NCBI RefSeq assembly: GCF_000231055.2
Contig: NZ_CM001466.1
Span: forward strand, 1,706,898 to 1,770,897
Origin: Saccharomonospora azurea NA-128
GTDB lineage: Bacteria; Actinomycetota; Actinomycetes; Mycobacteriales; Pseudonocardiaceae
Direction: 5' to 3'
Length of the DNA stretch: 64,000 bases
The notes under the pieces are model-generated. The model was not told the origin of the DNA and ran no database searches. It saw nothing but the letters and a program-made list of their open reading frames with translations. The position numbers and the translations under genes were made by a program. Positions within the stretch are counted from its first letter, which is position 1; every line of letters starts with the position of its first letter. Below are positions 1-64,000 of this stretch, piece after piece.

Positions 1-3000
1 CAGCTCCGGGGCGTACTGCCGCGCCCCCAGCGTCACGAAGCCGGCCGAGTCGTCGATCGTCCCGCCGACGAACCCCTTCTCCCCTGGGAACTCCACCTCC
101 GGACCACGCCGACCACCGAACGGCAGCTGCCAACGCCGCGTCACCTGCATCGACTGCGCGTCCACCGCAAACTGCGAGGTGCCCTGGTGATCACCCAGCA
201 ACCACGTCACCCCGGCCTCGGTACGCATCGCAACCGTGGAATCACCAAAGCTGTAGTACCGAGTAGTCGTGGTCTCACCACTCTCCCGGTCCCACCGCAG
301 CTCCTGGCCCTCCAAGTACAGCGTCGCCCCATCGGGATCACGCCGCACCAACCGCTGGCCGTCCGCGTCATACAGGAACTCGGTGACCACCCCGTCCTTC
401 GTGGACTTCACGAGATTGCCCTCGGCGTCCCACTCCAACGTCTGCTCGCCGTCGACCGACATCCGCCGCACCGTGTTACCGGACTCGTCGTAGGCGAACT
501 GCTCCAGCGTGGTGCTGCCGCTCGGGAACTGGCTGGTCACCGACTCCAAGGCATGCCCGCCGTCGGGGTAGGCGTACTCGTGCACCGTGTCGCCGTCGGA
601 GGTGTGCTCCACCTGCGACATCCGGTTGCCCACCTCGTCGTAGGCGAAGGAATGCCAGTACGGCGCGGGCCCACCCAGCGCCTCCACCGCCGGATCGAGC
701 GTGCAGTCACCCGTCGGCGTCCACGCCTCCACCAGCCTTCGCAGGTGGTCGTACCGGAAACACTGCACATCGGCGAGCCCGTCCAGCGGCACGTCCGCGA
801 TCGAGGTGACGTTGCCCGCCGGGTCGTACGAGTAACGCGTGTCCGACTGCATCGGCTTCGGCAACTCGGCATCCACGATCGTGCGCGCCAGCCGTCGCGT
901 GTGCTCGTGGTAGTACCGCGACAACCACACCCGCTGCCCCTGCTCACCCAACTGCGTCCGCTGAAGCTCGCCATAGCGGGTGTACTGCGTGTCCGTGACG
1001 TATTCCGTGGTTCCCTGCCCACTGAGACCGCCGTGGCTCGTTCTCAGGAAGCCGAGATCGTCATGGACCAGGCTGTACGGCTCCGCCGACAGATCGCCGG
1101 CCTCGGCATAACCGATACCACCCAGACTGCCGTCCGGGTTGTAAGCCGCCGTGGTGGTGTACGTGCCGCCGAGACCTTCCTCGGATTCCGGGATCACGAT
1201 CTGGGTCTTGAGCGGCTGATACAGGGGGTCGTAGATCGAGGTTTTGCGCACGTACGCCTCGCCGTCGACGTACCGCGTCGACGACGCGAGGCGGCCGATG
1301 CCCCACTCCGCGGTGTCGTAGGCCCATTCGGCACGCTTCGGACCGTCGAGCGAGCCTTCGTGCACCGCCGTCTTACGGCCGAGGACGTCGTAGTCGATGG
1401 CGAGGGTCTCGCCCCGCGCGTCGGTCGTCTCGACCATCTGCCCCGCGGCGTCGAAGGTCTTCGTGGTGACCCCCTTGTCGGGGTCGTCCATCCGGACCTG
1501 ACGCCCACGCAGGTCGTAGTCGAACTCCCACGCGTTGCCGCCCGGGTCCGTGATCCCGGTGAGGTTCCCGGCCGGGTCGTAGCGGTAGATGGTGCTGTCG
1601 AACTCACCTTCCGGCGTGTCGCCGTGGTACTGCCGCAGCTCGGTCATGCGGCCACGCGCGTCGCTGATCGCTGTCGTCGGCGTCCCACCGTCGGGTGGAG
1701 TGACGTGGACGCGGTCACCGCCGTACGACGTGATGGTGCGCCACTTCTCGATCCCGCCGCCCTTGAAGATCTCAGCCACCGGTCTGCCCGCGCCGTCGTA
1801 CTCGACGGTGGTCAGGCCGGGAACCTCCGCGTCCGAGGCGGACCACAGCGTGTCGTCCACGGGCGCGTCGTTGAAGTACGGCTTCGTCTGGTAGTAGGCA
1901 CGGCCGGCGGAGTCGTAACGGGTGTCGGTGAGCAGGCGCCCACCGCCGAACGCGGGCTGCTGCACCTGCCGCACGCGCAGCAAGCCGTCGTAAAGCTGTT
2001 TGCTGGTGACGTATATGCCGTTCGGGCCCAGCGTGTCCGTGGTGATGACCGAAGGTTCGTCTCGTGAGATCTTGTACGAGTAACGGGCGTTGCCGCCCTC
2101 GGGACGGACCCGGTTGGGCTTCCACACCTCCACGGTGCGCCCCAGCGCGTCGTAGGCGACCTCGGTCGTGTTGTAGTTCGCGTCGACCACCTTCGTCGGC
2201 TTGCCCCACGCCGGTTCGTATGTGGTGGTGGTCTCGTGCCCCTTGGCGTTGGTCACCACGGTCTTCGTGAGAGGGCCGTCGGCGGCGGGGGTGTAGCTCG
2301 TGGTGGTCGCCCGGTCGAGAGCGTCACGCTCCTCGGTCACCCGGCCGTGCGCGTCGTAGGCGCGGGTGGTTGCGGTGACGTAGGACTTGCCTCCGTCATC
2401 GGTGAGCTCGGCGACCGTGGTCACGTTGCCCCGGCTCGGCGCGGTACCGAAAGCCTGGCCGTCGTAGGAGTAGCGAACACCGCTCACCGCGTCACCGGGG
2501 AAACCGGCCTCCTCCGAGCAGGCGACGGACACCGTCTCCTCCTGCGAGGGCAGGGAGAACAGCCACTTCTGCGTGTTGCGCACGTAGCTGGTGCGGGTAC
2601 ACAGGTCGTCGGCCGGATCGGAGACGTCTCCGAGGTCGTTGACCTCGGTGGGCATGCCCTTGTCGTCGTAGGTGGTGTGCTTGCGCGTGACACGGAACTC
2701 GCCTGACTCGAGCTTCGTGTAGGTGCGTTCGGTTCCGATGTCGACGAGGTAGGCCTTCAGCATGCCTCGGGTGGCCGTCGGCCCCTGCCACGTCGGTTCG
2801 GTGATCACCTTGGTGATCGGCTCGCCACCGTCTCGGGAGTAAGTGGTCGATTCGAGCAGCGATCCCGCGAGCCAGTCGTGGTCGGTGTGCTTCCCGCCTT
2901 CCGAGTCCTCGACCGTCACGGACCGGGACCCGCCGGGGATCTCGTCACCGTCCATGCCGCGGAAGTACCGTTCCTCGGTCAGTGTCACCGGTCCGTCGTC

Positions 3001-4785
3001 GCCACTGCCCTGGCGGATACGAACCCGTTCGAACCCGCGGAACTCGTTCCAGGTCTTGTCCTCCTCATCCACCAGCTCGGACGTGGTGTAGTGCCAGGCC
3101 GCGCCGTCGAGATACTCATAGCGGACCACCTGTGGCACCGAACTGGCGATACGGTCGTGGCTGCTCACCGATGCGACGACGTACTTGTGGAAGTAGTCGG
3201 TTCGTTCCGCCGAATAGGGCGCCGACCAGGTCACCGGGAAGCAGCGCCGGGTATTCGTCTCCGGTTTGGCCGGCTTCGACTCCGCGGTGCAGTCCGGCTC
3301 CGCATAGTCGATCGAGATGACACCACCGGCCTCCGAGACGATCGCGTTCATCCGGTACCGGATCAACGCGGCGTGGCCGTCGATCCCGTGAACCCGGTTC
3401 GGCTTGGCGACGCCCTCGAACGTCACCTCGGGGAGTTGGATGTCGTCGTCACCGACGTGCCCGGTGTGGCGGACCGCCGCCAACCAGAGCGTGGGTTTCT
3501 CACCGTCGCCCGGATCGGGGAACTCGTGCCGCAGTGTCCACGAGTCCACCGCACGGTAGCCGTCGCCGTCACGTACCTGCGTGGTGATCTTGGCGAGCCG
3601 TTTCGTCGACCAGAACGTCGGAGCCTGCTGGTAGTCCTCACACGTGGTGCCGTCGCACTCGAGGTGCCACGGCACGTCCGGCCAGTTCTCCTCCTTCTCC
3701 CGCGTACACGTCGATCCCGGCACACACCGATCCGCCACGGTGAAGACGACTCGCCCTGTCGGGGACGTGTTCTCGCCCTCGCGCAGGCCGTAGTCGATGC
3801 GCTCCAGCCAGCCGTCCCGGACGTACTCGGTGGGTTCTTCGTTCTCGTTGCGTCCGTACTTGTTCGTGGCGGTCTCGTACTCGTAGTGGATCACGTTGCC
3901 GTTCGTGTCCACGACCTTGTCGAGGTTCCACCGGTAAGCCTGGTCGCAAAAGGAGTCTTTGAACTCCGCGGCGTGGCAGGGTTCGCCCGAGTCGTCACCG
4001 AACACGGGCACCGTCCAGGTGGAGTCGGCGCCGGAGCGGGACCCGTAGAAGTACTGGGTGCCGTCGACCGTGGTGATCTTCCAGTACTCGCCGTTGTTGT
4101 CAGCGTTGTCCGTACCGGTCAGCCGCTGAACCCGTGAGCCGTCGTCGTGTTCCGGCCGCCACTCACCGGTGTCGCTGTCCTTGACCAACCGGGTGGCCGT
4201 GCCGTTGATGGAGACGGTCGCGTTGTCGCTGTCCCAGCAGAGATCCGCCGGATTGTCCTCGGGCTCCCCCGGAAGATCGGTGGCGCAACTGGTGTAGGCG
4301 CGCTCGACGAACCCCGGCCACATCGCCCAGCCGTCACCCGCCCAGCCGGCCTGGGTGTTCGTGGCACTCGTCAACCCGTCGACCGCCGCCGACGAGTACG
4401 ACAGCGACACCTCCGGCGCCAACCCACCGGGTGCGGGCGGCACGCGCATCGGATAACTCCACGTGAACGTGCCGGTCTGCGCCGAGACCGCCCAGGTCGC
4501 CGACGGCGTCAGTGACGTCTCGGTGAAGGTGCCACCACCCGCCAGGTCCCCACCGGATCCGCCATCCGGTTGATCACCGTGGAGAGCGTCTCTGCGAACT
4601 TCGTCCTGCCCTCGCTGCTGCATCGACAGCGGGGAGACGGGTACCGACGGGGTCGACGGCAGTGGAACCGAAGGCCCTCCCGCGGCCTGCGCGCCGGGAG
4701 GCGACTCCACCGCGGCCAGCAGGCCGGCAGCCATGATCACGGCAAGGGCTGCTGCCCGTTTCCTACCGTGCCGAGGTTTCGGCAT
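1..4785 (-). CDS. RHS/YD-repeat secreted protein, polymorphic-toxin type (3' end outside window)
   Basis: The frame is open from the start at 4785 to base 1 (about 1,595 residues), and the C-terminus lies outside the window. Residues 1-33 look like a signal peptide: basic MPKPRHGRKR, an Ala/Leu core, then AQA. YD-type repeats are visible near residues 1,420-1,465, for example FAYDESGNTVRRM and FLYDADGQRLVRRDPDG. GDHQGT sits near 1,536, and LGARQYAPEL ends exactly at the window edge. In RHS proteins that last motif closes the conserved shell, and a variable, usually toxic, tip follows. ATG 4785 is preferred over ATG 4791 because GGAAGAG lies 7 bases upstream of it. It follows the LamG gene by 82 bases on the same strand, so the two are probably co-transcribed. 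The toxin and any immunity gene would be just beyond base 1. Confidence 0.9.
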   Translation of the reverse strand, partial: MPKPRHGRKRAAALAVIMAAGLLAAVESPPGAQAAGGPSVPLPSTPSVPVSPLSMQQRGQDEVRRDALHGDQPDGGSGGDLAGGGTFTETSLTPSATWAVSAQTGTFTWSYPMRVPPAPGGLAPEVSLSYSSAAVDGLTSATNTQAGWAGDGWAMWPGFVERAYTSCATDLPGEPEDNPADLCWDSDNATVSINGTATRLVKDSDTGEWRPEHDDGSRVQRLTGTDNADNNGEYWKITTVDGTQYFYGSRSGADSTWTVPVFGDDSGEPCHAAEFKDSFCDQAYRWNLDKVVDTNGNVIHYEYETATNKYGRNENEEPTEYVRDGWLERIDYGLREGENTSPTGRVVFTVADRCVPGSTCTREKEENWPDVPWHLECDGTTCEDYQQAPTFWSTKRLAKITTQVRDGDGYRAVDSWTLRHEFPDPGDGEKPTLWLAAVRHTGHVGDDDIQLPEVTFEGVAKPNRVHGIDGHAALIRYRMNAIVSEAGGVISIDYAEPDCTAESKPAKPETNTRRCFPVTWSAPYSAERTDYFHKYVVASVSSHDRIASSVPQVVRYEYLDGAAWHYTTSELVDEEDKTWNEFRGFERVRIRQGSGDDGPVTLTEERYFRGMDGDEIPGGSRSVTVEDSEGGKHTDHDWLAGSLLESTTYSRDGGEPITKVITEPTWQGPTATRGMLKAYLVDIGTERTYTKLESGEFRVTRKHTTYDDKGMPTEVNDLGDVSDPADDLCTRTSYVRNTQKWLFSLPSQEETVSVACSEEAGFPGDAVSGVRYSYDGQAFGTAPSRGNVTTVAELTDDGGKSYVTATTRAYDAHGRVTEERDALDRATTTSYTPAADGPLTKTVVTNAKGHETTTTYEPAWGKPTKVVDANYNTTEVAYDALGRTVEVWKPNRVRPEGGNARYSYKISRDEPSVITTDTLGPNGIYVTSKQLYDGLLRVRQVQQPAFGGGRLLTDTRYDSAGRAYYQTKPYFNDAPVDDTLWSASDAEVPGLTTVEYDGAGRPVAEIFKGGGIEKWRTITSYGGDRVHVTPPDGGTPTTAISDARGRMTELRQYHGDTPEGEFDSTIYRYDPAGNLTGITDPGGNAWEFDYDLRGRQVRMDDPDKGVTTKTFDAAGQMVETTDARGETLAIDYDVLGRKTAVHEGSLDGPKRAEWAYDTAEWGIGRLASSTRYVDGEAYVRKTSIYDPLYQPLKTQIVIPESEEGLGGTYTTTAAYNPDGSLGGIGYAEAGDLSAEPYSLVHDDLGFLRTSHGGLSGQGTTEYVTDTQYTRYGELQRTQLGEQGQRVWLSRYYHEHTRRLARTIVDAELPKPMQSDTRYSYDPAGNVTSIADVPLDGLADVQCFRYDHLRRLVEAWTPTGDCTLDPAVEALGGPAPYWHSFAYDEVGNRMSQVEHTSDGDTVHEYAYPDGGHALESVTSQFPSGSTTLEQFAYDESGNTVRRMSVDGEQTLEWDAEGNLVKSTKDGVVTEFLYDADGQRLVRRDPDGATLYLEGQELRWDRESGETTTTRYYSFGDSTVAMRTEAGVTWLLGDHQGTSQFAVDAQSMQVTRRWQLPFGGRRGPEVEFPGEKGFVGGTIDDSAGFVTLGARQYAPEL

Positions 4786-4867
4786 GCGCATTCTCTTCCA
4801 CCGTGATCGCACGGTTCCTCCCAGATCCCCTCAGTGAAGCGCGGCGAACGCGAGACGTCGGTATCGG

Positions 4868-7800
4868 TTATGCGGTCGCGATCGGGTATTCCTCGAGAGT
4901 CCTCGCGGGTACGATCTGCACGTTCTCGGACTCGTTGCTCGGCATGCGCTGTCCGTCTTCGATCACCCAGACCTGGTCCGAGTTCGGCGTGGTGACAAGC
5001 GTGCCGTCGCGCATCGTGTCGGGCAGCAGCATCAACGCCGAGTAGGGAACGCGCATGATCTGCTCCCACGTACGCCCGGTACCGAGGTATTCCTCCTCGT
5101 CGAGGAGAGTGATCCGCGCACCACCGACGACAAGGAACACCTCGTCCGGGTCCTCGGAGTCCGGTGCCCGTACCGCGCTGCCCTCGGGGAACTGCGGAAC
5201 GGACGGGTTCTTCGCATCCGGGTAGGACCGGAACAGCGTCTCGATACGATCCGCGGTCAACCCGCCGGTGTACAGGCGAACGTCGTCGACGGCACCCGGC
5301 CAGAATTCAGCAGGTGTACCGGCTGACTTCCCTCGACCGATCTGGAGCCCGCCGTCCGCGTCCCACGCGTTCTGAAGCGTGCCGTCACCAAGGCGCGTGC
5401 CGTTAACGTACAACCACAACTTCCCGGAATTCGCTTCATAAACGCCAACGAGATGAACCCATGTATTTACCTCGGTCTCCAACCTCGACAAGGCGGCCTT
5501 GGTGACGGTCGCCTCCTCACTGTCGGTCTCCGCCATCTCGAACACCCACGAGCCCAATCGATTCTGGCTGTCCCGGACATGCCCCAGCCGGAACTTGCTC
5601 GTGTGCGCTCCGTCCAAGCTCACCGCGGTCGTGGTACCACTCTTCTCGTCGAGCCGTACCCAGGCGGACACAGTGAAACTGCGGTCGAAACGGAGATCGG
5701 CTTCGGCAGTGGACACATGGTCGTCCACACCGTCGAGGTGAATCGCGTTGCCGGTCCGTCCCGCCCCGAACTGTGCGCCGTTGTGCAGTGTGCCGGTGCG
5801 GCCACCCATCGAGTCGGCGGTCGTGGTCCCGCCGTTTTCGTCGAGCCGCATCTCGTGGACGAGCGTGAGATCGCGGTCCGCGTGGAGGCGAATCTCGTCC
5901 TCTCGCAGTGGACGGCTGTACAGCTTAACGTCGTCGACCGCCCCGGCGAGGAAGTTCGCCCACGTCCCACCGTGTAGCGAACGACCGATGCTGACGTCGT
6001 TCATCGCGTCCCAGGCTCCGGTGGCGTCTCCTGTACCGTTGAGTGTCCCGTTGACGTACAGCAGGACTCGGCCGTCGACCGCGTTGTACACGGCGGCGAG
6101 GTGCGTCCACACTCCCGCCTGTGCCGCCTGCTGCGAGTACACCGTCACGCCTTCGGCGTTGGCGGTGTCGGAGTCGTACATCGCGATGGCGAAGCGGCCG
6201 TCCCCTCCGTACGCCAGGTCGAACCTGGCCGACTGTTCGCCGTTCTGGCTGACGATGGTCGACCACTGCGACGGCAGTTCGTCGACCTTCACCCACGTGG
6301 ACACGGAGAAGCTGTGGGAGGTGCTCACGGCGACGGGCGCACTGGCGTACTCGGTGCTGCCGTCGAGCTCGACCGCGAGATCGCCCGGATTGTGCTCGCT
6401 GGACCTGCCGGGAATCCACGACGGATACTCGCCGAGTGAACCGTGGTGTCCTGCACCCGACTCGTCCCGCGCGTTGCCGTCCAAACGCCAGTCCGATTCG
6501 ACCACGTCGTCACGGCCGATGACGCCTTCGATCTCTGCGGCGGAAACGACACGGCTGTACACCCGGACCTCGTCGAGGCTGCCGTCCCAATAGTCCACGT
6601 CCTGGCCCTGCCACCTGGCGCGGCCCATCACGAACGAGCCTGTGGCGTCCCACGTCGCGGTAACTGCACCAGTATCCGCGAGGACACCGTCGACGTAGAG
6701 AGAGACCTCGTTGTTCTTGGCGTCGAACACACCGACGAGGTGTGTCCAGACACCGGCCTGCGCTGTCCCGGGTGCGGAGTACGCGCGCCCCGCCAGCTCG
6801 CCACTCTGGTCGGGATGGAGGATCGAAAAGCTCCAGCCCGTTTCACGATGCTGCAGCAGGAACCCGCTGTTCTCCGCATCGTCCTGACTCACGGCTGTGA
6901 ACGCCCCGCCCTCAGGCGCGAGGCGATCGAGTCGCACCCACGCGGCGACGGAGAAACCGTGGTCGGTCCGCACAGCCGGACCGTCCGTGGCGACGTAGTC
7001 GTCGACCCCGTCGAGCGTCACCGCACCGTTCACGGCTCCGTCCGACACGAGCGAGGCGCCACCGCTCAGAATGGCACCACCACCACCTTCGACCTCGTTG
7101 ACGACCGTCGTTCCGAACGCCTGGTCGAATTTCCAGTGTCCGACCTGCACGTCGCCCCGACTGGCCAAGGTTTGCGCTTCGCCCGCTGTCAACGCCCGGT
7201 CGTAGACACCGACCTCGTCGATCGCGCCCTTCCAGTTGCCGAGTGGACCACCGTCCCAGTACGCCCGGCCGATCCGGAACTCACCACCGGCGTTCCAGTG
7301 GTCGCCGTACGAATCCGACCCCGAGAGCTGGCCGTTCACGTACAGCAGCACCTGCCCCTCGATGGCGTCGTAAACACCGACGAGGTGCGTCCACTCTCCT
7401 TGACGGACCCGAGTATCCGAGTTGGCGAAACCGCCGTCGCCTTCGTCGTCCAAGGCGTCCGTTCCCGGTAACGCGAACTGCCACCGGCCGTCCTCCCATG
7501 CCTGGAGCAGGAAGCCACTCCGGTGCTCACCGTCCTGGGACAACGCGGTCGAACCACCGGGAACCACCGGATCACCGTCCAAACGCACCCAGGTGGCCAC
7601 CGAGAAACTCGCATCGGTGCGGACGGCGTTGGCCGCACTGATGTCGTCGTCGACGCCGTCCAACAGTGCGGCGGCGCCCACGGCTCCGGGCCCCCACACG
7701 GGATCACCGTGCACCGATCCGTCCCGCTCACCGAGGAACGCGCCATCCTCGGCATTGCCGTCCAGCGGCCAGTGCGACGCCGGTCCGGTGCCCGCCCGGA

Positions 7801-9910
7801 CGTAGAAGTGGTAGGTCGTCATCGGGCTGCGCAGCCCCGCACGGTCCACGCTCTGCACGTAGAGATCGACCGGCCCGTCGCGCGGGGGCGTGATCACAAC
7901 GGTCGCGTCTCCACCCAGACTGTCAGCGTCCACCTTCGTCGTGGGCGGATCGGAGAAGCCGTAGACGTAGTGGTCCACGTCCTCGACACCGTCTGCTTGG
8001 AAGGTGAACTCACCCGGGACATCCACCCCGCCATGCCAGGCGTTGTCCTCCCGGTACAGAACACTCGACACGGTCGGTGCCTGGGCCGGTGCCTGTCGGT
8101 CGACCACGAATGTGGGCCCCGATCGACTTGGACCCGACAGAGCTCCGTCGCTGCCGTGGACGGACCAGCTGATGGTCTGCCCGTGTCGGTTCGTCAGGTC
8201 GAGCGGAGTGCCGAACGTCGACCCGGACGCCAGTGTCTGCTGCCGGGACATGGTCTCGCCGGTGGGCTCGGCCTTGATGTTCCATTTCGCCGTCAACTGC
8301 CCGCCGTCCGGGTCGCTCAGCTTGGCTTGGAGCGTGATCCGGTCGGAGCCGAAGTAGCGCTTTCCGTCGCACCACCGGCACGGCTCCGTGAGCGTCGGGT
8401 CCGTGGTCACCGAGGAGGGGGCGTTGGGGGCGCGATTGAACTCCACCGTCAGCTGTGGGTAGAAGTTGACACCGTTCTCCTTCTTGACGTGGAACCTCTT
8501 CCAGCCGTCGGGGTCGTTGCTGTTCTCCTCCTTGTTCCCGGCCTTGAGCCCGAACGTCACCGAATTCCAGCCCTCGTCGGCGGCTTGCTGGACCGCGCTC
8601 TCCGCGTCCATCCCCACCCAGGTGGGACCACAGGACTGGCCTGCCTTCGCCGCGGACTTCGCCTCGGCGATGTTCCGCAGCCACGCAGGTTGGCGATCCC
8701 AGGTCGTGGTCGTGCTGATGTCACCGGTGAGGTACAGGTACATCGGCTTGACAACCGCTTCGTCGCACGTGTTCGAGTTCTTCCAGACCTGGTAGATCCG
8801 AAAGTGAGCTTCCTCGATCTGTGCGCCGTCGAGCATGCTGGTGGAGAACCGGAAGAACGAGCGATCCAGGTACGCGCTCGACCACTCAGGCGCGTGCCCG
8901 ATTCGCGCCACACCCTTGTACCGCTCGTCATCATCGCGTGGCGCGAGGTTCCAGTGCGACGTCGTCGGGTGGGAGCGCCGCACCAATGTCCAGGCCGACT
9001 GCCTGGAGGTCACCGAGCTGAAGGTGGGATCGATGACGAGGGGATAGGTCACCGCTGGATCGGTGAGAAGGCTCTGGTCAGGTTCGAGGGATAAGACTCC
9101 ATCGTCGACAGTGGCCTTGACCGGCGCCTCCTTGCGTTCCGATGAGGTCGTTGCTGCACCCGTCCCCTCGGGTGTCCCTGCTGAGTCCCACATACTCGGC
9201 GCCGGTGCATGGAACACGGTGTTCCCGTCGTCGTCGACTGCCTGGATGTTCCCAACACTGTCCGAGTTGACATCGACATTCTCGGTGCGCAACGCGAGAT
9301 CGATTCGTTCCAGAGCCGGTGACCCAGCAGCCTCCGGTGTCTTCACGACGAATTCGTGGCCGAAGCCACGCGGCGTCGCACGGACCCGAAGATCGACCCC
9401 GGGGTGGATCTCTTCGTACGTCGCCGTATCACCTTCGATCGCCGGCACAGGCAGTGCCTCCGACCACTCGAGTGCCAACCGGGCGCCGTCCCGCTCGATG
9501 GTGGCGAGAATGCGATCACTGCCGCCGGAGAACGCGACGTCGACGGCCGCCGCTCGGGGCCGAACCGCACCGTCCTCGCCTACGACGAGTCCGTAGTCGG
9601 TGTCCACCCAACGTCCGTCACGCCGCGCGCGTTCGGGCACCACCGACTCCTTGAGGGTGAACGTCCCCTCGGGATTCGCCACAACCTGGGTCGTTTCGGT
9701 CGTCAACTCGGCGACCTCCACCGGCTCGCCCTGAGCGCGGGCGGCCTCCGAAGCCTCACCCAAGGGATCGGGTTCAGCCGTAGTGGCTTGGGCCGGGTGG
9801 GCGAGAGCAGCATGGCTCACCAACGGAAACGACGCGATGAACAAGGCGCTCAGTGCCACAACCACACAGGCGGGCAGCACGAAACCCGCCGATTCAGCTC
9901 GGCGCGACAT
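4868..9910 (-). CDS. Large secreted multi-LamG / DNRLRE-domain surface protein
   Basis: A protein of 1,680 residues. It has an N-terminal signal segment (MSRRAESAGF, then a long hydrophobic run ending near SHA-ALAHPAQA). A DNRLRE-type beta module lies at about residues 297-490 (TFSSVTSRQSAWTLVRR through the WDRQPAW region). Four concanavalin-A/LamG modules open with SHWPLDGNAEDG (about 713), GHWKFDQAFGTT (925), SDWRLDGNARDES (1,140) and EMRLDENGGTTT (1,353). The C-terminal 120 residues form a separate module around VFLVVGGARITL and MRVPYSALMLLP. ATG 9910 is chosen because GGAGG lies 10 bases upstream; a GTG at 9934 would sit before that site. It is the first gene of a two-gene unit with the RHS gene. 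The role is inferred as cell-surface carbohydrate or protein binding, perhaps display or delivery of the RHS protein. No catalytic motif was seen. Confidence 0.85.
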   Translation of the reverse strand: MSRRAESAGFVLPACVVVALSALFIASFPLVSHAALAHPAQATTAEPDPLGEASEAARAQGEPVEVAELTTETTQVVANPEGTFTLKESVVPERARRDGRWVDTDYGLVVGEDGAVRPRAAAVDVAFSGGSDRILATIERDGARLALEWSEALPVPAIEGDTATYEEIHPGVDLRVRATPRGFGHEFVVKTPEAAGSPALERIDLALRTENVDVNSDSVGNIQAVDDDGNTVFHAPAPSMWDSAGTPEGTGAATTSSERKEAPVKATVDDGVLSLEPDQSLLTDPAVTYPLVIDPTFSSVTSRQSAWTLVRRSHPTTSHWNLAPRDDDERYKGVARIGHAPEWSSAYLDRSFFRFSTSMLDGAQIEEAHFRIYQVWKNSNTCDEAVVKPMYLYLTGDISTTTTWDRQPAWLRNIAEAKSAAKAGQSCGPTWVGMDAESAVQQAADEGWNSVTFGLKAGNKEENSNDPDGWKRFHVKKENGVNFYPQLTVEFNRAPNAPSSVTTDPTLTEPCRWCDGKRYFGSDRITLQAKLSDPDGGQLTAKWNIKAEPTGETMSRQQTLASGSTFGTPLDLTNRHGQTISWSVHGSDGALSGPSRSGPTFVVDRQAPAQAPTVSSVLYREDNAWHGGVDVPGEFTFQADGVEDVDHYVYGFSDPPTTKVDADSLGGDATVVITPPRDGPVDLYVQSVDRAGLRSPMTTYHFYVRAGTGPASHWPLDGNAEDGAFLGERDGSVHGDPVWGPGAVGAAALLDGVDDDISAANAVRTDASFSVATWVRLDGDPVVPGGSTALSQDGEHRSGFLLQAWEDGRWQFALPGTDALDDEGDGGFANSDTRVRQGEWTHLVGVYDAIEGQVLLYVNGQLSGSDSYGDHWNAGGEFRIGRAYWDGGPLGNWKGAIDEVGVYDRALTAGEAQTLASRGDVQVGHWKFDQAFGTTVVNEVEGGGGAILSGGASLVSDGAVNGAVTLDGVDDYVATDGPAVRTDHGFSVAAWVRLDRLAPEGGAFTAVSQDDAENSGFLLQHRETGWSFSILHPDQSGELAGRAYSAPGTAQAGVWTHLVGVFDAKNNEVSLYVDGVLADTGAVTATWDATGSFVMGRARWQGQDVDYWDGSLDEVRVYSRVVSAAEIEGVIGRDDVVESDWRLDGNARDESGAGHHGSLGEYPSWIPGRSSEHNPGDLAVELDGSTEYASAPVAVSTSHSFSVSTWVKVDELPSQWSTIVSQNGEQSARFDLAYGGDGRFAIAMYDSDTANAEGVTVYSQQAAQAGVWTHLAAVYNAVDGRVLLYVNGTLNGTGDATGAWDAMNDVSIGRSLHGGTWANFLAGAVDDVKLYSRPLREDEIRLHADRDLTLVHEMRLDENGGTTTADSMGGRTGTLHNGAQFGAGRTGNAIHLDGVDDHVSTAEADLRFDRSFTVSAWVRLDEKSGTTTAVSLDGAHTSKFRLGHVRDSQNRLGSWVFEMAETDSEEATVTKAALSRLETEVNTWVHLVGVYEANSGKLWLYVNGTRLGDGTLQNAWDADGGLQIGRGKSAGTPAEFWPGAVDDVRLYTGGLTADRIETLFRSYPDAKNPSVPQFPEGSAVRAPDSEDPDEVFLVVGGARITLLDEEEYLGTGRTWEQIMRVPYSALMLLPDTMRDGTLVTTPNSDQVWVIEDGQRMPSNESENVQIVPARTLEEYPIATA

Positions 9911-10109
9911 GACGGTATGTCCTCCCCCTGCCACACCGTCCCCGCACGGTAGCGGCCGTGATCAAACGTACGAACGGGATATTCACCCACGTCGCCAAGG
10001 CATGCAGCCCCCATTCGGGGGAAGACATGATCACAGATTGGTTCCGCCTGCTACCGTTCCGTGATCACGACCGAGCGTCCACACAGGACGACTATGCACT
10101 CGGCCGTCG

Positions 10110-10448
10110 TCAGCCGTAGTAGCGGATGCCCGCGTAGGTCTCCTGCTGCAAAACGTTGTCACCGCTCGTCGACAGTCGGTGGTCGAGCGGCCCGGTCGAC
10201 GGCCCGCGCCCGCTCACCGCGGGCATGACGAGTCGGTCGTCGATCGACTGGAACCGCAGTACGACGGGTCCGTCGATCGGGGCGTCCTGCGTGCCGATGG
10301 CGCAGTCGCGTGGCAGGAGCGGGCCGTCCAATGCCGCCACGAGGCCGATCTCGCCCTCGCGCTCGTCGCCAAGGCCCAGCGTCACGGCCGTGCCGAGTGC
10401 GGCCAGCAGACCAGCGAGCGACAGGGCGAGTGTGCGTGTCAGCGGCAT
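10110..10448 (-). CDS. Small exported protein of unknown function
   Basis: Encodes 112 residues beginning MPLTRTLALSLAGLLAALG, a signal peptide or membrane anchor, followed by an acidic and polar domain ending QQETYAGIRYYG. I do not recognise the family. The start is placed at the residue before the hydrophobic stretch. The frame continues 31 codons further upstream, but that extension is Arg-rich and would bury the signal segment. No convincing ribosome site is visible. It lies downstream of, and on the same strand as, the YbbN-like gene, separated by a strong hairpin, so it may have its own promoter. Confidence 0.55.
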   Translation of the reverse strand: MPLTRTLALSLAGLLAALGTAVTLGLGDEREGEIGLVAALDGPLLPRDCAIGTQDAPIDGPVVLRFQSIDDRLVMPAVSGRGPSTGPLDHRLSTSGDNVLQQETYAGIRYYG

Positions 10449-10523
10449 ACGGCGAGCATGTCGCCGACGGCCCGGCGAGCACATCGGGCACGCCCCGGAG
10501 ACGTTCCTGATCTCGCTCCGGGT

Positions 10524-10559
10524 GTTCCCGGGGACGAGCACACGCCCCTCCCCGGGAAC
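10524..10559 (-). terminator. Hairpin after the ybbN-like gene
   Basis: Perfect 11-bp inverted repeat GTTCCCGGGGA / TCCCCGGGAAC with a 14-base loop, 8 bases past the stop of the ybbN-like gene. There is no U-tract, as is common for actinobacterial terminators. Confidence 0.6.
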
Positions 10560-10567
10560 GGGGGACT

Positions 10568-11524
10568 CTAGAACAGCGCGCTGGCCAGGTCGCGGCGGGC
10601 CTTGGCGACGCGGTCGTCGGCCGGGTCGAACAGCTCGAACAGGCTCACGAGGTGTTCGCGCACCCGGTTGCGGTCGTCGCCGGCCGTGCGGCGGATGGTG
10701 GCGATGAGCCGGGCGAACCCGTTCTCGACGTCTCCCTGGGCCACCTGCGCGTCCGCCGCCGCGAGCTGGGCGTCGATGTCGTTCGGGTCGGCGTCGGCCT
10801 TGGCGATCGACGACGGGTCGGTGCCCTCGGCACGCGCGGCGAAACGCACCTGCACCAGCGCCGCCTTCGCCTGCTCGTTGCCGGGCTCGCTGTCGAGGAT
10901 CCGCGTGTAGGCGGCTTCGGCGGCGGCGTAGTCACCGCGCTCGAACGCCTCCTCGGCCTCGACGAACCTCGGGTCCTGCGGCTCCTCCGCCGGCTCACCC
11001 TGCTGCGCGGCCTGCACGCCGGGCAGCTTGTCGCGCAGGGCGTCGAGCAGCTGCGTCAACCACTGCCTGATCTGCGGCTCGGGCAACGCGCCCGAGAACG
11101 CGTCCACAGGCTGCCCCGCCGCGATGGCGACCACCGTCGGGATCGACTGGACACCGAACAGCTGCGAGATGCGCGGGTTGGCGTCCACGTCGACCTTGGC
11201 GAGCACCCAGGCTCCGCCGCTCTCGGCCGCGAGGCGCTCCAGCACCGGGCTCAGCTGCTTGCACGGCCCGCACCAGTCGGCCCACAGATCCACCACGACC
11301 AACTGCTGCAGCGACCGCTCCACGACCTCGGCCTGGAAGGTCGCCTCGGTCACGTCGATGACCGACGCGTTGGCCGGAGCGCTGCCCTGGCCACCCGTGT
11401 TCGGCGTCGTCGTCTGCCGTGCCGCCGCCTCGGCACGCGCCTTCACTGCCGCCAGGTCGACGGCTCCCGAGAGGGCGGCCGACACGGCGGGTGAGTTGTT
11501 TCCTGATCCGCGTGGCTGTGTCAC
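10568..11524 (-). CDS. ybbN: Thioredoxin-TPR co-chaperone (YbbN/CnoX-like)
   Basis: A protein of 318 residues. After a variable 55-residue N-terminus comes a thioredoxin fold with [13 protein letters not shown]; the redox pair is Cys85 and Cys88. Residues 180-318 are Ala/Glu-rich helices matching the TPR-like half of YbbN/CnoX ([22 protein letters not shown]). Family members hold unfolded proteins and pass them to DnaK/GroEL; some also act as oxidoreductases. The presence of a CGPC pair here suggests redox competence, unlike E. coli CnoX, which lacks an active CxxC. The start is GTG, with GGATGGAA just upstream. A strong hairpin follows the stop, so this is likely a monocistronic transcript. 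Confidence 0.9.
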
Positions 11525-11611
11525 GGTTCCATCCTGGCATGGACGCCGCGCGGCGTCAGGGCTGGTCCACGGCGTCCCGCACCGCGCACGCGCCCCCCGG
11601 GCCCGACAGGG

Positions 11612-11914
11612 TCAGGAGTCGCCGAGCTGCTCCTCCACGCGCTGCACCTTCGCCGCCAACTGCCCCTCGTGTCCGGGGCGGATGTCGGCCTTCAACACCA
11701 GGCTCACCCGGGGCGAACCCTCACCGGCGGCCTCCACCGCCCGCTTCACGACGGCCATGACCTCGTCCCACTCGCCCTCGATGTTGGTGAACATCGCGTT
11801 GGTCTCGTTCGGCAGTCCCGACTCGCGCACGACGCGCACAGCGCGGGCCACCGCCTCGCTCACGCCGCCGTCGTCGTCCCCGCCCGCCGGACTCACACTG
11901 AACGCCACGATCAT
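11612..11914 (-). CDS. MTH1187 / YqgV-type thiamine-binding protein
   Basis: Encodes 100 residues starting MIVAFSVSPAGGDDDGGVSE and containing the family pattern FTNIEGEWDEVMAVVKRAV. Members are small ferredoxin-like-fold cytosolic proteins (DUF77/UPF0045), reported to bind thiamine or related ligands, with no known enzymatic role. The ATG at 11914 is preceded by GGAGGAGGCAGCG, a strong ribosome site. The frame extends 20 codons upstream without homology. The next gene downstream is the ybbN-like gene, 87 bases away on the same strand. The length is normal for the family. Confidence 0.85.
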   Translation of the reverse strand: MIVAFSVSPAGGDDDGGVSEAVARAVRVVRESGLPNETNAMFTNIEGEWDEVMAVVKRAVEAAGEGSPRVSLVLKADIRPGHEGQLAAKVQRVEEQLGDS

Positions 11915-12015
11915 CGCTGCCTCCTCCACCTCGCCTGCCGCGGTCGCACTGTCGCGGGGTGCGACCTCGCCCACCGTGGGCTCCTACCCGCCCCCAGCCT
12001 GCCCGCGATCACTGC

Positions 12016-12021
12016 TAACTT
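12016..12021 (+). promoter_or_regulatory. -10 hexamer TAACTT, leaderless promoter of the MarR gene
   Basis: TAACTT ends 8 bases before the ATG at 12030, and no Shine-Dalgarno is visible between them, so transcription probably begins at or next to the start codon. Confidence 0.55.
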
Positions 12022-12029
12022 CGAGCCCC

Positions 12030-12530
12030 ATGAAAGGTCCGTTGCCGTTCGACCCGATCGCGCGCGCGGCGCAGCTGTGGGAGGACCGCATCGGGCCCTC
12101 CACCACGATGGCCGCCGTCACGGGACTGATGCGGGTCCAGCAGATCCTCCAGTCGGCCGTCGACGCGGCGCTGAAACCGCACGGTCTGACGTTCGCGCGG
12201 TTCGAGGCGCTGACCCTGTTGAGCTTCTCGCGTCACGCACGGTTGCCGATGCGCGTCATGGGCGAGCGGCTCCAGCTCCACCCGACGAGCGTGACGAACA
12301 TCGTCGACCGGTTGGAGAAGGACGGACTCGTCAAGCGTCAGCCGCATCCCACGGACCGCCGGACCACCCTGGTCGAGATCACCGAGGAAGGCAACGCGCG
12401 GCGCGAACAGGCCACGAAGGCGGTGACCGACATCGACTTCGGGCTCACCGGGCTCACCGACCGTCAGACGGAACAGCTGACCGAACTGCTGACCCGCGTG
12501 CGCAAGGCCGCGGGCGACTTCACCGACTGA
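12030..12530 (+). CDS. MarR-family transcriptional regulator
   Basis: Encodes 166 residues. The winged helix-turn-helix is clear: FARFEALTLLSFSRHARLPM, then GERLQLHPTSVTNIVDRLE (recognition helix) and the wing DGLVKRQPHPTDRRTTLVEIT. The N-terminal helix region (AAQLWEDRIGPSTTMAAVTG) and C-terminal helix form the dimer interface typical of MarR proteins. The ATG is the first in the frame after a leaderless-type -10. It is convergent with the DUF3817 gene, with a hairpin between, and divergent from the MTH1187 gene. Target and ligand cannot be read from sequence. Confidence 0.9.
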   Translation: MKGPLPFDPIARAAQLWEDRIGPSTTMAAVTGLMRVQQILQSAVDAALKPHGLTFARFEALTLLSFSRHARLPMRVMGERLQLHPTSVTNIVDRLEKDGLVKRQPHPTDRRTTLVEITEEGNARREQATKAVTDIDFGLTGLTDRQTEQLTELLTRVRKAAGDFTD

Positions 12531-12547
12531 ACGACCCCAGGACGACA

Positions 12548-12581
12548 CCGCGCCGGGCCGGGATCACTCCGGCCGGCGCGG
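12548..12581. terminator. Bidirectional hairpin between convergent genes
   Basis: CCGCGCCGGGCCGG pairs with CCGGCCGGCGCGG (13 bp, one bulged G) around a short loop. It lies 17 bases after the MarR stop and 14 bases from the stop of the opposing DUF3817 gene. Confidence 0.6.
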
Positions 12582-12595
12582 GTCGAAAAGACGAA

Positions 12596-12970
12596 TCAGG
12601 CGCTGGCGACCGCGTCGTCGGAACCGCGGCGCACGTACAGGCCGGTGCCGCCGTACTGCAGTCGCTGGGGGCCGTCGAGCTTGCCGCGACGCAGCGCCCA
12701 CTTCTCGAACCACCACGTGAACAGCGGCGGGATCGCGGCCAGCAGCGCGAGGACGACGGTGCCGAACCGCCACCCGAGCGGACGTGCCACGGCCAGTGTC
12801 GTGACGACGTAGAGAACGAACAGCGCGCCGTGCACCGCGCCGAGCACGGGAACACCGCCCTCGCCGAGCTCGACGACGTACTTCAGGAACATGCCGACCA
12901 GCAATCCCGTCCACGACAAGGCTTCGGCGATCGCCACGACACGGAACAAGACGGCAGCCTTGTTCGACAC
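12596..12970 (-). CDS. DUF3817 integral membrane protein
   Basis: Encodes 124 residues with three hydrophobic segments. The DUF3817 signature FRVVAIAEALSWTGLLVGMF and the following VPVLGAVHGALFVLYVV are both present. A basic C-terminal tail (LRRGKLDGPQRLQ) follows the last segment. Members are small actinobacterial membrane proteins of unknown function. The GTG at 12970 is preferred because GGAGGAACT immediately precedes it; the frame is open 22 codons further up but without the family pattern. The gene is convergent with the MarR regulator. Confidence 0.85.
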   Translation of the reverse strand: MSNKAAVLFRVVAIAEALSWTGLLVGMFLKYVVELGEGGVPVLGAVHGALFVLYVVTTLAVARPLGWRFGTVVLALLAAIPPLFTWWFEKWALRRGKLDGPQRLQYGGTGLYVRRGSDDAVASA

Positions 12971-13126
12971 AGTTCCTCCTCGGATAGCCGACCACCACGA
13001 CAGGGGCGGCCGCACAGCACTCTCCACACACGTCAACCACGCTGTCGGACGGTGTGATTTCCAGTGTGAGCCGTGACCTCGATCACCGGCCTACCGGCCC
13101 CTCACCCGGCGAGCGCCGAAACCGGC

Positions 13127-14218
13127 TCACGGCTCCCAGCGGAAGAGCTTCGCGGCGAGGGCCCCCATGACGACGGTGAAGCCGATCAGCACCAGAGCGG
13201 GCACCAGCAACGCCTCCACTCCCTGTCCCCGCACCATCACGGCGAGCATGCCGTCGTTGAGGTGCCGCATCGGCAGCGCCAGCGACACCTGCTGCAGCCA
13301 GGCCGGAGCCGCGTCGAGCGGGAAGAACGCACCGGACAGGAACGCCATGGGAAGCGTGATCAGGTTGCCCACGGTGCTCGCGGTCTCCTCCGTGCGGCAC
13401 CAGGCTCCAGCGAGCATGCCGACGGCGAAGAAGCTGAGCGTGCCGAGCATCAGCAGCGGCAGCGCCAACCACCACTGGCCGGTCAGCTTCAGCCCGAACA
13501 CGGGAAGCAGCCCGACGCACACGAACAACACGAACTGCGTGGCCGACACCCCGAGCGTCACGAGCAGGCGGGACGTCAACACGGTGCTCGCTCGCACCGG
13601 TGCGAGCCGCAGCCTCCGGAGCACCTGGTTGCGCCGCCAGTTCACGAGTGTGATCGCCGCGCCGAACACCGCACCCATCGCCACGGCCCACGACAGGATG
13701 CCGGGCGTCATGTACTGGATGGGTTCGAGCGAGGCGTCCTCCACCTGCTGGGCGTCGAGCGAGAACGCGGGTGGCTGCCCGGTCGCCGCCACGTTGGCGT
13801 GGTTGACGACGCCGTCGACGATGCCGAGCACCATCTGCGCGGTGTTCTGCTCGCTCGCGGCGAACCGCACGCGCACGGTGTCGCCGTCCTGGGTCACGTA
13901 GGCGGGGAGGTCGCCCTCGCGGACCTGCGCCTCCGCCTCGGCGACGGTGCCGACGGTCTCGAGTTCGAGCACCCCCGACTCGTCCAGGGCGGTGATCACC
14001 GGTCCCTCACCGACCACCGCGACCGTCAGCCGGCTGTCGCCCTGCCCGCCCAGCAGCAAACCGAAGATCACCAGGAACATCAGCGGGAACAGGAAGGTGA
14101 AGAACAGCGTCGCCTTCTCGCGCACGATGCCCTTGAACATCGCGACGGACAGCGCCCGGAACGGCGTCGGCGCCACCGACCCGCGCTGCGGAGTCTGCTT
14201 CGCCTCGGTGGTGGTCAC
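13127..14218 (-). CDS. ABC-2 type transporter permease
   Basis: Encodes 363 residues. One N-terminal membrane segment (LFFTFLFPLMFLVIFGLLLG) is followed by an extracytoplasmic domain of about 130 residues and then five C-terminal segments. This is the ABC-2 layout of drug and lipid exporters. The C-terminal part contains YMTPGILSWAVAMG and the conserved SGAFFPLDAAPAWLQQVSLALPM before the last helix. The GTG start overlaps the stop of the upstream ATPase gene by 4 bases (GTGA), implying translational coupling. With that gene it forms an exporter; the substrate is unknown. Confidence 0.9.
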   Translation of the reverse strand: MTTTEAKQTPQRGSVAPTPFRALSVAMFKGIVREKATLFFTFLFPLMFLVIFGLLLGGQGDSRLTVAVVGEGPVITALDESGVLELETVGTVAEAEAQVREGDLPAYVTQDGDTVRVRFAASEQNTAQMVLGIVDGVVNHANVAATGQPPAFSLDAQQVEDASLEPIQYMTPGILSWAVAMGAVFGAAITLVNWRRNQVLRRLRLAPVRASTVLTSRLLVTLGVSATQFVLFVCVGLLPVFGLKLTGQWWLALPLLMLGTLSFFAVGMLAGAWCRTEETASTVGNLITLPMAFLSGAFFPLDAAPAWLQQVSLALPMRHLNDGMLAVMVRGQGVEALLVPALVLIGFTVVMGALAAKLFRWEP

Positions 14219-15144
14219 GCGCGGTACTCCCTGCCGGTCAGGTGGAGGAACACGTCCTCCAGCGTCGCTGTGCGCACGGTCAGCCGGTCCACGGTGCCGC
14301 GCTCGGCCAGCGCCGTGAGCAGCGGAGCCGGAGTGCGCGTGCTGATGGTCACCGTGACGTCGTCGGTGGTGACGCTGTCGGCGCCGGGCAACGCGTGCGC
14401 GTCGGCGGGCACGAGCACGCCGGTGTCCAGAGTGAGGTGGGTGGGCGCGTCGAGGTCACGCACGAGCCGGGCGGGCGTGTCCAACGCGAGGATCCTCCCA
14501 TGGTCCATGATCGCCACGCGGTCGCACAGGACCTCCGCCTCGTCGAGGTAGTGGGTCGTGTAGACGATGGTGCTCCCGCGAGCCTTGATCTCGCGCAGCA
14601 CGTCCCACAGGTTGCGCCGGGCCTGCGGGTCCAACGCGGCCGTGGGCTCGTCGAGGAACACGAGCTCGGGATCGTGCACGAGCGCGCACGCGATCGACAG
14701 CCGCTGCCGCTGCCCACCCGAGAGCTTCTTCTCCGGGGTATCTGCCTTGTCGGCGAGTCCGACGAGTTCGAGCATCTCGTCCGCCCGGGCGGGGCCGACC
14801 CCGTAGAGCGCGGCGAAGGTCGTCAGCTGTTCACGGGCCGTCAGCCGCTCGAAGAACGACGACGCCTGGAGCTGCACCCCGATGCGCGGCAACAGCGACT
14901 CGTTGCGCGGCCACGGCGACTGCCCGAGCAACCGGACTGTCCCGGAGTCCGGTTCGAGCAGTCCCTCCGCGATCTCCAACGTCGTGGTCTTGCCCGCGCC
15001 GTTGGGTCCGAGGATGCCGAAGAACTCGCCTTCGACGACCTCGAAACTCACACCGTCGACCGCGCGGACGTCGCCGTAGTGCTTGCGGATGTCGGACACC
15101 GCGAGTGCAGCCGAGACGCCGGAGGATGTGGAGGTGGCCACCAT
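14215..15144 (-). CDS. ABC transporter ATP-binding protein (ABC-2 exporter)
   Basis: Encodes 309 residues. Walker A GPNGAGKTTT, signature LSGGQRQRLSIACAL, Walker B LVFLDEPTAALDP and switch TTHYLDEAE are all present. A C-terminal extension of about 80 residues, seen in DrrA/CcmA-like exporter ATPases, follows. It powers the permease encoded by the overlapping next gene. The ATG at 15144 sits before a 14-residue variable lead into LAVSDIRKHYGDVRAVDG. It is divergent from the mannose-6-phosphate isomerase-like gene. Confidence 0.93.
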   Translation of the reverse strand: MVATSTSSGVSAALAVSDIRKHYGDVRAVDGVSFEVVEGEFFGILGPNGAGKTTTLEIAEGLLEPDSGTVRLLGQSPWPRNESLLPRIGVQLQASSFFERLTAREQLTTFAALYGVGPARADEMLELVGLADKADTPEKKLSGGQRQRLSIACALVHDPELVFLDEPTAALDPQARRNLWDVLREIKARGSTIVYTTHYLDEAEVLCDRVAIMDHGRILALDTPARLVRDLDAPTHLTLDTGVLVPADAHALPGADSVTTDDVTVTISTRTPAPLLTALAERGTVDRLTVRTATLEDVFLHLTGREYRA

Positions 15145-15213
15145 GGGGCAACACTAGTTGATCTCTGCTGCAGGCCAGTGCGGTTCTCCGGGATCTCTCG
15201 GTAACGAGTCGAG

Positions 15214-15219
15214 TAAGTT
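15214..15219 (+). promoter_or_regulatory. -10 hexamer TAAGTT, leaderless promoter
   Basis: TAAGTT ends 8 bases before ATG 15228; no Shine-Dalgarno is seen, so the transcript is probably leaderless. Confidence 0.55.
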
Positions 15220-15227
15220 CTCCGGCC

Positions 15228-16259
15228 ATGAGTGCACCGTCGGCGCCGCTCCGCCTTCCCGCGAACCAGCCCGCCCAGTTCTACCGTGGAGGGTCGGCCA
15301 TCGCCGCGCTCCGCGGGGCGTCGTCGAGCTGCGCCGACTTCGGACCGGAGGACTGGGTGGCCTCCACGACCACGCTGTTCGGACGCGACACCGACGGCCT
15401 GAGCCGGCTTCCCGACGGCCGGTGGCTGCGCGACGCGGTCGAGGCGGATCCGGTCGGCTGGCTCGGACGCGAGCACGTCGACGCCTACGGCTCCTCCACC
15501 GCTCTGCTGGTGAAACTCCTGGACGCCGGGCAACGGTTGCCGGTCCACTTCCACCCCGACGACGCGTTCGCCCGCCGCCACTTCGACTCGCACTTCGGCA
15601 AGACGGAGGCGTGGATCGTCGTGGGAACCCAGGGCACGGCACCCACCGTGTACGCGGGTTTCCGGGACGCGCTCGACACCCGCACGATCCGGGACTGGGT
15701 CGTGGACCAGGACGCACCGACCATGCTGGGCGCGTTGAACGCGCTCCCCGTCGAAGTGGGCGACACCGTCCACATTCCCGCAGGACTGCCGCACGCCATC
15801 GGCGAGGGCGTGTTCGTCGTCGAGCTGCAACAGCCCACCGACTTCTCACTCACGCTGGAGTGGCGTGACTTCCTCGGCGACGAGAAGAAGGGACACCTCG
15901 GCCTCGGCTTCGACACGGCCCTGCGGGCACTCGACACCTCCGCCTGGGACGAGGAACGGCTCACGAGCGTGATCCGCCGGACCGCGACCGACGACGCGCC
16001 CGCCGTCGACCTGCTCGCCCCCGCCGCCCGCCCGTTCTTCCGGGCCGACCGACTCCGGCCGACGGCACCGCTCGCGCTGGATCCGTCGTTCGCCGTGCTC
16101 GTCGTGCTCGCGGGCCGCGGTTGCCTGCGCACGGTGAACGGCGAGGCCCAGCAACTGTCCACAGGAGACACCTGGGTGGTGCCGTACGCGGCCGGGGAAC
16201 TCGAACTCGACGGCGACGTCACCGTGATCCGCTGCCGCCCACCCGCCCCGCGACGCTGA
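15228..16259 (+). CDS. Class I mannose-6-phosphate isomerase-like cupin protein
   Basis: Encodes 343 residues in two cupin halves. The zinc-binding type I isomerase region shows LPVHFHPDDAFARRHF and FGKTEAWIV, then GDTVHIPAGLPHAIGEGVFVVE with the second metal-ligand set. The C-terminal cupin ends GDTWVVPYAAGELEL. Family members interconvert mannose-6-phosphate and fructose-6-phosphate, linking glycolysis to GDP-mannose and glycan synthesis. At 343 residues it resembles the shorter actinobacterial and Bacillus-type proteins rather than the 400-residue E. coli ManA, so sugar specificity is inferred. It is convergent with the PEP-mutase-like gene, 6 bases apart. Confidence 0.75.
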   Translation: MSAPSAPLRLPANQPAQFYRGGSAIAALRGASSSCADFGPEDWVASTTTLFGRDTDGLSRLPDGRWLRDAVEADPVGWLGREHVDAYGSSTALLVKLLDAGQRLPVHFHPDDAFARRHFDSHFGKTEAWIVVGTQGTAPTVYAGFRDALDTRTIRDWVVDQDAPTMLGALNALPVEVGDTVHIPAGLPHAIGEGVFVVELQQPTDFSLTLEWRDFLGDEKKGHLGLGFDTALRALDTSAWDEERLTSVIRRTATDDAPAVDLLAPAARPFFRADRLRPTAPLALDPSFAVLVVLAGRGCLRTVNGEAQQLSTGDTWVVPYAAGELELDGDVTVIRCRPPAPRR

Positions 16260-16265
16260 ACCCGG

Positions 16266-17042
16266 TCAGGCTGGGTATTGCTCGGCGAGCTCGGTCAGGA
16301 ACCGACCGAGCGCTGTCCGGACCATCGTGCGGAGCCCACCGCCCAGCGAGACCCTCGCCACCCCGAGAGCGGCCAGCTCGGCGAGATCCGGTCCACCCGG
16401 CAGCAGGGTCACGTTGACGGGTGCTGAGCCGAGTTCGGTCGTGATCGTGCGGATGACCTGCGCACCTCGCACGTGGATCGGGTACACGACGTCCGCGCCC
16501 GCCGCGAGGTAACACCGGGCACGATCAAGGACCTCGGGCACCAGCTCGCGCTCGTCCGGCCCGCTGTCGTGGCACGCCAGAAAGGAATCGATCCGCGCAT
16601 TGATCACCAGGCGGTCCCCGGCACTCTCCTTGAGCGCGGCGACCAGCTCCGCCTGCTGGTCAGGGTGACGCCGCGCGCCGGTGCGGTGGTCGGTGTCCTC
16701 GATGTTGAACCCCGACGCTCCCGCCTCGACGAGTCGCTCGACCAGCTCGGCCGGCGGCAGTCCGTAGCCGGACTCGGCGTCCACCGTGACCGGCACGTCG
16801 ACCACCCGCGCGATCCGGCGCACGACGGCCAGCATCTCGTCGACCGGGGCCTGCTCGCCATCCGGATAGCCGAGACTGCGCGCAACCGCCACGGAACTGG
16901 TTGCCACCACCGGGAAGCCTGTCTCCAGCACGGCGGTGGCCGTGTCGGCGTCCCACACGTTCGGCAACACCAGAGGTGTCCCCGCGACGTGCAGAGCTCG
17001 TAGGCGTTCAACGGCCGTGACAGGCTGCTCTTGTCGACTCAC
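16266..17042 (-). CDS. Isocitrate lyase / PEP mutase superfamily enzyme
   Basis: Encodes 258 residues. Family motifs: TPLVLPNVWDADTATAVLE, SSVAVARSLGYPDG, the magnesium-site VTVDAESGYGL, and GASGFNIEDTDHRTG. The KKCGHL active-site loop of true isocitrate lyases is absent, so this is a carboxy-PEP mutase or oxaloacetate-hydrolase-like member acting on a C-C or P-C bond of a small 2-oxo or 2-hydroxy acid; the substrate is unknown. The GTG at 17042 (VSRQEQPVTAVERL) is used; an alternative GTG at 17069 is preceded by a purine-rich stretch, and neither site is strong. No phosphonate genes are nearby. Confidence 0.75.
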   Translation of the reverse strand: MSRQEQPVTAVERLRALHVAGTPLVLPNVWDADTATAVLETGFPVVATSSVAVARSLGYPDGEQAPVDEMLAVVRRIARVVDVPVTVDAESGYGLPPAELVERLVEAGASGFNIEDTDHRTGARRHPDQQAELVAALKESAGDRLVINARIDSFLACHDSGPDERELVPEVLDRARCYLAAGADVVYPIHVRGAQVIRTITTELGSAPVNVTLLPGGPDLAELAALGVARVSLGGGLRTMVRTALGRFLTELAEQYPA

Positions 17043-17129
17043 GCCGACGAAGCTAGCGCGTGAGCGCACCCCGGCGAAGATCCAGTTCGGGCGCGAGACC
17101 GGAATCCACTTTCACCGCGCGGGCGGTCC

Positions 17130-17429
17130 TCAGAAGTCACGTGACGTCTCGGCACCGGCACCGCCGACCCGCTGCAGGTGGACTCGCCGGACCAGGCGGA
17201 TGACCGGACGTGCCAGGAGTTGGAGGCTTCCGAGCAGGAAGCACCACGTGCCGGCGGTCGTGGTCGACGTCCAGAAGAACAGCACACTGCCCACCACGAA
17301 CCACAACGCGATGAGCAGGTCGTTGCCGATGCTGACGAGCTCGTACCGTCGACGGAGGATCAGTTCCTCGTGCCCGAACGTGACCGTCAGCGTGTCGCGC
17401 CCGTCGTCGGGTCGGTCGGTGTCCGGCAT
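17130..17429 (-). CDS. YrhK-domain small membrane protein
   Basis: Encodes 99 residues. The cytosolic N-terminus is followed by the YrhK pattern LRRRYELVSIGNDLLIALWF and two membrane helices (through FVVGSVLFFW and GTWCFLLGSLQLLARPVIRL). The family is widespread and uncharacterised. The ATG at 17429 (MPDTDRPDD) directly follows GGGGCC. The frame is open 23 codons more, without homology. It lies downstream of the thiolase gene on the same strand, but a 15-bp hairpin separates them. Confidence 0.8.
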   Translation of the reverse strand: MPDTDRPDDGRDTLTVTFGHEELILRRRYELVSIGNDLLIALWFVVGSVLFFWTSTTTAGTWCFLLGSLQLLARPVIRLVRRVHLQRVGGAGAETSRDF

Positions 17430-17496
17430 GGCCCCACGGTGACAGCGCCGGCCCCTTGCCGCAGCGCTGGCCGGGTGAGCCTCGCGGAACCCGATC

Positions 17497-17532
17497 ACTG
17501 GTGCGCACCCGCGCGGCGGCGGGTGCGCACCA
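17497..17532 (-). terminator. Hairpin after the thiolase gene
   Basis: Perfect 15-bp stem CTGGTGCGCACCCGC / GCGGGTGCGCACCAG with a 6-base loop, 8 bases past the thiolase stop. No U-tract. Confidence 0.7.
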
Positions 17533-17540
17533 GAACCCGA

Positions 17541-18719
17541 TCAGACCTTGAGCAGCAGCGCGTCGCCCTGGCCGCCACCGCCGCACAGCGCGGCCGCACC
17601 GAGCCCGCCGCCCCTGCGCCGCAGCTCGTGCACCAGGTGCACCACCAGGCGTGCGCCCGACGCGCCGATGGGATGGCCGAGCGCGATCGCACCGCCGTTG
17701 ACGTTGACCTTCTCCTCGTCGAGGCCGAGCTGGCGCGCCGACACGACGCCCACCGCCGCGAACGCCTCGTTGATCTCCACGAGGTCGAGCGCGTCGGCCT
17801 CCAGCTTCGCCTTGGCGAGAGCGGCCTTGATGGCGTTGGACGGCTGCTCGTGGAGGCTGGCGTCCGGGCCCGCCACCACGCCGTGCGCACCGATCTCGGC
17901 GAGTGGGGCGATACCCAGCTCCTCCGCCTTCGCCCGGCTCGCCACGACCACCGCCGCAGCGCCGTCGGAGATCTGGGACGCCGAACCGGCGGTGATCGTG
18001 CCGTCGGCGGCGAACGCGGGACGCAGGCGCGCGAGGCCCTCGGCGGTCGTGTCGGCACGCACGCCCTCGTCGGTGGAGAACACCACCGGGTCGCCCTTGC
18101 GCTGCGGGATCTCCACGGGCGCGAGCTCGTCGTCGAACACGCCGTTCGCGGCGGCCTTCGCCGCACGCTGGTGCGAACGCGCCGAGAACGCGTCCTGCTC
18201 CTCGCGGGTCAGCCCGTAGCGGGCGTTGTACCGCTCCGTGGACTCGCCCATGGCGACCTGGTCGAACGCGCAGAACAGGCCGTCGTGCGCCATGTGGTCG
18301 ACCAGCGTGGCGTCGCCGTACTTCACGCCCGTGCGCGACTTCGGCAGCAGGTGCGGGGCCTGCGACATGGACTCCTGCCCGCCGGCGACCACGAGGTCGA
18401 ACTCTCCGGCGCGAATCAGCTGGTCGGCCAGCGCAATGGCGTCGAGGCCCGACAGGCACACCTTGTTGATGGTCAGCGCGGGGACCTCCATGGGGATGCC
18501 CGCCGCCACGGCGGCCTGCCGCGCCGGGATCTGCCCGGCTCCGGCCGTGAGCACCTGGCCCATGATCGTGTACTGGACGGCGTCGGCCGGAACACCGGCC
18601 CGCTCGAGCGCTGCCTTGATGGCGACCCCACCCAGCTGCGCGCCGGAGAAGTCCTTCAACGAACCGAGGAGCCGGCCAATGGGGGTACGAGCGGCACCCA
18701 GGATCACGGAACCGGACAC
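17541..18719 (-). CDS. Acetyl-CoA C-acetyltransferase (thiolase)
   Basis: Encodes 392 residues, the normal thiolase length. The acyl-accepting Cys88 is in [10 protein letters not shown]; His349 lies in [12 protein letters not shown] and the base Cys379 in [12 protein letters not shown]. These match biosynthetic/degradative thiolase II enzymes, which condense two acetyl-CoA or cleave acetoacetyl-CoA. The ATG at 18719 begins [15 protein letters not shown], the conserved N-terminus. It is divergent from the methylmalonyl-CoA epimerase gene and ends in a strong hairpin. Other CoA genes of the window (Hbd, acyl-CoA dehydrogenase) are about 10 kb away. Confidence 0.93.
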
Positions 18720-18855
18720 AAGAGGCCTCCTGCAATCATCGACGTCGACGCTGCCGGACGCTGTAGCGCGTCAGCGATGGATCGACGATACCGCCTCGAC
18801 GCCGGGCGTCGGGGGATCGCGACGGATGTCACTGCCGCGCCACCGCGACGCCGTC

Positions 18856-18861
18856 TATTCT
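18856..18861 (+). promoter_or_regulatory. -10 hexamer TATTCT, leaderless promoter of the epimerase gene
   Basis: TATTCT ends 6 bases before ATG 18868, the canonical leaderless spacing; no ribosome site is present. Confidence 0.65.
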
Positions 18862-18867
18862 CCGGGC

Positions 18868-19341
18868 ATGCACGAGGCACCGCAGCCACTCGACCCCCTG
18901 TCGTCGTTCGTCACGGCCGTCGACCACGTCGGCATCGCCGTGGCCGACCTCGACGCCGCGATCGCGTTCCACACGAAGCATTTCGGGCTCGAGGTCACCC
19001 ACATCGAGGTGAACGAGGAACAGGGCGTGCGCGAGGCGATGCTGCGTGCACCCGGCGACACGGAGGGCGCGGCGGTGCAGTTGCTCGCCCCCGCCACCCC
19101 CGAGTCGACGATCGCCAAGTTCCTCGACCGGAACGGTCCCGGGCTGCAGCAGCTGGCCTACCGCGTGACCGACGTCGAGGCCGCGGCGGAGGCACTGCGG
19201 TCGGCGGGACTGCGGGTGCTGTACCCGCAGGCACGACGCGGCACCGCGAACAGCAAGGTCAACTTCGTGCATCCCAAGGACGCGGGCGGTGTGCTGGTGG
19301 AACTCGTCGAGCCTGCGGCGGACCAGCCCGCCACCCACTGA
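18868..19341 (+). CDS. mce: Methylmalonyl-CoA epimerase
   Basis: Encodes 157 residues of the vicinal-oxygen-chelate (glyoxalase) fold. Motifs: VDHVGIAVADLDAAIAFHTK (metal His), EVNEEQGVREAMLR, LQQLAYRVTDVEAAAEALR, NFVHPKDAGGVLVELVEP (second metal Glu). The enzyme interconverts (S)- and (R)-methylmalonyl-CoA between propionyl-CoA carboxylase and methylmalonyl-CoA mutase. The start is fixed by the leaderless -10 at 18856 and gives the family length. The mutase genes are not in this window. Confidence 0.92.
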   Translation: MHEAPQPLDPLSSFVTAVDHVGIAVADLDAAIAFHTKHFGLEVTHIEVNEEQGVREAMLRAPGDTEGAAVQLLAPATPESTIAKFLDRNGPGLQQLAYRVTDVEAAAEALRSAGLRVLYPQARRGTANSKVNFVHPKDAGGVLVELVEPAADQPATH

Positions 19342-19454
19342 CGGTCCCGCCCACCGAACGCGTCGGTCGGCGCCCCGAATGGCACTGACCAGCGATCAGA
19401 GCCGTCCACTCGCCCCATCGGACTCTCCGAGACGTGCACGTCCAACCCGCCCGC

Positions 19455-19460
19455 TAGGGT
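19455..19460 (+). promoter_or_regulatory. -10 hexamer TAGGGT, leaderless promoter
   Basis: TAGGGT ends 7 bases before ATG 19468; the intervening GGGGACC could also act weakly as a ribosome site. Confidence 0.6.
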
Positions 19461-19467
19461 GGGGACC

Positions 19468-20643
19468 ATGAGCCTTGGCGAGGAACGGGAGCTCGTGCCG
19501 CTGGGAGCCGGTTTCGACTTCGAGAAGCGCGGATACAACCGCGCGCAGGTCGACGAGCACTTGGAACGGCTCGACGCCGACATCAAGATGCTCATGTCCG
19601 ATCGGGACGCGGCCATCTCACAGGCCGACGACCTGGCAAGGCAGCTCGAGTCCGCGCGGATCGAGATCGACGATCTGCGGGGACAGGTCGAGCGGCTCGC
19701 CCAGCCGCCCACGACCATCGAAGGACTGTCGGAGCGCCTCCAACGGATGCTGCGGCTCGCGCAGGAGGAGGCGAGCGACACCAAGGCCAGGGCGGAGGCC
19801 GAGGCCGGCCACATCCGGGCGAAGGCCGAGTCCGACGCCAGCGCCATGCGCGCCCGCTACGAGCAGCTGCTCACCGAGCTGGCCGAGCGCCGCAAGCAGA
19901 TGGAGGCCGAGCACGCGAAGGTGCTCGAGGACGCCCGCGCGGAGGCCGCGCGCATCACGTCCGAGGCCGAGCAGGAGCGCGCGCGGCTCGACCGCGAGGC
20001 GGAGCAGCGGCGCACTCAGGTCGAGGAAGACTTCGAGATCGCGATGTCGCAGCGGCGCACCGAGTCGATGCGCGTGCTCGCCGAGCAGGAGGCCGCGAGC
20101 AAGGCCGAGGCCGAACGCCGCGTCCGGGAGGCCACCGACGAGGCCGCGAGCATCCGCGCCCAGGTGGCCGACGAGCGCGCCAAGGCCGAGGCGGAGATCG
20201 AACGCCGGCGTCGCGAGTCCATCGAGGACGCCAACCGCCGCAAGCAGGACTCGATCAGCGAGGCCAACGCCCGCGTCGCCGAAGCCACCGACGAGGCCAA
20301 GCGCCGCATCCGGGAGGCCACCGACGAGAGCACCCGCCGTGTCGCCGAGGCGACGGCTCGGGTCGAGGAGCTGCGGACCCTGCGCGCCCGCATCGCGGAG
20401 CAGGTCAAGGCCGCCAGGTCCATGCTCGCCGAAGCCGAGTCCGCGCTGGGCAACGCCGAGCCGAAGGACGACGCGGCCGCCGCCCCGGGCAACGGTGATG
20501 GCGACAGCTCCAACGGTTCCGACGGCTCGGGAGGCTCCGCGGAGACCGAGGCGGCGGACGCGTCGGCCCACAACGGCGACGGCGCCTCCGCGCCGACCGT
20601 CCGGGTCCGTGCCGTCACCACACCGAAACCAACTCGCGAGTAG
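19468..20643 (+). CDS. DivIVA-domain coiled-coil protein (Wag31-like)
   Basis: Encodes 391 residues. The N-terminal GFDFEKRGYNRAQVDEHLERLD is the DivIVA membrane-curvature domain. Residues 35-335 are an almost unbroken coiled coil rich in Ala, Glu and Arg (RAEAEAGHIRAKAESDAS and similar). The C-terminal 55 residues are a low-complexity Gly/Ser/Asp/Ala tail. DivIVA-type proteins organise polar growth and septation in actinobacteria. This one is longer than Wag31 and has an ATP-synthase-B-like coil, so it may be a paralogue such as a Scy- or FilP-like scaffold. It is followed by a UspA gene with its own promoter. Confidence 0.75.
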   Translation: MSLGEERELVPLGAGFDFEKRGYNRAQVDEHLERLDADIKMLMSDRDAAISQADDLARQLESARIEIDDLRGQVERLAQPPTTIEGLSERLQRMLRLAQEEASDTKARAEAEAGHIRAKAESDASAMRARYEQLLTELAERRKQMEAEHAKVLEDARAEAARITSEAEQERARLDREAEQRRTQVEEDFEIAMSQRRTESMRVLAEQEAASKAEAERRVREATDEAASIRAQVADERAKAEAEIERRRRESIEDANRRKQDSISEANARVAEATDEAKRRIREATDESTRRVAEATARVEELRTLRARIAEQVKAARSMLAEAESALGNAEPKDDAAAAPGNGDGDSSNGSDGSGGSAETEAADASAHNGDGASAPTVRVRAVTTPKPTRE

Positions 20644-20673
20644 GTAACTGCTGCGCGGCCATCCGGGACCCGC

Positions 20674-20679
20674 TACTGT
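20674..20679 (+). promoter_or_regulatory. -10 hexamer TACTGT before the UspA gene
   Basis: TACTGT lies 41 bases before ATG 20721, giving a leader of about 35 bases that contains GGAGG. Confidence 0.45.
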
Positions 20680-20720
20680 CAGCCTCCAGAACCGGTACGA
20701 CCACCCCACTGGAGGACCGG

Positions 20721-21173
20721 ATGGCCGCCTATACCACCGTTGTCGTCGGTACCGACGGTTCGGACTCGTCGCTGGCCGCCGTCGAGCGGGCCGCGAAGGT
20801 CGCAGCCGACTCCGCCGCCACCCTCGTCATCGCATGCGCGTATCACCCGGCGGGCCGGGAGCGCGTCGACAAGGCTCAGGACGTGCTCGGCGACGAGGAG
20901 GCATACCAGGTGGTCGGTTCGGCACCCGCCGAGGAAACCCTGCGTGCGGCGGCCGAGCGAGCGGCGAAGGCCGGCGCGACGGCCGTGGACACCGTGGCGG
21001 CGGTCGGTGAACCGGTGGACTGCCTGCGCAAGATCGTGAAGGAACGCTCCGCCGACCTGCTCGTGGTCGGCAACCGGGGACTCAACACACTGGCGGGCCG
21101 GATCCTCGGCTCCGTGCCCTCCGAGGTCGCTCGCAAGTCCGGGGTGGACGTGCTCATCGTCCACACCACGTGA
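20721..21173 (+). CDS. Universal stress protein (UspA family)
   Basis: Encodes 150 residues, one Usp domain. The ATP-binding signature is intact: VVVGTDGSDSS at the N-terminus and VVGNRGLNTLAGRILGSVPS (G-2x-G-9x-G-S) at the C-terminus, so it belongs to the nucleotide-binding class. The ATG is preceded by GGAGGACCGG. Its stop overlaps the GTG of the adenylate cyclase gene by 4 bases, so the two are translationally coupled, which suggests a stress-linked cAMP module. That link is inference. Confidence 0.92.
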   Translation: MAAYTTVVVGTDGSDSSLAAVERAAKVAADSAATLVIACAYHPAGRERVDKAQDVLGDEEAYQVVGSAPAEETLRAAAERAAKAGATAVDTVAAVGEPVDCLRKIVKERSADLLVVGNRGLNTLAGRILGSVPSEVARKSGVDVLIVHTT

Positions 21174-22153
21174 CCGCGTCGAGCGGCGGGCTGTCGCCCG
21201 AGCTCGAACGCGTGTTGCTCGGAGGGCCGCGCCGGTACACGCGCCTGGAGGTCGCCGCACGCGCCGGGGTGTCCCCCGACCGTTCGCAGGCGTTGTGGCG
21301 AGCGCTCGGCTTCGCCACCGTCGGAGACGACGAGGTGGTCTTCACCGACGCCGACGTCGAAGCGATGCGGATGACCGACCGGTTGATCGACGACGGAGTT
21401 CTGGACCAGGACCTGGAGACCGCCGTCGCGCGGGCCATCGGTCTGCACATGTCGCGGCTGGCCGAGTGGCAGGCGGAGCTGTTGCGGGCGCTGCTCGCCG
21501 ATCACCCGCACCTCGCCGGGACTCCCGACGAGGTCTCCGCGCTCATCGAGCGTCTGCTGCCGCGCCTGCGGCACGTGCACGACTTCGTCTGGCGCCGCCA
21601 CCTGGCCGCCAACGCCGGGCGGGCACTGGCGGCGGGTGAACAGCTGGAGGAGCGCACGCAGGTCGTGGGGTTCGTCGATCTCGTCGGCTACACCCGCATG
21701 GTGCGACGCATCGACGAGGCCGAGCTCAGCGACATCCTCGAACGGTTCGAGTCACTCGCCACCGGCCTGGTCGCCGACCACCACGGGCACGTCGTCAAGC
21801 TCATCGGCGACGAGGTGCTGTTCGTGTGCTCGGATCCGACGGACGCCGCCGAGATCGCCTTGTCCCTGGCCGAGGCCGCGAGCGCCGACGACCTTCTGCC
21901 CGCGGTCCGCGGTGGTCTCGCGTCCGGTCGCGTGCTCAGCCGCTTCGGCGACGTCTACGGATCGGTGGTGAACCTCGCGAGCCGACTCACCTCGATCGCG
22001 CGCCCCGGGACCGTCCTCGTCAACGCCTCGCTGGCGGAGACCCTCGACGGCGAGCCCGGGTTCCGGGTGCGCTCCCTGCGGTCGGTGCCCGTGTCGGGTT
22101 TCCCCCGTGTGCGACCGGCGGTGCTCCGCCGCGCCGCTCAGCGGCTCGCGTGA
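21170..22153 (+). CDS. Class III adenylate/guanylate cyclase with N-terminal regulatory domain
   Basis: Encodes 327 residues. Residues 20-125 form the adenylate-cyclase regulatory domain of actinobacteria (RRYTRLEVAARAGVSPDRSQ, a MerR-like winged helix, then a helical linker). The catalytic domain shows VVGFVDLVGYTRMV (first metal Asp), HVVKLIGDEVLFV (second metal Asp) and RFGDVYGSVVNLASRLT (Asn and Arg of the transition-state pair). It probably makes cAMP as a soluble enzyme, because no membrane segment is present. It is coupled to the UspA gene upstream. Its 3' end overlaps that of the opposing helicase gene by 16 bases. Confidence 0.88.
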   Translation: MTASSGGLSPELERVLLGGPRRYTRLEVAARAGVSPDRSQALWRALGFATVGDDEVVFTDADVEAMRMTDRLIDDGVLDQDLETAVARAIGLHMSRLAEWQAELLRALLADHPHLAGTPDEVSALIERLLPRLRHVHDFVWRRHLAANAGRALAAGEQLEERTQVVGFVDLVGYTRMVRRIDEAELSDILERFESLATGLVADHHGHVVKLIGDEVLFVCSDPTDAAEIALSLAEAASADDLLPAVRGGLASGRVLSRFGDVYGSVVNLASRLTSIARPGTVLVNASLAETLDGEPGFRVRSLRSVPVSGFPRVRPAVLRRAAQRLA

Positions 22154-23865
22154 CGTTCGCGGCGGACGATCACCTTGCGGCCCTTGATACTGCTGTCCCG
22201 CAACGCCGTGATGACGTGGTCCGCCGCGGTGTCGGGCACGTCGACCAGCGAGAACTTGTCGGCGATCTCGATGGCCCCGACGTCCTTGCCGCGCAGCTCC
22301 GACTCGCCGGCGATGGCGCCCACGAGGTCCTGAGGGCGAACGCCCGCCCTGCGTCCCAGGCCGACGAACAACCGTGTCATCCCGCCACTGGGGCGACGGC
22401 CGCCTCGCTTGTCCCGGGGGCCGTGGCCCTTCGCGTCGCGACGTCCCCTGAAGTCGTCCCGGGGTCGTAGCTCCACCTCGGGGATCTCGTTGTCGTCGTC
22501 CGCGGTGCCCTCGGCCTTGTGCGCGAGCTTGACGGCGGCGAGAGCGATCTCGACGACGTCGAACTCCTCCGACAGCGGTTCCACGACCACGCGGTAGGTG
22601 TCGAGGTCGTCGGCCTCGGCCAACGTCTCCCGCAGCGCCGCGCGCGTCAGCTCCAGCCGACGCGCACGCAGGTCGGCCACCGTCGGCAGCTTGCGCACGG
22701 GAATGGTGTGGCCGGTGACCCGCTCGATGGTCTTGATCATGCGGTGTTCGCGCGGCTCGGCGAGGGTGATGGCGCTGCCCTCGCGTCCGGCACGCCCGAC
22801 ACGGCCGATGCGGTGCACGTACACCTCGGGCGCGCTCGGCACGTCGTAGTTCACGACGTGGGTGAGCTGGTCGATGTCCAGCCCGCGGGCGGCGACGTCG
22901 GTGGCGACCACGAGGTCGGCCGTCCCGGCGCGCAGCCGGCCCACCACGCGCTGACGCTGGGTCTGGTCCATGCCGCCGTGGAGCGCTTCGGCCCGGTAGC
23001 CGCGGGCGTTCATGGTCTCGGTGAGCCGGTCGACCTCCTCGCGCGTGCGGCAGAAGACGACCGCGGCCTCCGGAGCCTCGATGTCGAGGACCCGGCCGAG
23101 TGCGGCGGGCTTGTGTCCTCGGGGAACCACGTAGGCGGCCTGCGTGACCGAGGCGGCGTCCTCGCTCATCGACTCGGCCCTCGACAGCTCGATCCGCCGC
23201 GGCTCGCGGAGGTAGCGACGGACGAGACCGGCGATCCTCGGAGGCATCGTGGCCGAGAACAGCATGGTCTGCCGGTCGTCGGGCGTGCGCTCCAGGATCG
23301 CGTCGATGTCCTCGGCGAAACCCATGTCGAGCATCTCGTCGGCCTCGTCCAGCACGACCATGCGCAGCGTCGACAGGTCGAGCGAGCCACGGGACAGGTG
23401 GTCGAGCGCCCTTCCCGGGGTGGCCACGACGACGTCCACCCCGGTCTCCAGGCTGCGGAGCTGACGTCCCATTGGTTGCCCACCGTAGACGGGGACGACC
23501 CTGATTCCGAGGCGATGCCCGTAGCGGTACATCGCCTCGCACACCTGCGCCGCGAGTTCACGGGTGGGCACGAGCACGAGTGCGCTCGGCGCGACTCCCC
23601 GCTGCTCGACGTCCGCAATGCGGTGCAGCACCGGCAGCGAGAACGCCGCCGTCTTACCGGTGCCCGTGGCCGCCTGGCCGACGACGTCGGCGCCGTCGAG
23701 CAACGGAGGAATCGCGGCCCGCTGGATGGGCGTCGGCTCCTCGTAGCCGAGATCCGACAGCGCCGTCAGCAGCTCCGGCCTCAGCCCGAGCTCGCCGAAG
23801 GCGGAGGTCGAACCGGAGTCGGACGCCTCGAGGCCGTTGTGCGATTCCGCCGTGATGGCGACCAT
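22138..23865 (-). CDS. DEAD-box ATP-dependent RNA helicase (DeaD/CsdA-like)
   Basis: Encodes 575 residues. Q-motif region FGELGLRPELLTALSDLGYE and PTPIQ; Walker A AATGTGKT (65-72); VLDEADEML; SATMP; ARGLDIDQLTHVVNYD; HRIGRVGRAGREG. The C-terminus after a basic spacer is a DbpA-type RNA-binding domain (VGAIAGESELRGKDVGAIEI to GRKVIVRRERH). It probably remodels rRNA or mRNA structure in ribosome assembly or cold stress. The ATG at 23865 has AGGAG 7 bases upstream; 15 further open codons lack homology. The 3' end is antisense to the last codons of the cyclase gene. Confidence 0.92.
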   Translation of the reverse strand: MVAITAESHNGLEASDSGSTSAFGELGLRPELLTALSDLGYEEPTPIQRAAIPPLLDGADVVGQAATGTGKTAAFSLPVLHRIADVEQRGVAPSALVLVPTRELAAQVCEAMYRYGHRLGIRVVPVYGGQPMGRQLRSLETGVDVVVATPGRALDHLSRGSLDLSTLRMVVLDEADEMLDMGFAEDIDAILERTPDDRQTMLFSATMPPRIAGLVRRYLREPRRIELSRAESMSEDAASVTQAAYVVPRGHKPAALGRVLDIEAPEAAVVFCRTREEVDRLTETMNARGYRAEALHGGMDQTQRQRVVGRLRAGTADLVVATDVAARGLDIDQLTHVVNYDVPSAPEVYVHRIGRVGRAGREGSAITLAEPREHRMIKTIERVTGHTIPVRKLPTVADLRARRLELTRAALRETLAEADDLDTYRVVVEPLSEEFDVVEIALAAVKLAHKAEGTADDDNEIPEVELRPRDDFRGRRDAKGHGPRDKRGGRRPSGGMTRLFVGLGRRAGVRPQDLVGAIAGESELRGKDVGAIEIADKFSLVDVPDTAADHVITALRDSSIKGRKVIVRRERHASR

Positions 23866-24068
23866 GAAAAAGCTCCTGCTTCTGGGGGTTGATCTTCTCG
23901 GTGACGCCACGGCCGTGGCACCACCCAGGCAGGGGCGGCAACCTACGGTACTCGCCGAACAGGTGATCGATCACCTCGGTGAAAGCGCGCTCGGCACCGT
24001 CACCCCAGTGACGACGTTCGCGGGACACCATGCATTCCCGCACGGCGCGCTCCGCGACGAGGGATCGC

Positions 24069-25310
24069 TCACCGCCCGGCCGGGAGTACCGCGTACTGGC
24101 GGACGTACAGGTCGGTGTAGGTGACCGGACCTCGCGGCCCGGGCACCTTGTCGAGGTTGATGCCCGTCTCCGGAACCCCGAGCAGCTTGAATCCGTCCAG
24201 AAGGCGCGTGGGCGCGTTCCAGAACACGCCGGTGCCCTGGTAGCCGTCGAAGAACGCCTCCGCGGTGGCGGCGTCCTCGGTGGCGATACCCGCCGCCAAC
24301 CCGGAGGTCTCCTCGTTGGCGATCCGGACGGCCTCGGCCACTCCGCTCACCCGGGCCACGGTCACCGTGGCCTCACGGTCGGAGTCGAGCGCCCATTCGT
24401 AGCCGATGGCGTGTTCGTACGGCGGCAACGACGGCGTGACACCACGCTCGGCGAGCGCTTCGGACACCACCGGCCACACGTCGTCGTGCACGGCGTCGTG
24501 GATGAGCAGCAGATTCAGCCGGTTGCACACGCCCAACCGGTCGAGGCTGGCGACCACGAGCGACCGAACGGTCTCGTGGTCCGCCTTCTCGTCGACGTAC
24601 AGGACTCCCCCACCGTCGGCGTGGGCGAGGGTCCGCACGCCGTGCTGGGCGGCGGTGAGCGCCAACGACCGCGTGCTGTCCCCGCTGCCCCGCAGGATCA
24701 CCAGGGGCACGAGGTCGGGCAGCGCGACGAGTTCGGCGGCGGCCTCTCGCTCGGCACGCGGCACGAGCTGCACGACGTGCTCGTCGATACCGGCCTCGAC
24801 CAGCGCCGGGCGGATCACGACGTCGAGCAGGCGGGTGGCCGAGCCGAGAGCCGCCGAGCCCGTCCGCAGCACTCCCGCGTTGCGGGACTTGACCAGCTGC
24901 GACGCGACGTCCACGGTCACGTTCGGCCGGGCCTCGTAGTTGGCTCCGATCACGCCGACCGGACGACGCCGCTCCACGAGTCGCAGTCCACCGTCGAGCG
25001 TGGACACAGGCAGGGTGCGTTCCGGGTGCGGAACGCTCGCGAGCAGCCGGAGTTGGTCCGCCATCTCGGTCAGGCGCTCGTCGGTGATGGTCAACCGGTC
25101 GAGCAGGCCCGCGCTCATCCCCGCCTTCCGGGCCGCGTCGACGTCCTGACGGTTGGCCTCCAGCACGTCGTCACGGTGTGCGAGCAACCGATCCGCCATG
25201 CCACGCAACGCCGCGTCGACAGCCTCGTCCGTGGCGCCGGCCAACGATGGAGCCGCGCCCTTCGCCGCCCGAGCGCACTCCTTGACCGCCTTCGCCACCT
25301 CGTCCGTCAC
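24069..25310 (-). CDS. Divergent glutamate-5-semialdehyde dehydrogenase (ProA) homologue
   Basis: Encodes 413 residues, the normal ProA length. The N-terminal half matches ProA well (RPVGVIGANYEARPNVTVD, SRNAGVLRTGSAAL). The catalytic-Cys segment is LGVCNRLNLLLIH, where typical ProA has VCNAxETLLVH; the usual GVGNCHVYVD is HADGGGVLYVD, and the C-terminal GPMGL region is GPRGPVTYTDLYV. The Cys and Asn are kept. Real ProA reduces gamma-glutamyl phosphate in proline synthesis; with these changes the protein may be a paralogue with another acyl-phosphate or aldehyde substrate. GTG 25310 is chosen for GGAGG 8 bases upstream. No proB is adjacent. An M50-type protease gene lies upstream on the same strand. 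Confidence 0.75.
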   Translation of the reverse strand: MTDEVAKAVKECARAAKGAAPSLAGATDEAVDAALRGMADRLLAHRDDVLEANRQDVDAARKAGMSAGLLDRLTITDERLTEMADQLRLLASVPHPERTLPVSTLDGGLRLVERRRPVGVIGANYEARPNVTVDVASQLVKSRNAGVLRTGSAALGSATRLLDVVIRPALVEAGIDEHVVQLVPRAEREAAAELVALPDLVPLVILRGSGDSTRSLALTAAQHGVRTLAHADGGGVLYVDEKADHETVRSLVVASLDRLGVCNRLNLLLIHDAVHDDVWPVVSEALAERGVTPSLPPYEHAIGYEWALDSDREATVTVARVSGVAEAVRIANEETSGLAAGIATEDAATAEAFFDGYQGTGVFWNAPTRLLDGFKLLGVPETGINLDKVPGPRGPVTYTDLYVRQYAVLPAGR

Positions 25311-25412
25311 CGCACCGTCCTCCCGACGACCGCACGCAGTTCCCGGCGTGCACGCATCGACTGTTCTCCCTGTTTCAGTGTGCCCCACCCGGGTGGCGGC
25401 GTCGGCGCCTGG

Positions 25413-26177
25413 TCAGCTCCCCGCCCCGAAGACCAGCTCCGGGCCCACGGCGGGATCGACCAGCAACATGCCGCCGACCACGACGCACGTCCCCGACAGC
25501 ACTCCCATGACCAGCAGCCAGAGGAACGCGGGCAACGCCGTCAGTCTCGCCAACTGGTCGATGTCCGAGTCGCGCGCCGCGCCCCGACGCCGTTTCACCT
25601 GCAGTTCGAACAGCGGCCGGACCGCGCCGAAGAGCAGGAACCAGGCGATCAGGTACACGAACGCCGCCTGCACCCCCGGGCCGGCGAACACGGCGATCCC
25701 ACCGAGGACCAGCGCGGAGAGCACGACGGAGAACACCCCGTAGGCGTTGCGCACCATCACCAGGACACCCAGCAGTAGCACGGCGGCGATGCCCAGCACC
25801 ACGCTGAGCCGTTCGGCGGAGACGAACCACGCGAAGATCAGTCCGAGCAGCGCAGGAGCGGGATAACCTGCCAGCGCCGTCAACACCATGCCGGGACCGG
25901 TGGCCTTGCCCTTCGAGACCGTGACGCCCGAGGTATCGGAATGCAGCCTGATGCCCTGCAACCGACGCCCCGCCAGCACGGCGAACATCGCGTGCCCCGC
26001 CTCGTGGACGATGGTGACCACATTGCGCGCGAACCGCCACGGCCGGTTGACGACGACCAGCGCCAGCGCCAGCACACCGGTGACGATGGCGACGGTGCCG
26101 GCCGTATCCGCACCGAGACCAGCGGCGTACAGCATCACGTTGTTGTCGGGCTCCCCGTAGACGTCCACCCCGTTCAC
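25413..26177 (-). CDS. M50-like membrane metalloprotease
   Basis: Encodes 254 residues with about six hydrophobic segments. The zinc motif HEAGH is at residues 58-62 inside FARNVVTIVHEAGHAMFAVL, followed by GRRLQGIRLHSDTSGVT. This is the peptidase M50B-like family common in actinobacteria. The second-metal-ligand region is less clear than in site-2 proteases, so intramembrane proteolysis is inferred. It starts with GTG 26177. The protein has no PDZ domain. It is the middle gene of a same-strand run with the glycosylase and the ProA homologue; gaps of 70-100 bases leave co-transcription possible. Confidence 0.8.
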   Translation of the reverse strand: MNGVDVYGEPDNNVMLYAAGLGADTAGTVAIVTGVLALALVVVNRPWRFARNVVTIVHEAGHAMFAVLAGRRLQGIRLHSDTSGVTVSKGKATGPGMVLTALAGYPAPALLGLIFAWFVSAERLSVVLGIAAVLLLGVLVMVRNAYGVFSVVLSALVLGGIAVFAGPGVQAAFVYLIAWFLLFGAVRPLFELQVKRRRGAARDSDIDQLARLTALPAFLWLLVMGVLSGTCVVVGGMLLVDPAVGPELVFGAGS

Positions 26178-26247
26178 GGTGTCAGCTCATCACAGGCACT
26201 CCCGCGCACCTCCACCACCTTCTTGATCACAAAAGCGAGGCGGCGCG

Positions 26248-27137
26248 CTACTGTTCGTCGCTCGGTACCTCCCGGAAGAAGAAGGCGCCCCAGCTCCGAT
26301 ACGGCCGCCACGCATCCCCGACCGTGACCGGCTCCACACCGTCGAGGCCGTACGACCGGCGCAACGCCGTGGTGAGATGCGTCTCCGCTGCGGGAAAGAG
26401 ATCGGGGTGCCCCACCCCACGTCCGACCACGAGCTCCGCGGAGAACGGTCCGATGCCGGGCAACCGTCGCACCGCGTCGAGCGCCTCGGCCACCGGACGA
26501 GCGCGCAGCGTGCTCGCGTCGAGTTCGCCCGCGAGCGCCGCGTCGGCGAGGGCGGCCAACCTGCTCCGCTTCGCCTCCGACAAGCCGGAGGACGCATCGA
26601 GCTCACCGAGATCCCCCGGCGACGGGAAGCACGCCACCTCACGGCCCCCGACATGAAGCGTCCGACCCCGGCGTTCGGCGATCCGGCGCACGAGAGCGTC
26701 GGCGTGCGTCACCCGGAACCGGTGACACACCACGGCCCAGCACGCGGCCTCCCACGGCGACCCGAAGAGGATGGGACGCAGCCCGGGCCCGGCGCGAACC
26801 CGGCGTGCCAGCACCGGGTCCTGCGACATCACGGCAGGAAACCCGCAGGCGTCCACGTCGAGCGACAGGATGCGGCAGGCCTGCGCGACGGCGGCGGGGC
26901 CGTCCTCCGGGTGGGCCTCCACCTCGACGCGCACCCGGCCCGGCCCACCATGGCGGTGGCGTAACGCCAGGTGCGCTCCACCGCGAACGCGAGCGCCAGG
27001 GCGCCGCTGCCGCTGCCCGCGATGCCGCACCGGCCCGGGATGCGCTTCAGATGAGCGACGTAGTCCGCCAGGCCGACGACGCCCCGGACCTCCACGTCGA
27101 CGCTGAGAACGTCCTCCTTCACCACTGTTGCGTTCAC
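26248..27137 (-). pseudogene. DNA glycosylase of the AlkA / HhH-GPD type, split by a frameshift
   Basis: The start is clear: AAGGAGG, 7 bases, GTG at 27137, then NATVVKEDVLSVDVEVRGVV. That frame runs through GSGALALAFAVERTWRYATA to about base 26945. The rest of the protein continues in another frame from about GRVRVEVEAHPEDG through WEAACWAVVCHRFR, RLPGIGPFSAELVVGRGVGH (HhH-GPD) and PYRSWGAFFF. The two parts join with one base missing, in the G/C-rich run at roughly 26935-26955 (GGGCCGGGCCGGG on the minus strand). The complete product would be about 296 residues, the AlkA size, removing alkylated bases. Either the gene is inactivated, or one base was lost in sequencing, or it is a programmed shift; I favour the second. 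Confidence 0.8.
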
Positions 27138-27562
27138 TCTTACTCCTCCTTGCTCCGGACGATGCCCGCGGACGCCGAACCACTGTGGACTCTCCTGTAG
27201 ACCTGATCCACGACTGGCGACGACGCTACGACCGCCTGTCACGGCGGGGAAGAAACGAGGAACCGAACGGTTCCACTCGCGTAAGAAGTTGCTCCGCACG
27301 AGTGACGACGACCCATCACCACCACGCGCCACGGTGCATTGTGGACACCGTTCGGCACCCGATCCACCCACACCGCGCCGGCCACCGAACACCGGCGAGG
27401 AGACCCTGCAGAGCCCGCGACCGGACCGACACAGCCACACAGGCACCGCCCAGGACCCGGGAGCACCACGACGCGTCGAGAACGATCGGCCGCGCGGGTG
27501 TGACAGCATGAAGCGCGGAGTGCCGCAGAGGATACGAACAGTGCACGCGTTAGGGTTTGCCG
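27138..27562. other. Divergent intergenic region (425 bases)
   Basis: It lies between the glycosylase start (minus) and the oligoribonuclease start (plus). It holds the ribosome site of the former at its left end and the TAGGGT promoter of the latter at its right end. I saw no RNA fold, repeat or convincing small gene in between; the open frames crossing it have no ribosome site. Confidence 0.5.
27551..27556 (+). promoter_or_regulatory. -10 hexamer TAGGGT, leaderless promoter of orn
   Basis: TAGGGT ends 6 bases before GTG 27563; there is no Shine-Dalgarno, so a leaderless transcript is expected. Confidence 0.65.
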
Positions 27563-28171
27563 GTGACCGACCGTCTTGTCTGGATCGACTGTGAGATGAC
27601 GGGGCTCGACCTCGCCAAGGACGCCCTCATCGAGATCGCCGTGCTCGTCACGGACGCTGACCTGAACGTGCTCGGCGAGGGTGTCGACCTCGTCATCCAC
27701 GCCGACGACGACGCGCTGGCGAACATGCCGGACGTCGTCCGCGACATGCACGCTCGCTCGGGCCTCACCGAGGAGGTTCGCCGCTCGACGATGACCATCG
27801 AGGAAGCCGAGCAGCGAGCACTCGCCTACATCCGGGAACACGTGCCCGACCCCCAGTCGGCGCCGCTGGCGGGCAACTCGATCGCGACCGACCGCGGGTT
27901 CATCGCCCGCGACATGCCCGAGCTGGACGCCCACCTGCACTACCGGATGGTCGACGTGTCCTCGGTCAAGGAGCTCGTCCGCCGCTGGTACCCCCGGATC
28001 TACTACGCGAAGCCCGAGAAGGGCCTCGCGCACCGCGCGCTCGCCGACATCCGGGAGTCGATCGGCGAGCTGGAGTACTACCGTCGAACGGCGTTCGTGC
28101 CACTGCCCGGGCCGAGCAGCGAGGAAGCACGGGCGGCGGCCGACGAAGTGCTGCGCAACCACAAGAGGTGA
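27563..28171 (+). CDS. orn: Oligoribonuclease
   Basis: Encodes 202 residues. DEDDh exonuclease motifs: [11 protein letters not shown] (Asp9, Glu11), [15 protein letters not shown] and [11 protein letters not shown] (catalytic His and Asp). The [19 protein letters not shown] segment is typical of Orn. The enzyme degrades 2-5 nt RNAs, including the pGpG produced from cyclic di-GMP, to mononucleotides and is often essential. The GTG start is set by the leaderless -10; an in-frame TTG two codons earlier is less likely. It is followed directly by tRNA-His. Confidence 0.95.
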
Positions 28172-28200
28172 CCCCCTGTGGCAGCCCCGAAGGGGCACGC

Positions 28201-28206
28201 TATGAT
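28201..28206 (+). promoter_or_regulatory. -10 hexamer TATGAT before tRNA-His
   Basis: TATGAT lies 32 bases before the tRNA. Between them a perfect hairpin GAGGTGC-tgat-GCACCTC (28216-28233) could form in the 5' leader of the precursor. Confidence 0.5.
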
Positions 28207-28237
28207 GATCGAGCCGAGGTGCTGATGCACCTCTCGC

Positions 28238-28311
28238 GGTGGGTGTAGCTCAGCTGGTAGAGCACCTGGTTGTGGTCCAGGGGGCCGCGGGTTCAAGTCC
28301 CGTCACTCACC
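28238..28311 (+). tRNA. tRNA-His (anticodon GTG)
   Basis: Cloverleaf: acceptor GTGGGTG / CACTCAC, D-arm GCTCAGCTGGTAGAGC, anticodon stem CCTGG / CCAGG with loop TTGTGGT (anticodon 28272-28274), T-arm GCGGG-TTCAAGT-CCCGT. G at 28238 faces C at 28311, the extra G-1:C73 pair diagnostic of histidine tRNA. No encoded CCA. Confidence 0.97.
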
Positions 28312-28319
28312 CTTCTACG

Positions 28320-28360
28320 AGAACCCGGACACGGTGACCCGTTGTCCGGGTTCTTTCGTT
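28320..28360 (+). terminator. Intrinsic terminator after tRNA-His
   Basis: A 12-bp stem (AGAACCCGGACA / TGTCCGGGTTCT) with an 11-base loop, followed by TTTCGTTT. Confidence 0.9.
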
Positions 28361-28553
28361 TCTGCACGTTGTCACGCTCCCCAGCGCCGTCTGCGGTCCT
28401 CTGAAGCCACCGACCAATCACCCCGCCGGGTGGTTTCGCTCGCCATGCCCCCGGGGCTCGTTCCTGAGAGCAGGATCGCATTCAGCACGCATAGGAAACG
28501 GTAGGACGCCCTACTAAACTCGCCAGTAACGACACCAGCCAGGAAGGATCGTC

Positions 28554-29420
28554 ATGGGTGACATCACGCGGGTCGGCGTGGTCGGCGCGGGCCTGATGGG
28601 GTCGGGCATCGCGGAGGTGACCGCGCGTGCGGGTCTCGACGTGGTCGTCGTCGAGGCCGACGCCGCCGCGGCCGAGGCAGGCCGGGGGCGGATCGAGAAG
28701 TCCCTCGCCCGGGGCGTCGACAAGGGCAAGCTCTCCGCCGACGAGCGCGATGCCGCCCTCGCGCGGCTGACGTTCTCCACGGAACTGGACGCCTGCGCCG
28801 ACCGGCAGCTGGTGATCGAGGCCGTGGCCGAGAACGAGGCCGTGAAACTCGACGTGTTCGGCAAGCTCGACGCCATCACAGGGCCCGACGCCATTCTGGC
28901 CTCGAACACGTCCTCGCTGCCGATCACACGGCTGGCGATGGCGACCCAGCGACCGGAACGCGTCGTCGGACTGCACTTCTTCAACCCCGTTCCGGTGCAG
29001 AAGCTCGTCGAACTGATCCCGAGCCTGCTCACCGGCGACGACACCGTCGAGAAGGCCTCCGCGTTCGCCTCCGACGTGCTCGGCAAGACCGTCGTCAAGG
29101 CGTCCGACCGGGCCGGCTTCGTGGTGAACGCCCTGCTCATCCCTTACCTGCTGTCGGCCATCCGCATGGTGGAGGCCGGGCACGCGACGCCGGAGGACAT
29201 CGACAACGGCATGGTGCTCGGCTGCGCACACCCGATGGGCCCGCTGCGCCTGGCCGACCTCGTCGGACTCGACACCACCAAGGCCGTCGCCGAGTCGATG
29301 TACGAGGAGTACAAGGAGCCGCTCTACGCGCCGCCGCCGTTGCTGCAGCGCATGGTCGAGGCAGGGCTCTACGGCAGGAAGTCGGGTCGCGGCTTCTACG
29401 ACTACACCCGGGGAGAGTGA
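28554..29420 (+). CDS. 3-hydroxybutyryl-CoA / 3-hydroxyacyl-CoA dehydrogenase
   Basis: Encodes 288 residues, normal for Hbd/FadB2. The NAD-binding loop VGVVGAGLMGSGIAEVTA is at residues 7-24. ASNTSSLPIT, RVVGLHFFNPVPVQKLVE (catalytic His) and GFVVNALLIPYLLSAIRM mark the second half, ending KSGRGFYDYTRGE. It oxidises 3-hydroxyacyl-CoA to 3-oxoacyl-CoA with NAD(P). GGAAGGATCGTC precedes the ATG. It is separated by one base from the acyl-CoA dehydrogenase gene, so the two form an operon for a butyryl-CoA-type pathway or beta-oxidation. Confidence 0.93.
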   Translation: MGDITRVGVVGAGLMGSGIAEVTARAGLDVVVVEADAAAAEAGRGRIEKSLARGVDKGKLSADERDAALARLTFSTELDACADRQLVIEAVAENEAVKLDVFGKLDAITGPDAILASNTSSLPITRLAMATQRPERVVGLHFFNPVPVQKLVELIPSLLTGDDTVEKASAFASDVLGKTVVKASDRAGFVVNALLIPYLLSAIRMVEAGHATPEDIDNGMVLGCAHPMGPLRLADLVGLDTTKAVAESMYEEYKEPLYAPPPLLQRMVEAGLYGRKSGRGFYDYTRGE

Positions 29421-29421
29421 G

Positions 29422-30567
29422 ATGTACCAGTTGCCGGAGGAGCACGAGGAGCTCCGCGCCGCCGTTCGAGCGCTGGCCGAGAAGGAGATCGCCCCGCACG
29501 CGACCGAGGTCGACGAGCAGGAGCGCTTCCCCGACGAGGCGCTGACGGCGCTGACCGCCGCTGGGTTCAACGCCGTGCACATTCCCGAGGAGTACTCGGG
29601 TCAGGGCGCGGACGCTGTCGCGGCCTGCATCGTCATCGAAGAGGTCGCGCGGGTCGACGCCTCCGCGTCACTCATCCCCGCTGTGAACAAGCTCGGCACA
29701 CAGCCGATCCTGCTCGCGGCGTCGGAGGAACTGAAGCGGACCGTGCTGCCGTCGATCGCCGAGGGCGACGCCCTGGCGTCGTACGCGCTGTCGGAGCGCG
29801 AGGCCGGCTCCGACACGGCGTCGATGCGGACTCGCGCCCAGCGCGACGGCGACCACTGGGTGCTCAACGGCACCAAGTGCTGGATCACCAACGCCGGTAT
29901 GTCGACCTGGTACACGGTGATGGCCGTGACGGATCCGAACGCGGAGAAGAAGGCACGCGGCATCTCGGCCTTCGTCGTGCACAAGGACGACCCCGGGTTC
30001 TCGGTCGGCCCGAAGGAGAAGAAGCTCGGTATCAAGGGTTCGCCTACCCGCGAGATCTACTTCGAGAACTGCACGATCCCCGAGAACCGGATCATCGGTG
30101 AGCCCGGGACGGGACTGAAGACGGCGCTGCGGACGCTCGACCACACGCGCCCCACGATCGGTGCACAGGCGCTCGGCATCGCCCAGGGCGCCCTCGACGC
30201 CGCGGTCGAGTACGTGAAGGACCGCAAGCAGTTCGGCCAGGCCATCAGCGAGTTCCAGGGCGTGCAGTTCATGCTCGCCGACATGGCGATGAAGATCGAG
30301 GCCGCGCGGCACATGGTGTACGCGTCGGCGGCGGCCACCGAGCGGGGTGACGCGCGGGCGGGCTTCCTCGCGAGCGCCGCCAAGACCTACGCCTCGGACG
30401 TGGCCATGGAGGTCACGACCGACGCCGTGCAGCTGTTCGGCGGCGCGGGCTACACCCGGGACTTCCCCGTGGAGCGCATGATGCGCGACGCCAAGATCAC
30501 ACAGATCTACGAGGGCACGAACCAGGTTCAGCGCATGGTGATGGCCCGTCACCTGCTGAAGGGCTGA
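29422..30567 (+). CDS. Acyl-CoA dehydrogenase
   Basis: Encodes 381 residues. FAD and substrate motifs: ASYALSEREAGSDTASM, WVLNGTKCWITNAG, KEKKLGIKGSPT, RKQFGQAI, and AVQLFGGAGYTRDFPVER. The catalytic base is Glu364 in YEGTNQVQR, the position found in short- and medium-chain enzymes. It oxidises acyl-CoA to trans-2-enoyl-CoA, passing electrons to ETF. The ATG follows the upstream stop by one base, and GGGGAGAG at the end of that gene is the ribosome site. A strong terminator follows. Confidence 0.94.
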   Translation: MYQLPEEHEELRAAVRALAEKEIAPHATEVDEQERFPDEALTALTAAGFNAVHIPEEYSGQGADAVAACIVIEEVARVDASASLIPAVNKLGTQPILLAASEELKRTVLPSIAEGDALASYALSEREAGSDTASMRTRAQRDGDHWVLNGTKCWITNAGMSTWYTVMAVTDPNAEKKARGISAFVVHKDDPGFSVGPKEKKLGIKGSPTREIYFENCTIPENRIIGEPGTGLKTALRTLDHTRPTIGAQALGIAQGALDAAVEYVKDRKQFGQAISEFQGVQFMLADMAMKIEAARHMVYASAAATERGDARAGFLASAAKTYASDVAMEVTTDAVQLFGGAGYTRDFPVERMMRDAKITQIYEGTNQVQRMVMARHLLKG

Positions 30568-30580
30568 CGCCGCCCCGGTC

Positions 30581-30624
30581 GTGAAGCCGGTCGTCGTGTT
30601 TCGCACGGCGGCCGGCTTTTTCAC
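30581..30624 (+). terminator. Intrinsic terminator of the hbd-acd operon
   Basis: Long hairpin GTGAAGCCGG...CCGGCTTTTTCAC with an inner stem CGTCGTG / CACGGCG, then a T5 run; 14 bases past the stop. Confidence 0.9.
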
Positions 30625-30728
30625 GTCCCGGCCACTGCGCGGGCGGGACCCGGGGACGAACGACCCGACTGGCCGTGCACCGACACGCGTGCGCGGGCCG
30701 CTTCGGCCCGTCCGCTCAGGAGCCCGCA

Positions 30729-30976
30729 CGGAAGAAGGTGTTCAACGGAGGTGACCTCGACGCGTGCGACGCCATGTACGCCTCGCACTGCGGTTCATGA
30801 GCCGCGCGGCGAGTTCCGCGGCATACCCGCCACGGGCAGGTCGTGGGTAGATGACCGGCATGCAGCTGCTCAAGTGGGAGAACGACCGCATCGTCGAGGA
30901 GTGGGGAAGCTTCGACCTGTTCGGTCGGCTGCGGCAGCGGGGCGTCCTCCCCGAACGCGCCGAGCAGCGGCGGTGA
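30729..30976 (+). pseudogene. Remnant of a SnoaL-like / ester cyclase gene
   Basis: Three pieces of one protein family appear in order but in different frames. RKKVFNGGDLDACDAMYA (from 30729) ends at a TGA. GEFRGIPATGR (about 30807-30840) is in a second frame. MTGMQLLKWENDRIVEEWGS and FDLFGRLRQRGVLPE (30851-30976) are in a third. SnoaL-like polyketide or ester cyclases carry these segments over about 140 residues (NEGDLDAxDALYA; GEFxGIPPTGR; RxxNGKIVEEW). Here the central third is missing and at least two shifts are present. This is true decay, not a single sequencing slip. No intact copy is in the window. Confidence 0.75.
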
Positions 30977-30988
30977 CGACGGCGATCG

Positions 30989-32203
30989 TCAGCTCTGCCA
31001 CTCCTCCCACGACAGCTGCCACACGCTCCAGCCGTCCGTGGGTTCCAGCTCGGGGCCGCCACTGCGCTCGACCGTGAACACGTCCCCGCGTTTCGTCTTG
31101 CCCATCAACCACGCGGCGTTCTCCGTCGACAGGTTGATGCATCCCGCGCTGACGTTGTTGTTGCCCTGATCGCCCAGCGACCACGGCGCGGAGTGGTAGA
31201 AGATGCCGCTGTTCGACAGCCGCACGGCGTAGTCGACGTACGTCCGGTATCCCGTCGCGCTGTCCACCGGGACGCCGTAGGTGCTGGAGTCCATCGTGTA
31301 GCCGTGGTGCTCGCTCATGACGGTGTACGTGCCCGCCGGCGTGGGGCTGCTTGGCTTGCCCATCGAGATGGGCAACGTCTTCACCTTCTTGCCGTTGATC
31401 GACACCGTCATGGTGTGGTCGCGGCCGTCGGCGACCGCGACGAGCTCGTCGCCCACCGTGAAGTCGACGGACCTGTCCTCCACGCCGTAGGTGCCGTCGC
31501 CGAGGTTCGTGCCGTAGACGCCCGCGTCGATCGAGACCTTCGTGCCCGGCTTCCAGTACTCCTTCGGGCGCCAGATCACCCGGGTGTCTCCGAACCAGCG
31601 GAAGTCACCCTCCGTCGCCGGCTCGGCGGCGATGTCGAGCGCGTTCTCGGCGGCGTCCTTGTCGGGGACGGAGCCGGTGAAGTCGAAGATGAGCGGCATG
31701 CCGACGCCGACGGTCTCGTCGTCCCACACGTTGATCGACACGGCGACCGTGCGGGCCGGGGTGGCGGTGGTGAACGTCGACTCCTCGCTGATCTTCGCGC
31801 CGTCGTCGCCCGTCGCCTCGACGGTGAGCGTGTAGGTCTTGCCGTAGCCGAGCGGTTCGGTGGTCGTCCACGACGTGCCGTCCGACCGGAGTTCGTCCTC
31901 GACGTGCGTGCCGTGCTTGCCGATCAGCGAGGCCGCGGTGATGGTTCCGTGCTCGACGTTCACCGTGATGGGGCGGCGTGGTTCGACGTCGTCGTCGCCG
32001 TCGGACACCGAGAGCGCGAGCAGAGCCGGTTTGGGGGCCTCCGTGGTCGTCGCGGCGGACTCACCCGTCGAGCCGGTCTCAGCGGCCGAGGAGCACCCCG
32101 CCACGACAGCGACGACCAGGAGGAGCGCACCCCAGAGTCCACTCGTCCGTGTCGACAAGCCACGTGTACGCGACACCATCACCACCCGTTTCCGCCACGA
32201 CAT
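30989..32203 (-). CDS. L,D-transpeptidase lipoprotein (LdtMt2-like)
   Basis: Encodes 404 residues. The signal peptide ends in a lipobox (VVAVVAGCSSA). Two Ig-like domains follow, roughly residues 50-250. The YkuD catalytic domain contains FYHSAPWSLGDQG and NVSAGCINLS with the nucleophile near Cys355. The C-terminal tail WSVWQLSWEEWQS resembles the extension of mycobacterial Ldts. It forms 3-3 cross-links in peptidoglycan outside the membrane and is a target of carbapenems. ATG 32203 (MSWRKR) is preferred; ATG 32179 is an alternative that also keeps the whole signal. It is divergent from tRNA-Lys. Confidence 0.92.
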   Translation of the reverse strand: MSWRKRVVMVSRTRGLSTRTSGLWGALLLVVAVVAGCSSAAETGSTGESAATTTEAPKPALLALSVSDGDDDVEPRRPITVNVEHGTITAASLIGKHGTHVEDELRSDGTSWTTTEPLGYGKTYTLTVEATGDDGAKISEESTFTTATPARTVAVSINVWDDETVGVGMPLIFDFTGSVPDKDAAENALDIAAEPATEGDFRWFGDTRVIWRPKEYWKPGTKVSIDAGVYGTNLGDGTYGVEDRSVDFTVGDELVAVADGRDHTMTVSINGKKVKTLPISMGKPSSPTPAGTYTVMSEHHGYTMDSSTYGVPVDSATGYRTYVDYAVRLSNSGIFYHSAPWSLGDQGNNNVSAGCINLSTENAAWLMGKTKRGDVFTVERSGGPELEPTDGWSVWQLSWEEWQS

Positions 32204-32294
32204 ACCCCGATCGTGTCGCGAGTGTGTCGTATCGGTCGCGGTGCGTGCAGGGACTTGACCAAGTTGTGTCCAACCGAAAACAAGGGGCCCCCGG

Positions 32295-32323
32295 CGAGAG
32301 GCCTCTCGGGGGCGTGCTAATGT
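32295..32323. promoter_or_regulatory. Palindrome and -10 between the L,D-transpeptidase gene and tRNA-Lys
   Basis: A perfect 14-base palindrome CGAGAGGCCTCTCG (32295-32308), flanked by C-rich and G-rich runs, is followed by TAATGT (32318-32323), a possible -10 for tRNA-Lys 52 bases downstream. It could be an operator or a cruciform-type hairpin. Confidence 0.4.
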
Positions 32324-32374
32324 TTCTCCCGTCGCCGAGAGGAGCCGGTGAAACACCGGATCACGAAACGACAA

Positions 32375-32447
<73 letters not shown>

Positions 32448-32453
32448 CAGAAA

Positions 32454-32482
32454 CCCCAGGTCACATGGCCTGGGGATTTTTT
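32454..32482 (+). terminator. Intrinsic terminator after tRNA-Lys
   Basis: CCCCAGG-tcacatgg-CCTGGGG followed by A and six T residues, 6 bases past the tRNA. Confidence 0.92.
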
Positions 32483-32645
32483 GTGTCTGCGGCAGGCGAA
32501 CCTCAACCCTGTGCGGGCCGGGCCCGCAGGTCTCCGGGATGACCGGGGAAGGTGCCGGCAGTTCCGGGTCGTTCGCCGGCCACCTGATCTTCACGGGATC
32601 GATCATCCAGTGCCACGTGTTCCTGACCACCAGCAGAATGGGCGG

Positions 32646-32876
32646 ATGTCCAACGCTGGAGTCGAAGACTCTGCCCCTGTGCCGTTTCGCGCGCGCCTGA
32701 AGAAGAACTGGTGGCGCCTGGCGTTGATCTCGGCGACGTTCGAGGGTGAGCGGGAGGGCGGCTCCGGCGGCTACTCACGACGGCTGGGCGCCACCGGAGA
32801 CCGCGCCCCCGAGCGGATGCGCGATCACCTCACGTCCCGGGGCTTCAACGGCGACGGCGTCGGCTGCGACGAGTGA
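32646..32876 (+). CDS. Small hypothetical protein
   Basis: Encodes 76 residues from ATG 32646 (MSNAGVEDSAPVPFRARLKK), then NWWRLALISATFEGE and a Gly/Arg/Asp-rich C-terminus ending DGVGCDE. Third positions are strongly G/C over the second half, which supports coding. A short GGCGG is the only ribosome-site candidate. I do not recognise the family. It lies alone between the tRNA-Lys terminator and the convergent nitronate monooxygenase gene. Confidence 0.45.
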   Translation: MSNAGVEDSAPVPFRARLKKNWWRLALISATFEGEREGGSGGYSRRLGATGDRAPERMRDHLTSRGFNGDGVGCDE

Positions 32877-32900
32877 CGGGGGCCAGCGGGCCTGCGGGTT

Positions 32901-33914
<1,014 letters not shown>

Positions 33915-34091
33915 TTACCGGAGAGTAGGGCTCGGGCCGCGCGGTCCGATACAGCGCGGTGACCGAGGTCATGGCGACCGGCGTCACACACGGCTGTCCG
34001 GGTGACTTGCTTGCTCACGGAGCCCGGTTCCACGATCGTGTCGTTTGCGATTAATCCGATCAGGCGTGGCGGACACGGGAGCGGAGTCGGC

Positions 34092-34946
34092 ATGGAGGCG
34101 TTCGACCTCGGCATGATCACACTCACCAGGAAGCCGACCGGTGCTCGAACCTCGTCGATGAGCCTGCCCGAGGCCGTGGCGTGGTTCGCCGGTGAACACC
34201 ACTCCGACCGACCGCGCTGCCTCTCTCCCGTGCTGCACGCTGCGATCACGGTGCTCGGCGACCGCCTGGCGCACCCGCGGCTGCAACAGCTCAAGTGGCT
34301 GGTCCCCTCGCTCGTCGGCACGGCCGAGGACGGCCGCGACAGCGTACGGTCACTGCTGGCGGTGGACTGGCTCGTCCGGGTCTACACACCGGCTTGGCTG
34401 CGGGTCGTACCGTCCCTCGACCTGGCTGCCGCGAGCCTGGCGGAGCACGCACCGATCTCCAGCGTCGCCGACGCCGCGGACGCCCTCGACGCTCCGTTGG
34501 CGGCCGTGCGCCGAGCGGCCTGGGCCGCGCAGGTCGCGGTACCGGGCGTCCTCGGCGGCGCGAACGCCGCCGACACCCCGGACACCACCGACACCCGGGA
34601 CCCGCACCGGCAGGCCGCCACGGTGTCACTCGCCCTGTCGGCGCTCGCCTGCGACGCGGCCGTGGCCGCCACGTTGGACGTCGCCCCGGGCTTCCTGCCC
34701 GTGTGCGGGAAGCTCCGGCTGGCAGCGGAGCAGGCGGTGCTGATCGCGGCCCGGCAGCTCGCCGGCTCCCCGGACCCCGACGACTTCGGTGCGCGGGTGG
34801 CAGCGCTCATGGCACCCACCGCCGACGCGCTCGACGACGCGGTGATCGAGCTGTTGGCCCGGCTCATCGACGCGACGGCACCGCCCGGACAGGGATGGCT
34901 CGCAGGCGACCCCGTCGACGCGGTCAAGCGGTCCGACGGGGACTGA
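34092..34946 (+). CDS. Hypothetical Ala-rich helical protein
   Basis: Encodes 284 residues from ATG 34092 (MEAFDLGMITLTRKP), preceded by GGGAGCGGAGTCGGC. It is mostly helical with segments RLQQLKWLVPSLVGTAEDGRD, VDWLVRVYTPAWLRVVPSLD and AAEQAVLIAARQLAG. A Thr/Asp-rich linker (DTPDTTDTRDPHRQ) sits near residue 165. No membrane anchor or catalytic motif was seen and I do not recognise the family. Later starts at 34113 and 34159 are possible. It ends 36 bases before the pentapeptide-repeat gene on the same strand. Confidence 0.6.
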   Translation: MEAFDLGMITLTRKPTGARTSSMSLPEAVAWFAGEHHSDRPRCLSPVLHAAITVLGDRLAHPRLQQLKWLVPSLVGTAEDGRDSVRSLLAVDWLVRVYTPAWLRVVPSLDLAAASLAEHAPISSVADAADALDAPLAAVRRAAWAAQVAVPGVLGGANAADTPDTTDTRDPHRQAATVSLALSALACDAAVAATLDVAPGFLPVCGKLRLAAEQAVLIAARQLAGSPDPDDFGARVAALMAPTADALDDAVIELLARLIDATAPPGQGWLAGDPVDAVKRSDGD

Positions 34947-34982
34947 AGGGCCCCGGCCTCGACCGCTCGTGTCCGCGGGACA

Positions 34983-35825
34983 ATGTCGGCAGGCACGACG
35001 GAGGACGTGGTCGACGTGAAATCGGCACCGGTACGAGAGTTGCGCGCGGACTGCGCGCGCTGCGCGGGTCTCTGCTGCGTGGCACTGCCGTTCCAGTCGG
35101 CCTCCGGGTTCCCGGCAGACAAGGAAGCCGGGCAGCCCTGTCACCACCTCGACACGTCGTCGCGCTGCCGGATCCACGCCGAACTGCGTCCGCGGGGCTT
35201 CACCGGGTGCACCGTGTTCGACTGCTTCGGCGCCGGTCAACGCATCACGCAGGAGTCGTTCGGCGGACGCACGTGGCGCGACGAACCCGCACTCGCTCGG
35301 CGGATGTTCCCGGCCTTCGCGGTGGCGCGGCACCTGCACGAGATGCTGTGGTACCTCGCCGAGGCGACGGAGCGCGCGCCTGTCGGGGAGCTGCGGGAGG
35401 AGTCACGGCGCGCGTTCGACCGGATCGATGCCCTCGCGGGCTCGGAGCCGGAATCGTTGCTCGCCGTCGACGTCGACGCGGAGCGCCGCGACGTGGGGCC
35501 GTTGCTGTCGCGGGTGAGTGACGCCGTTCGCGCGGCCGTCCCGGGTCCACGGCCGGACCACACGTACGCCGACCTCGCCGGGCGGCGGATGCGGCGCGCC
35601 GATCTGCGCGGTGCGACGTTGCGCGGCGCGCTCCTGATCGCCGCGGATCTCCGCGAGGCCGATCTGCGCGGCGCCGACCTCCTCGGCACCGACCTGCGCG
35701 ACGCGAACCTGTCGGGCGCGGACCTCTCCGGGTGCCTCTTCCTCACCCAGCCTCAGGTGAACTCCGCCGTCGGCGACGCGCGCACCCGGCTGCCCGAGCG
35801 GCTGGAGCGCCCGGACAACTGGTGA
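34983..35825 (+). CDS. Cys-rich domain plus pentapeptide-repeat protein
   Basis: Encodes 280 residues. The N-terminal 100 residues hold a Cys cluster: [10 protein letters not shown] near residues 24-33, then Cys residues at QPCHHLD, SSRCRIH and TGCTVFDC. That pattern suggests a metal-binding fold like the YkgJ zinc/iron-chelating domain. A helical region follows, then about nine A(D/N)LxX pentapeptide repeats ([20 protein letters not shown] onward, residues 205-250), which form a right-handed beta-helix. Similar proteins are common in actinobacteria; function unknown. ATG 34983 is used; GTG 35016 with GGAGG upstream is an alternative. Confidence 0.75.
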
Positions 35826-35830
35826 CGCGC

Positions 35831-36019
35831 TCACGCCTCCGGAAGGACCAGCCAGAGCACCAGGTACAGCAGGAACTGCGGTCCCGGCAGGAGGCACGAG
35901 GCGACGAAGGCCAACCGGACGTTGCGGGTCTTCCAGCCGTAACGACGGGCGATACCCGCACAGACACCGCCGAGCATGCGGTCGTCGCGAGACCGGGTCA
36001 GAGCAGTCGTGGTAGCCAT
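35831..36019 (-). CDS. PspC-domain protein
   Basis: Encodes 62 residues: basic cytosolic N-terminus SRDDRMLGGVCAGIARRYGW, then one hydrophobic segment NVRLAFVASCLLPGPQFLLY ending LVLWLVLPEA. This is a single PspC domain, the membrane part of phage-shock-type envelope stress systems, here without other Psp genes. The ATG at 36019 gives a complete domain; the longer open frame upstream lacks homology. It is convergent with the pentapeptide gene, 5 bases apart, and divergent from the SDR gene. Confidence 0.88.
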   Translation of the reverse strand: MATTTALTRSRDDRMLGGVCAGIARRYGWKTRNVRLAFVASCLLPGPQFLLYLVLWLVLPEA

Positions 36020-36106
36020 GCGACCAGTGTCGGTGTCCCCAGCAGGCGCCGCATCGGGAATGACCCTGGTTTCCGGTCGTGACACCCTGAGGTCGTCCTG
36101 ACCCGC

Positions 36107-36112
36107 TAGCGT
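36107..36112 (+). promoter_or_regulatory. -10 hexamer TAGCGT before the SDR gene
   Basis: TAGCGT overlaps the upstream GTG at 36111, which argues that GTG 36153, with GGGAGA upstream, is the real start. Confidence 0.5.
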
Positions 36113-36152
36113 GACGATCGCCCCCTTTCTCGTACAGCGACGGGAGATCGAC

Positions 36153-36920
36153 GTGGAAGCCACGGACGCCGTGAACACCGACCGCCGGGTCGCCCTCGTG
36201 ACCGGAGCGTCCCGGGGACTGGGCGCCGCGATCAGCACGGCCCTGGCGGACGACGGCGTCACGGTGGCCGTCAACTTCGCTCGCGACAAGGCCGCGGCCG
36301 ACCGGGTGCGCGAGGAGATCACCGCGGCCGGGGGCCGGGCCGAGCTCTTCCGCGCGGACGTGACCGACGAGGGCGAGGTCGATGCGCTGTACGAGGCCGT
36401 GCTGGCGGAGTTCGGCCGGATCGACATCCTGGTCCTCAACGCCACAGGACCCCAGCCGATGCTGTCGCTCGACGAGCTCCAGTGGCGCGACCTGCTCGAC
36501 CAGTTCGAATTCTTCGTGAAGAGCCCGCTGCTGCTGGCGAAGAAGGTCGTTCCCGAGATGCGGCGCCGCGGCTGGGGGCGCATCGTCAACGTCGGTTCGG
36601 AGGTGGTGGAACTCGGGGTGCCCTTCTCCAGTGCCTACGTGGCGGCCAAAGGGGCGCAGCTCGGCTTGACCCGGTCGTGGGCGCGCGAACTCGGCCCGCA
36701 CGGCATCACGGTCAATCTCGTGGCACCCGGCTGGATCCCCACCGAACGCCATGTCGACTCGACGGACGACGAGAAGGCGGGCTACGCGAACGGCGTGCCG
36801 CTCGGACATCTCGGGACACCGGGGGACGTGGCGGAGGCGGTCGCGTACCTGGCATCCGACCGCGCGCGTTTCGTCACCGGCCAGCGCATCGCGGTCAACG
36901 GCGGCAACACGCTCGCGTGA
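36153..36920 (+). CDS. Short-chain dehydrogenase/reductase (FabG-like)
   Basis: Encodes 255 residues. Cofactor loop VTGASRGLGAAIS, VLNATGP in place of the usual NNAG, catalytic Ser in VNVGSEVVELG and the YVAAKGAQLGL Tyr-x-x-x-Lys dyad, and a C-terminus FVTGQRIAVNGGNTLA typical of classical SDRs. NAD(P)-dependent oxidoreductase of unknown substrate, structurally like 3-oxoacyl-ACP reductase. GTG 36153 is chosen for GGGAGATCGAC directly upstream. Confidence 0.88.
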   Translation: MEATDAVNTDRRVALVTGASRGLGAAISTALADDGVTVAVNFARDKAAADRVREEITAAGGRAELFRADVTDEGEVDALYEAVLAEFGRIDILVLNATGPQPMLSLDELQWRDLLDQFEFFVKSPLLLAKKVVPEMRRRGWGRIVNVGSEVVELGVPFSSAYVAAKGAQLGLTRSWARELGPHGITVNLVAPGWIPTERHVDSTDDEKAGYANGVPLGHLGTPGDVAEAVAYLASDRARFVTGQRIAVNGGNTLA

Positions 36921-36938
36921 GCACGACACCGCGCCTCG

Positions 36939-37529
36939 TCACCGGCCCGGCGACCGCACCGACGACCGCGCCCGCGCGAGCACCCGGGTGGTCCGGCGTT
37001 CCGGTCCGGCCTCTGCCCGGTCGAGATCCCGCGACAGCACGTCCCAGCTCTCGTCCAAGGCGGCGGTGAGCTCTCCCGGCCGCGCCCTGTACCGGGTGCG
37101 GCCGTCCTCGGTCAGCGCGAGCGCCTCCCAGGCGAGCAGTCCTCCCGGCGCCACGGCCTGCCGGGCGAGGCGGTAGGCGCCGGGGTCCCAGAACAGCGTG
37201 GCCAGCACCAACGCGAACGCCCCGCGCGCCGGGACGAAGGTGCGCAGGTCCGCCTGCACACACCACACGCGGGCGGCGAGCCCACGCCGACGGGCTTCGG
37301 CCCGGAGCTGGTGCAGCGCGACGTCGGACACGTCGACCGCGAGCACCCGGTACCCGTGCCGGGCCAGCGCCAGAGCGCTGCCCGACCGGCCACAGGCGAG
37401 TTCGAGCACCGGCCCGTCCGGCGGTCCCGCCGCCAGAGCCTCGGACACAAGCGGGTGTGGTTCGAAGGTGGGCGGATGCCCGGCGTAGCGGGCGTTCCAG
37501 CGCGCCGCGTCGTCCGCGTCACTCCCCAT
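36939..37529 (-). CDS. Class I SAM-dependent methyltransferase
   Basis: Encodes 196 residues. The SAM-binding motif I is PVLELACGRSGSALALARHG, followed by VLAVDVSDVALHQLRAEA (acidic loop binding the ribose) and VQADLRTF. A relative of tellurite-resistance TehB-type methyltransferases by size and pattern (FEPHPLVSEAL). The ATG at 37529 overlaps the end of the upstream membrane-protein gene by 11 bases, so it is the last gene of the operon MFS-membrane protein-methyltransferase. The substrate is unknown. Confidence 0.85.
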   Translation of the reverse strand: MGSDADDAARWNARYAGHPPTFEPHPLVSEALAAGPPDGPVLELACGRSGSALALARHGYRVLAVDVSDVALHQLRAEARRRGLAARVWCVQADLRTFVPARGAFALVLATLFWDPGAYRLARQAVAPGGLLAWEALALTEDGRTRYRARPGELTAALDESWDVLSRDLDRAEAGPERRTTRVLARARSSVRSPGR

Positions 37530-38697
37530 CCGACTCGCGGGCCTCCTCCGCCTCCCGCAGCTCGCGGGAACGCTGTCGACGTGCCCGCTCCCGCCTGCTG
37601 TAGGCGGCACGGTACACCGCTTCCTCGCTTTCCAGGCTCGACCCCAGCGCGCCCGCGAACGTCCCCATGGACGCCGCCAACCACGACAGCGTCAGGTAGT
37701 CGCCGATGCCCACGGGATGCCCCAGCGAACTCGCCAGATACCCGCTCTCGATGACTGTGAACGCACCGGCGAACGTCACCGCGAACAGCACCAGATACGC
37801 CGACGTGACGCCGAAGGTCAACGACAGCACCGAGGCCGTGTTGTAGAGCCGCGCCTTCGTCTTCGACGTGGGCGAACGCTCCCACAAGCGGTTGTAGACG
37901 ATGAGCCACGCGACCATCGCGCCCACGGCGAGCATGCTGATGAGGAGGAGGCGGCGGTTGCTCAACGCGTCGGCCAAGGTCCAGATACTGCTGTAGAAGA
38001 TGCCGAATGCCGCGGCGGCGAACCCGGCGGCGAGCGCCGTGGACAACTCGGGCACCAGACGCCACGGCTTGTTGTCCCGGATCATGCCCGCGAGCAGCCG
38101 GAGCCGTCCGCGCCAGCCCACCAGGGCGAGGCTCTCCTCGATCTCGGCATCGGGGTTGTCGACCCAGGTGACCGGTGCCCACTTCCCGCCCGCGCGATGG
38201 CGCTCCCGGCCGGCTTTCCCGCCGACGAGGCCGTGACCGAGTTCACCGGCGAGGTAGAGCAGGGTGTCCCGGAACCGTCGGCGGAGTCCGACGACGCCGA
38301 GCGCGGGCAACGAGGCGAGCGCGATGCCGTGGCACACGCTGATGTCCGCCACGACCGGCGTGCTGCTCAACTGTCGAGGCAGGTCCGTGACACACACGAT
38401 GAGGTCCCACCCCAGCCGCGGCCGTAGCTCCCGCGCGAGGAGCACGAGCGGTACGCGGCCGTCGTCGTCGAGGCGCAGCGGCCCCGTCTCCAGCCGCACC
38501 TCCCAGCGCACCTGGTCACTCACGCGCTCGGACAGGTCGCGCTCCAGGTCGTCGACGAGCCAGCGAGCCGTCTCGGTCGGCAGCCCGGGGTCGCACATCA
38601 ACCCCAGGACCACGGTCGGGAACTTCTCGTCGACCTTGCTTTCCGGTGGTTCGGACGGCGGGCAGGTGTCGGGACGGTCCTTTCCGGTCTCACTCAC
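37519..38697 (-). CDS. Conserved membrane protein of unknown function
   Basis: Encodes 392 residues. The first 200 residues are soluble (PTVVLGLMCDPGLPTETARW, WDLIVCVTDLPRQLSS, HGIALASLPALG), followed by four to five hydrophobic segments from about residue 215 (LSTALAAGFAAAAFGIFY and onward) and a highly charged tail of Arg and Glu. GELGHGL might suggest a metal site, but no full motif is present. It starts with GTG 38697, 9 bases after the MFS stop, so it belongs to the TetR-linked operon. A link to transport is inferred from position only. Confidence 0.7.
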   Translation of the reverse strand: MSETGKDRPDTCPPSEPPESKVDEKFPTVVLGLMCDPGLPTETARWLVDDLERDLSERVSDQVRWEVRLETGPLRLDDDGRVPLVLLARELRPRLGWDLIVCVTDLPRQLSSTPVVADISVCHGIALASLPALGVVGLRRRFRDTLLYLAGELGHGLVGGKAGRERHRAGGKWAPVTWVDNPDAEIEESLALVGWRGRLRLLAGMIRDNKPWRLVPELSTALAAGFAAAAFGIFYSSIWTLADALSNRRLLLISMLAVGAMVAWLIVYNRLWERSPTSKTKARLYNTASVLSLTFGVTSAYLVLFAVTFAGAFTVIESGYLASSLGHPVGIGDYLTLSWLAASMGTFAGALGSSLESEEAVYRAAYSRRERARRQRSRELREAEEARESDGE

Positions 38698-38706
38698 CCA
38701 GGTCGG

Positions 38707-40113
38707 CTACCCAGGCTGATCACTGGCTACGCCCGATGGCGACGTCCCGACACGCGGGATCTCACCGGAGCGCGGAAGCAGGAGGGCGGCGACCGCTGTC
38801 GTCGCGGACACGAGCGCCAGGGCCAGGAACGCGAGTCCGTACGTGTCGGCGAGGGCGTCCGCGTCCCGGCTCCCGGCGTCGGGCCGCACCACCGTGACGA
38901 GGACAGCCAGCCCCACCGCCGCACCGACCTGCTTAGCCGTGTTGAGCAGGCCCGACGCCGCACCCGCGTCCCGCGGGTCGACCCCGCTCGTCGCGAGAAC
39001 GGTGGCCGGTGTGTTCAGCAGTCCACCCCCGAGTGCGATGAGGATCGCGGGGCCGAGGAAGCCCGCCGGATATCCGGTGTCGGCGGTGAGCCCGCTCTGC
39101 CAGACGAATCCCGCGGCGGCGACGACGGCACCGGCCACCACCAGCGTGCGGTGTGCGACGGCGCGCATCAGCCGTGGCGTGAGCCAGACACCCACGACGA
39201 TCGTGAGCACCGTGTGCGGCAGGAAGCCGAAGCCCGTGGCCAGCGGGCCGAGACCGAGCACGCCCTGCATCGCGAACGTCAGGAAGTACCACATCGGGTT
39301 CAGGCAGGCCCCCGCCAGCAGCAGGACCACGTTGCCCCTGGCGACCGAGCGAATCCGGAACAGGCTTGGTGGTAGCAGGGGAACCGGCGCCCACCGCCAC
39401 TCGACGACCACGAACGCGGCGAACACCGCTGCGGCCAGGATCAGCGCAGCCCAGGTCGTGGGCGCGCGCCAACCGTGAGTGCCGGCCGTGACGACGCCGA
39501 ACGTGAGGGACACCAGCCCGACGGTGGCGAGCACGGCCCCGGGCAGATCGACGGAGCGTCGCCGCGTCACGCCGTCGGTGCCGGGTGCCCGCACGGCCAG
39601 CAGCCCGGCCACCACCGCGAGCGGAACGTTGACGAACAGGACCCATCGCCAGGTCAGGTACTCGGTGATCACGCCGCCCAGGAGGTTGCCCAGGGTGCCG
39701 CCCGTGAGGCCGACGGCGGTCCAGACCGCGAGCGCGCGGTGACGGCGAGTCCCCTCGGGCACGGTCGTCGTGAGCAACGTCATCGTGGCGGGGGCGAGCA
39801 ACGCCGCGCCCAGCCCCTGACCGGCACGGGCGACGATCAGCGTCGCGGCGTCGGTCGCCGTGCCCCCGAGCAGGCTCGCGCCCGCGACGAGCGCGAGGCC
39901 CGTGAGCAGGACCCGGCGCACTCCGACGAGGTCGGCCAGGCGACCGCCCACCAGCAGCAACCCCGCGAACAGCAGGACGTAGGCGTTGACCACCCACTGC
40001 GTGCCGGCCGGACCGAGGTTCAGTGCCGCGTCCATCGAGGGCAGGGCCACGTTGACGATCGAGACGTCGAGCACCACAAGGAACTGCCCCACGCACGCCA
40101 GCAGGACGAGCAT
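38707..40113 (-). CDS. MFS drug exporter, 14-TM DHA2 (EmrB/QacA) family
   Basis: Encodes 468 residues with about 14 hydrophobic segments. The N-terminus holds the family motif LDVSIVNVALPSM (motif D1); GRLADLVGVRRVLLTG is motif A, and NVPLAVVAGLLAVRAP follows the sixth helix. Exports hydrophobic drugs or metabolites with protons. The ATG at 40113 has GGGGTCGCCG before it. It is divergent from a TetR gene; the 61-base spacer carries a palindromic operator over a TATCAT-type -10, so it is almost certainly repressed by that TetR. It heads a three-gene operon. Confidence 0.92.
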   Translation of the reverse strand: MLVLLACVGQFLVVLDVSIVNVALPSMDAALNLGPAGTQWVVNAYVLLFAGLLLVGGRLADLVGVRRVLLTGLALVAGASLLGGTATDAATLIVARAGQGLGAALLAPATMTLLTTTVPEGTRRHRALAVWTAVGLTGGTLGNLLGGVITEYLTWRWVLFVNVPLAVVAGLLAVRAPGTDGVTRRRSVDLPGAVLATVGLVSLTFGVVTAGTHGWRAPTTWAALILAAAVFAAFVVVEWRWAPVPLLPPSLFRIRSVARGNVVLLLAGACLNPMWYFLTFAMQGVLGLGPLATGFGFLPHTVLTIVVGVWLTPRLMRAVAHRTLVVAGAVVAAAGFVWQSGLTADTGYPAGFLGPAILIALGGGLLNTPATVLATSGVDPRDAGAASGLLNTAKQVGAAVGLAVLVTVVRPDAGSRDADALADTYGLAFLALALVSATTAVAALLLPRSGEIPRVGTSPSGVASDQPG

Positions 40114-40128
40114 CGGCGACCCCGTTCA

Positions 40129-40160
40129 TGATACAGCAGTATCAGATACACTTGTACCAT
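40129..40160. promoter_or_regulatory. TetR operator and divergent promoters
   Basis: A perfect inverted repeat TGATAC-agca-GTATCA (40129-40144) is followed by a second palindrome TACA-ct-TGTA (40147-40156). The first covers TATCAT, a -10 for the MFS gene on the minus strand; the second abuts TACCAT (40155-40160), a -10 for the TetR gene. One repressor could close both promoters. Confidence 0.75.
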
Positions 40161-40174
40161 AAAAAGGGAGTGCG

Positions 40175-40855
40175 ATGCCCAAGCGAGTCGACCACGCTGA
40201 ACGCCGAGCCCGGATCATCGACGCCCTCCTCCGCGTTGCCGGCCGTGAGGGGCTGGCCGCCGTGACGATGCGCGCGGTCGCCGCCGAGGCGGGCGTGTCA
40301 CTGCGCCTCGTCCAGTACTATTTCGACACGAAGGCCGACCTGCTGCACGCGGTGCTGGAGGACCTCGAACGACGCAGTCACGAGCGCTGGAACGCCCGGC
40401 TGACCGCGCTTCCCTCCGCCCCGTCGACCCGCGACCACGTTGAGCAGTTCCTCGCCGAAGCCCTCCCGACCGACGAGCCCAGCCGCGTGTTCCACCTGGT
40501 GTGGACCTCCTACGCGGTCCTCGCGATGACTGACCCCGAGCTCGCGCGTCTCCCGTTCGTCGCGGGCCCCGACCGGCTGGAGCGGCACCTCACCGAGACA
40601 CTGCGCACGGCACAGCAGCGGGGAGAGCTCGTCGCCGACACCGATCCGGCGATCGAGGCCGCCCGCCTGGTGACGCTCACGCACGGGCTCGGCACGAGCC
40701 TGCTCGTCGGGCAGCGCAGTGAGCAGGAGGCGACGGCGGTCCTGCACTACCACCTCGACCGCGTGCTGCCGCGTGTGGAGCGTGCGGATCAGCCCGCGAG
40801 GCAGGCGAGCGGGATGCCGGTGCCCTCCACGGGGTCGGCGTCCGGCGAGGTCTGA
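40175..40855 (+). CDS. TetR/AcrR-family repressor
   Basis: Encodes 226 residues. HTH: RARIIDALLRVAGREGLAAVTM, RAVAAEAGVSLRLVQYYFDTKADLL. The C-terminal ligand domain is of the TetR_C_6 type seen in BetI-like repressors (VWTSYAVLAMTDPELARLPF). AAGGGAG precedes the ATG by 4 bases. It probably represses itself and the divergent MFS operon. The last 67 bases overlap the 3' end of the opposing kinase gene, so the C-terminal tail is antisense to the kinase's CBM end. Confidence 0.93.
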   Translation: MPKRVDHAERRARIIDALLRVAGREGLAAVTMRAVAAEAGVSLRLVQYYFDTKADLLHAVLEDLERRSHERWNARLTALPSAPSTRDHVEQFLAEALPTDEPSRVFHLVWTSYAVLAMTDPELARLPFVAGPDRLERHLTETLRTAQQRGELVADTDPAIEAARLVTLTHGLGTSLLVGQRSEQEATAVLHYHLDRVLPRVERADQPARQASGMPVPSTGSASGEV

Positions 40856-42126
40856 GCCACGAAACCGAACACCGCGGTCTCCCCCTCACGCACCGCGGCG
40901 TTCCATCCCGCGTCGCGCACGCGCAACTCGTCGCCCTCCCGAGCGGCGGTGCCGTTCCAGACGTCGGTGACCTCGTGACCGCGCGGCAGCGACCAGCGCG
41001 TCGTCCACCCGACCACGCCGCCGCTACCCGGCCGGACGACGACCTCGCCCTCGTACCCACCGGCCCAGCGGCGGAGCACCCGCAGCTCCGCCACGCAGCC
41101 GGAAGGCGCGGGAAGCGCGACCGCACCACTGCGCGTCCGGTCGGCCCCGAGCGCCGAGCCCAACATCACGCCCAGCATGCCGAGCATGCCCACCGCCACG
41201 AGCACGGCCGCGACGAGTCCGGTGGCCGCGACACGTCGCGATGCGCGCTTCGCCACCCCGCCGGGAAGCGGACGCGTGCCCGCCGTCGGACTCGGCACGG
41301 TCGCGGGCTGCCCCGTGGCCACGGCGTTGAGCAGGTGGTGGACCTGTCGCATGCTCGGACGCTCGGCCGGCTCCCGGCGCAGCATCGCCAGCAGCGGGTC
41401 GCCCAACGGCCCGGCCCGTCGCAGCGGCTCGGGTGCCGCGTGCGCGATGCGCACGAGCAAGGCGATCGTGTTTCCCCTGGCCCCGAACGGGGGAATACCT
41501 TCGACCGCAAGGCACAACGTCGCACCGAGCGAGAAGACGTCCGACGCCGCCTCACCGCGGCCGCCGTCGGCGACCTCCGGTGACAGGTAGGCAGGTGTTC
41601 CGGCGATGAGGCCCCGATCGGCGACCGGCCCCACACCCTCGGCCCGCGAGATGCCGAAATCGGCGATCTTGGCGATCCCGTCGTCGGTGACGAGCACGTT
41701 GCCGGGCTTGACGTCGCAGTGCACGATGCCCTCCGCATGCGCCGCCGCGAGCGCCGAGGCCACCTGTGCCCCGATCGCGGCGACCGCGCGGGGAGGCAGC
41801 GGCCCCCGGTCGGCGACGAGTGCGGCCAGACTCCGCGAAGGAAGGAACTCCATGACGAGGAAGGGCGTGTCCTGGTCGACGACCACGTCGTGCACGGTGA
41901 CCGCGTGGGGATGGCGCAACCGGGCCGCGACGCGGCCTTCTCGCAGAGCGCGCGCCAGCACGGTCTCGGGCTTCCCGTCACCCGCCACGTCGGCGCGCAG
42001 CTGCTTGACGGCGACCACCCGATCGAGGCGCTCGTCGTGGGCCCGCCACACGACACCCATGCCGCCGCGGCCCACTCGATCCTGCAGTCGGTACCGCCCG
42101 GCGACCAGGTCACCCTCGCCGCTCAC
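40789..42126 (-). CDS. Transmembrane Ser/Thr protein kinase with extracellular CBM2-like domain
   Basis: Encodes 445 residues. Kinase domain 10-275: glycine loop GRGGMGVVW (19-27), Lys41 in VAVK, HCDVKPGN (136-143), DFG 156-158, GTPAYLSPE. The HRD Arg is Cys137, so this is a non-RD kinase. One membrane helix at about 300-325 (VAATGLVAAVLVAVGMLGML). The external 100 residues begin and end with Cys (GCVAELRVLRRWAGGYEGE ... IPLACLAG) and keep the spaced Trp residues of a family-2 carbohydrate-binding module: GWTTRWSL, DVWNG, AGWNAAV, FGF. It likely senses a polysaccharide or wall glycan and phosphorylates Ser/Thr inside. It is divergent from the MEDS-ATPase gene. Confidence 0.9.
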   Translation of the reverse strand: MSGEGDLVAGRYRLQDRVGRGGMGVVWRAHDERLDRVVAVKQLRADVAGDGKPETVLARALREGRVAARLRHPHAVTVHDVVVDQDTPFLVMEFLPSRSLAALVADRGPLPPRAVAAIGAQVASALAAAHAEGIVHCDVKPGNVLVTDDGIAKIADFGISRAEGVGPVADRGLIAGTPAYLSPEVADGGRGEAASDVFSLGATLCLAVEGIPPFGARGNTIALLVRIAHAAPEPLRRAGPLGDPLLAMLRREPAERPSMRQVHHLLNAVATGQPATVPSPTAGTRPLPGGVAKRASRRVAATGLVAAVLVAVGMLGMLGVMLGSALGADRTRSGAVALPAPSGCVAELRVLRRWAGGYEGEVVVRPGSGGVVGWTTRWSLPRGHEVTDVWNGTAAREGDELRVRDAGWNAAVREGETAVFGFVAQTSPDADPVEGTGIPLACLAG

Positions 42127-42330
42127 GACGTCCCTCCCCTACCCCGCTACCCCAGCTCCCACCTCGGACGACTCGACCAATCGTAAGCTGAATCACACCA
42201 TTCGGCGCGCCGTTCATCGCCGTGGTCCCGCAGTGGCCCCCACCGATCGCGGCACGACCCCAGGCCGATCCACAGTGGGCCAGGACAGACCTCGACGGCA
42301 ACGCCGGTGGCCGCACCCGGGGGACGCGCC

Positions 42331-42336
42331 TATGAT
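42331..42336 (+). promoter_or_regulatory. -10 hexamer TATGAT before the MEDS-ATPase gene
   Basis: TATGAT lies 30 bases before ATG 42367 and fits a short leader; it also argues against starts further upstream. Confidence 0.5.
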
Positions 42337-42366
42337 GCGCCGTGTGCGGAGCGGGATCCCGCCGGG

Positions 42367-43332
42367 ATGAGGTCGAACGTGCCAGGAGAACCACACGGTC
42401 ACCTTCACCAAGCAGCGGTTCATCGCTCCGACGACGAGTTCCTGTCGACGGTGCTGCCGTTCGTCCAGCAGGGCATCGAGGCCGGACAGCCCCTCCTCGC
42501 CTGCCTACCGCCACGCAAGGCGGCGTTGCTCCGCGACGCGTCACCGGACGCCGGAGGGATCACCTTCCTCGACCAGGCGGACGTCTACGCCAACCCGGCG
42601 ACGGCGGTGAAGCAGTGCCGGGAGCAGCTGGGCCACCTTCGCGCCCAGGGAGCGGCGCAGGTCCGCTTCGTCGGCGAACTCGTCGACCCCGGCCGGACCA
42701 CGCCCTGGGGGCCGTGGGCCCGCTACGAGGCCGCGGTCAACCACCTCTACGAGGGCTTGCCGCTGTGGTCCCTGTGCACCTACGACGCCCGGACCACACC
42801 CCGCCCGGTGCTCGACGACGTGGTCCGCACCCATCCGTGGCTGGCACTGCCCGGAGGACGGCACGCACCCAGCGCCGCGTTCGCCGAGCCGCTCACGTTC
42901 CTGGAGACGCACGCGTTCGACCCGGCCGAGGGGGACCTGCCGTCCCACACTCCGACACTCGCGCTGCAGGGGCCGTACCCGGAACAGGCCCGCGCGGCGG
43001 CGAACCGCGTCAGTGAACTCGCAGGCCTCGACAGGATGCGAACCGGCGAGTTCGTGCTCGCCGTCAGCGAGTCGGTGACCAACGCCCTGCACCACGGCAA
43101 GGCGCCGATGTGGCTGCACCTGTGGTCGGAGCCCGGCCGCGCGGTGGCCACCGTCACCGACGCCGGTGGCGGCCCGACCGACCCGTTCGCGGGGCTGACT
43201 CCCGCGCCGCGGCACCCCGCCGACGGCGGGATGGGGCTGTGGATCGTGCACCAGGTGTGCGACTACGTGGCCATGCACCGGCACGACGACGGCTACAGCA
43301 TCGTCCTCGTCTGCGGCGACCGCACCACCTGA
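42367..43332 (+). CDS. MEDS-domain / anti-sigma-type histidine-kinase-like ATPase
   Basis: Encodes 321 residues. Residues 15-170 are a MEDS (DcmR-like sensory) domain (FLSTVLPFVQQGIEAGQPLLA, WGPWARYEAAVNHLYEGLPLW, CTYD). Residues 190-320 are a GHKL ATPase: ESVTNALHHGKAP (N box), VTDAGGGPTDPF (G1), DGGMGLWIVHQVCDYV (G2). There is no phospho-acceptor His domain, so it resembles RsbW/anti-sigma regulators fused to a sensor. It may control a sigma factor or anti-sigma antagonist encoded elsewhere. ATG 42367 is chosen from the promoter position. Confidence 0.88.
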   Translation: MRSNVPGEPHGHLHQAAVHRSDDEFLSTVLPFVQQGIEAGQPLLACLPPRKAALLRDASPDAGGITFLDQADVYANPATAVKQCREQLGHLRAQGAAQVRFVGELVDPGRTTPWGPWARYEAAVNHLYEGLPLWSLCTYDARTTPRPVLDDVVRTHPWLALPGGRHAPSAAFAEPLTFLETHAFDPAEGDLPSHTPTLALQGPYPEQARAAANRVSELAGLDRMRTGEFVLAVSESVTNALHHGKAPMWLHLWSEPGRAVATVTDAGGGPTDPFAGLTPAPRHPADGGMGLWIVHQVCDYVAMHRHDDGYSIVLVCGDRTT

Positions 43333-43377
43333 GCGAGTCCGATCGGACCCTGCACAGTAGACGCGCGCGCCCGGGTC

Positions 43378-44025
43378 TCAGTCGGCGACCTCCTCGGCCA
43401 GACCGGCGTCCAGACTCACCCGCACGAGCCCCGCGGAGAACCGCGCGAGGTCCTCATCACTCACGAGGGCGGCCAGCGCCTCGGCGTCTCCGGGCAGACC
43501 GACCCGTTCGGCGCCTTTCCTCGCCTTGCCGTCGAGATACGGCCGAACCCACGGCCACACGGCCTGTACCTCGCGGCAGAAGATGTCGGCACCCACGGCT
43601 CCGATGCCGGGCACGTCCCGCAGCAGCGTGCGCAACGTCGAGACGTCTCCATCGGCTCGCCTCGCCATCCGGCGCAGGTCCGAGCGGTATTCGTCGTCGA
43701 TCGACTGTGCGCCCTTGCCCAGGGTGGTGGCCGTGCTCTCGTCGTAACGCACGTAGTGGCCGCGCCCGAGCGCGTCCACCCGGTCCTGCCACGACGCGTC
43801 GAGCATGCCGCGCGGCGTCCGGCAGCCTGCGGCGAAGAGCTCCCGCGCCGCCGCGACCGCGATGTCGGCCTTGATCCGAGCCGACAGCAGCACCGACAGG
43901 ACCAGCAGCCGGTACAGCGCCGACGGTGTGTCGGTGAGCGTGATCCCCGCCTCGTCGGCGTAGGTCCGACCGGCCACCCGCAGCAGCCGCGTCGCCGTCC
44001 GAGCCTGGCGCGCATCCGTAGTCAC
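43378..44025 (-). CDS. HhH endonuclease III-like protein
   Basis: Encodes 215 residues. Helix-hairpin-helix LLRDVPGIGAVGADIFCRE is at about residues 145-165, preceded by the all-helical EndoIII-like core (SALYRLLVLSVLLSARIKAD). The C-terminal Cys cluster for a 4Fe-4S site, seen in Nth, is missing. It may be a DNA repair glycosylase/lyase or an uncharacterised actinobacterial relative. GTG 44025 is used; GTG 44058 is possible. It is convergent with the MEDS gene and divergent from fadD. Confidence 0.75.
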   Translation of the reverse strand: MTTDARQARTATRLLRVAGRTYADEAGITLTDTPSALYRLLVLSVLLSARIKADIAVAAARELFAAGCRTPRGMLDASWQDRVDALGRGHYVRYDESTATTLGKGAQSIDDEYRSDLRRMARRADGDVSTLRTLLRDVPGIGAVGADIFCREVQAVWPWVRPYLDGKARKGAERVGLPGDAEALAALVSDEDLARFSAGLVRVSLDAGLAEEVAD

Positions 44026-44139
44026 GGTCCAGCAGTACCCGCCGACCCCGAGCGACACGGCCAGGTCGTGATCACCCCTCCCGAAAAGTGATGCGCATTA
44101 CATAAGCTGGTCCGTTCACGGAGAATGAGGAGGACAGCG

Positions 44140-45972
44140 TTGACCACTCAGCAATCCGTCGCGGCCCAGGTGGAGGGCCAGACCATCGCCAAGCTTCTTC
44201 GTCGCAACGCCGCCGAGTTCGGCGACCTGCCCGCGTTGACGTCCCTGGACGACCCCGACGCCACCACGTTGACCTGGGCGCAGGTGCGCGACGAGGTCGC
44301 CGCGGTCGCCCGGGGACTGGCCGACCTCGGCCTTCGTGCGGGACAACGACTCATGATCATGTCGGCGAGCCGTCCCGAGCACATCGTCACCGACCTCGCC
44401 GCCGCCAACCTCGGCGCGATCCCGTGCACGGCCTACTCGACCCTGAGCAGTGAGCAGCTCCGTTACGTCGTCGACCACAGCTCCGCGCCGATCGCCGTCA
44501 TCGCCGGCTCCGACGAGCTCGCCCGGTGGCGGCCGGTCCTGGACGACCTGCCGAGCGTGCGGCAGGTCGTCGTGTTCGACGCCGATGCCGTACCCGACGG
44601 CGACGCACGCTTCCTCCCGTACACCGCACTGCGTGACCGCGGGGCCGCACTGCACCGGTCCTCGCCGCAGACCTTCGAGGCCCTCACCGACGCCGTCAAA
44701 CCCGACGATCCGCTGTCGATGATCTACACGTCGGGCACCACGGGCGTGCCCAAGGGTGTGGTGCTGTCGCACCGCAACGCCATCCACGAGGCGATCGCCC
44801 TGCACACCCTGCACGAGGCGCCGCCGCACCTGTCGAACATCTCCTACCTCCCGCTCGCGCACATCGCCGAGCGCGAGTTGTCCCTCTACATGCCGGTCGT
44901 CCGGGCCGGGCACGTGCACACGCTCGCCGACCCGGCCGGGATCGCGGGAGCGCTCGCCCGCGTCCGTCCGCAGGGATTCTTCGGTGTCCCGCGCGTGTGG
45001 GAGAAGATGGTCGCCGGACTCAAGACCATGCTCGCCGGCGTGCCCGAGGACCGGCGGGAGGCCCTGCTCGCCGCCAGCAGCCTCCTCCAGGAGGGGTACC
45101 GGCTGCGCAGCGCGGGCGCGGACGTACCGCCCGACCTGGCCGACCGCATCGCCGAGACCGATCGCACCGTGCTCGCGCCCATCCGCGCCATGCTCGGTCT
45201 CGACCACCTCGCGTTCGCGTCCAGCGGCGCGGCCGCACTCCCGCTGGAAGTGCTGTACTTCGCCGCGGGGCTCGGCGTCGAGGTGCACGAGGTGTGGGGC
45301 CTGTCGGAGACCACCGGCGCCGCGACGAGCAACCACGCGAAGGCCTTCAAGGCCGGTACCGTCGGCAAGCCCGTCGCCGACGTGGAGGTCGCGGTGGCCG
45401 ACGACGGCGAGCTGCTCGTGCGGGGGCCGATCGTGTTCCTCGGCTACCTCCAGGCGGACGGCACCATCACCCCGGCCACGGACGCCGACGGCTGGTTCGC
45501 CACCGGCGACATCGGCACGGTGGACGACGAGGGGTTCGTCACGATCACCGACCGCAAGAAGGAACTCATCGTCACCGCGGGTGGCAAGAACATCGCACCC
45601 ACCAGGATCGAGGGCCTGCTCAAGGAGCACCCGCTGATCGGACAGGCGATCGCGATCGGGGACGACCGGCCGTACGTCACCGCACTCGTGGTGCTCGACG
45701 ACGAGATGGCCCCCGCGTGGGCGGCCACCCGGGGGATCGAGGCGAACGACCTGGAGGAACTCGGCGCTCACCCCGCCGTGCGAGCCGAGATCGACCGGGC
45801 CGTGGAAGCGGCGAACGAGCGGCTGGCCAGAGTGGAACAGGTGAAGCGCTACCACGTGCTGACCCGGCCCTGGACACCCGAGAGCGGTGAGGTGACACCG
45901 ACGTTGAAGCTCAAGCGCCGAGTGATCACCAGCCGCCACGACGCGGACATCGCCGCGTTGTACACGCCCTGA
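44140..45972 (+). CDS. fadD: Long-chain fatty-acid-CoA ligase (AMP-binding)
   Basis: Encodes 610 residues. AMP-binding motifs: SMIYTSGTTGVPKGVVLSHRN (P-loop), FASSGAAALPLEVL, GVEVHEVWGLSETTGA, DGWFATGDIGTVDDEGFVTI and DRKKELIVTAGGKNIAP with the catalytic Lys region. The length and TSGTTG pattern match the FadD15/FACS type of actinobacteria. It activates fatty acids to acyl-CoA via acyl-AMP. TTG 44140 is chosen because AGGAGGA ends 5 bases upstream; ATG 44125 would leave only one base after GGAGA. It is convergent with the SDR gene, 12 bases apart. Confidence 0.92.
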   Translation: MTTQQSVAAQVEGQTIAKLLRRNAAEFGDLPALTSLDDPDATTLTWAQVRDEVAAVARGLADLGLRAGQRLMIMSASRPEHIVTDLAAANLGAIPCTAYSTLSSEQLRYVVDHSSAPIAVIAGSDELARWRPVLDDLPSVRQVVVFDADAVPDGDARFLPYTALRDRGAALHRSSPQTFEALTDAVKPDDPLSMIYTSGTTGVPKGVVLSHRNAIHEAIALHTLHEAPPHLSNISYLPLAHIAERELSLYMPVVRAGHVHTLADPAGIAGALARVRPQGFFGVPRVWEKMVAGLKTMLAGVPEDRREALLAASSLLQEGYRLRSAGADVPPDLADRIAETDRTVLAPIRAMLGLDHLAFASSGAAALPLEVLYFAAGLGVEVHEVWGLSETTGAATSNHAKAFKAGTVGKPVADVEVAVADDGELLVRGPIVFLGYLQADGTITPATDADGWFATGDIGTVDDEGFVTITDRKKELIVTAGGKNIAPTRIEGLLKEHPLIGQAIAIGDDRPYVTALVVLDDEMAPAWAATRGIEANDLEELGAHPAVRAEIDRAVEAANERLARVEQVKRYHVLTRPWTPESGEVTPTLKLKRRVITSRHDADIAALYTP

Positions 45973-45984
45973 GCCGACTCCCCC

Positions 45985-46902
45985 TCAGGCGCTGCGCCGG
46001 GGCCACGACGCCCCTGGCGCCGCGACGCCGGTCCACTCGCGCAGGGTCGGCGGCACCCGCTTCTCCAACCCGTACGGTTCGAGGTGCGCGGCGAACACCT
46101 CCGTGAACGCGCGTCGCACGCTCGCGCTGTCCCACACCTGGCGGTGCAGCACGGGCTGCTTCACGTAGGGCTGTCCCATGATGTGCAACTCCGGGCCGTT
46201 GCACCGGATCAACTGGCCCGTGATGCCGTGTGCGTCGTCGGAGAGCAGGAAGAGCACCAGCGGCGCGATCCTCGCGGGCGTGCGTTCCGGCGGGCAGTTC
46301 CGCAGAGACCGCTCCGAGGTCCACACCATGCGCGTGTGCGCCAGCGGGCACACCGCGTTGACCCGGATACCGACCTCCTCCATGTCGAGCGCCCACGAGT
46401 ACGTCAGCGACGCCACGGCTCCCTTGCTGGCGGAGTACGCGGCGAGCTTGCGCTGCCCCAGCGACGCCCCCGACGAGATGTTGACGATGGACCCGCCGCG
46501 GCCACCGTCCACCATCACCCGCGCGGCGGCGGTGCCCACGTAGATCACGCCGAGCACGTTGGTCTCGATGAGGGCGCGCACGTCGTCGGGGTCGTCGCGC
46601 CACGACACGGCCTCGTAGTTGAGTCCCGCGTTGTTCACGAGCCCGTCCACGGTCCCGAACTCCGCGACGCAGAGGTCCACCAGCGCGGCCGCCTGGTCCG
46701 CGTCGGCGACGTTGTGCCCGCTCGCGACGGCCCGGCCACCGTGGGCCGTGATGTTCGCCGTCGTCCGCTCCGCCAGGTCCGCGTCGACGTCGTTCACCAC
46801 CACGCACGCGCCTGCCTGGGCGGCGTGTGTCGCGAAGGCTTCCCCCAGTCCGCGACCGGCTCCGGTCACGACGACGGCCTTGCCGTCCAGTTGTCCGTTC
46901 AT
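45985..46902 (-). CDS. SDR-family oxidoreductase with C-terminal extension
   Basis: Encodes 305 residues. Cofactor loop VTGAGRGLGEAFATH, NDVDADLAE, NNAGLNYEAVSW, catalytic Ser in IVNISSGASLG and YSASKGAVASL. After the substrate loop the last 60 residues (VKQPVLHRQVWDSASVRRAF onward) extend beyond a classical SDR, as in peroxisomal-type hydroxyacyl-CoA dehydrogenases and some steroid-catabolism SDRs. With FadD next door it may act on acyl-CoA or sterol intermediates, which is inference. ATG 46902 has GGGGAG 12 bases upstream; 20 more codons are open without homology. Confidence 0.87.
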   Translation of the reverse strand: MNGQLDGKAVVVTGAGRGLGEAFATHAAQAGACVVVNDVDADLAERTTANITAHGGRAVASGHNVADADQAAALVDLCVAEFGTVDGLVNNAGLNYEAVSWRDDPDDVRALIETNVLGVIYVGTAAARVMVDGGRGGSIVNISSGASLGQRKLAAYSASKGAVASLTYSWALDMEEVGIRVNAVCPLAHTRMVWTSERSLRNCPPERTPARIAPLVLFLLSDDAHGITGQLIRCNGPELHIMGQPYVKQPVLHRQVWDSASVRRAFTEVFAAHLEPYGLEKRVPPTLREWTGVAAPGASWPRRSA

Positions 46903-47248
46903 GTCCGCTCGTCTCCCCAACCGCGAACGCGGCGTGTGCGTCGTTCCACCGGCACTGTCCACGGCCGGTCTCTCACCGTCAGTCTCGGCCCGGGCGACGG
47001 GAACACCGCAGGTCCTCGCGGCGAACGGTGTTCCGACTGCGCCGAACGAGTGGTCGACGATCGGCCGCGGGATACAGCCCGGCGTTCAGGGGGACTCATC
47101 ACTGCTGCCCGGCCCACCCGGACCACGGGCAACACGCACGGCGACGGCGTTAGTCCGATCCGGGTAACGTCCGACGATCGGCTCCACACCTGGTAGATCA
47201 AAACTAACGTGGGCGCCGACGTCGCAATACGTAACCGATTCGGCACAG
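46903..47248. other. Divergent intergenic region with paired inverted repeats (346 bases)
   Basis: It lies between the SDR (minus) and the MFS (plus). CGTTAGT (47148-47154) and ACTAACG (47203-47209) form an inverted pair 48 bases apart. A perfect 12-base palindrome TGGTAGCTACCA lies just beyond at 47259-47270, inside the MFS frame if GTG 47249 is the start. These may be operator sites for an unlinked regulator. I saw no gene in this stretch. Confidence 0.45.
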
Positions 47249-48457
47249 GTGACCAGGTTGGTAGCTACCACGACCGCGGCGCGGATGACCGACGCGCTCC
47301 GCAACCGCGAGTTCCGAGCCCTGTGGATCGCGGAGGCGCAGTCGGTCCTCGGCGACCACCTCACCACGGTGGCGCTGTCCATCGTCGTCTACAGCCGCAC
47401 GGGATCGGCGCTGTGGGCCGCCGGGGTGTACGCGCTCACCTTCCTGCCCGCCCTCGCGGGCGGCCTCGGGCTGTCCCAGATCGCCGACCGGTTGCCGCGC
47501 AAGACGGTGTTGGTCGCCTCCGCCGTCATCCAGGCCGTGTTCGTGGGCGCCATGGCCATCCCCGGGATGCCGCTGGCCCCTCTGTGTGTCCTCGTCGTCC
47601 TCGCCCGCCTCGCCGGCGCGCCGGCCAACGCCGCGCAGAACGCGCTCACGCGCGAGGTCTTCGCCGACGACGAGCTCTACCTCCGAAGTCAGGACCTCCG
47701 GGGCATCACGAGCAACATCGCCATGCTCATCGGACTCGCCGGGGGCGGGCTGCTGGTGACGTCGTTCGGTGCCTCGTGGGCACTGGCCATCGACGCGTTC
47801 ACGTTCCTCGTCGCCGCGTTCCTCGTGCAGATCTGGGTGCGGCAGCGGCCCGCGGCGGGCGATCCGAGCGACGGCTGGTTCAGCGCCGTGCGCTGGGTGT
47901 GGGGACAGCGGCGTCTGCGGGTGCTGCTCGCTCTGTCCTGGCTGGTCGGTCTGGCCGTCATCCCCGAGGGCCTGGCCGCTCCGCTCGCCGAACAGATCGG
48001 CGCCTCCGAACAAGCCGTCGGCTGGTTGCTCGCCGCCGACCCGGTGGGCTTCATCCTCGGCACGTTCGTGCTGTCGCGTTACGTCTCGGTCGAGAACCGC
48101 AAGCGGGTGATGGGCGTGCTGGCCACGCTCGCGGCGGCCGTCCTCATCGGTTTCGCCGCCACACCGACGTTGCCGTTCGCACTGCTGCTGCTGATGCTCG
48201 CGGGAGCCGCCGGCGCCTACATCATCACCGTGGGCGCCACGTTCATCACGTGGGTGCCCAACGACAAGCGTGGGGGCGCGGGCGGCGTCTACCGCACCGG
48301 GTTGCGAGTGGCACAGGGCCTCGGAGTCGCGCTAGGCGGTGTGGTCGCGGACCTGGTCGGTTCCGCGACCATCGCGATCGCTCTCGCGGGTGTGGCCGGA
48401 GTGGTGCTGACCATCCCCGTCGCACTCTCCTGGGCGCGCGTGCAGAAGACCGGCTGA
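47249..48457 (+). CDS. MFS transporter, 12-TM (MFS_3, EntS-like)
   Basis: Encodes 402 residues with 12 hydrophobic segments. NREFRALWIAEAQSVLGDHL is the typical N-terminus of MFS_3 exporters such as EntS; GLSQIADRLPRKTVLVAS is motif A. A central cytosolic loop (GDPSDGWFSAVRWVWGQRRL) is followed by six more helices. It probably exports a siderophore or other metabolite; no siderophore genes are near. GTG 47249 is used for the extent, but ATG 47285 gives the conserved start and leaves the TGGTAGCTACCA palindrome upstream, so 47285 may be correct. Confidence 0.87.
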   Translation: MTRLVATTTAARMTDALRNREFRALWIAEAQSVLGDHLTTVALSIVVYSRTGSALWAAGVYALTFLPALAGGLGLSQIADRLPRKTVLVASAVIQAVFVGAMAIPGMPLAPLCVLVVLARLAGAPANAAQNALTREVFADDELYLRSQDLRGITSNIAMLIGLAGGGLLVTSFGASWALAIDAFTFLVAAFLVQIWVRQRPAAGDPSDGWFSAVRWVWGQRRLRVLLALSWLVGLAVIPEGLAAPLAEQIGASEQAVGWLLAADPVGFILGTFVLSRYVSVENRKRVMGVLATLAAAVLIGFAATPTLPFALLLLMLAGAAGAYIITVGATFITWVPNDKRGGAGGVYRTGLRVAQGLGVALGGVVADLVGSATIAIALAGVAGVVLTIPVALSWARVQKTG

Positions 48458-48593
48458 CACGAGGGGCTCGGCGCGCCGAAAAGGCGATCACGGCGGTCAG
48501 CACCGTCACGACGACCACCTGATTGTGCCGGTGCCATCACTGCGTGAAGCCGGCTGAAAAGGTTACTCGTCAAGGAAGGAACTACGCCTTCCC

Positions 48594-48707
48594 TCAACAC
48601 CAGGTTGCCCGGCATCGTCCCCCAGCGCTGCCCCCAGCACTCTCAGCGGACTCCGCCGGCATACCGGCAATGCCGTCGTGGACAAAGGAATCGATGATGC
48701 GAACCAT
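48594..48707 (-). CDS. Possible 37-residue peptide downstream of the minigenes
   Basis: An ATG at 48707 opens a frame MVRIIDSFVHDGIAGMPAES continuing through AESAGGSAGGRCRATWC to the stop. It lies 83 bases downstream of the last minigene on the same strand. Gly/Ser spacers before a short C-terminal CRATWC resemble a leader-core layout, but no Shine-Dalgarno is present and third-position GC is only moderate. No modification enzyme is encoded in the window. Confidence 0.2.
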   Translation of the reverse strand: MVRIIDSFVHDGIAGMPAESAESAGGSAGGRCRATWC

Positions 48708-48790
48708 GACCGTCAGAGCGCGACATCTCGTGTCACGGCCCCTCACGGTGCACGTTCATCCGTTACCGGCGACGACAGTGCCTCGGTCAC

Positions 48791-48811
48791 TCAGAAGTCG
48801 CGATCGGTCAC
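48791..48811 (-). CDS. Minigene copy C: hexapeptide M-T-D-R-D-F
   Basis: GTG ACC GAT CGC GAC TTC TGA. The ribosome site is GGAGGGAGGGG; the last GGAGG ends 8 bases before the GTG. It differs from copy B by a synonymous Asp codon and Thr for Ser. It is the third and last of the series on the minus strand. Confidence 0.5.
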   Translation of the reverse strand: MTDRDF

Positions 48812-48908
48812 GATAATCCCCTCCCTCCAGCGGAACCGACGTCATGGTCGACAACGTCGAAGCGGTGTCGAACCGGAGTCGGACGAATGTCGAACGAGTA
48901 CCGAGAAA

Positions 48909-48929
48909 TCAGAAGTCGCGGTCGGACAC
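48909..48929 (-). CDS. Minigene copy B: hexapeptide M-S-D-R-D-F
   Basis: GTG TCC GAC CGC GAC TTC TGA. A ribosome site GGGGAGG ends 6 bases before the GTG, the optimal spacing. The 15 bases from Asp to stop are identical to copy A, while the surrounding sequence is unrelated. Confidence 0.5.
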   Translation of the reverse strand: MSDRDF

Positions 48930-48976
48930 GAGGCACCTCCCCAGGGTGTCGCGGTCGTCGATGTGTCAGTTCTAGG

Positions 48977-48997
48977 TCAGAAGTCGCGGTCAGACAA
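48977..48997 (-). CDS. Minigene copy A: hexapeptide M-S-D-R-D-F
   Basis: TTG TCT GAC CGC GAC TTC TGA. GGAGG ends 9 bases before the TTG. It is the first of three on the minus strand; starts of A and B are 68 bases apart, B and C 118. Confidence 0.5.
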   Translation of the reverse strand: MSDRDF

Positions 48998-49121
48998 GGG
49001 AGAACACCTCCGCTCGCGTCCGAGTTCGTGCGGACGGCGAAAACGCGTACCGAACAACACACGGCAACGACCGACACTACCGGCAAGCAGGCTCGCCTAC
49101 ACGAAATTCCGGTGCAGTGCG

Positions 49122-49127
49122 ATGATA
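49122..49127 (-). promoter_or_regulatory. Candidate -10 (TATCAT) for the minigene transcript
   Basis: TATCAT on the minus strand, about 125 bases before minigene copy A. No clear -35. It would give a leader of roughly 115 bases. Confidence 0.35.
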
Positions 49128-49240
49128 CCGATCACCGTCGATGTGCTGTTTCGTAGCGGACCGAGTCGGACCGGTCACCACAACCGGGCCGGCTCGGAAC
49201 CCACCGTCCACCTGACCGACACACGCGAGAGGACTGGCGA

Positions 49241-50626
49241 GTGCCGCTCATTCCACAGGATCGGCCATCGCCAGAAATCGTTACGTCCGAACTCCCGGGC
49301 ACGTACGCCGTGAACCGCGCAGCGCAGCCTCACACCCGTGGCGGCCGAACGCAATCGACCGACCGCCGCCAGTCGCTTCTCCCGCGGAACTGGGCCCTGT
49401 GGACGAGGCCCCGTCGCTTCGTCGTGTTCTTGCTCACGATGGAAGTCCTGGCGGTCGTGGGCTTCGCGGTGGCCTTCCTCCGGGCCCCCACGCCCGACGG
49501 CTCCGACTGGCTCGAGTTCGCCATCCTCGCTGCGGGGGCCAGCGCGCACATCCAGCTCACGCGTCGTCAGGAAGAGCGCCGGCGCAATCGCACGAAGACC
49601 GTCCTCATCGACCTCACGGCCGTGTGGGTCTTCCCCGCGACGCTCGTGCTGCCCGCGACGCTCGCGGTGCTGCTGGTGGCGCTCATCCGGGTCCAGCGCT
49701 GGTTCACCGCGCGGCGCCCGGCGCACAATTTCGTCTACTCTTCCGTCGCCCACGGGCTCGCGGCGGCGTTGGCGAACCTCAGCTACACCGCGATGTCTCC
49801 GCAGGACTGGTCCACGATGACGGCTGGCGGGTCGTTGCGGGAGTTCGGGCTGGTGCTGGTGACCGCGGCGGTGTACGAGGCGGTGCAGATCGTCTACGTC
49901 GGCGGCATCCTCGCCCTGGGCTCGACGTCGCCGACCGTGCGCACCGTGCTCGGCAGCAAGGCCGACAACCTCCTCGAGGCCATCACCACCGGGCTCGGCG
50001 CCGTCACCGCCGTGCTGGTGGTGGTCATGCCGCCGGCCGTCGCCATCATGGCGGTGGTGACGGTGGTGTTCAACCGGCTCGCGGAGATCGACCAACTCCA
50101 GGACGCCGTGGTGACCGACCCGAAGACCGGGTTGCTGAACATGCGCGGCTGGACGGAGTCCGCCGACCGCGCGTTGAACCGCATCCGCAGGGCGGGTAGC
50201 ACGCTCGCCGTGCTGATGGTGGATCTGGACCACTTCAAGTGGATCAACGACACGTTCGGGCATCCCGCGGGTGACGACGTGCTGGCGGCGGTCGCGAGCG
50301 CCCTGTCCAGTGTGACCCGGCCCGCCGACGTCGTGGGCCGGTTCGGTGGAGAGGAGTTCCTGCTGCTCCTGCCCGACGCCGACACCGCCGCCGCCGAACT
50401 CGCCGCCGAACGGGTCCGGACCACCATCGCCGGGCTGCGGATCCCCACCACGGACAAACGGGGCGCCCAGGCAACCATCAGCGGCCGCACCGCGTCCATC
50501 GGAGTAGCCACCTTCCCGCGGCACGCCGATGATCTCGACGGCCTGCTCCAGGCCGCCGACAGCGCCGTGTACGAGGCGAAGGAAGCCGGCCGCAACCGCG
50601 TCAGCTTCGCGTCCGTCCCCTCCTGA
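49241..50626 (+). CDS. Membrane diguanylate cyclase (GGDEF)
   Basis: Encodes 461 residues. About six hydrophobic segments lie between residues 50 and 285 (FVVFLLTMEVLAVVGFAVAF to AVAIMAVVTVVFN), then a GGDEF domain: DPKTGLLNMRGW, MVDLDHFKWINDTFGHPAGD, and the active-site RFGGEEFLLLLPDAD near residue 368. GGEEF is a catalytically competent variant. No RxxD inhibitory site is obvious, and no EAL domain. It makes cyclic di-GMP from GTP in response to a membrane signal; cyclic di-GMP controls development in actinobacteria through BldD. GTG start, with GAGAGGA 7 bases upstream. Confidence 0.93.
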   Translation: MPLIPQDRPSPEIVTSELPGTYAVNRAAQPHTRGGRTQSTDRRQSLLPRNWALWTRPRRFVVFLLTMEVLAVVGFAVAFLRAPTPDGSDWLEFAILAAGASAHIQLTRRQEERRRNRTKTVLIDLTAVWVFPATLVLPATLAVLLVALIRVQRWFTARRPAHNFVYSSVAHGLAAALANLSYTAMSPQDWSTMTAGGSLREFGLVLVTAAVYEAVQIVYVGGILALGSTSPTVRTVLGSKADNLLEAITTGLGAVTAVLVVVMPPAVAIMAVVTVVFNRLAEIDQLQDAVVTDPKTGLLNMRGWTESADRALNRIRRAGSTLAVLMVDLDHFKWINDTFGHPAGDDVLAAVASALSSVTRPADVVGRFGGEEFLLLLPDADTAAAELAAERVRTTIAGLRIPTTDKRGAQATISGRTASIGVATFPRHADDLDGLLQAADSAVYEAKEAGRNRVSFASVPS

Positions 50627-50692
50627 GGGTCACGACGGCTCGGCACGCGGTGGTGGAGTCCAGTGGCCCCCATCCGATTTCGGAGAAACTGC

Positions 50693-52924
50693 ATGACACG
50701 GGGAATCTCCCCCTGTAACCCTGTCCCCATGCCCGTCCACCGCTCCCCGAACGCGCGTCGACGGACAACGGGTGGCATCGCGCGCCTCCTGCTGCTGGTT
50801 CTCCTGGTCACCGGCTTCGGCGTCGTCGCGTCGCGCTCCGAGGCGACGCCCACGCCCGGTCCGACGGACCCGGCCACCGCCGATGCGGCACGGGCGATCG
50901 ACGCCCTGCTCGACCCGCAACGATCGGCCCGGGCAGTGGAACTGCTGCCTCCCGACTTCGCGGCGGTGACCAACGTCGAGGTCGGGACCCAACGCGCACT
51001 GGACGGCACCGTGCGCGCCGTCCACGTCGGCGGTGGGTGCTCCGCGCCGTGGGGCGACGACAGCACGCGGTGGGACTTCGGCACGCCGTGCCGTTCGCAC
51101 GACCTCGGCTACGACCTGTTGCGGTACGCGGAGAAGAAGGGCAGTCCCCTCGGCGCCGACGTGCGGGAGGCGCTCGACGATCGGCTGTCGGCGGACATGT
51201 ACGCCACCTGCGAGCACAACCCGAAGGGCACACCCGGCCTGTGCCGCAGCGTCGCCGGGATCTACACGGCCGGGCTGGTGGTCAACTCCTGGCACCAGAG
51301 GTGGGGACCGCCGGTGGGCGAGCCCCTGCTCCCGCTGCTGTCCGGGGTCGCGGTGATCGGCCTGCTGCTCTGGCACCGGCTCCGCGACCGGGTCCGGCAC
51401 GCGACGGTCGCGTCGGCCGAGGCCGCCGAGGCGCCGCGTCCGGGTCGACGGGACCGCCGGCTGTCGAGCATCGTGCCCGCCACACCCTGGACGCTGCTGG
51501 GAGTCGGCAGCGTGGTCGTCCTCATCCTGGGCGAGTCGGCGGTGGCTCTGGCGCGCTGGGCGGGTGTGGCCGAGCAGTGGTTGTGGCCACTGACCTGGCC
51601 CGCGCAGGCGGCGGTGGTGTTCTTCTTCGCCGCGGGGCACAGGAACGCCACCGCGTGGGCCGAGACGAGACGCACGGGCGGCGGGCTCCGGGACTACCTG
51701 GCACACCGGGGCAGTTGGTTGTTGCGGCTGACCCTGGTGTTCGCGGTGGTCGCCTTCTCGGTGCCGCTCGCTCTGGAGCTGCTCCACGTTCCGGCGACGA
51801 CCGTGGAGGGAGTCGTGCGGGTGGCGCTGCACCCGCTGTGGCTGCTCGGTCTCTACCTGGTGACGGTCGTTCTCACGCCGCTGCTGCAGGCGCTGCACCG
51901 GCGCGCGCCCCGCGCTACGCCGCTCGCACTGGCGCTGGCGCTCGCCGGCGCCGAGTGGCTCGGCACGCTCACCACCTCGCCGTGGTCCGGCCACGTGAGC
52001 TCCCTCGCGCTGGCGCTGCTGGCGCAGCAGGCGGCTCTCGCCCACCGCGACGGCTTCACGCCGTCCCGCCGACAGCTCGGGCTCGCGACCGCGGCCGGAC
52101 TCGGGGCGCTGGTGCTCGGCGTGACGACCGGAGCGTTGCCGCTCGCCGCCCTCGGCGTGAACGGCGCCCCTCCGGCACTGGCCGGTCCGGCGACCTCGGT
52201 CCTCCTCGTCGGCGTCGTTCACGTCGCCGTCCTGGGGTTGGTGCGGACCCGGCTCCAGCCCCTCGTGTGCCGGCCGGCCGTGTTGCGGCTCGTCGGTCTG
52301 GCCTCCCGCGCCCCGATGAGTCTCTACCTGCTCTACCTCACGGCCGTGCTGCTGCTGGTGAGCGCGGTCTACCTGCCCCGCCGCCTCTGGCCCGCACTCG
52401 GTTCGCTGTCCGTTCCGCCCCGGGCCCTGCTCGCCGTCGCGCTGCTCGTCGGTCCCGCCGTGGTCGTGTTCGTCTGGATCGAACGCCACCTCTGGCACAG
52501 ACCACCACCGGTCCCGGTGTGGGATCACGCGCGAACCGGGCTCGACCGGGTCCTGTCGCACGGTGCGACGCTCGCCGGATTCGGCTTCGCCGTCCTCGGT
52601 GTCTTCGGCTTCGCCCGGACCACACTGGGCACCGAGAACGCCGACCTCTCCGGGGTGCTGCTCGATCCCGTGCAGAGCCTGGTGCACCTACTGCTGGGCG
52701 TCACGTTGTTGCACAGCGTCCGCACCGGGACCACCAACACGCCGCGAACCTGGCTGCTCGCGGCGATGGCCTGCATCCCGCCGTTGCTGTCGGTGACCGC
52801 GACTCCCGCACCCGAGTCCGTGGGCGTGGTGGTGCACACCGCCACGTGCGTTCTCGTCGCCGCGGCCGCCGCCACCACGACGGCGACCGCCCTCGCCTCC
52901 CTCGGCCGGGGGGCGCGCACGTGA
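50693..52924 (+). CDS. Secreted phospholipase A2 domain fused to a multi-helix membrane (acyltransferase-like) domain
   Basis: Encodes 743 residues. After a signal segment (RLLLLVLLVTGFGVVASRSE) comes a prokaryotic phospholipase A2 domain, about residues 60-205: calcium loop GGCSAPWGDD, catalytic Cys-x-x-His-Asp at 133-137 (CRSHDLGYD), and paired Cys in YATCEHNPKG and LCRSVAG. From residue 215 there are about 12 hydrophobic segments; the core (VVFFFAAGHRNATAW, GGLRDYLAHRGSWLLRLTLVF) resembles acyltransferase-3 family membrane proteins. The last 130 residues form a four-helix unit like DUF4383. ATG 50693 has GGAG 7 bases upstream; ATG 50729 is an alternative. The fusion suggests lipid hydrolysis outside coupled to acyl transfer or sensing. 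Confidence 0.78.
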   Translation: MTRGISPCNPVPMPVHRSPNARRRTTGGIARLLLLVLLVTGFGVVASRSEATPTPGPTDPATADAARAIDALLDPQRSARAVELLPPDFAAVTNVEVGTQRALDGTVRAVHVGGGCSAPWGDDSTRWDFGTPCRSHDLGYDLLRYAEKKGSPLGADVREALDDRLSADMYATCEHNPKGTPGLCRSVAGIYTAGLVVNSWHQRWGPPVGEPLLPLLSGVAVIGLLLWHRLRDRVRHATVASAEAAEAPRPGRRDRRLSSIVPATPWTLLGVGSVVVLILGESAVALARWAGVAEQWLWPLTWPAQAAVVFFFAAGHRNATAWAETRRTGGGLRDYLAHRGSWLLRLTLVFAVVAFSVPLALELLHVPATTVEGVVRVALHPLWLLGLYLVTVVLTPLLQALHRRAPRATPLALALALAGAEWLGTLTTSPWSGHVSSLALALLAQQAALAHRDGFTPSRRQLGLATAAGLGALVLGVTTGALPLAALGVNGAPPALAGPATSVLLVGVVHVAVLGLVRTRLQPLVCRPAVLRLVGLASRAPMSLYLLYLTAVLLLVSAVYLPRRLWPALGSLSVPPRALLAVALLVGPAVVVFVWIERHLWHRPPPVPVWDHARTGLDRVLSHGATLAGFGFAVLGVFGFARTTLGTENADLSGVLLDPVQSLVHLLLGVTLLHSVRTGTTNTPRTWLLAAMACIPPLLSVTATPAPESVGVVVHTATCVLVAAAAATTTATALASLGRGART

Positions 52925-53068
52925 CGGAATCGCGGAGCGGGGTGGTCTTCCGTGTGGCAGCGCGTTCGTGTGGCACCCTACGACAACCGCAGCCCGTCCC
53001 CGTACGTCTGACACTGTGAGGGCTCGACAGGCTCGACGGGAGAAGCAGCGACGGAAAGGAGCCCTGGC

Positions 53069-54802
53069 GTGGACCGACCGCCGGGAGACGACCCGCGTCG
53101 CCCACGGCCCCCTCGCCGTGGGCGGGATCGCGCCGTCGATGCGTCTCGAAGCGGTCGCCGTCGGGGGGAGCCTGACGGCGTCCGCGACCGGCAGCCCCCG
53201 CGCAGGCAACCTCCCCCCGGACGGAGCTCCGGCGACCTGCCGCCCCGTGGGGGGCGACCTCCGTCCCGATCCCGAGCGGAGCCCGGTCCCCAGCGCCCGG
53301 CCGGCCGGCGTCCGGCAGCCACGTCGGCGGCTCCACAACGCGGCCGGGGCAAGCGGGTCGGCACGCGGGTCGCGCTGACCCTCGTGTCCGTCCTGGTGTT
53401 GATCGTCACCGGCTACGCCTGGGCCGCCATGCAGGGCCTCGTCAACGGCCTCACCCAGGCCGACGTCATCGGCAGCGACGAGGGCGAGAAACCCGCCGAC
53501 GGGGCGCGCGACATCCTCCTCGTGGGCATGGACAGCCGGGTCGACGCCCAGGGCAACCCGCTGCCGAAGAAGATGCTCGCCAAGCTCAACGCGGGTGTGG
53601 CCGACGGCGAGCTGAACACCGACACGATCATCCTGCTCCACGTCCCCAACGACGGCAGGAAGGCCGTGGCGTTGTCCATGCCACGCGATTCGTACGTCAC
53701 CATCCCCGGCTTCGGCACACACAAGATCAACTCCGCGTACGCGCGGGGGAAGACGGCCGCGAAGAGGGAGCTGGAAGCGCAGGGCGTCACGGACGAGAAG
53801 GAACTCGAACTGCGCAGCAACCAGGAAGGCGCCAAGACGCTCATCGCCACGATCGAGGCCCTGACCGGTCAGACCGTCGACAACTACGCCTCGATCAACC
53901 TGCTCGGCTTCTACGACATCACCAACGCCATCGGCGGCGTGGAGGTCTGCCTCAACCAGGCCACGAGCGACTCCTACTCCGGCGCCGACTTCAAGGCCGG
54001 CAAGCAGACGATCAAGGGTGTCGACGCCCTCGCGTTCGTCCGGCAGCGGCACGGCCTGCTTCGAGGCGACCTCGACCGGGTCGTGCGCCAGCAGGTGTTC
54101 CTCGCCGGACTGGCGAACCGGGTCCTCTCGGCGGGCACGCTCACCGACCCGGCGAAGTTGAACGAGCTCGTCGACGCCATCAGCAAGTCCGTCGTCGTGA
54201 ACAAGGGGTGGGACATCCTGTCCTTCGCCCAGCAGATGAAGGGCCTCACCGGCGGTCAGATCGAGTTCCGCACCATTCCGATCGTGAACCCGGAGTACGA
54301 CACTCCCGACGGCATGGCCGTGCAGGTCGACCCCAACGAGGTCAGGCAGTTCGTCGCGAAGCTCTCCGGCAAGAAGCCGAGCGAGAACTCCTCGTCGGCT
54401 CCGGCACCCGGCGAGATCACCGTCGACGTGTACAACACCTCGAACATCGAGGGCCTCGCGGGCACGGTGGCCGAGTCGCTCGCGGCGCAGGGTTACCTGC
54501 AGGGCGAGGTGGCCAACGACACGCCGCGGCAGTCGAGTGTGGTCCAGGCCGCGCAGGGCGAGCTCGCCTCCGCACAGGCGGTCGCCGACGCGCTGGGCGG
54601 CGAGTTCGTCGTCGAGGAGTCGCCGGACGTCACGGCCGGGCACGTGCGGGTGCTGTTGGCGCCGGACTACCAGTCGAACGGCAACTCCGGGGCGAGCGCA
54701 CCCACGGGCGGGGGCACCGCGCCGGGCGCCGCACGCAAGCAGACGGACGAGGGATCCGCGGAACAACCCATCACGGCCGACGGGGTCACCTGCGTCAACT
54801 GA
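53069..54802 (+). CDS. LytR-CpsA-Psr family wall-polymer ligase
   Basis: Encodes 577 residues. A disordered, Arg/Pro-rich cytosolic N-terminus of about 95 residues is followed by one membrane helix (VALTLVSVLVLIVTGYAWA). The LCP domain is at about 145-335: DILLVGMDSRVD, TIILLHVPNDGRKAVALSMPRD, KINSAYARGK, GGVEVCLNQ, LAFVRQRHGLLRGDLDRVVR. A LytR C-terminal domain, about 440-530 (ITVDVYNTSNIEGLAGTVAE). It transfers teichoic acid, arabinogalactan or another polymer from its lipid carrier to peptidoglycan. GTG start with AAAGGAG 7 bases upstream. The length and domain order are typical. Confidence 0.93.
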   Translation: MDRPPGDDPRRPRPPRRGRDRAVDASRSGRRRGEPDGVRDRQPPRRQPPPGRSSGDLPPRGGRPPSRSRAEPGPQRPAGRRPAATSAAPQRGRGKRVGTRVALTLVSVLVLIVTGYAWAAMQGLVNGLTQADVIGSDEGEKPADGARDILLVGMDSRVDAQGNPLPKKMLAKLNAGVADGELNTDTIILLHVPNDGRKAVALSMPRDSYVTIPGFGTHKINSAYARGKTAAKRELEAQGVTDEKELELRSNQEGAKTLIATIEALTGQTVDNYASINLLGFYDITNAIGGVEVCLNQATSDSYSGADFKAGKQTIKGVDALAFVRQRHGLLRGDLDRVVRQQVFLAGLANRVLSAGTLTDPAKLNELVDAISKSVVVNKGWDILSFAQQMKGLTGGQIEFRTIPIVNPEYDTPDGMAVQVDPNEVRQFVAKLSGKKPSENSSSAPAPGEITVDVYNTSNIEGLAGTVAESLAAQGYLQGEVANDTPRQSSVVQAAQGELASAQAVADALGGEFVVEESPDVTAGHVRVLLAPDYQSNGNSGASAPTGGGTAPGAARKQTDEGSAEQPITADGVTCVN

Positions 54803-54972
54803 GAGTGTTCACCTCCCCCGACAGGCCCCCTGCATTCAGCCCAACGAGCTACTCCGAAGGGACCAACAAAGCGGGATTAGTGCAGTTTCTTCCTGCCGCC
54901 GCGTAAGGGTTGCCGCCTTCGCCCATTCACATGTCGTAGAACATCCGACGACGGCATGGGCAGGGGACATCA

Positions 54973-55443
54973 GTGTTGATCGACAACGACGCCTACCAAC
55001 GCATCCTCGGCGAGGAGCTCCGCAAACTGAGAACCGAGCGCGGCTGGACGCGCAAGGAGCTCGGCGAGCGACTGCAGAGCGGCATCTCGCTGCAGACGCT
55101 CGCCACCTACGAACTGGGCACGCGGCAGTGCTCCGTCGTGCGGCTCGCCGAACTCTGCCTCGCCCTGGGGGAACTGCCGCAGAACCTGCTCGCGCGCGTG
55201 CACGATCGGCTGTTCGACCAGGAAGCCGACAAGGTGCGGGTCGACCTGGCCGACGTCGTGTCGGACGATCAGCCCGAACTGCTCCCCCTGCGGCGCTGGG
55301 CCCGCGGCAGACTGGCCGCGGGCGGGTCCAGCGACGTGCGGTTCGACAGGGCCACGCTGGAGCAACTCGCGTCGCTGTGCGACCTGCGCACCGACGAACT
55401 CCTCACGCGGCTGAGGAAGCTGTCGGCGACGACGACGCTTTAG
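54973..55443 (+). CDS. BldD-like XRE-family regulator
   Basis: Encodes 156 residues. HTH at about 10-70: GEELRKLRTERGWTRKELGE, SGISLQTLATYELGTRQCSV, RLAELCLALGELPQNLL. The C-terminal half (VRVDLADVVSDDQPELLPLR, RWARGRLAAGGSSDVRFDRA) is laid out like the BldD ligand domain. The RGD-x8-RQDD cyclic-di-GMP signature of BldD is not present (GGSSDVRFDRATLE at that place), so ligand control probably differs. GTG start with GGGGA 5 bases upstream. A diguanylate cyclase gene is 4.4 kb upstream. The 3' end overlaps the opposing monooxygenase gene by 41 bases. Confidence 0.75.
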   Translation: MLIDNDAYQRILGEELRKLRTERGWTRKELGERLQSGISLQTLATYELGTRQCSVVRLAELCLALGELPQNLLARVHDRLFDQEADKVRVDLADVVSDDQPELLPLRRWARGRLAAGGSSDVRFDRATLEQLASLCDLRTDELLTRLRKLSATTTL

Positions 55444-56914
55444 TCCCTCGCCACAACCGGAAGTCGGCCGGGTCGAGCCTGCGGGTGCGCATCCAGTACC
55501 GCCAGGTGAAACCCGGCCAGACAGTGCGGTTGACGCCCTGTGAGTCGAGGTACCAGCTCGTGCACCCGCCCCGGGTCCAGATGCCGTTCGCGAGCTTGCG
55601 CTGGATGTCGGCGTTGAACTGCGCCTGCGTGTCGGCGCGCACCTCGATCGCATCGGCACCGTGCGTCTCGACCAGGTGGATCGCCTCGGCGATGTACCGG
55701 ATCTGCTGCTCGATCATGAAGACCACCGAGTTGTGTCCGAGTCCCGTGTTGGGCCCGAGCAGGAAGAACAGGTTCGGGTAGCCGCTGGCGGTGATCCCGA
55801 GGTGGGTCTGCATGCCGTGCTGGGCCCACTGCCGCCCCAGGTTCGTGCCGTCGGGTCCCACGATGTCGAGGTGGTCGAAGGCGTCGGTGACGTGGAAGCC
55901 GGTGCCGTAGATGATCGCGTCGACCTCGTGCTCGACTCCGGCCTTGTCCACGACGCTCGTCTCGGTGATCTCGGCGATCCCGTCGGTCACCACGTCGACG
56001 TTGTCCCGCGCCAGCGCCGGGTAGTAGTCGTTGGAGATCAGCACCCGCTTGCACCCCATGACGTAGTCCGGCGTGACCTTGGCTCGCAACTGCGGGTCGC
56101 TGATGTGCCGCTCGATGTGCCGCTCGGCGACCTTTTGCGCGACCCGCATGATGCGGGGGTCGCCGTTGAATCCCACGGCGCGCAGTTCGAGCGTCCAGTA
56201 GAGAAAGTCGCGGTAGGCGCGCTGAGCGAGAGGCACGCGAGCGAACAGCCGCTTGACCCAGTCGGGCATGGGGTGGTCCGGCTTCGGCATCACCCACGGC
56301 GGAGTGCGCTGGAAGAGGTGGAGTCGCTGCACCTGTTCCGCGAGCTTGGGCACGAACTGGATGGCGCTGGCGCCGGTCCCCACCACCGCCACACGCTTGC
56401 CGCGCAGGTCGACGTCGTGGTTCCACTGCGCCGAGTGGAACGCCGGTCCGCGGAAGCGTTCGGCGCCGGTGAGCTCCGGAATCTGAGGCAGGTGCAGCGC
56501 GCCGACGCCGCAGACGAGGTAGCGGCACACGTACTCGTCACCGGAAGCGGTGGTGACGTGCCAGCGCTGCGTGTCGGTATCCCACCGCGCGCCCGTCATC
56601 TCCTGGTTGAACCGGATGTGCGGGTAGATCCCGTACTTCGTCGCCACTCTCCGCAGGTAGCCGAAGATCTCCGGTTGCGGCGAGAAGGAGCGCGACCAGT
56701 TCGGGTTCTGCTCGAACGAGAACGAGTACATGTGCGACTGGATGTCGCACGCGCAGCCCGGGTAGGTGTTGTCGCGCCACGTACCACCGACCTCGTCGGC
56801 CTTCTCCAACACGACGAAGTCGTCGCGCCCGTCCCTGCGCAGCTGGATCGCCATGCCGAGGCCGGAGAATCCGGTTCCGACGACGACCACTCCGGTCTCG
56901 GTGCGAGTACCCAT
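55403..56914 (-). CDS. Flavin monooxygenase, Baeyer-Villiger type
   Basis: Encodes 503 residues. Two Rossmann loops: VVVGTGFSGLGMAIQL (FAD) and VAVVGTGASAIQFVPKL (NADPH), with EVGGTWRDNTYPGCACD between. The BVMO fingerprint FxGxxxHxxxW is present as FRGPAFHSAQWN. A C-terminal substrate cap region contains NLFFLLGPNTGLGHNSVVFM. NADPH- and oxygen-dependent insertion of oxygen next to a ketone, possibly in steroid or alicyclic ketone use. It is divergent from a TetR gene; the spacer carries a perfect 10-7-10 operator, implying repression by that TetR. Confidence 0.92.
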   Translation of the reverse strand: MGTRTETGVVVVGTGFSGLGMAIQLRRDGRDDFVVLEKADEVGGTWRDNTYPGCACDIQSHMYSFSFEQNPNWSRSFSPQPEIFGYLRRVATKYGIYPHIRFNQEMTGARWDTDTQRWHVTTASGDEYVCRYLVCGVGALHLPQIPELTGAERFRGPAFHSAQWNHDVDLRGKRVAVVGTGASAIQFVPKLAEQVQRLHLFQRTPPWVMPKPDHPMPDWVKRLFARVPLAQRAYRDFLYWTLELRAVGFNGDPRIMRVAQKVAERHIERHISDPQLRAKVTPDYVMGCKRVLISNDYYPALARDNVDVVTDGIAEITETSVVDKAGVEHEVDAIIYGTGFHVTDAFDHLDIVGPDGTNLGRQWAQHGMQTHLGITASGYPNLFFLLGPNTGLGHNSVVFMIEQQIRYIAEAIHLVETHGADAIEVRADTQAQFNADIQRKLANGIWTRGGCTSWYLDSQGVNRTVWPGFTWRYWMRTRRLDPADFRLWRGTKASSSPTASSAA

Positions 56915-56938
56915 GTGCGCGCCTCCCTGAGTGCCTGT

Positions 56939-56965
56939 TACTCCGAGTCCACCTTACTCGGAGTA
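56939..56965. promoter_or_regulatory. Operator between the BVMO and TetR genes
   Basis: Perfect inverted repeat TACTCCGAGT-ccacctt-ACTCGGAGTA, 10-bp arms, 7-base spacer. It covers the -35 area of the TetR promoter and lies 25 bases before the BVMO start, so one repressor could control both genes. Confidence 0.85.
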
Positions 56966-56977
56966 GGTTACCGGGGG

Positions 56978-56983
56978 TAGGAT
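56978..56983 (+). promoter_or_regulatory. -10 hexamer TAGGAT, leaderless promoter of the TetR gene
   Basis: TAGGAT ends 7 bases before GTG 56991; TTACTC at 56954-56959 is an 18-base-spaced -35 inside the operator. Confidence 0.6.
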
Positions 56984-56990
56984 AGCCACC

Positions 56991-57611
56991 GTGAGCGCGA
57001 CTGCAAAGACCCCCGCGGAACGGCGCAAGCGGATGCCCCGAGCCGAACGGGAACGGCAGATGATCGAGGCGGCCGAGAGCGTGTTCGCCGAGCGTGGCTA
57101 TTCGGCCGCGTCGATGGACGAGATCGCCGAGCGGGTCGGCGTCTCCAAACCCATGCTCTACGAGTACTTCCAGTCGAAGGAAGGCCTGCTACTCGCTTGC
57201 ATCCAGGCCGCCCGCTCCGCACTCCGCGAGGCCACCGAGCAGGCCACGATCGGCGCCACGAGCGCGGAGGACGCGCTCCGCAAGGGGCTTCTGGCCTTCT
57301 TCCTGTTCGCCCGCGAACGTCGGCAGGCGTGGTCGCTGCTGCGGCACGAGATGAACCTGGCAGGCACCCCGGCCGCCGAGGAACTCGAAGCCACCCGCAT
57401 GCAGCAGACCAACCTCATCGCCTCGCTGATGGGCAGCTACCTGGACGTGGCCGACTCCGACCACACGCACGCCATGGCCGAGTTCGTGGTCGGCGGCTGC
57501 GAGCGCCTGGCGATCTGGTGCGAGCAGAACGACGACATCACGCCCCAAGCGGCCACCGACTACACCATGAACGTACTGTGGGGCGGCCTGCGTCACTTCG
57601 CGCAACAATAA
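56991..57611 (+). CDS. TetR-family regulator of the monooxygenase
   Basis: Encodes 206 residues. HTH: RERQMIEAAESVFAERGYSA, MDEIAERVGVSKPMLYEYFQ, SKEGLLLACI. The C-terminal domain begins EDALRKGLLAFFLFARERRQ. GTG start with a leaderless -10. Its position, divergent from the BVMO with a shared palindrome, points to autorepression and control of the oxygenase; the inducer may be the ketone substrate. Confidence 0.93.
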   Translation: MSATAKTPAERRKRMPRAERERQMIEAAESVFAERGYSAASMDEIAERVGVSKPMLYEYFQSKEGLLLACIQAARSALREATEQATIGATSAEDALRKGLLAFFLFARERRQAWSLLRHEMNLAGTPAAEELEATRMQQTNLIASLMGSYLDVADSDHTHAMAEFVVGGCERLAIWCEQNDDITPQAATDYTMNVLWGGLRHFAQQ

Positions 57612-57810
57612 TCGACGGTGCGCCGCCTGAGGCTCACTCAATGTGGCGATCAATTGAGAGGGTTCTCACTCTCGGTAGCCTTTTCCGCCGACTCCTGTTG
57701 CTGGTGCGCCACGCGCGTTACAGACTGGCGTCGTCGTCATAAAGACAGGGGAACGTCTCGCACACCGTCGTGCGCAGATTCCCGTGTCCCGAAGAGGGGA
57801 TGAACAGGCG

Positions 57811-58299
57811 ATGCGAACGATCACGGCGAAGTATGTGCAACGCGACGAGGACTGGACCGTCACCGTCTCCGGCCTCGGCAAGACGCTGAACGGGGAGGCG
57901 TCGGGCATCATCGCCGCGAGGGACCGCGCCGACCAGCTCGTGGAGCAGCTCACGGGCGAGGGAACGGCACCCACGGTGGTGCACCTGCTCAACGGCAGCG
58001 CGTACGAGTTCACCTCGACCTACATGACGGCCCGCCTCACGCGGAGCCCGGAGGAGGCGCCTGCCGCCGAGCAGCAGACCGCCACCGGCAGCACCGACGG
58101 CACCGAGGCGGTTGAGGCCGACGAGGGCACCGACACCGCCGAGACGGCCGACACCGCGGACTCCGACGCCGCCGCCGACGCTCCGGCGGAGGACACCGCA
58201 CCGAAACGCGACGAATCCGGCACCAAGCCCGCGGTTCCGCGCAAGGCACTGAGCCACGAACCCGAGAACACCCCGCACCGCTACGCCCACGCGGGCTGA
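57811..58299 (+). CDS. Hypothetical protein with HicB-like N-terminus and acidic Ala/Asp/Thr tail
   Basis: Encodes 162 residues. The first 70 (MRTITAKYVQRDEDWTVTVS, then GLGKTLNGEASGIIAARDRA) look like a small alpha/beta domain of the type seen in HicB-like or toxin-antitoxin-adjacent proteins, but no HicA partner is present. Residues 75-125 are almost only Ala, Asp, Thr and Glu, so likely disordered. ATG 57811 is preferred over GTG 57784. It ends in a hairpin shared with the convergent DUF3618 gene. Assignment is weak. Confidence 0.6.
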   Translation: MRTITAKYVQRDEDWTVTVSGLGKTLNGEASGIIAARDRADQLVEQLTGEGTAPTVVHLLNGSAYEFTSTYMTARLTRSPEEAPAAEQQTATGSTDGTEAVEADEGTDTAETADTADSDAAADAPAEDTAPKRDESGTKPAVPRKALSHEPENTPHRYAHAG

Positions 58300-58325
58300 G
58301 ACGCCGCGGGAACCCGCGGCGTCTC
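58298..58325. terminator. Bidirectional hairpin overlapping the stop codon
   Basis: GAGACGCCGCGGG-aa-CCCGCGGCGTCTC, 13-bp arms. It begins within the TGA of the plus-strand gene and lies 13 bases beyond the stop of the minus-strand DUF3618 gene. Confidence 0.8.
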
Positions 58326-58338
58326 CCGCGCTCGGCTC

Positions 58339-58560
58339 TCAGCGCAACAGCTTGCGCAACAACAGCACGCCGAGCAGCACACCCGCACCGATCAGCGGGT
58401 ACTTCACCTTCGGCTCGTCGACCTTGGCCTGGACAGTGCTCCGTGCCGAGTCGGCGAGCTGTTTCGGGTTCGCCTTCTCACCGATGCGGTCCAGGGTCAC
58501 CGCGAGGGCCTCCCTGGCCTTCTCGATGTCGCGTTCGATCGTCTCGGGGTCGCGCGCCAC
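58339..58560 (-). CDS. DUF3618 protein
   Basis: Encodes 73 residues: VARDPETIERDIEKAREALA, VTLDRIGEKANPKQL, then a single hydrophobic helix YPLIGAGVLLGVLLLRKLLR at the C-terminus. This is the common actinobacterial DUF3618 layout, a small tail-anchored protein. GTG start with GGGAGG 4 bases upstream. Function unknown; often near PspC or stress membrane proteins. Confidence 0.88.
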   Translation of the reverse strand: MARDPETIERDIEKAREALAVTLDRIGEKANPKQLADSARSTVQAKVDEPKVKYPLIGAGVLLGVLLLRKLLR

Positions 58561-58750
58561 GTGTCCTCCCTGAAAAGCACTGTTCGCAGTGCTGCCACGG
58601 TAGATCACCGCAGGCACTCGTGCCTCACCGGCCACGCCGGTCCGGCGAAAGCCGGCGGAGGTCACGGTGTCCGATGCCGCGTGGGGCGTCGCACAGCGCC
58701 CGAACCGAGTGCCTCGCGATCGGAGGTCAGGGGATAGGCTGCACGGTGTC

Positions 58751-58827
58751 GGGCCCGTAGCCCAATTGGCAGAGGCACACGGTTTAGGTCCGTGCCAGTG
58801 TGGGTTCGAGTCCCACCGGGCCCACCA
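58751..58827 (+). tRNA. tRNA with Leu anticodon TAG but short variable loop
   Basis: Acceptor GGGCCCG / CGGGCCC, D-arm GCCCAATTGGCAGAGGC, anticodon stem CACGG / CCGTG with loop TTTAGGT (anticodon TAG, 58785-58787), variable loop CCAGT, T-arm GTGGG-TTCGAGT-CCCAC, discriminator A, encoded CCA. All stems pair perfectly. Leucine tRNAs normally have a long variable arm; this one has five bases, so either it is an unusual tRNA or its identity is not Leu. Confidence 0.85.
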
Positions 58828-59063
58828 TCGCGTGATGACCTGCGGAAATGCTCACCCAGGAACCTGGCCCAGCGAGCCGCGTACCGCAGAATATCCGCAA
58901 ACCACCCGGGAACGGGGCGTCCGAGCTCGAAGGACGCACCCATGCGACACCCCCGCCCTCATCCCCGTCTGCGGCGTGATCGCCGCTGAATCATCGGCCG
59001 CCTGTGGGCCTATCCCGTCGCCGCCACCATCGTGCTCATCGTCGTCGGCTGGCTCAGCCGGAG

Positions 59064-59123
59064 ATGCTGCAGCGCGACTACGTCGACGGCCAGCCGGTTC
59101 CCCGCGTGGTCGTGGAACGGTGA
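59064..59123 (+). CDS. Possible 19-residue coupled ORF
   Basis: CGGAG directly before ATG 59064 (M-L-Q-R-D-Y-V-D-G-Q-P-V-P-R-V-V-V-E-R). Its TGA overlaps the GTG of the next gene by 4 bases (GTGA). A membrane-like stretch in the frame just upstream (YPVAATIVLIVVGWLSR) would join it if one base were shifted, so it may be the end of a small frameshifted membrane protein starting near 58990. Confidence 0.35.
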   Translation: MLQRDYVDGQPVPRVVVER

Positions 59124-59467
59124 GCCGCGCGACGACCGCACCCCAGATCCAGCACCACAGCGACACCGGGTGGACGGTGGCCCGCAGCCCACTGACCCGC
59201 CACGCCTACCTCGTGCAGCACCGCGGCGCCGATGTCGGCTGGGTGCTCCGCGAGGACGGCGGCTGGCGGTGGCTGCTCACCTGCTCCGTGCGCCCTTTCC
59301 GGCACGACGTCGAGCGCACCAGCCGACGCACCTACCGAACCTGGCAGGCCGCCGTCGACCGGCTCGCCCGCACCGACGTCGGCCGCCACACCACCCCGCA
59401 CCCGCCCGGCACGTGGCGCCAGCACACCCACCGCCCGTGGGAGCCGGAAGCCACCCGTAACGACTGA
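59120..59467 (+). CDS. Small hypothetical protein
   Basis: Encodes 115 residues beginning MSRATTAPQIQHHSDTGWTV. Trp-, His- and Arg-rich: AYLVQHRGADVGWVLREDGG, WRWLLTCSVRPFRHDVERTS, then a Pro/His-rich end. Third positions are strongly G/C. No known domain. It overlaps the preceding short ORF by four bases. It belongs to a run of small plus-strand genes in the accessory block after the tRNA. Confidence 0.6.
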   Translation: MSRATTAPQIQHHSDTGWTVARSPLTRHAYLVQHRGADVGWVLREDGGWRWLLTCSVRPFRHDVERTSRRTYRTWQAAVDRLARTDVGRHTTPHPPGTWRQHTHRPWEPEATRND

Positions 59468-59519
59468 CCACCCGATTCGGACAAGACACCTGCACCGCTT
59501 ACACCTCCCGGAGGACCAC

Positions 59520-60002
59520 GTGACCACGCCCTACCCCCAGCACCCCGACCCGCAGTGGGCGCACCCACAGCAGTGGTCGCCACAACCGCCCCGACGCAAC
59601 CGGCTCGTCTGGTGGACGCTCGGCTCACTCGCCGCAGTCGCCGGGATCGCCGTCGCACTCGTCCTTCTTCTAATACCCGGGGACATCACCGTGCGCGGCA
59701 CCATGACCGTCTACGGCTACTCCAGCCTCGGTTACGGCGACATCCACGACGGCGCCCAAGTCGAGGTGGTCAACAGCCAGCGCGACGTCATCGCCACCGG
59801 AACCCTCACCGACATCGGCGGCGGCGAGTTCACATTCGTGATTCGCGAGGTCCCCGCCGGTGAGGGCCGGTACGGGGTGACCGTCGGCCGCGAGACCCGC
59901 GGCGTGATATGGGCGGACGAATCCGGCGTGTCCGACGCCGGAACTCTGTACTTCGCGCTCACCCTCGGCGACCCCTCCGACGCCAGCTCTTTCAACTTCT
60001 GA
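59520..60002 (+). CDS. Single-pass membrane protein with external beta domain
   Basis: Encodes 160 residues. A Pro/Gln-rich cytosolic start (YPQHPDPQWAHPQQWSPQPP) precedes one membrane helix (VWWTLGSLAAVAGIAVALVL), followed by an external domain TVYGYSSLGYGDIHDGAQVE through IREVPAGEGRYGVTVGRETR. GTG 59520 has GGAGG 5 bases upstream. I do not know its function; the layout resembles small signal or pilot proteins of actinobacteria. Confidence 0.7.
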   Translation: MTTPYPQHPDPQWAHPQQWSPQPPRRNRLVWWTLGSLAAVAGIAVALVLLLIPGDITVRGTMTVYGYSSLGYGDIHDGAQVEVVNSQRDVIATGTLTDIGGGEFTFVIREVPAGEGRYGVTVGRETRGVIWADESGVSDAGTLYFALTLGDPSDASSFNF

Positions 60003-60040
60003 CCATCACACAACTGGAAACCAGAGGAACCAGAGAAACC

Positions 60041-60397
60041 ATGACCGCCAGAACGCAGACACCCGCCCGCAACGGCTTCGGCATCACCGCCCTGTGCCTC
60101 GCCATCCCCGGTCTCGTGTTCGGCCTCGTGCCGCTGACGGGGTTCCTGGCAGTGATCCTCGGCGCGCTCGCCGTGCTGTTCGGGCTGCTCGGCTACGCCC
60201 GCACCCGCCGCGGGGAGGCGACGAACCGGAAGATGTCCGCCATCTCGGCTGTGCTGGGAGTTGGCGCCGCCGCTCTTGGGATGTGGGGCATCACGATCGT
60301 CTTCGGCGCCGTCGAGGAGATCGACCGCAGCATCGACGAGTTCGAGCGCGAGATGGATCGAATCGGCAGCTCGCTCGAGAACGAGTACAGCAACTGA
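60041..60397 (+). CDS. DUF4190-type small membrane protein
   Basis: Encodes 118 residues. Pattern NGFGITALCLAIPGLVFGLV, AVLFGLLGYARTRRGEATNR, then another helix and an acidic tail (EEIDRSIDEFEREMDRIGSS). Matches DUF4190 double-helix proteins of actinobacteria. The ATG is preceded by AGAGAAACC. It is 38 bases after the previous gene, so likely the same transcript. Confidence 0.75.
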   Translation: MTARTQTPARNGFGITALCLAIPGLVFGLVPLTGFLAVILGALAVLFGLLGYARTRRGEATNRKMSAISAVLGVGAAALGMWGITIVFGAVEEIDRSIDEFEREMDRIGSSLENEYSN

Positions 60398-60431
60398 CCG
60401 CCCCACCAGCATCTCCACGGAGGAGCCGAAC

Positions 60432-60762
60432 ATGACCGGACCAGCAGAACGACGAGTACGAGCTTGACGAGGAATCGCCGGCCATTCTGAAGCCGAACCG
60501 GCCTGAACTCACGGCCATGACCGAGCCGAACGCGAGGCTGTGGTTCACGCCGACGGCACGAGGCGCCCTGAACCGCATCAACGACAGCGACGATCCCATG
60601 CTGCAAGCGCTCGTCGAGCAGGTGATCTTGCAGGCGTCCATCCGTCGCATCCTGGTGTGGGCGATGGTCTTGGTTCCGATCATTCTCGGCGCGATCGGTG
60701 TCGTGCTGGCGGTTTCGCTCGCCGACAGCGGTGCCGGCACGTTCGATCCTTACGACTACTGA
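60432..60762 (+). pseudogene. Small membrane protein gene, frameshifted near its start
   Basis: GGAGGAG, 6 bases, then ATG 60432 is a perfect start, but its frame (MTGPAERRVRA) ends after 11 codons. Removing one G at 60438 gives MTDQQNDEYELDEESPAIL, then KPNRPELTAMTEPNARLWFT and the membrane helix RILVWAMVLVPIILGAIGVV, with no further break to 60762. So one extra base is present. The intact 81-residue remainder from ATG 60517 has no ribosome site. Confidence 0.75.
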
Positions 60763-60853
60763 TCGTCACGGCCCCGGTGTCCCTCCTTCGGGCGCCGGGG
60801 CCCACTCCGACGGTGGTACCAACCACCGCCACAACCTGCGGAAGGTAGGAACC

Positions 60854-61002
60854 ATGGCGACGACGCCAGACGACCGGCAGATTTTCCACTGCCCACCTGC
60901 AACGGCGCCTGCGTCGTGCAAGTGGAGCGCGCGGGTGGCACCGAAACCGTAGACTGCGCGATGTGCGACGGTAGCGGCCAGATCGTGGGAGGTCCCGCGT
61001 GA
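60854..61002 (+). pseudogene. Small CxxCxG zinc-ribbon protein gene, frameshifted
   Basis: GGAAGGTAGGAACC precedes ATG 60854. The frame starts MATTPDDRQIFHCP and then drifts to a stop. One missing C in the CCC run at 60892-60894 restores HCPTCNGACVVQVERAGGTE and DCAMCDGSGQIVGGPA, two CxxC pairs with CxGxG as in DnaJ zinc centres. Its TGA overlaps the next gene's GTG by four bases. Confidence 0.75.
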
Positions 61003-61172
61003 ACGACGATGACGAACTCGACGTGCTGTGCGTCGCCTGCGACAGCGAGGGGCGTGTGCCGCAGGCGACGGCAGCGGTCCTCGGCGGAGTGGCGCAGACC
61101 GTGGTCTGGGGGCGGGGGTGTCGCTGGTGCAAGGGCACCGGACGCCGCGCTGGCCTGCACCCACCGGTCTGA
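60999..61172 (+). CDS. Small CxxC zinc-ribbon protein
   Basis: Encodes 57 residues: MNDDDELDVLCVACDSEGRV, then GCRWCKGTGRRAGLHPPV. Two CxxC pairs with the CKGTG turn of DnaJ-type zinc centres. Four-base overlap with the preceding gene, which is a related small zinc ribbon, so the two may form a pair. The tail is duplicated just downstream as a 34-base direct repeat. Function unknown. Confidence 0.7.
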   Translation: MNDDDELDVLCVACDSEGRVPQATAAVLGGVAQTVVWGRGCRWCKGTGRRAGLHPPV

Positions 61173-61209
61173 ACCACGCCGCGCTGGCCTGCACCCACCG
61201 GTCTGAACC
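61143..61209 (+). repeat. Tandem 34-base direct repeat
   Basis: Unit 61143-61176 is repeated at 61177-61209 with no internal mismatch. It spans the last codons and stop of the zinc-ribbon gene, so the second unit is a non-coding copy of the gene's tail, a recent slippage duplication. Confidence 0.9.
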
Positions 61210-61218
61210 GACGAGAAC

Positions 61219-61251
61219 GGCCCCGGGCACCGTCGTGCGGTGCCCGGGGCC
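61219..61251. terminator. Strong hairpin between convergent genes
   Basis: 14-bp perfect stem GGCCCCGGGCACCG / CGGTGCCCGGGGCC with a 5-base loop, then TTCTGC. It serves the plus-strand small genes and the minus-strand XRE gene, 11 bases from the latter's stop. Confidence 0.85.
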
Positions 61252-61262
61252 TTCTGCTGCGC

Positions 61263-62411
61263 TCAGCCGGTCTTGAGTAGCCCCATCCGCGAGGCCAGTC
61301 CCCGCGCTTCCCTCGCGACTGCCTGTCGCCGGGCCCGCTCGATCATCGTGGACACGATCTCCCGCACGAAGGCGTTGCTGCGAGTCCTCACGGGGCCGAT
61401 CTTCTCGGCCTGGGCCAGCAGCGCAATGACCTCTTCGTCGGGCCGTCGCAGCCCCCACAGAGCGCGGGCGTAGTCGATGAAGTAGGTGCTCCTCCTGGAG
61501 TTGATCTCCAGGTCGGTGGGGTGGATCGACTCCGCGAGCGTGGCGGCCGCCGCGTAGTCGCCTCGCTCCAGCGCCGACGCCATGCGCCACAGGACGACGT
61601 TGGCCGGAGTGAACAACAGGTGGTGGCGGTTGCCGTTCTCCGCGTGCCGGGCAAGCCCCTCGGCTTCGTCGAGCGCTGCGGACGGGTCACTGCCGACCAC
61701 GGAGTCGATGAACCCGGTGGTGAGCGTCAGTGCGCCTCGGATGTCGACCGCGTCGTCGGGCACGATCTCCAGTGCGCCGCGGGCGAGAGCGCCGGCCCGC
61801 CGGTGTGCGCCGAGACCGGAGTGTGCCTGCGTGCGCGCGAACGCGGCGAGCGCGATCCAGTGCGGATCGCCGAGCCGCTCCGCAGCCTCGTGGCCACGGT
61901 CGGCCGCGATCCACGCGAGGTCCGGCGATCCGAGGCCCTTCACCAGCAGCGAGGTGGTGTGAGCCACGCTGACGAGCGCGCGGAGCCCTTCGGCCTGGCG
62001 GGCGTGCGTGTGTAGGGCGGTGATCAGCGGCGGAAGGCGCCTGCCGACTTCGGCCATCTGGTTGGCCTGGCGCATCGCGGCGACGAGCTGCGTCTCAGCG
62101 ATCAGCGGCGATAGCTCCCCCTGCGGCGGGCTGTCGTCGAGGTCGCTGTCGAGCAGGGCCGTGCGGATTGCCGGCACCGTGCTGTCGGCGTCCGGATCGC
62201 GGATCTCCAGCCCGTCGCCGGTGATGTCGACGAGGCTGACCCGCAGCGCGTCCGCGATCGCGACGAGGGTGCTGCGCCGGTCGACGGCCGCCCTACCGTT
62301 TTCGATCTTCGACAGGTAGCCCTTCGTGATCCCGGCGAGCCCGGCGGCCTGCTCCAGGGTGAGGCCGCGCCAGCGGCGGAGGCGGCGGATGGTTGCCCCG
62401 ATCGTGTTCAT
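61263..62411 (-). CDS. Long XRE-family regulator with TPR-like C-terminal domain
   Basis: Encodes 382 residues. HTH at about 1-65: MNTIGATIRRLRRWRGLTLE, QAAGLAGITKGYLSKIENGR. The remaining 300 residues are helical, TPR-like (EAAERLGDPHWIALAAFART, GALARGALEIVPDDAVDIRG). This type is abundant in streptomycetes and Pseudonocardiaceae and often sits divergent from small genes it controls. The ATG at 62411 has TACCGT 7 bases upstream and no ribosome site, a leaderless start. A palindrome lies behind it. Confidence 0.88.
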   Translation of the reverse strand: MNTIGATIRRLRRWRGLTLEQAAGLAGITKGYLSKIENGRAAVDRRSTLVAIADALRVSLVDITGDGLEIRDPDADSTVPAIRTALLDSDLDDSPPQGELSPLIAETQLVAAMRQANQMAEVGRRLPPLITALHTHARQAEGLRALVSVAHTTSLLVKGLGSPDLAWIAADRGHEAAERLGDPHWIALAAFARTQAHSGLGAHRRAGALARGALEIVPDDAVDIRGALTLTTGFIDSVVGSDPSAALDEAEGLARHAENGNRHHLLFTPANVVLWRMASALERGDYAAAATLAESIHPTDLEINSRRSTYFIDYARALWGLRRPDEEVIALLAQAEKIGPVRTRSNAFVREIVSTMIERARRQAVAREARGLASRMGLLKTG

Positions 62412-62418
62412 GTCGACG

Positions 62419-62424
62419 ACGGTA
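62419..62424 (-). promoter_or_regulatory. -10 hexamer TACCGT, leaderless promoter of the XRE gene
   Basis: On the minus strand TACCGT ends 7 bases before ATG 62411. Confidence 0.55.
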
Positions 62425-62431
62425 CCTGCTG

Positions 62432-62450
62432 GGTTTCCTGTTTGGAAACC
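62432..62450. promoter_or_regulatory. Candidate XRE operator
   Basis: Perfect inverted repeat GGTTTCC-tgttt-GGAAACC, 7-bp arms, between the divergent -10 elements of the XRE gene and the small-gene operon. Confidence 0.7.
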
Positions 62451-62469
62451 TCCGCTGTGATCGCGCGCA

Positions 62470-62475
62470 TACGGT
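62470..62475 (+). promoter_or_regulatory. -10 hexamer TACGGT, leaderless promoter of the small-gene operon
   Basis: TACGGT ends 6 bases before ATG 62482; no ribosome site. Confidence 0.6.
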
Positions 62476-62481
62476 CCGCCC

Positions 62482-62619
62482 ATGAGCTGGAACAGCGGAT
62501 CGTGCCGCGGCGGGGGCCGTGCTTTGTGGACGGGGCAGGAAACGACACCGGCCACGACGGAGAACGATCAGGAGAGCGCGGACACGAAGTCGTCGAGCGA
62601 CGAGAGCGGTGACCAGTGA
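62482..62619 (+). CDS. Small Ser/Thr/Asp-rich peptide, first gene of the XRE-linked operon
   Basis: Encodes 45 residues (MSWNSGSCRGGGRALWTGQE, then a Thr/Glu/Asp/Ser-rich acidic tail ending ESGDQ). The ATG follows a leaderless -10. Its TGA overlaps the next gene's GTG. No domain recognised. The acidic end might be a signal or antidote-type peptide, but nothing proves it. Confidence 0.45.
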   Translation: MSWNSGSCRGGGRALWTGQETTPATTENDQESADTKSSSDESGDQ

Positions 62620-62834
62620 TCGCCCGCGACCGCGAGCTGTTGGCACGGCTCGGACAGGTGAACGCCAGCATCGGTGAGGTCGCGCTCGCGCTCATGGCGG
62701 CGCAGGACGGTGGTGAACTCCCCGCCGACGGGCTCCGCGAGGTCGGCCAGGCGCTGCACACGCTCGCCGACGACATGGTCGCCCGCGCCGACGAGATCCA
62801 GAGCCGCCCCGCGATCGAGGAGGCCCCGTGTTGA
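62616..62834 (+). CDS. Small helical protein, second gene of the operon
   Basis: Encodes 72 residues (MIARDRELLARLGQVNASIG, EVALALMAAQDGGELPADGL). Two or three helices, acidic at the end. GTG start overlapping the previous stop by 4 bases. No known domain. Confidence 0.6.
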   Translation: MIARDRELLARLGQVNASIGEVALALMAAQDGGELPADGLREVGQALHTLADDMVARADEIQSRPAIEEAPC

Positions 62835-63037
62835 CCGACTGCCCCGTCCTCGACCGCACGCCCGTCGACGACATCGAGCAGACCGCACAGATTCGACTGC
62901 CCGGCCTGTGGCAATGGCCCGTCCGCGACCCCGACGACGTACTCGACGAAGCGCGCGCCGCGCTGCGCCACCCGACAGAGCCTGACCTGCCGATCCTCGA
63001 AGCCGTCCTCGCCGGGCTGCACCGCCTGGCCGCGTAG
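62828..63037 (+). CDS. Small protein, third gene of the operon
   Basis: Encodes 69 residues (MLTDCPVLDRTPVDDIEQTA, LPGLWQWPVRDPDDVLDEAR). Starts with GTG 62828, with GGAGG 4 bases upstream, overlapping the previous gene by 7 bases. Ends just before a 15-bp terminator stem. No known domain. Confidence 0.6.
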   Translation: MLTDCPVLDRTPVDDIEQTAQIRLPGLWQWPVRDPDDVLDEARAALRHPTEPDLPILEAVLAGLHRLAA

Positions 63038-63039
63038 CC

Positions 63040-63103
63040 CCCGGTCGGCGCGGGTCGAGCCCCCTACCGCCGCGCTCCCCGCCGGCTCCCCGCGCCGACC
63101 GGG
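63040..63103. terminator. Long-loop hairpin between convergent genes
   Basis: 15-bp perfect stem CCCGGTCGGCGCGGG / CCCGCGCCGACCGGG with a 34-base loop, immediately after both opposing stop codons. Confidence 0.8.
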
Positions 63104-64000
63104 CTACTTCCAGTCCTTGTTCGACCAATCGCCGATCACCGGGGGCGCGACGACCTCCTCGGGGTTGAAGAGCCCGTCCTCGTCGGTCAGGTAACCCGCG
63201 ACGCGGTGCTCGTTGTCGCCCTCCTGCTGGCGGGCACCACCGGCAGGAGGCATCCCGCCGGCCATCGGCATCGCCGCCCCGCGTGCCCCCGGCCCCTGCT
63301 GTGCCGCGCGCATCGCCGCGTCGGCTGCTCCACCCGGCCCTCGCAGTGCCGCGGAGTTCTGGCCCGCAGCGCTGCCGCCCGACGCGGCGCCTCCGCCAGC
63401 CGCGCCTCCGCCGGCCGCGCCACCACCGGCCGCGCCACCACCGACACCGCCGGGCAGGCCCGCCGCGCCACCACCGGCTCCACCGCCGACGCCACCACCG
63501 ATGCCGGGCATCTTGGGTCGCGGGGCGCCCGAGTCGAGCGGCGGGACCGTCCCGGGAGCGCCGGGCGGGAACGCCGCCGGCGGCCCGAACCGCTGACTGG
63601 CGGGGTCGTTCGGGAAGTTCGGGACGGGGGGCACCGACATGCCCGGCACCCGGTTCGAGCCCGGCGACAGCTCGGGCGGCGTGTACGTCGAGGGTGCCGT
63701 GAACGTCGACGGAGACGTGCCGGAGTAGTCGGGGACCTCGTACTGGGGCAGCGGAGGCACGTCGCCGGGCGCGAACGACTGGCCACCGGGGGCCGCGCCA
63801 CCGGACGGGAGGTCGGGAACCTGCACAGGCGGCGGAACGTACTGCCCCTGCTGGCCCGCCCCCGGATAGGCCTGCCCACCGGGAACTCCGACGCCACCGG
63901 AGCCGCCCGCCCCGTACGGCGCATGGGGCTCGTACGCCGACACCGGGGACCCATCCGGCCCGACCCGCGGCGCCCCGAGGGCCACCTCGTGCTCGGCGGC
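63104..64000 (-). CDS. PPE-like Gly/Pro-rich secreted protein, C-terminal part (5' end outside window)
   Basis: The frame is open to base 64000 with no start, so this is the C-terminal 298 residues. Pro/Gly/Ala-rich low-complexity sequence dominates (GGGVGGGAGGGAAGLPGGVG and similar), with FPNDPASQRFGPPAAFP before it. The end, QQEGDNEHRVAGYLTDEDGL, then PEEVVAPPVIGDWS, matches the C-terminal tail typical of PPE-domain proteins of Pseudonocardiaceae, presumed type VII secretion substrates. The N-terminal PPE domain would lie beyond the window. Confidence 0.65.
   Translation of the reverse strand, partial: AAEHEVALGAPRVGPDGSPVSAYEPHAPYGAGGSGGVGVPGGQAYPGAGQQGQYVPPPVQVPDLPSGGAAPGGQSFAPGDVPPLPQYEVPDYSGTSPSTFTAPSTYTPPELSPGSNRVPGMSVPPVPNFPNDPASQRFGPPAAFPPGAPGTVPPLDSGAPRPKMPGIGGGVGGGAGGGAAGLPGGVGGGAAGGGAAGGGAAGGGAASGGSAAGQNSAALRGPGGAADAAMRAAQQGPGARGAAMPMAGGMPPAGGARQQEGDNEHRVAGYLTDEDGLFNPEEVVAPPVIGDWSNKDWK

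Follow-up and report, generated by a model that had tools for sequence, protein, structure and literature searches.

Leaderless communication peptides (LCPs), as described for the SIP-RopB system of Streptococcus pyogenes and its Firmicutes relatives (PMC10518010), are mostly hydrophobic peptides of 8-10 residues whose receptor is a TPR transcription factor. Biarylitides (bytA/bytO) of actinomycetes have a five-codon precursor ORF and, according to the description in PMC8708641, need an adjacent P450 and cross-linking residues of the Tyr/His type. The two-codon minigene mg2 of axe-txe acts in cis on a downstream gene, and minigene toxicity by peptidyl-tRNA drop-off, which a UAA stop is said to favour, is discussed for it in PMC8708949. 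Here we describe an array of six-codon minigenes from Saccharomonospora azurea NA-128, located within a window of 64,000 nucleotides (the whole stretch of DNA analysed), and compare it with these systems and with membrane-anchored diguanylate cyclases.

Like the LCPs, the array consists of ultrashort, leaderless, SD-preceded ORFs beside a presumed receptor gene, with lineage-specific codes. The peptides of the wider family are, however, 5-8 residues long and often charged or polar, are encoded in 2-18 separate copies, belong to Actinomycetes, and have a membrane diguanylate cyclase and an MFS gene as neighbours in place of a TPR transcription factor. No RopB/Rgg-type HTH-TPR receptor adjoins the window array, and the sole HTH protein among the scanned neighbours (54973-55443) lies ~4 kb off and has no TPR match. 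Its neighbouring receptor-like family, the chemistry of its peptides, its multi-copy arrangement and its taxon all set the array apart from the LCPs as described, and we therefore do not file it under them. The biarylitides are similar in their very short ORF and actinomycete hosts, but the array has a different constant partner, its window peptides (M-x-D-R-D-F) contain no cross-linking residues of the Tyr/His type and, as a sequence-only reading of this DNA had remarked, its locus lacks a P450, the nearest of 13 P450 matches in the genome being ~260 kb away. The resemblance to mg2 is that of a very short translated ORF; in the array, selection preserves the encoded residues, and the flanking gene is usually convergent. 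The linked protein has the full GGDEF domain with a GGEEF motif, as in membrane-anchored diguanylate cyclases, but its membrane domain lacks a Pfam family match and its gene has a minigene array as a partner.

The locus is apparently an undescribed, conserved actinobacterial system; no description of one was found in a literature search covering open-licence PMC papers. Six-codon genes generally fall below the size range of annotation, so such a system could go unseen across many actinobacterial genera.

The minigene array in the window

The sequence-only reading had placed three minus-strand minigenes at 48791-48997, with GGAGG preceding each start codon by 6-9 nt, and all three were found there. 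Minigene 1 (48977..48997) reads TTG TCT GAC CGC GAC TTC TGA (M-S-D-R-D-F), with GGAGG at 49007-49011 and a spacer of 9. Minigene 2 (48909..48929) reads GTG TCC GAC CGC GAC TTC TGA (M-S-D-R-D-F), with GGAGG at 48936-48940 and a spacer of 6. Minigene 3 (48791..48811) reads GTG ACC GAT CGC GAC TTC TGA (M-T-D-R-D-F), with GGAGG at 48820-48824 and a spacer of 8. An orthologous copy of minigene 1 is present in 8/8 aligned Saccharomonospora-type loci. The array sits in a gap of 783-784 nt between an MFS gene running towards it (47285..48457, plus strand) and a GGDEF gene running away from it (49241..50626, plus strand). These two flanking genes define the locus, a point missed by the first reading.

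The 15-mer of the minigenes, with up to 2 mismatches, has 3 matches in the window, all within the array; 100 shuffles gave a mean of 0.36 and none reached 3. Matches to the degenerate hexapeptide pattern are not scattered through the 4.76 Mb genome either, as all 3 lie at the array (reversed control 0). SD-preceded ORFs of 4-8 codons number 14 and 21 on the two strands of the window, and the minigenes form their sole array. No second copy of the 784-nt intergenic stretch exists in the genome, and Rfam found three tRNAs and nothing else in the window. A chance repeat as the source of the minigenes is ruled out by the shuffles, the genome pattern scan and a control sequence of 604,920 bases, in which 129 SD-minigenes formed 0 arrays.

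A conserved box, GGTATCATCGCAC (49117..49129, minus strand), lies ~120 nt before minigene 1 and contains TATCAT (49127-49122). In the aligned Pseudonocardiaceae genera the interval from the GGDEF start to the first copy contains GGTATCATCTCACCGCA or a close variant on the strand of the minigenes, and the box is probably the -10 region of the array promoter. Another family (f34) has a conserved GACAAT, presumably also a -10 element. A sigma-70 -35/-10 scan returned 0 promoters. A terminator scan gave 2 terminator-like sites (0.6 expected), one of which overlaps minigene 2. Conserved RNA structure was considered and rejected, as RNAalifold on 8 Saccharomonospora-type sequences found no covariation support (covariation term +0.54; two-sided change in 4/61 pairs), a weak test given just 8 close relatives.

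The divergent gene encodes a multi-TM membrane domain joined to a GGDEF diguanylate cyclase domain (Pfam PF00990; also synteny, models and fold matches). The catalytic GG[DE]EF motif is present in the window protein, and the cyclase motif is intact in 86/86 homologues. Against Pfam, the membrane domain gave weak scattered matches alone. The sensor part was refolded on its own, because the full-length GGDEF model had a pTM of 0.44. The resulting model of the membrane domain, with moderate support, appears to resemble the ligand-binding subunits of ECF transporters, a likeness that is weak by Foldseek (no E-value <0.001 against the ECF-S fold; helical bundles reach middling Z by chance). Downstream of the GGDEF gene, in most syntenic loci, lies a gene (50693-52924, plus strand, in the window) for a long multi-TM protein with a prokaryotic phospholipase A2 domain at its N-terminus. 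On the other side of the array, the convergent gene encodes an MFS transporter (MFS_1/MFS_3) by domain matches and synteny, a candidate peptide exporter, whose EntS-like matches fall below curated NCBIfam cut-offs.

Conservation and diversity of the arrays

The search of related genomes that had been suggested along with the minigenes found the pattern conserved beside the GGDEF gene. Within the family, the S/T-D-R-D-F pattern has 50 matches in 25/297 genomes and 7/46 genera (reversed control 0), and by comparison of positions 49 of the 50 adjoin a GGDEF gene. The order GGDEF gene, array, MFS gene is common to 20/21 compared loci. The exception, L052 (G064:C1:2646334), is a single SD-preceded MSDRDF ORF apart from the syntenic GGDEF locus, in a genome that also has a syntenic array, and is probably a chance match. 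With a stricter SD pattern, a scan of the named collection yielded 19 contigs, from Prauserella (7), Saccharomonospora (3), Amycolatopsis (3), Thermocrispum (2), Haloechinothrix (2), one Actinomycetes MAG and one Lachnospiraceae MAG, the last with a single match that is probably due to chance.

Listed over 20 loci are 64 family-like ORFs, a few of them decayed or doubtful, in which position 2 is S, T, R, A, N or Y and D-R-D-F is unchanged. Two loci (L043, L044) begin with a decayed G-type copy (MSGRNF, MSGCDF) followed by D-type copies, possibly a relic of an earlier G-type array after a switch. In five loci of Prauserella group g33 (L141, L145, L146, L147, L085) the stretch read contains just one minigene (MRDRDF or MFDRDF) and lacks an MFS gene, as if the array had been lost along with the transporter.

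Arrays of other peptides were found by reading at most 1650 nt upstream of homologous GGDEF genes, in 154 distinct regions (162 minus 8 duplicates) that form a non-random sample, since they were taken from the top-scoring GGDEF matches. Arrays of 2-18 copies occur in 111 of these 154 regions, with 525 copies in total; both counts include L225, whose array (4 out-of-frame MCDA reads) is in part a calling artefact. The remaining regions comprise, by eye, ~29 with one similar minigene and 14 without a recognisable one. Before deduplication, the 162 regions gave 0 arrays on their opposite strand. From one start codon to the next, the median distance is 72 nt (quartiles 66 and 77). Distinct peptides number ~40 rather than 44, because a few starts were called one codon early (e.g. 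MMSNRDL), and the majority peptide contains W, F or Y in 97/111 arrays. They include SGRDF/TGRDF/AGRDF, SNRDF, SDRAW, SDRDW, MIRDW, xVRDW, NRDS, SDKGW, SSRDF (10 copies in L081), SDREA or RDREA (11 copies called in L149) and SRDW/RSRDW (up to 18 copies, L169). Other families of the order have NNWSW, NNHGW, SNHGW, NNVTWR, NVWDW, RGWHWTR, TVVNWS, SNWGWGK and REKIW, and other families of the class have, among others, RDNTWT, RDNNWN, RDTTWS, RANSWD and RDNHWTP. All 33 matches to the RDNTWT pattern in 246 class genomes lie in arrays adjoining a GGDEF gene. Outside the class, a phylum-wide search with the GGDEF protein matched, besides its own genome, 1/198 genomes, through the GGDEF domain alone; the plasmid collection gave zero matches.

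The MFS gene is present in 104/154 top-scoring regions (50 are without it in the stretch read) and is convergent in 103 of the 104, which leaves the arrays usually without a downstream gene on the same transcript to regulate in cis. Among 20 wider neighbourhoods from distant lineages it is present in 15 and missing in 5; in those 15 it is convergent in 11, downstream in the array's direction in 3 (genus g45) and beyond the GGDEF gene in 1. Only the GGDEF and MFS genes recur between families in these 20 neighbourhoods, in which not every neighbour is annotated, and among the annotated neighbours no modifying enzyme recurs across families.

That the minigenes show coding conservation, as first read from three copies, is strongly supported by the relatives. 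We compared 294 of 352 pairs of neighbouring copies, those with downstream spacers <=60% alike. Codons 3 to last differ by 211 synonymous and 10 nonsynonymous changes, the latter count being bounded by the array caller, which requires 3 of the last 4 residues to be alike. As a check, the caller takes in 525/549 SD-minigenes inside array spans as members, and several of the 24 non-members overlap members in another frame. Nucleotide differences at codon positions 1/2/3 number 22/20/207. Start codons are unlike in 82 pairs and stop codons, among which TGA dominates, in 25, while codon 2 is free to vary (80 synonymous, 87 nonsynonymous), so that N-termini differ within an array. Deviating copies lie mostly at array ends (8/178 terminal vs 2/297 internal). 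The last codon can alternate between synonyms, as ACC/ACG in L208. Arg codons are CGC/CGT in 580/589 cases vs 118/247 in seven window genes, a bias that could reflect an RNA constraint or codon optimisation of the kind seen in highly expressed genes. On this comparative evidence the minigenes are almost certainly translated, with selection acting on the residues they encode.

Within arrays, the last four residues mismatch in 168/6636 comparisons (2.5%), against 15434/24420 (63%) between arrays. In the GRDF and GRDY arrays the same Gly is written as GGC, GGT, GGG and GGA in different copies, and spacer identities are mostly 0.16-0.44; because codons and spacers differ, whole-unit gene conversion is not a simple cause of uniformity there. 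Recent duplication is plain in some arrays (L204, parts of L214). In a FastTree phylogeny of 99 GGDEF proteins, in which deep forks are weak, the peptide type follows the gene, and more than one switch between D and G seems to have occurred at residue 3. Four genomes (G290, G238, G081, G028) have two GGDEF paralogues, each with its own different peptide, and each paralogue groups in the tree with the same-peptide gene of another genome.

In genus g45 (L164-L172, L174, L175, L177) the strand opposite the array is open and continuous with the GGDEF gene, with 0 stops in 12/12 arrays, 136/136 copy spacings that are multiples of 3, and GC by codon position of ~0.7/0.66/0.65, lacking the usual third-position bias. 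There the GGDEF coding sequence may extend further 5' and enclose the array. An antisense protein as the real product was rejected generally, as spacings outside g45 are not multiples of 3.

Possible functions of the peptides

Signal peptides fit best among the functions offered earlier, because the peptides are uniform within an array, lineage-specific and paired with one receptor-like gene. The three minigenes would be co-transcribed from the predicted promoter between the array and the divergent GGDEF gene, and the comparative coding evidence shows each to be translated separately into a six-residue peptide, whose dose many copies presumably raise. The peptide would bind, as a lineage-specific ligand, to the adjacent cyclase's membrane domain, a role suggested by exclusive linkage, by the tracking of peptide type with the GGDEF gene and not the genome, and by the ECF-S-component-like fold. 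Export would probably proceed through the adjacent MFS protein, so that the peptide reports on like cells, and binding would alter c-di-GMP synthesis and hence development or physiology. Of the mechanisms considered, this one, in which the peptide binds the linked cyclase and likely leaves through the MFS protein, has the best support, and we regard it as slightly the better side of an even bet. Against it stand the weak Foldseek similarity to ECF-S folds, the 50/154 regions (in the stretch read) and 5/20 neighbourhoods that lack the MFS gene, the 14/154 regions without a recognisable minigene and the ~29 with a single one, the failure of the scan to find a sigma-70 promoter, and the variable N-termini of the copies in an array, a variation that would not be needed in a simple pheromone. 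The broader proposal is more tentative and, in our judgement, falls somewhat short of even: the tandem 5-8-codon minigenes may serve as pheromone genes in many copies, each lineage having its own code, with a dedicated MFS protein for export and an S-component-like domain that reads the peptide and drives c-di-GMP synthesis, a new class of peptide communication in the class Actinomycetes.

The peptides might instead act inside the cell, a nascent or free (formyl-)peptide binding the linked cyclase from the cytosol, or binding another target, while the MFS protein moves something else. The lack of an encoded leader or signal peptide, the shortness and frequent charge of the peptides, and the several systems without a nearby MFS gene would all suit such action; but a lineage-specific switch of all copies together is more expected of an intercellular code, and the MFS gene remains linked in three different arrangements, so we think intracellular action unlikely.

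Translation itself could matter, as a ribosome or tRNA sink or through a dual-function or antisense RNA, with the peptide as a by-product. The strong SD of every called copy, the near-exclusive CGC/CGT usage for Arg and the open frame opposite the g45 array agree with this, but codons, even the last, change among synonyms while residues stay, the amino acids differ between lineages and not within arrays, RNAalifold found no covariation support, and most regions have no co-directional following gene for cis regulation. Regulation by ribosome drop-off, an earlier suggestion, is likewise disfavoured, and TGA dominates rather than the UAA said to favour drop-off. A function in translation itself is less likely still than intracellular action.

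Least probable, and quite doubtful, is that the minigenes are precursors of a modified, RiPP-like product exported by the MFS protein, with the enzyme encoded elsewhere: the aromatic residues of most majority peptides, the short precursors described for biarylitides (PMC8708641) and the weak similarity to the siderophore exporter EntS would agree with it, but the absence of a P450 within ~260 kb leaves the P450-type RiPP considered earlier unsupported, no modifying enzyme recurs across the 20 neighbourhoods, and the constant partner is a cyclase and not a peptide-acting enzyme.

c-di-GMP controls development in antibiotic-producing actinomycetes. Should the peptides prove to bind the linked cyclases, they would be the first candidate input for this membrane diguanylate cyclase family in those organisms, with a code legible in the DNA itself and open to testing by means of synthetic peptides; if the new communication class is real, a peptide code would be tied to a second messenger within one protein, across Actinomycetes. 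The arrays are also natural replicate experiments, with one codon string kept by selection in as many as 18 copies while spacers and codons drift, and with apparent whole-array switches from one residue to another.

Two further genes may be recorded. In L247, which has no MFS gene, the SNWGWGK array is followed by a co-directional GGDEF-EAL protein gene (L247:6616-7908). Proteins belonging to that cluster are also encoded within a few kb in four f34 loci, and one of them, when scanned, proved to be GAF-GGDEF-EAL. In the window, an ORF at 40789-42126 (minus strand) combines a protein kinase domain with a CBM_2 cellulose-binding domain.
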